Assembly (NCBI GenBank): GCA_012799425.1
Contig: JAAZLF010000008.1
Location: 1 to 11,772 of the forward strand
DNA length: 11,772 nt
Direction: 5' to 3'
Origin: Actinomycetales bacterium
GTDB taxonomy: Bacteria; Actinomycetota; Actinomycetes; Actinomycetales; Dermabacteraceae
In this document: positions 1 through 11,772 of the stretch, in pieces
How positions within the stretch are numbered: the first letter of the stretch is position 1
Layout of the letters: every line of letters begins with the position of its first letter
The notes under the pieces: generated by a model
The model's database searches: none
Seen by the model: the letters and a program-made list of their open reading frames with translations, nothing else
What the model was told of the DNA's origin: nothing
Program-made: the position numbers and the translations under genes

Positions 1-1
1 C

Positions 2-547
2 GAGCTGCCCGCCGCCCGCCGGCGCCGCCTGCTGGGGGAGTGGGGCTTCACCGACCTCGAGATGCGCGACGTCATCAACGCAGGCGCCCTGGACCTCATC
101 GAGCAGACCGTCACCGCCGGCGCCTCCGCCCAGTCCGCCCGCAAGTGGTGGATGGGCGAGCTCGCCCGTGTGGCGAAGGACCGCGACGTCGAGATCGAGG
201 CGCTGTCGATCACCCCGGCGCAGGTCGCTGAGCTGCAGGGCCTGGTCGACGGGAAGAAGATCAACGACAAGATCGCCAAGCAGGTGCTGGTGAAGGTCCT
301 CGACGGCAACGGCGACCCCGCCGCGATCGTCGAGGCCGAGGGCCTGGCCGTCGTCTCCGACGACTCCGTGCTCACCTCCGCCGTGGACCAGGCGATCGCC
401 GACAACCCCGACGTGGTCGCGAAGATCCAGGGCGGCAAGGTCCAGGCGATCGGCGCCCTGATCGGCCCGATCATGAAGGCCACCCGCGGCCAGGCCGACG
501 CCGGCCGCGTCCGCGAGATCATCATGGAGAAGCTCGGCGTCAGCTGA
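2..547 (+). CDS. gatB: Asp-tRNA(Asn)/Glu-tRNA(Gln) amidotransferase subunit B, C-terminal part
   Basis: This is the last 181 residues of GatB, cut by the left edge of the window. GatB is the subunit of the GatCAB transamidase that binds tRNA and, with ATP and ammonia from GatA, converts misacylated Glu-tRNA(Gln) or Asp-tRNA(Asn) to the amide form in the cytoplasm. The visible part is the helical cradle and the YqeY-like tail domain. The tail motif GKVQAIGALIGPIMKATRGQ, followed by a VREIIMEKLG-type end, is the family's characteristic C-terminus, and the stop falls where the family normally ends. The kinase-like catalytic core lies outside the window. The gene is followed at once by hairpins, so it is probably the last gene of its transcript (usually gatC-gatA-gatB). 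Identification is firm; nothing odd is seen in the visible part. Confidence 0.95.
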   Translation, partial: ELPAARRRRLLGEWGFTDLEMRDVINAGALDLIEQTVTAGASAQSARKWWMGELARVAKDRDVEIEALSITPAQVAELQGLVDGKKINDKIAKQVLVKVLDGNGDPAAIVEAEGLAVVSDDSVLTSAVDQAIADNPDVVAKIQGGKVQAIGALIGPIMKATRGQADAGRVREIIMEKLGVS

Positions 548-551
548 GCCC

Positions 552-574
552 GGTGCCGACCCGAGACCGGCACC
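552..574 (+). other. Small hairpin just after gatB
   Basis: A perfect 7-bp stem (GGTGCCG with CGGCACC) and a 9-base loop begin four bases after the gatB stop codon. It lies just ahead of the larger hairpin at 584-620 and may help it to stop transcription or protect the mRNA 3' end. There is no T-run. Confidence 0.4.
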
Positions 575-583
575 CGACATGCG

Positions 584-620
584 GCAGGGGCCGCCCCGGA
601 GAGATCCGGGGCGGCCCTGC
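584..620 (+). terminator. GC-rich hairpin terminator of gatB
   Basis: A stem of about 15 bp pairs GCAGGGGCCGCCCCGG (584-599) with CCGGGGCGGCCCTGC (606-620), with one bulged G and a six-base AGAGAT loop. It lies 36 bases after the gatB stop. There is no following T-run, as is common for actinobacterial terminators. Confidence 0.75.
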
Positions 621-639
621 TCATGTCGCGACCAGGTGT

Positions 640-684
640 GAGGGTCTCCACGAAGAAGGTCAACATCAGGTAAAGGATCCGAGG
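640..684 (+). promoter_or_regulatory. Possible degenerate glycine riboswitch aptamer
   Basis: The motif CGAAGAAG (651-658) is followed eight bases later by TCAGGTAAAGGA (666-677). These resemble the two most conserved strings of glycine aptamers, roughly CCGAAGaAG and TCAGGtAAAAGGA, in the right order and roughly the right spacing. A small hairpin precedes them (GTGTGAG with CTCCAC, around 637-650), as P3 does in the aptamer. The downstream gene is an AGCS symporter, a classic glycine-riboswitch target. Against it, the expected GGAGAG/CTCTC pairing is not clear and no convincing second aptamer is seen. Treat this as a hypothesis. Confidence 0.25.
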
Positions 685-699
685 GTCGGATTGTCCGAC
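685..699 (+). promoter_or_regulatory. Palindrome, possible operator, upstream of the symporter
   Basis: GTCGGATTGTCCGAC is a perfect 6-bp inverted repeat with a three-base centre. The overlapping string TTGTCCGACAG nearly fits the TNGTNNNACNA pattern bound by GntR/FadR-type regulators. TTGTCC (691-696) with a TGCAAT 16 bases later could be a weak promoter overlapping the site; a separate TAAAGT at 798-803 is another possible -10 element. No regulator gene is present nearby. The remainder of 548-904 holds no gene that I can support. Confidence 0.3.
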
Positions 700-904
700 A
701 GGTGCCTGGCGATGCAATCCGAGTGCCCAGGTCGCGCCGAGGTTCCGCCCAGCATTCCGGCAGGTCGAACCGGCCCGGGGGCCTCACTACTCCTCGGTAA
801 AGTCATTCGCCGTCCGCTGCGGCGCCTCCCTCTCCGGTGACCGGCGCCCCGCGGGCCCCGAGCCCCCGACCCGGCGGATCCCCACCGAAGGAGAACCCCC
901 TCAG

Positions 905-2599
905 ATGCCTGGAATAGACGCGGCCGTCGAGACGATCTTCGGCCCCATCGCCGCCTTCCTCAGCGCCGTCGTGTTCTACAAGGCCCCGATCTTCGGCGGC
1001 GTGCCGATCATCGTCGTCTGGCTCATGGCCGCCGCGATCTTCCTGACCGTCTGGCTGCGCTTCCAGCCGATCACCGGGCTCAAGCACTCGATCCAGGTGA
1101 TCCGGGGTCGGTACACCGCCAAGACCGACCCCGGCGAGGTCTCCAGCTTCCAGGCCCTCGCCACCGAGCTCTCCGGCACCGTCGGCCTCGGCAACATCGC
1201 CGGCGTTGCCGTCGCGATCGCGGCCGGCGGCCCCGGCGCGGCGCTCTGGATCGCGATCTTCGGCTTCTTCGCGATGAGCGTGAAGATGGCCGAGGCGACC
1301 CTCGGCGTCATGTACCGCAAGGTCAACGCCGACGGCACCACCGAGGGTGGCCCCATGTACTACCTGCGCGACGGCCTCGCGCAGATCGGCCGCAGGCGCC
1401 TGGGCCGCGTGCTCGCCGTGCTGTACGCGATCTTCACCCTCGTCGGCGTGTTCGGCGCGGGCAACCTCTTCCAGTCCAACCAGGTCGCCGCGATCGTCGC
1501 CTCCTCGACCGGCAGCGAGTTCCTCGCGGGCAACCAGTGGCTGATCGGCGCGGTCATGGCCGCGCTCACCGCGATCGTGATCCTCGGCGGCGTCACGAAG
1601 ATCGCCCGCTGGACCTCCGCGATCACCCCCGCGATGGCCGTGCTCTACGTGCTCTGCGCGCTCACCATCATCCTGGTGAACATCGAGGCGCTGCCCGCGG
1701 CGGTCGCCACGATCTTCACCAGCGCCTTCACGGCCGACGGCGTCACCGGCGGCATCATTGGCGTGGCCGTCATCGGCATCCAGCGCGCGCTGTTCTCCAA
1801 CGCCGCGGGCGTCGGCTCCGCGGCAATGGCCCACAGCGCCTCGAAGACGAAGGAGCCCGCCACCGAGGGCTTCACCGCCCTGTGGGAGCCGCTGGTCGAC
1901 TCCATCGGTGTGTGCATGCTGACCGCCATCGCGGTCGTCATCACCGGTGTCTACCAGGGCGGCGGGGAGGACGGCGTGGCGCTGACCGCGGCCGCCTTCG
2001 GCACCGTCGCGGGCTGGTTCCCCTCCCTCCTCACCGTCGCCGTCGCCCTGTTCGGCTTCTCGACCGTGCTGGCCTACGCCTACTACGGCGAGCTCAGCGC
2101 CAAGTTCCTCTTCGGCAGCTCCGTGCTGGTGCAGAACGCCTTCCGCATCGCCTGGGTGCTCGCCGTCATCGTCGGCGCCGCGATCTCGCTGGACTCCGTC
2201 ATCGCCTTCTCCGACGCGATGTTCTTCCTCATGTCGGTCCCGAACCTGCTGGGCATCTACTTCCTCGCCCGTGTGCTGCGCCTGGAGATCCTGCGCCACC
2301 GCTACCGCGTGAGCGTCGGCGCCCTCTGCGAGGTCGAGCCGGACCTCCAGGTGGGCATGGGCTCCCATGAGCCCACCGAGGAGCAGGTCGCCGCCGAGGA
2401 GCACCGCACCCTGACCGAGGAGCTGCGCCTGGCCGATCTCCACCGCCAGCTCGCCGAGGACCCCGACTTCCCCGTCCGCGCCGACCATCACGACGAGGAC
2501 CTCGCCTCGCCGATGGGGGAGACGGACTACGACGACTGGGCTCAGGATCCCGAGGGGGATGGCGACCCGCAGGCGGAGCGCAGCCCGGCCGGGGCCTGA
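905..2599 (+). CDS. Sodium:alanine/glycine symporter, AGCS family
   Basis: A 564-residue integral membrane protein that would import alanine or glycine with Na+ across the cytoplasmic membrane. It is hydrophobic with about ten or eleven membrane segments between residues 15 and 455. Family hallmarks are FQALATELSGTVGLGNIAG (82-100), GGPGAALWI (108-116), EGGPMYYL (147-154) and RALFSNAAGVGSAAMAHS (294-311) followed by TEG. The usual glutamate of the FSNEAG motif is alanine here (Ala300). The C-terminal tail, about 470-564, is soluble and very acidic, longer than in many relatives. The ATG start is supported by GAAGGAG at 887-893. The gene stands alone between two hairpins, so it is probably transcribed by itself from the 548-904 gap. 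The family assignment is firm; the substrate is inferred from family only. Confidence 0.93.
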   Translation: MPGIDAAVETIFGPIAAFLSAVVFYKAPIFGGVPIIVVWLMAAAIFLTVWLRFQPITGLKHSIQVIRGRYTAKTDPGEVSSFQALATELSGTVGLGNIAGVAVAIAAGGPGAALWIAIFGFFAMSVKMAEATLGVMYRKVNADGTTEGGPMYYLRDGLAQIGRRRLGRVLAVLYAIFTLVGVFGAGNLFQSNQVAAIVASSTGSEFLAGNQWLIGAVMAALTAIVILGGVTKIARWTSAITPAMAVLYVLCALTIILVNIEALPAAVATIFTSAFTADGVTGGIIGVAVIGIQRALFSNAAGVGSAAMAHSASKTKEPATEGFTALWEPLVDSIGVCMLTAIAVVITGVYQGGGEDGVALTAAAFGTVAGWFPSLLTVAVALFGFSTVLAYAYYGELSAKFLFGSSVLVQNAFRIAWVLAVIVGAAISLDSVIAFSDAMFFLMSVPNLLGIYFLARVLRLEILRHRYRVSVGALCEVEPDLQVGMGSHEPTEEQVAAEEHRTLTEELRLADLHRQLAEDPDFPVRADHHDEDLASPMGETDYDDWAQDPEGDGDPQAERSPAGA

Positions 2600-2621
2600 A
2601 ACCTGGCTCGCCGTGCATGAC

Positions 2622-2654
2622 AGGGGCCGTTCCGGGCGCACCGGGACGGCCCCT
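2622..2654 (+). terminator. GC-rich hairpin terminator of the symporter gene
   Basis: A 14-bp stem (AGGGGCCGTTCCGG at 2622-2635 with CCGGGACGGCCCCT at 2641-2654, one G-T pair) closes a five-base loop, 22 bases after the stop codon. It has no T-run and closely resembles the hairpin after gatB. Confidence 0.8.
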
Positions 2655-2768
2655 CGTCATGAGCACGGGTGACGGACATCTGTCCATCGCGGAGCCCCCG
2701 GGGCGGCACCTTCGCGTGCCTGTGTCCACGGCTTTTGCCCGATCCGGCGACATCGTGGCGCTTCTCAT

Positions 2769-2783
2769 CCGGACCGCGTCCGG
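2769..2783 (+). other. Short inverted repeat upstream of the siderophore operon
   Basis: CCGGAC and GTCCGG form a perfect 6-bp repeat around a three-base centre, 26 bases before the iron box. A smaller one, GGACA with TGTCC, lies at 2674-2685. Either could be a binding site or chance in GC-rich sequence; apart from these and the iron box, the gap 2655-2870 shows nothing else. Confidence 0.3.
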
Positions 2784-2809
2784 GATTGCGAACACTCCGC
2801 CTTGCGTAT

Positions 2810-2828
2810 TCAGGGTAGGCAACCCTTA
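2810..2828 (+). promoter_or_regulatory. DtxR/IdeR/DmdR-type iron box of the siderophore operon
   Basis: TCAGGGTAGGCAACCCTTA matches 14 of 19 positions of the actinobacterial iron-box consensus TTAGGTTAGGCTAACCTAA and keeps the central TAGGC and the AGG...CC arms. It ends 42 bases before the desA start, with a possible promoter overlapping it (TTGCGA at 2786-2791, TATTCA at 2807-2812, a poor fit). An iron-loaded DtxR-family repressor bound here would switch the siderophore genes off when iron is plentiful. The regulator gene is not in the window. Confidence 0.75.
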
Positions 2829-2870
2829 CTGCGCAGGTCCGGATGGCCCGCGCCCCAGGAGGTCCTCCCC

Positions 2871-4397
2871 ATGGCATCCCTCGCGACCCGCCCCGCCCCG
2901 GCCCCCGACGGGACCACAGCGGCGACGACCGGGCTGCTCACCGCCCGCACCGCCGACGCCTACCAGGACCTGCTCGGCCAGGTCACCCGCGACGTCGCCG
3001 AGCGGCTCCGCACGGTGCGCGCCCCCTCCGTCGGCCCCGATCGCCGCCACCTCGAGCGCCTCGTGGAGGGCGTGGACCTCGACGGCCCCGGCGTGGGCGA
3101 CGCGGCCGCCCTCGACGAGGCCGACTCCCTCTACGCCGCCCACGCGGTCTGGTTCCACCACCCCTCCTATCTCGCGCACCTCAACTGCCCCGTCGTGCTG
3201 CCGGCCGTCGCGGCCGAGGCGATGCTCGCGGCGATCAACACCTCCGTGGACACCTATGACCAGTCCCTGGTCGCGACCCTGATGGAGCAGCGCCTGGTGC
3301 GCTGGACCGCCGAGCGGATCGGCTTCGCCGCCGGCGACGGCGTGTTCACCTCCGGCGGCACCCAGTCCAACCTCCAGGCCCTCTATCTCGCCCGCTCCCG
3401 CGCCGAGCGCACCGCGGGGGAGGAGCGCGCCGCCCTGCTGCCGCGCCTGCGGGTCCTCGCGACCGAGGCCGCCCACTTCTCCGTGACCCGCTCCGCCCGC
3501 CTGCTCGGACTGGGGGAGGATGCCGTCCTCCCCGTCCCCGCCGATGCCGACGGCCGCATGGACGTCGCAGCGCTGCGCCAGGCGCTCGCCTCTGTCGACA
3601 CGGCCGGCGAGCTGCCCATGGCGATCGTCGCGACTGCAGGGACCACCGACCGCGGCCTCATCGACCCGCTTCCCGAGATCGCCGGCGCCGCCCGCGACCA
3701 CCATGCCTGGCTCCACGTCGACGCCGCCTACGGCGGGGGACTGCTCCTCTCCCGCACCCGCCGCCATCTCCTGGACGGCATCGAGCACGCCGACTCGGTC
3801 ACCGTCGACTACCACAAGACCTGCTTCCAGCCCGTCTCCTCGAGCGCGCTGATCGTGCGGGAGAGCGCCGACCTCGCCGCGACCGCGCACCACGCCGACT
3901 ACCTCAATCCCGCCGCGGAGGCCGCCGCGGAGGACGCGGAGCCGAACCAGGTCGACAAGTCCCTCCAGACCACCCGGCGGTTCGACGCGCTGAAGCTCTG
4001 GACCACGCTGCGGTCGCTCGGACCGGATGCGCTCGGTGACATGGTCGACGCCTGCTGCGACCTCGCCGTCGAGGTGCGGGAGCTGCTGACCGAGGACCCG
4101 GATCTGCACGTGCTCGGCACCACGGACCTCTCCACCGTCATCTTCCGCTTCCGTCCCGAGGGGCTGGACGATGCCCGCACCGATGCGCTGCAGCCCCTGA
4201 TCCGCCGGATCCTGTTCCACTCCGGCCGCGCAATGGTCGCCCGCACCACGATCGACGGCACACCCTGGCTGAAGCTCACCCTCCTGAACCCCGGTGCCAC
4301 GCTCACCGACGTCGCCGCCGTGCTCGACCTCGTCCGGGCGACCGGCCGGGGACTGCTGGCCGGCGGCCGGCTCGCCGCCGCGGAGGAGACCCGATGA
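2871..4397 (+). CDS. desA: Pyridoxal-phosphate lysine decarboxylase, DesA-like
   Basis: A 508-residue group II PLP decarboxylase. In desferrioxamine-type pathways this enzyme converts L-lysine to cadaverine, the first step. The motifs are SGGTQSN (161-167, phosphate contact), ATEAAHFSV with His202 stacking on the cofactor, HVDAAYGG with Asp284 pairing with the pyridine nitrogen, and DYHKTCFQP with Lys316 as the Schiff-base lysine. Length is normal for DesA proteins (about 480-520). The ATG is chosen because AGGAGGT lies at 2857-2863, eight bases upstream; an in-frame TTG at 2802 would put the iron box inside the gene. The stop overlaps the desB start by ATGA, so the two are translationally coupled. 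L-2,4-diaminobutyrate or other amino-acid decarboxylation is possible for this family, but the neighbours argue for lysine. Confidence 0.9.
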   Translation: MASLATRPAPAPDGTTAATTGLLTARTADAYQDLLGQVTRDVAERLRTVRAPSVGPDRRHLERLVEGVDLDGPGVGDAAALDEADSLYAAHAVWFHHPSYLAHLNCPVVLPAVAAEAMLAAINTSVDTYDQSLVATLMEQRLVRWTAERIGFAAGDGVFTSGGTQSNLQALYLARSRAERTAGEERAALLPRLRVLATEAAHFSVTRSARLLGLGEDAVLPVPADADGRMDVAALRQALASVDTAGELPMAIVATAGTTDRGLIDPLPEIAGAARDHHAWLHVDAAYGGGLLLSRTRRHLLDGIEHADSVTVDYHKTCFQPVSSSALIVRESADLAATAHHADYLNPAAEAAAEDAEPNQVDKSLQTTRRFDALKLWTTLRSLGPDALGDMVDACCDLAVEVRELLTEDPDLHVLGTTDLSTVIFRFRPEGLDDARTDALQPLIRRILFHSGRAMVARTTIDGTPWLKLTLLNPGATLTDVAAVLDLVRATGRGLLAGGRLAAAEETR

Positions 4398-5720
4398 GCG
4401 TCCCCGACCCCGCAGCACGTCCACGACCTCGTCGGCATCGGCATCGGTCCCTTCGGCCTGGGGCTCGCCGCCCTCGCCGCGCCCCTCGAGGACCTCGACG
4501 CCGTCTTCGTCGACCAGGCCGACGGCTTCTCCTGGCACCCCGGGATGATGATCGAGGGAACCACCCTGCAGGTCCCCTTCCTCGCCGACCTGGTGACCAT
4601 GGCGGACCCGACCTCTCCCTACTCGTTCCTCGCCTTCCTCAAGGCCACCGGGCGCCTCTACTCCTTCTACATCCGCGAGTCCTTCTCCCCGCTGCGCAGC
4701 GAGTACGACGCCTACTGCCGCTGGGTCGCGGAACGGCTGGAGAGCCTGCGCTGGCGCCGTCGCGCCCTCGCGATCGAGGAGGAGGGCGACCACCTGCTGG
4801 TCACCCTCGCCGTGCTCGACGCCCAGGGCGCCACCACGCGCTTCGAGCAGCTGCGCACCCGCCACGTCGCGCTCTGCCTCGGCACCGCCCCGCACCTCCC
4901 GCCCCCGCTCGAGGCGCTCGCGGGGGAGGGCGGCCCCGCCCCGGTCCTGCACAGCGCCGACTACCTCGACCGCAAGCAGGACCTGCTGGAGGCGGGCTCC
5001 GTCACCGTCGTGGGCAGCGGCCAGTCCGCCGCCGAGGTCTACCGCGACCTGCTCGCCGCCGCGGCCCCGAGCGGCACGAGGGTGGACTGGGTGACCCGCT
5101 CGGAGCGGTTCTTCCCGATGGAGTACACCAAGCTCACCCTCGAGATGACCTCCCCGGAGTACACCGACCTGTACCGGGCGCTGCCCGAGGAGGTCCGTGA
5201 CCACCTCTCCCGTCAGCAGCGGGCCCTGCACAAGGGCATCAGCGCGGACCTGATCGACGAGATCCACGAGCTGCTGTACGGCCTCACCGCCGGCGGACGC
5301 GAGCTCCCCTCGCGCCTGCTCACCGCCACCGCCGTCACCGGCGCCCGCACGGACGGCGACGAGATCGTCCTGGACCTCGCCCACTCCCTCACGGGGGAGA
5401 CTGCCGAGCACCGCACCGGCGCCGTGATCGCCGCGACCGGGTACCGCCCTCGCGACGCCGATCTCCTCGCCCCGCTCGGCGACCGGGTCCGACGGGACGC
5501 ATCGGGCCGCCTCGACGTCGCCCGCGACTACACGGTCGACGAACCGGGCCGTCTCCACGTGCTCGGCACCGAGGAGCACACCCACGGCGTGACCGCCCCG
5601 GACCTCGGCTTCGGCGCCTGGCGCGCCTCCGTGGTGCTCGCCGCCGTGCTGGGCCGCGAGCCCTACCCGATCGAGCGAGCGATCGCCTTCCAGACCTTCG
5701 GTCTGCCGGCCGCGCACTGA
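4394..5720 (+). CDS. desB: Lysine/cadaverine N-hydroxylase, DesB-like, frameshifted near the 5' end
   Basis: A flavin N-hydroxylating monooxygenase (IucD/SidA/DesB family) that uses FAD, NADPH and O2; here it would make N-hydroxycadaverine. The ATG at 4394 overlaps the desA stop and has GGAGGAG at 4382-4388, but this frame soon becomes arginine/proline-rich nonsense. The true protein continues in the next frame from about 4410: GIGIGPFGLGL (FAD site), then WHPGMMIEGTTLQVPFL, the NADPH site VVGSGQSAAE and the late ATGYRP motif. Removing one C from the CCCC run at 4408-4411 gives one uninterrupted 441-residue protein beginning MSVPDPQHVHDLVGIG. No start codon exists in the main frame until ATG 4545, which would miss the FAD site. 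The rest of the gene is intact, so the lesion is recent, a sequence error, or corrected by ribosomal frameshifting. desCD begins 32 bases later. Confidence 0.88.
4408..4411 (+). other. Frameshift site in desB (C4 run)
   Basis: The run reads GA-CCCC-GCAG. With three C's the coupled ATG at 4394 would stay in frame with the rest of desB; with four it does not. The codon before the break is CCC and a one-base forward slip gives CCG, another proline codon, so +1 slippage of proline tRNA is conceivable. Sequencing error or true mutation is simpler. Confidence 0.8.
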
Positions 5721-5752
5721 CCGCCGGCCGCCCACCGACCAGGAGAGACTTG

Positions 5753-8080
5753 ATGGACCTGACCTTCACCCCGCTGGACCCCGCCGCCCACGCCGAGCTG
5801 CTGCACGGCTGGCTCACCACCGACCGCGCCCGCTTCTGGGGCATGACCGCGCACAGTCCCGATCAGGTGCGCGCCTACCTCGACAGCGTCGACGCCTCCG
5901 CCCATGAGCAGGGATGGATCGGCGCCCGCGGCGGAGAGCCGCTCGTCTACGTCGAGACCTACGATCCCGCGCAGCTGCTTCCGGAGGGACTGCTCGCCCC
6001 AGAGCCCGGGGATCTCGGCCTGCACCTGCTCATCGCCCAGCCGACGGGCGCCCCCGAGCATGGGCTGACCGCCGCGGTGATGGGGGAGGTGGTCTCCTGG
6101 TGCCTGCACGGGCGAGGCGCCGCCCGATTGGTCGTCGAGCCCGACGAGCGCAACCGCGCCGTGCTCGCCAAGAACGCGGCGGCCGGCTTCCGGGTGCTCC
6201 GCCACGTGGAGATCCCCGACGGGGAGGGCACCAAGCGCGCCGCGCTGAGCATCTGCACCCGCGCGGACTTCGCCGCCTCGCCCCTCGGCCCCGGGACGAC
6301 CCCCACCGGCCATCTCCGCTCCGACATCGCCGACCAGGCCCACCGCCACCTGATCGCCAAGGCGCTCGCCGAGCTCTCCCACGAGCGCGTCCTCGCCCCG
6401 GAGCCCCGCGGCGACGGCGACTTCGAGCTCGCCGTCCCCGGCACCGACGTCCGCTACCGCTTCACCGCCCGGGTGCTGCCGCTCGAGCACTGGCTCCTGA
6501 ACCCCGCCTCGATCACCCGCACCGCGGGCGACGCCCCCACCCCGCTGGACGTGCAGGTCCTCGTGGCCGAGCTGCAGGACGTGCTCGGCGTGCCGGACGA
6601 TCTCCTGTCCACCTATCTCGAGGAGCTCGCCTCCACCCTCGCGGCCCGCTGCGCGACCCTCGACGCGGCCCGCCGCGGTGAGCGGCCGTCGGCCGAGGAC
6701 CTCCTGGACGCGGACCTCCCGCAGATCGAGGCGGCGATGACCGAGGGCCACCCCGGCTTCCTCGCGAACAACGGCCGCATCGGCTTCTCCCTGCCCGACT
6801 ACCGCGCCTACGCCCCCGAGCAGGGGCGGGCGACACGCCTGGAGTGGGTCGCGGTGCGGCGCGAGCACGCCCACCTCTCCCTCGGCGAGGGCCTCACCGA
6901 GGAGGGCCATGCTGCCTGGTCGCTGTCGGCGGAGGAGCGGGCCGCCTTCGCCGCTCGCCTCACGGACCGCGGGCTCGACCCCGCCGGCTACCACCTGATG
7001 CCGCTGCATCCCTGGCAGGCCGGCCACCGCCTGCCGATCACCTTCGCGCCCGACATCGCCCGCGGCGACCTCGTCCCCCTCGGCGCGGGCGGCGACGAGA
7101 TGCAGCCCCAGCAGTCCCTGCGCACCTTCTTCAACCGCACCCGCGAGGGCGCCCCCTATGTCAAGGTCGCCCTCGCCATCCAGAACATGGGCTTCCTGCG
7201 CGGCCTGTCCCCGCACTACATGTGCGACACCCCCGCCATCAACGACTGGCTCGCCGCACTCGTCGCCGGCGATGCGGAGTTCTCGGACCAGGGCTTCCGC
7301 GTGCTGCGCGAGCGCGCCGCGATCGGGTACACGGGCGACGCCTACCACCGCACCCGCACCACGAACCCCCACCGCAAGATGCTCGCCGCGCTCTGGCGCG
7401 AGAACCCGGTCGCGCAGCTCGCACCGGGGGAGCGGGCCTTCACCATGGCGGCGCTCCTGCACCGCGACCACGAGGGCCGCTCCGTCGCCGCGGCGATGCA
7501 GCGCGCCTCCAGCCTGTCGCCCGAGCAGTGGCTCGCCGGATACCTGCGCGCCTATCTCCGACCGCTGGTCCACCTGCTGCTCGCCCACGACGTGGTGGTG
7601 ATGCCCCACGGAGAGAACCTCATCCTGCGCGTGCGGGAGCAGCAGGTGATCGGCGGGTTCTACAAGGACATCGGCGAGGAGATGGCGGTGGTGGGCCGCC
7701 GACCGCTGCCGGAGGGCATGGAGCGGGTGCGGGCCGTGGTGCCGGGGGAGGAGAAGGCGCTGTCGATCTTCACCGACGTCTTCGACGGGGTGCTGCGGCA
7801 CCTGTCCGGCATCCTCGACGCCGACGGGATCCTGCCCGCCGACCGCTTCTGGCACCATGTCGCGGAGGTGCTCGACGAGTACGAGGCCGAGCACCCGGAC
7901 CTCGCCCGCGGCCTCGCGGGCGACGTGGACCTGCGCACCGAATCCTTCGCCCACTCGTGCCTGAACCGGCTGCAGCTGCGCAACACCCTGCAGATGGTGG
8001 ACCTCGGCGACCAGGCCTCCTCGCTGCTATTCGCCGGGCGGATGGACAATCCCGTCGCCCGGGTCGGCGTCCTGATCTGA
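5753..8080 (+). CDS. Fused GNAT acyltransferase and IucA/IucC siderophore synthetase (DesC-DesD)
   Basis: A 775-residue two-domain protein. Residues 1 to about 175 are a GNAT N-acyltransferase, with a motif A-like stretch near 88-115 and EPDERNRAVLAKNAAAGF (129-146) as the acyl-CoA-binding end; it would acylate N-hydroxycadaverine from succinyl-CoA or acetyl-CoA, the DesC step. Residues about 190-775 are an NRPS-independent (NIS) synthetase of the IucA/IucC family: EGHPGFLANNGRIGF (331-345), MPLHPWQ (416-422), QQSLRTFFN (453-461) and MPHGENL (617-623). This part would use ATP to join the monomers into the oligomer or macrocycle, the DesD step. In Streptomyces these are separate proteins. The ATG at 5753 is seven bases after AGGAG (5741-5745); a TTG at 5750 is too close. 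It is the last gene of the operon, with no clear terminator after it. Confidence 0.92.
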   Translation: MDLTFTPLDPAAHAELLHGWLTTDRARFWGMTAHSPDQVRAYLDSVDASAHEQGWIGARGGEPLVYVETYDPAQLLPEGLLAPEPGDLGLHLLIAQPTGAPEHGLTAAVMGEVVSWCLHGRGAARLVVEPDERNRAVLAKNAAAGFRVLRHVEIPDGEGTKRAALSICTRADFAASPLGPGTTPTGHLRSDIADQAHRHLIAKALAELSHERVLAPEPRGDGDFELAVPGTDVRYRFTARVLPLEHWLLNPASITRTAGDAPTPLDVQVLVAELQDVLGVPDDLLSTYLEELASTLAARCATLDAARRGERPSAEDLLDADLPQIEAAMTEGHPGFLANNGRIGFSLPDYRAYAPEQGRATRLEWVAVRREHAHLSLGEGLTEEGHAAWSLSAEERAAFAARLTDRGLDPAGYHLMPLHPWQAGHRLPITFAPDIARGDLVPLGAGGDEMQPQQSLRTFFNRTREGAPYVKVALAIQNMGFLRGLSPHYMCDTPAINDWLAALVAGDAEFSDQGFRVLRERAAIGYTGDAYHRTRTTNPHRKMLAALWRENPVAQLAPGERAFTMAALLHRDHEGRSVAAAMQRASSLSPEQWLAGYLRAYLRPLVHLLLAHDVVVMPHGENLILRVREQQVIGGFYKDIGEEMAVVGRRPLPEGMERVRAVVPGEEKALSIFTDVFDGVLRHLSGILDADGILPADRFWHHVAEVLDEYEAEHPDLARGLAGDVDLRTESFAHSCLNRLQLRNTLQMVDLGDQASSLLFAGRMDNPVARVGVLI

Positions 8081-8589
8081 CGAGCCACCCTCCGAGGGCA
8101 GCGAGACGTGCGCGCAGCGGCGACGACCACGTCCGTGCCCTCCGGGGAGATGAGCACCGTGTACGTGGCGGAGGGATCCGAGGGGTTGGAACCGGTGATG
8201 TACCGGGCTCCCTTCCGGACCTCCTCGGGCGTGAAGCGCTGGGAGATCGTCCCGCCGTCCTGGCTCACAGGAAGCCCCTCAGAACCGTTGAAGGAGCCCG
8301 CCACCCAGCTCGTGACCTCCTCGACGGGTGCTGTGAACGAGACGCGCACGCTCCACTCGTCCAGGTCGGAGACGGTGATGCCCTTGGAGACGGAGAGCTC
8401 CGCCTCGGGCGCGGGAATGCCGACGGCGGCCAGGGCCTCCTCGGCGGTGGGGGTGTCGTCGGTCATCGGTGTGCTCTCCTCGGGGGTGCGGGTGTTGTCG
8501 CATCCGGTGCCGACCAGCAGGAGCGTCGTCGTCCCGACGACGGCGGCGCGGAGGGCGTCCCTGCGTGGTGGCGAGATCGCGTCGGTCAT
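7660..8589 (-). CDS. Small secreted lipoprotein, reading frame with missing stop
   Basis: The N-terminus has a basic segment with two arginines (PPRRDALRA), a hydrophobic stretch (AAVVGTTTLLLVGTG) and Cys30 as the likely lipid-modified residue, so the protein should be anchored on the outer face of the membrane. The mature part has an acidic, threonine-rich linker and then a compact domain, about residues 60-157, ending near TVLISPEGTDVVVAAA. I do not recognise the family. Beyond about residue 159 (near 8113) the frame runs on through the antisense of desCD to 7660 with arginine/serine-rich composition that is not protein-like, so the real end is probably near 8110 and the stop has been lost. 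A two-base change in the GC repeat at 8110-8115 would instead end it at 8027. The ATG overlaps the stop of the WXG100 gene (ATGA), so both are coupled. Confidence 0.7.
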   Translation of the reverse strand: MTDAISPPRRDALRAAVVGTTTLLLVGTGCDNTRTPEESTPMTDDTPTAEEALAAVGIPAPEAELSVSKGITVSDLDEWSVRVSFTAPVEEVTSWVAGSFNGSEGLPVSQDGGTISQRFTPEEVRKGARYITGSNPSDPSATYTVLISPEGTDVVVAAARTSRCPRRVARQIRTPTRATGLSIRPANSSEEAWSPRSTICRVLRSCSRFRHEWAKDSVRRSTSPARPRARSGCSASYSSSTSATWCQKRSAGRIPSASRMPDRCRSTPSKTSVKIDSAFSSPGTTARTRSMPSGSGRRPTTAISSPMSL

Positions 8590-9698
8590 GGTCCAGTCGT
8601 CCGCCTCTCGGAGGTCCCGTGGAGCAGGAACTCCTTCGCCAAGCCTGCCCGATGCAGCTCCGCCAGCTGCTCGTCGGAGATCGTGGGATCGACGGGGCCG
8701 GGCAGATCAATCGTCGTGCTCTTGCTGCCGTCCCAGTTGTACTGGTCACGATAGTTCAGAGTGGTGTTCATCTCGTACCTCCACTCAGGATTGGTCGCAT
8801 CCGGTGGATACACCGTGACCTGCCCGTTCATCGAATAGTTCCCGGACCCCGTTGCGTAGTACCAGTTGTCGCTCGAGGCCGTAGTGCCGGGCCAGCCGGT
8901 CTGAACCGGGAACGTCACCGGACCATCGGCGCCCGACTGCTGTGCACGTTCCAATGCGAGCTGACCGATGTCTCGCTCGCGGGTTTCGATCTGTGACCGG
9001 ATATCCGGTTCGTCCGCGAGGAACGCCTCGAGGTCCATCTCCTTGTCCGCCCCCGAGTTTCCGAGGAAGTGCAACAGGTTCTCCGAGGCGTCGGGCCACA
9101 GCACCGACATGAGCGAAGCCATCTGCGTCGCCGCCTCATGGTTGGCCTGATCGCCGAGAGTCGGATCTTCACTGCCCCAGTCTCCGGCGCCCGCGTCGAC
9201 GGGGTGCCATTCGGGCATCCCGGGATCAGGCACGGTCGTGCCGGGGACAGGCGTTCCGAGCCCGTCAGGGAGTCCGTCGCCGAGAGTGCCCTGCGCCGGT
9301 CCGGCGTCGTTGTCGCCATCCCGACGGCCGTCCTCACGTCCGGCCTCTCGACCGGCTCTGGGCGCCGTCTCCGGCCGAGGGGCAGGGAGCGGCTGCATGA
9401 AGAGGACGGCATCGAGGGTGCCGCCTGGATCGGAAGCGAGGTCCTGCTCCTCCGCGTGTCCATCCGCGTCGTCCGCGAGACGGTCGAGCGACCGTTCGAT
9501 GGAGTCGAGCGCCGGCAGCACAGAAGAGTAGATGTGACCACGAAAGTCGTCGGCGTCCCCGCCTCTCCAGATCTCCTCCGAGCGGGCCCCGCGTGACACC
9601 GAGGTCTTGGCCTCGCCGAGTGCATCTCGGCCGGTGCGTATTGCCTGCGGGAACGTGCGCAGCGCCTCCGTGTCAGCCCCCATGAAAGTGTTCGCCAT
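8586..9698 (-). CDS. WXG100-like protein with novel C-terminal domain
   Basis: A 370-residue protein without a signal peptide. Residues 1-93 look like a WXG100/ESX helical hairpin: two helices joined by IWRGGDADDF, with the W-x-G motif at 44-46, where the family has it. Such proteins leave the cell by type VII (ESX) secretion. A disordered proline-, arginine- and aspartate-rich linker follows (about 100-180), then a helical part (185-255) and a C-terminal domain (about 275-365) with aromatic beta-type sequence and the strings NYRDQYNWDGSKST (315-328) and LHRAGLAKEF (348-357). I do not recognise that domain and see no obvious catalytic triad. The chosen ATG has GAGGGGA a few bases upstream; an upstream in-frame start at 9851 would overlap ilvD. 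The stop overlaps the lipoprotein start. An effector-type or surface role is inferred, not shown. Confidence 0.8.
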   Translation of the reverse strand: MANTFMGADTEALRTFPQAIRTGRDALGEAKTSVSRGARSEEIWRGGDADDFRGHIYSSVLPALDSIERSLDRLADDADGHAEEQDLASDPGGTLDAVLFMQPLPAPRPETAPRAGREAGREDGRRDGDNDAGPAQGTLGDGLPDGLGTPVPGTTVPDPGMPEWHPVDAGAGDWGSEDPTLGDQANHEAATQMASLMSVLWPDASENLLHFLGNSGADKEMDLEAFLADEPDIRSQIETRERDIGQLALERAQQSGADGPVTFPVQTGWPGTTASSDNWYYATGSGNYSMNGQVTVYPPDATNPEWRYEMNTTLNYRDQYNWDGSKSTTIDLPGPVDPTISDEQLAELHRAGLAKEFLLHGTSERRTTGP

Positions 9699-9755
9699 GT
9701 CATCCCCTCGTCGTGTCCTGAGAGGAGCGTGACGGGTCGTGTACGTCCTGTCCAT

Positions 9756-9769
9756 GGGGAGAGGTCCCC
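9756..9769. other. Short hairpin between the divergent genes
   Basis: GGGGA and TCCCC form a 5-bp stem with a GAGG loop in the 134-base gap between the WXG100 gene and ilvD. Two GTCCGG copies lie nearby (9769-9774 and 9784-9789). The function is unknown and chance is possible. Confidence 0.25.
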
Positions 9770-9798
9770 GTCCGGCGCCCACTGTCCGGATGGTGACA

Positions 9799-9817
9799 CC
9801 GCCATCTCGCATGGCGG
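9799..9817 (+). promoter_or_regulatory. Inverted repeat at the ilvD promoter
   Basis: CCGCCAT and ATGGCGG form a perfect 7-bp inverted repeat with a five-base centre. It ends two bases before the probable -10 element, where the -35 region and spacer would be. It could be a repressor or activator site; no known operator is recognised. Confidence 0.4.
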
Positions 9818-9819
9818 CG

Positions 9820-9825
9820 TAACAT
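9820..9825 (+). promoter_or_regulatory. Probable -10 element of a leaderless ilvD promoter
   Basis: TAACAT fits the actinobacterial TANNNT pattern. The ATG at 9833 lies seven bases downstream of its end, the distance expected if transcription starts at that ATG. There is no ribosome site upstream of either ATG (9824 or 9833), which supports a leaderless mRNA. Confidence 0.5.
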
Positions 9826-9832
9826 GACGGGC

Positions 9833-11665
9833 ATGGTTCAGCTCCGCTCACGCACCTCGACCCACGGCCGCAACATGGCAGGCGCCCGCGCGCTCTGGCG
9901 CGCGACCGGCATGAAGAGCGAGGACTTCGGCAAACCGATCATCGCGATCGCCAACTCGTACACGCAGTTCGTGCCCGGCCACGTCCACCTCAAGAACATG
10001 GGCGACCTGGTCGCGGGCGCGATCGAGAAGGCCGGCGGCGTCTCCAAGGAGTTCAACACGATCGCCGTGGACGACGGCATCGCGATGGGCCACGGCGGCA
10101 TGCTGTACTCGCTGCCCAGCCGCGACATCATCGCCGACTCGATCGAGTACATGGTCAACGCCCACACCGCCGACGCCCTGGTGTGCATCTCCAACTGCGA
10201 CAAGATCACCCCCGGCCACATGATGGCCGCGATGCGACTGAACATCCCGGTCGTCTTCGTCTCGGGTGGCCCCTCGGAGTCCGGCAAGCCGATCGAGGGC
10301 GTCACCGAGCACCGCATCGACCTGGTCGATGCGATGTCGCTGTCCGCCGATGATTCGATCACCGACGCCCAGCTCGCCGAGGTCGAGGAGAACGCCTGCC
10401 CCACCTGCGGCTCCTGCTCCGGCATGTTCACGGCGAACTCCATGAACTGCCTCACCGAGGTGCTCGGCCTGTCCCTGCCGGGCAACGGGACGACGCTCGC
10501 CACGCACGCGTTCCGCAGGGAGCTCTTCCTCGAGGCCGGGCGGAAGATCGTCGAGCTCTCCAAGCGCTACTACGAGGACGAGGACGAGTCGGTGCTGCCG
10601 CGCTCGATCGCCACCAAGGCCGCCTTCTCCAACGCCATGGCGATGGATGTGGCGATGGGCGGCTCGACTAACACCATCCTGCACATCCTCGCCGTCGCGA
10701 TCGAGGGCGAAGTCGACTTCGGCCTCGACGACATCGACCGCATCTCGCGCCTGGTGCCCACGCTGTCGAAGGTCGCTCCTAACGGCACCGCGCACGTCGA
10801 GGACGTCCACCGTGCCGGCGGGATCCCCGCGATCCTCGGCGAGCTGGACCGTGCCGGGCTGCTGGACCACAACATCCACACCGTCCACTCCCCGGACCTG
10901 GCCAGCTGGCTCGCCGAATGGGACATCCGCGGCGGCACGGCCTCGAAGAAGGCCGAGGCGCTCTTCCACGCCGCCCCCGGCGGGGTGCGCACCACCCAGG
11001 CCTTCTCCACCACGAACACCTGGGACGAGCTGGACACCGACGGCGAGAACGGCGTGGTCCGCTCCGTCCCGCACGCCTACACGAAGGACGGCGGCCTCGC
11101 TGTGCTCAAGGGCAATCTCGCTCGGGACGGCGCGGTGTTCAAGACCGCGGGCATCACCGAGGACCTCTTCCACTTCGAGGGCAACGCGGTGGTCTGCGAC
11201 TCCCAGGAGGAGGCGGTCCAGAAGATCCTCGAGAAGACGGTCAAAGACGGCGACGTCGTGGTGATCCGCTACGAGGGGCCGCAGGGCGGCCCCGGCATGC
11301 AGGAGATGCTCTACCCGACCTCCTTCCTCAAGGGTCGCGGCCTCGGCAAGACCTGCGCCCTGATCACCGACGGCCGCTTCTCGGGCGGCACCAGCGGCGT
11401 CTCCATCGGGCACATCTCCCCGGAGGCGGCCGAGGGCGGTCTCATCGGCCTCATCGAGGACGGCGACAAGATCATCATCGACGTCGACAAGCGCCTGCTC
11501 GAGCTCGACGTCCCCGAGGACGAGCTGGCACGCCGCCGCGAGCAGAAGGGCCCACTGCCGTGGCGGCCCGAGCATCGCGAGCGCAAGGTCTCCCAGGCCC
11601 TCAAGGTCTACGCGCACCTGGTGCGCTCGGCGACCTACGGCGCGACCCGGCGACCCTTGGACTGA
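9833..11665 (+). CDS. ilvD: Dihydroxyacid dehydratase
   Basis: A 610-residue IlvD of the Escherichia coli type (about 616). It removes water from 2,3-dihydroxy-3-methylbutanoate and the methylpentanoate analogue, giving the 2-keto acids for valine, leucine and isoleucine in the cytoplasm. The N-terminus [19 protein letters not shown] is typical. Asp81, Cys122, Asp123 and Lys124 (in NCDKITPG) and Cys195 (in [11 protein letters not shown]) correspond to the iron-sulfur and metal ligands of the E. coli enzyme, and [17 protein letters not shown] is the C-terminal signature with the catalytic serine. Position 49 is glycine, as in E. coli, not the extra cysteine of the plant-type [2Fe-2S] enzymes. 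I prefer ATG 9833 over 9824 because family proteins start close to QLRSRTS and the -10 element is placed for a leaderless start there. No other ilv gene is visible. Demand for Fe-S cluster iron may matter next to a siderophore locus. Confidence 0.97.
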
Positions 11666-11687
11666 GCGGGCGGGCGAGCGGGCGGGA
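11664..11687 (+). repeat. 12-bp tandem repeat after ilvD
   Basis: GAGCGGGCGGGC is followed directly by GAGCGGGCGGGA, two copies differing in the last base. The first overlaps the ilvD stop codon. Only 22 bases separate the ilvD stop from the stop of the convergent gene, and no hairpin terminator is seen there. Confidence 0.6.
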
Positions 11688-11772
11688 TCAGGTGCCCAGC
11701 GCCCCGCGATAGCGATCCACGAGCAGCTCGGCGATCAGCGGATGATCGCCGAGCGGCTCGGCCACCAGATCC
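11688..11772 (-). CDS. C-terminal end of an unidentified protein
   Basis: The last 27 codons of a minus-strand gene that enters from the right edge; it reads DLVAEPLGDHPLIAELL and ends in a TGA at 11688-11690. The codon use is GC-rich in third positions and the peptide looks like a C-terminal amphipathic helix, so it is probably a real gene convergent with ilvD. Too little is visible to name it. Confidence 0.55.
   Translation of the reverse strand, partial: DLVAEPLGDHPLIAELLVDRYRGALGT
11726..11754. other. Perfect 12-bp inverted repeat in the convergent gene's 3' end
   Basis: GCTCGGCGATCA (11726-11737) pairs perfectly with TGATCGCCGAGC (11743-11754) around a five-base loop. It lies inside the last codons of the minus-strand gene and about 60 bases after the ilvD stop, so it could act as a terminator for ilvD as well as coding sequence. 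There is no T-run. Confidence 0.55.

Follow-up and report, generated by a model that had tools for sequence, protein, structure and literature searches.

What has parted the start signal of desB from the reading frame of the enzyme that it should introduce, in an operon whose other genes are intact? This question is raised by contig C605 of a draft Brachybacterium genome (G000), which was analyzed over its whole length of 11,772 bases and is called the window below. The draft consists of 3,331,284 bases in 752 contigs, with a completeness of 88.67% and a contamination of 5.96%. The smallest of 40 sampled contigs has 1,585 bases, which hints at a length cut-off such as is found in metagenome bins. 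The window carries a hydroxamate-siderophore operon (desA, desB and a fused desC-D), and its Pfam-supported gene order is gatB end, symporter, desA, desB, desC-D and ilvD (Table 1). We assigned the names desA, desB and desC-D by family and operon; none of the three genes reached the cut-off of any NCBIfam model. Two minus-strand ORFs without Pfam matches were also observed: one (7660-8589) has a frame that extends into the end of desC-D, and the other (8586-9851) resembles, by eye, a WXG-type secreted protein.

Table 1. Features of the window, with the basis on which each was assigned.
Feature	Position	Strand	Basis
gatB end	2-547		Pfam
Sodium:alanine symporter	905-2599		Pfam
Putative iron box (DtxR/IdeR-type operator), palindrome-like 19-mer ahead of desA	2810..2828	+	Likeness to the DtxR/IdeR consensus
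desA, PLP-dependent decarboxylase, intact	2871..4397	+	PF00282, E 6.2e-61
Ribosome site (GGAGGAG, 4382-4388) and desB ATG (4394-4396), overlapping the desA stop	4382..4396	+	Sequence; ATG overlap also in 15/15 other desB-bearing genomes
Frame entered from ATG 4394, 268 codons, no recognized domain	4394..5200	+	Reading, profile searches
Probable stretch of the frame break	4400..4406	+	Agreement with P0001 switches frame here; one variable leader
desB body frame, lysine/ornithine N-monooxygenase, 440 codons and stop, no start codon before 4545	4398..5720	+	PF13434, E 1.4e-106; 6xbb, E 1.3e-125
Longest part of desB that begins at an ATG in frame; family-profile match missing its FAD-site end	4545..5720	+	Profile positions 44-338 of 339
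Fused desC-desD (acetyltransferase and IucA/IucC synthetase), intact	5753..8080	+	PF13523, PF04183, PF06276
ilvD	9824-11665		Pfam

The symporter-desABCD block (window 553-9823) sits between gatB and ilvD. In the genome G003, the matches to gatB and ilvD lie only 1,071 bases apart and the operon is missing, so that the block is present or absent as a unit. A desB match is absent from 21 of the 38 Brachybacterium genomes searched (own included). According to passages of a review, two Brachybacterium from cheese carry predicted siderophore clusters, which most resemble FW0622, at 37% (PMC12096840); on the strength of these passages, the operon type was already known in the genus.

At the desA/desB junction, direct reading places the desA stop codon (TGA) at 4395-4397, where it is overlapped by the desB ATG. 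The first-pass annotation had described this ATG as well served by a ribosome site and had stated that its frame is wrong, the FAD-site peptide being encoded in the next frame without a start codon. Our reading and the profile matches confirm both statements. The translation from the ATG begins MSVPDPAARPRPRRHRHRS... (MSVPDPAARPRP...) and stays open until a stop at 5198-5200; searched at E 0.001, it matched nothing in Pfam or NCBIfam. The peptide GIGIGPFGLGL lies in the adjacent frame, which is open from 4398 to 5717; when its codons were listed from 4398 to 4545, no ATG, GTG or TTG was found. This body frame is shared with desA, a point absent from the first-pass annotation, and the two proteins are parted by the desA TGA alone. 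We rejected an alternative start at 4545, from which the FAD-site end of the profile is lost. A search for a second intact copy returned a single desB match in the assembly, whose completeness is such that another copy may have been missed. A misassembly junction was also rejected, a single blastn alignment to the genome G026 (window 1-8067) spanning the site.

The body frame covers PF13434 nearly whole (profile positions 1-338 of 339). Its nearest solved structures, all aligned nearly end to end, are 6xbb (E 1.3e-125), 5o8p (1.3e-110) and 7us3 (7.7e-100). Of these, 5o8p is the lysine 6-monooxygenase of desferrioxamine biosynthesis and 7us3 a putrescine N-hydroxylase, while 6xbb is listed as 'Monooxigenase' and is presumably a Streptomyces DesB. 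No NCBIfam model names the exact enzyme: the best, TIGR04439, reached 347 bits where its cut-off is 700. The name desB rests on the operon and the nearest structures. The profile and the structures thus support the body as a DesB-type siderophore N-monooxygenase, in line with the identity proposed at first pass.

The protein closest to the DesB of the window, P0001 (93% identity), is named Brachybacterium paraconglomeratum by its source, and its N-terminus is MSARTPQHVHDLVGIG. When it is compared with the window, the ATG frame agrees for M-S only, and from codon 4407 onward (T-P-Q-H-V-H-D-L-V) it is the body frame that agrees. Because the agreement has switched frame by codon 4407, the probable place of the break is the stretch from about 4400 to 4406. 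This placement hinges on a single residue (T), and the leader to which it belongs is variable. The first-pass annotation had assigned a one-base break to the CCCC run at 4408-4411; the break stands, and the favored site now lies upstream of that run. Runs of exactly four C occur 73 times in the window, 14 of them within 4394-5720.

We then asked how the junction is built in relatives. Among the 38 genomes of the genus, 17 gave a match: our own, G032 (a weak match of 42%, left out of the desB count) and 15 others. In all 15, the A of the desB ATG immediately precedes the desA stop codon, the ATG leads in frame into the FAD motif, and the frame offset between desB and desA is two, against zero in the window. 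Given that these 15 genomes show a different frame relation and an in-frame ATG, the break in the assembled sequence is more than chance. A wider genome collection yielded at least 427 relatives, of which 80 were kept (at least three of them Brachybacterium records, some matching genomes already counted); a start codon was found in frame within 400 bases upstream in 80 of 80, which is a weak test in GC-rich DNA. The N-terminal motif was present in 119 of the 120 proteins listed, out of 5,782 hits. The exception, P0010 (419 residues), starts at an internal methionine after the FAD motif; its source is JGI metagenome contigs no longer than 3,481 bases. A gene caller would choose such a start if the true one had been truncated away or lay in another frame.

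In the 119 proteins listed, the leader, measured from the start to the H/Y/R-D-(L/V/I) ahead of GxGxGP, ranges from one or two to nearly 60 residues and is often of low complexity. Since neither its length nor its sequence is kept, no conserved slip site exists in it among the relatives compared. At the place that corresponds to window 4394-4424, the DesB leader in loci L005 to L026 has from a few residues to dozens, with Ser-Ala-Ala repeats in L023 and L026.

The body of desB shows no further stops in its 440 codons. The dN/dS values of the desB body, desA and desC-D, respectively, were 0.263, 0.319 and 0.244 against G010; 0.268, 0.274 and 0.277 against G036; 0.432, 0.396 and 0.428 against G020; and 0.347, 0.245 and 0.223 against G026, where alone desB is clearly raised and whose desB is itself broken near its end. 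Therefore, an old decayed pseudogene was rejected: there are no stops, and with three of the four references the dN/dS of desB is close to the values of desA and desC-D. As the remainder of the gene has not decayed, the break should be either recent or an error; a null allele of very recent origin would show no decay either.

To what extent is the assembly prone to such errors? In our frame-break test, the outer 15 bases of each ORF were ignored and at least 36 shifted bases were needed, so that short breaks near gene ends are missed. Comparison of our genome with G026, which covers about 58 kb, part of it twice, flagged 3 of 41 gene pieces, and the reverse direction flagged 0 of 40. One flag is a G026 ORF joining desB and desC-D; the other two proved on inspection to be the boundary of two genes in locus L147 and a 44-base compensated stretch in locus L128. 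Against G003, 0 of 15 pieces were flagged each way. In a control, G003 against G026, 8 of 129 pieces were flagged one way (uninspected) and 0 of 134 the other way, which means that the test over-calls in one direction. An earlier tblastn version, which paired just 8 to 10 genes per comparison and was replaced, had given two flags between the window and L104, the desB locus of G026; the first fell at the desB/desC-D end and the second upstream of the start of the symporter. Once the flags had been inspected, the 41 pieces compared with G026 and the 15 compared with G003, some genes being in both sets, showed no further uncompensated frame break. The test speaks against a broadly error-ridden assembly and cannot decide a single base.

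The flagged G026 ORF is a second case of a one-base break. The desB of this genome, the most similar of the 15 (84%), carries an additional C relative to the window toward its end (window 5666, position 7332 of L104). Its DesB lacks a stop and its frame continues into desC-D (open from 4474 to 9744 in L104; region L104:7320-7400, window 5655-5760). The usual DesB tail, PIERRIAFQTFGLPAAH, which is complete in P0002, is still encoded in the neighboring frame. Thus, one-base breaks are found in two of the 16 desB genes of the genus, at different ends. Two breaks at opposite ends of the gene fit errors in C-rich DNA or gene loss, and would not fit a shared control site.

How, then, is the break to be explained? 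We give about even chances to a real, unprogrammed and very recent one-base lesion, either a fixed mutation or a strain variant, at the start of desB, a reading in which the assembled base is inferred to be real. Such a lesion would part the start signal at 4394 from the enzyme frame, and ribosomes starting there would produce at most 268 residues of meaningless peptide. No DesB would then be made, and the hydroxamate siderophore would presumably be lost, with desA and desC-D still intact. In favor of a lesion, the in-frame start is missing in the window alone, the stop-free body keeps a dN/dS near that of its neighbors against G010, G036 and G020 (as expected if the break is too young to have left its mark), no other break was confirmed in the sampled gene pieces, and the locus is often missing in the genus (21/38). 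On the other side, the gene is perfect but for one base and the draft is fragmented and slightly contaminated, which has the look of an error, and dN/dS is raised against G026. We regard an error of the draft assembly, with an ordinary and intact desB in the organism itself, as nearly as likely as a real lesion. The relatives are intact (15/15 in the genus, and P0001 at 93% identity), the remainder of desB is undecayed, the draft has 752 contigs and 5.96% contamination, and the separate C-run break of G026, with its tail in the neighboring frame, would fit errors in C-rich DNA. Counting against an error are the lack of further confirmed breaks in the sampled pieces and, if this is a short-read draft, the rarity of errors in runs of four. 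The weights that we give to these two readings are judgements and were not computed.

The other explanations seem far weaker. The first-pass annotation had named three causes side by side: a gene broken recently, an erroneous base and a regulated slip. The first two jointly explain the data, and the third is opposed by the in-frame ATG of all 15 other desB genomes, which need no shift. Programmed or tolerated +1 frameshifting at a proline CCC near the start, giving full-length DesB at a controlled level, could draw on the CCC codons that the ATG frame has at 4403 and 4409, and would account for the conserved remainder of desB. Two papers describe tRNA-Pro as prone to +1 shifts (PMC4519876, PMC7577736), and because of this record we keep recoding as a slim chance of a few percent. 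Relatives with the same run and a shifted remainder, which had been named as the finding that would favor frameshifting, were seen in none of the genomes examined; moreover, the leader is variable, and among 73 runs of four C in the window this one is unremarkable. It is equally improbable that the assembled base is present in all cells and that DesB is still made by a +1 slip at a CCC that follows the start by a few codons; this would be a 'saviour' frameshift of recent origin, by which siderophore output is throttled. Phase-variable switching through C-run length is more doubtful still: C runs are present and a C-run length difference occurs in the desB of G026, but the runs here are just four long, that difference lies at another place, and the relatives show no series of run lengths at this site. 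Switching tracts are usually clearly longer than four. The least credible explanation is a read-through of the desA TGA to give a DesA-DesB fusion; desA and the desB body do share one frame in the window with this TGA as the sole divider, but desB lies one frame off desA in the other 15 genomes. The desB break thus apparently has an ordinary, unprogrammed cause, and among the relatives examined it was seen in this assembly only. The literature searched gave no account of a frame break in the desB of Brachybacterium.

Ahead of desA, the 19-mer at 2810-2828 was compared with a DtxR/IdeR iron-box consensus. This consensus in its strict form gave 0 matches at up to three mismatches; a relaxed pattern gave one match, and 0 in 200 shuffles, and is circular in that it was written after the site had been seen. 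In G026, G010, G036 and G020, a desA-upstream 19-mer on the desA strand agrees with the consensus at 14-16 of 19 positions. Since it is the top match of each of the four loci, we read 2810-2828 as a putative iron box.

If the base is real, this strain keeps a siderophore operon and apparent iron control and has lost the product. It would then represent an early step of the operon loss that the patchy presence in the genus (21/38 without a desB match) suggests, and the strain might use the siderophores of its neighbors. If it is an error, it illustrates how a strain may wrongly be labeled a non-producer on account of a single base in a GC-rich draft. In either case, knowledge of translation is unchanged.

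Compared with the desA-desB-desC/D operons of other Brachybacterium (G026, G010, G036, G020 and others), the window has the same gene order and the same overlap of the desB ATG with the desA stop, but their ATG frame enters DesB and that of the window does not. Similarly, its body aligns nearly throughout with the DesB-type N-monooxygenases 6xbb, 5o8p and 7us3 and fills PF13434, whereas the window copy is without an in-frame start codon. With bacterial +1 frameshifting at proline codons, as described in the papers cited above, it has in common that CCC occurs in the ATG frame soon after the start; it differs in that the slip site is not conserved and that none of the relatives examined needs a shift. 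A further likeness is to young single-lesion null alleles of bacterial genomes, with one break, an intact remainder and absence from relatives; if the base is real, nothing was found to distinguish the window from these.
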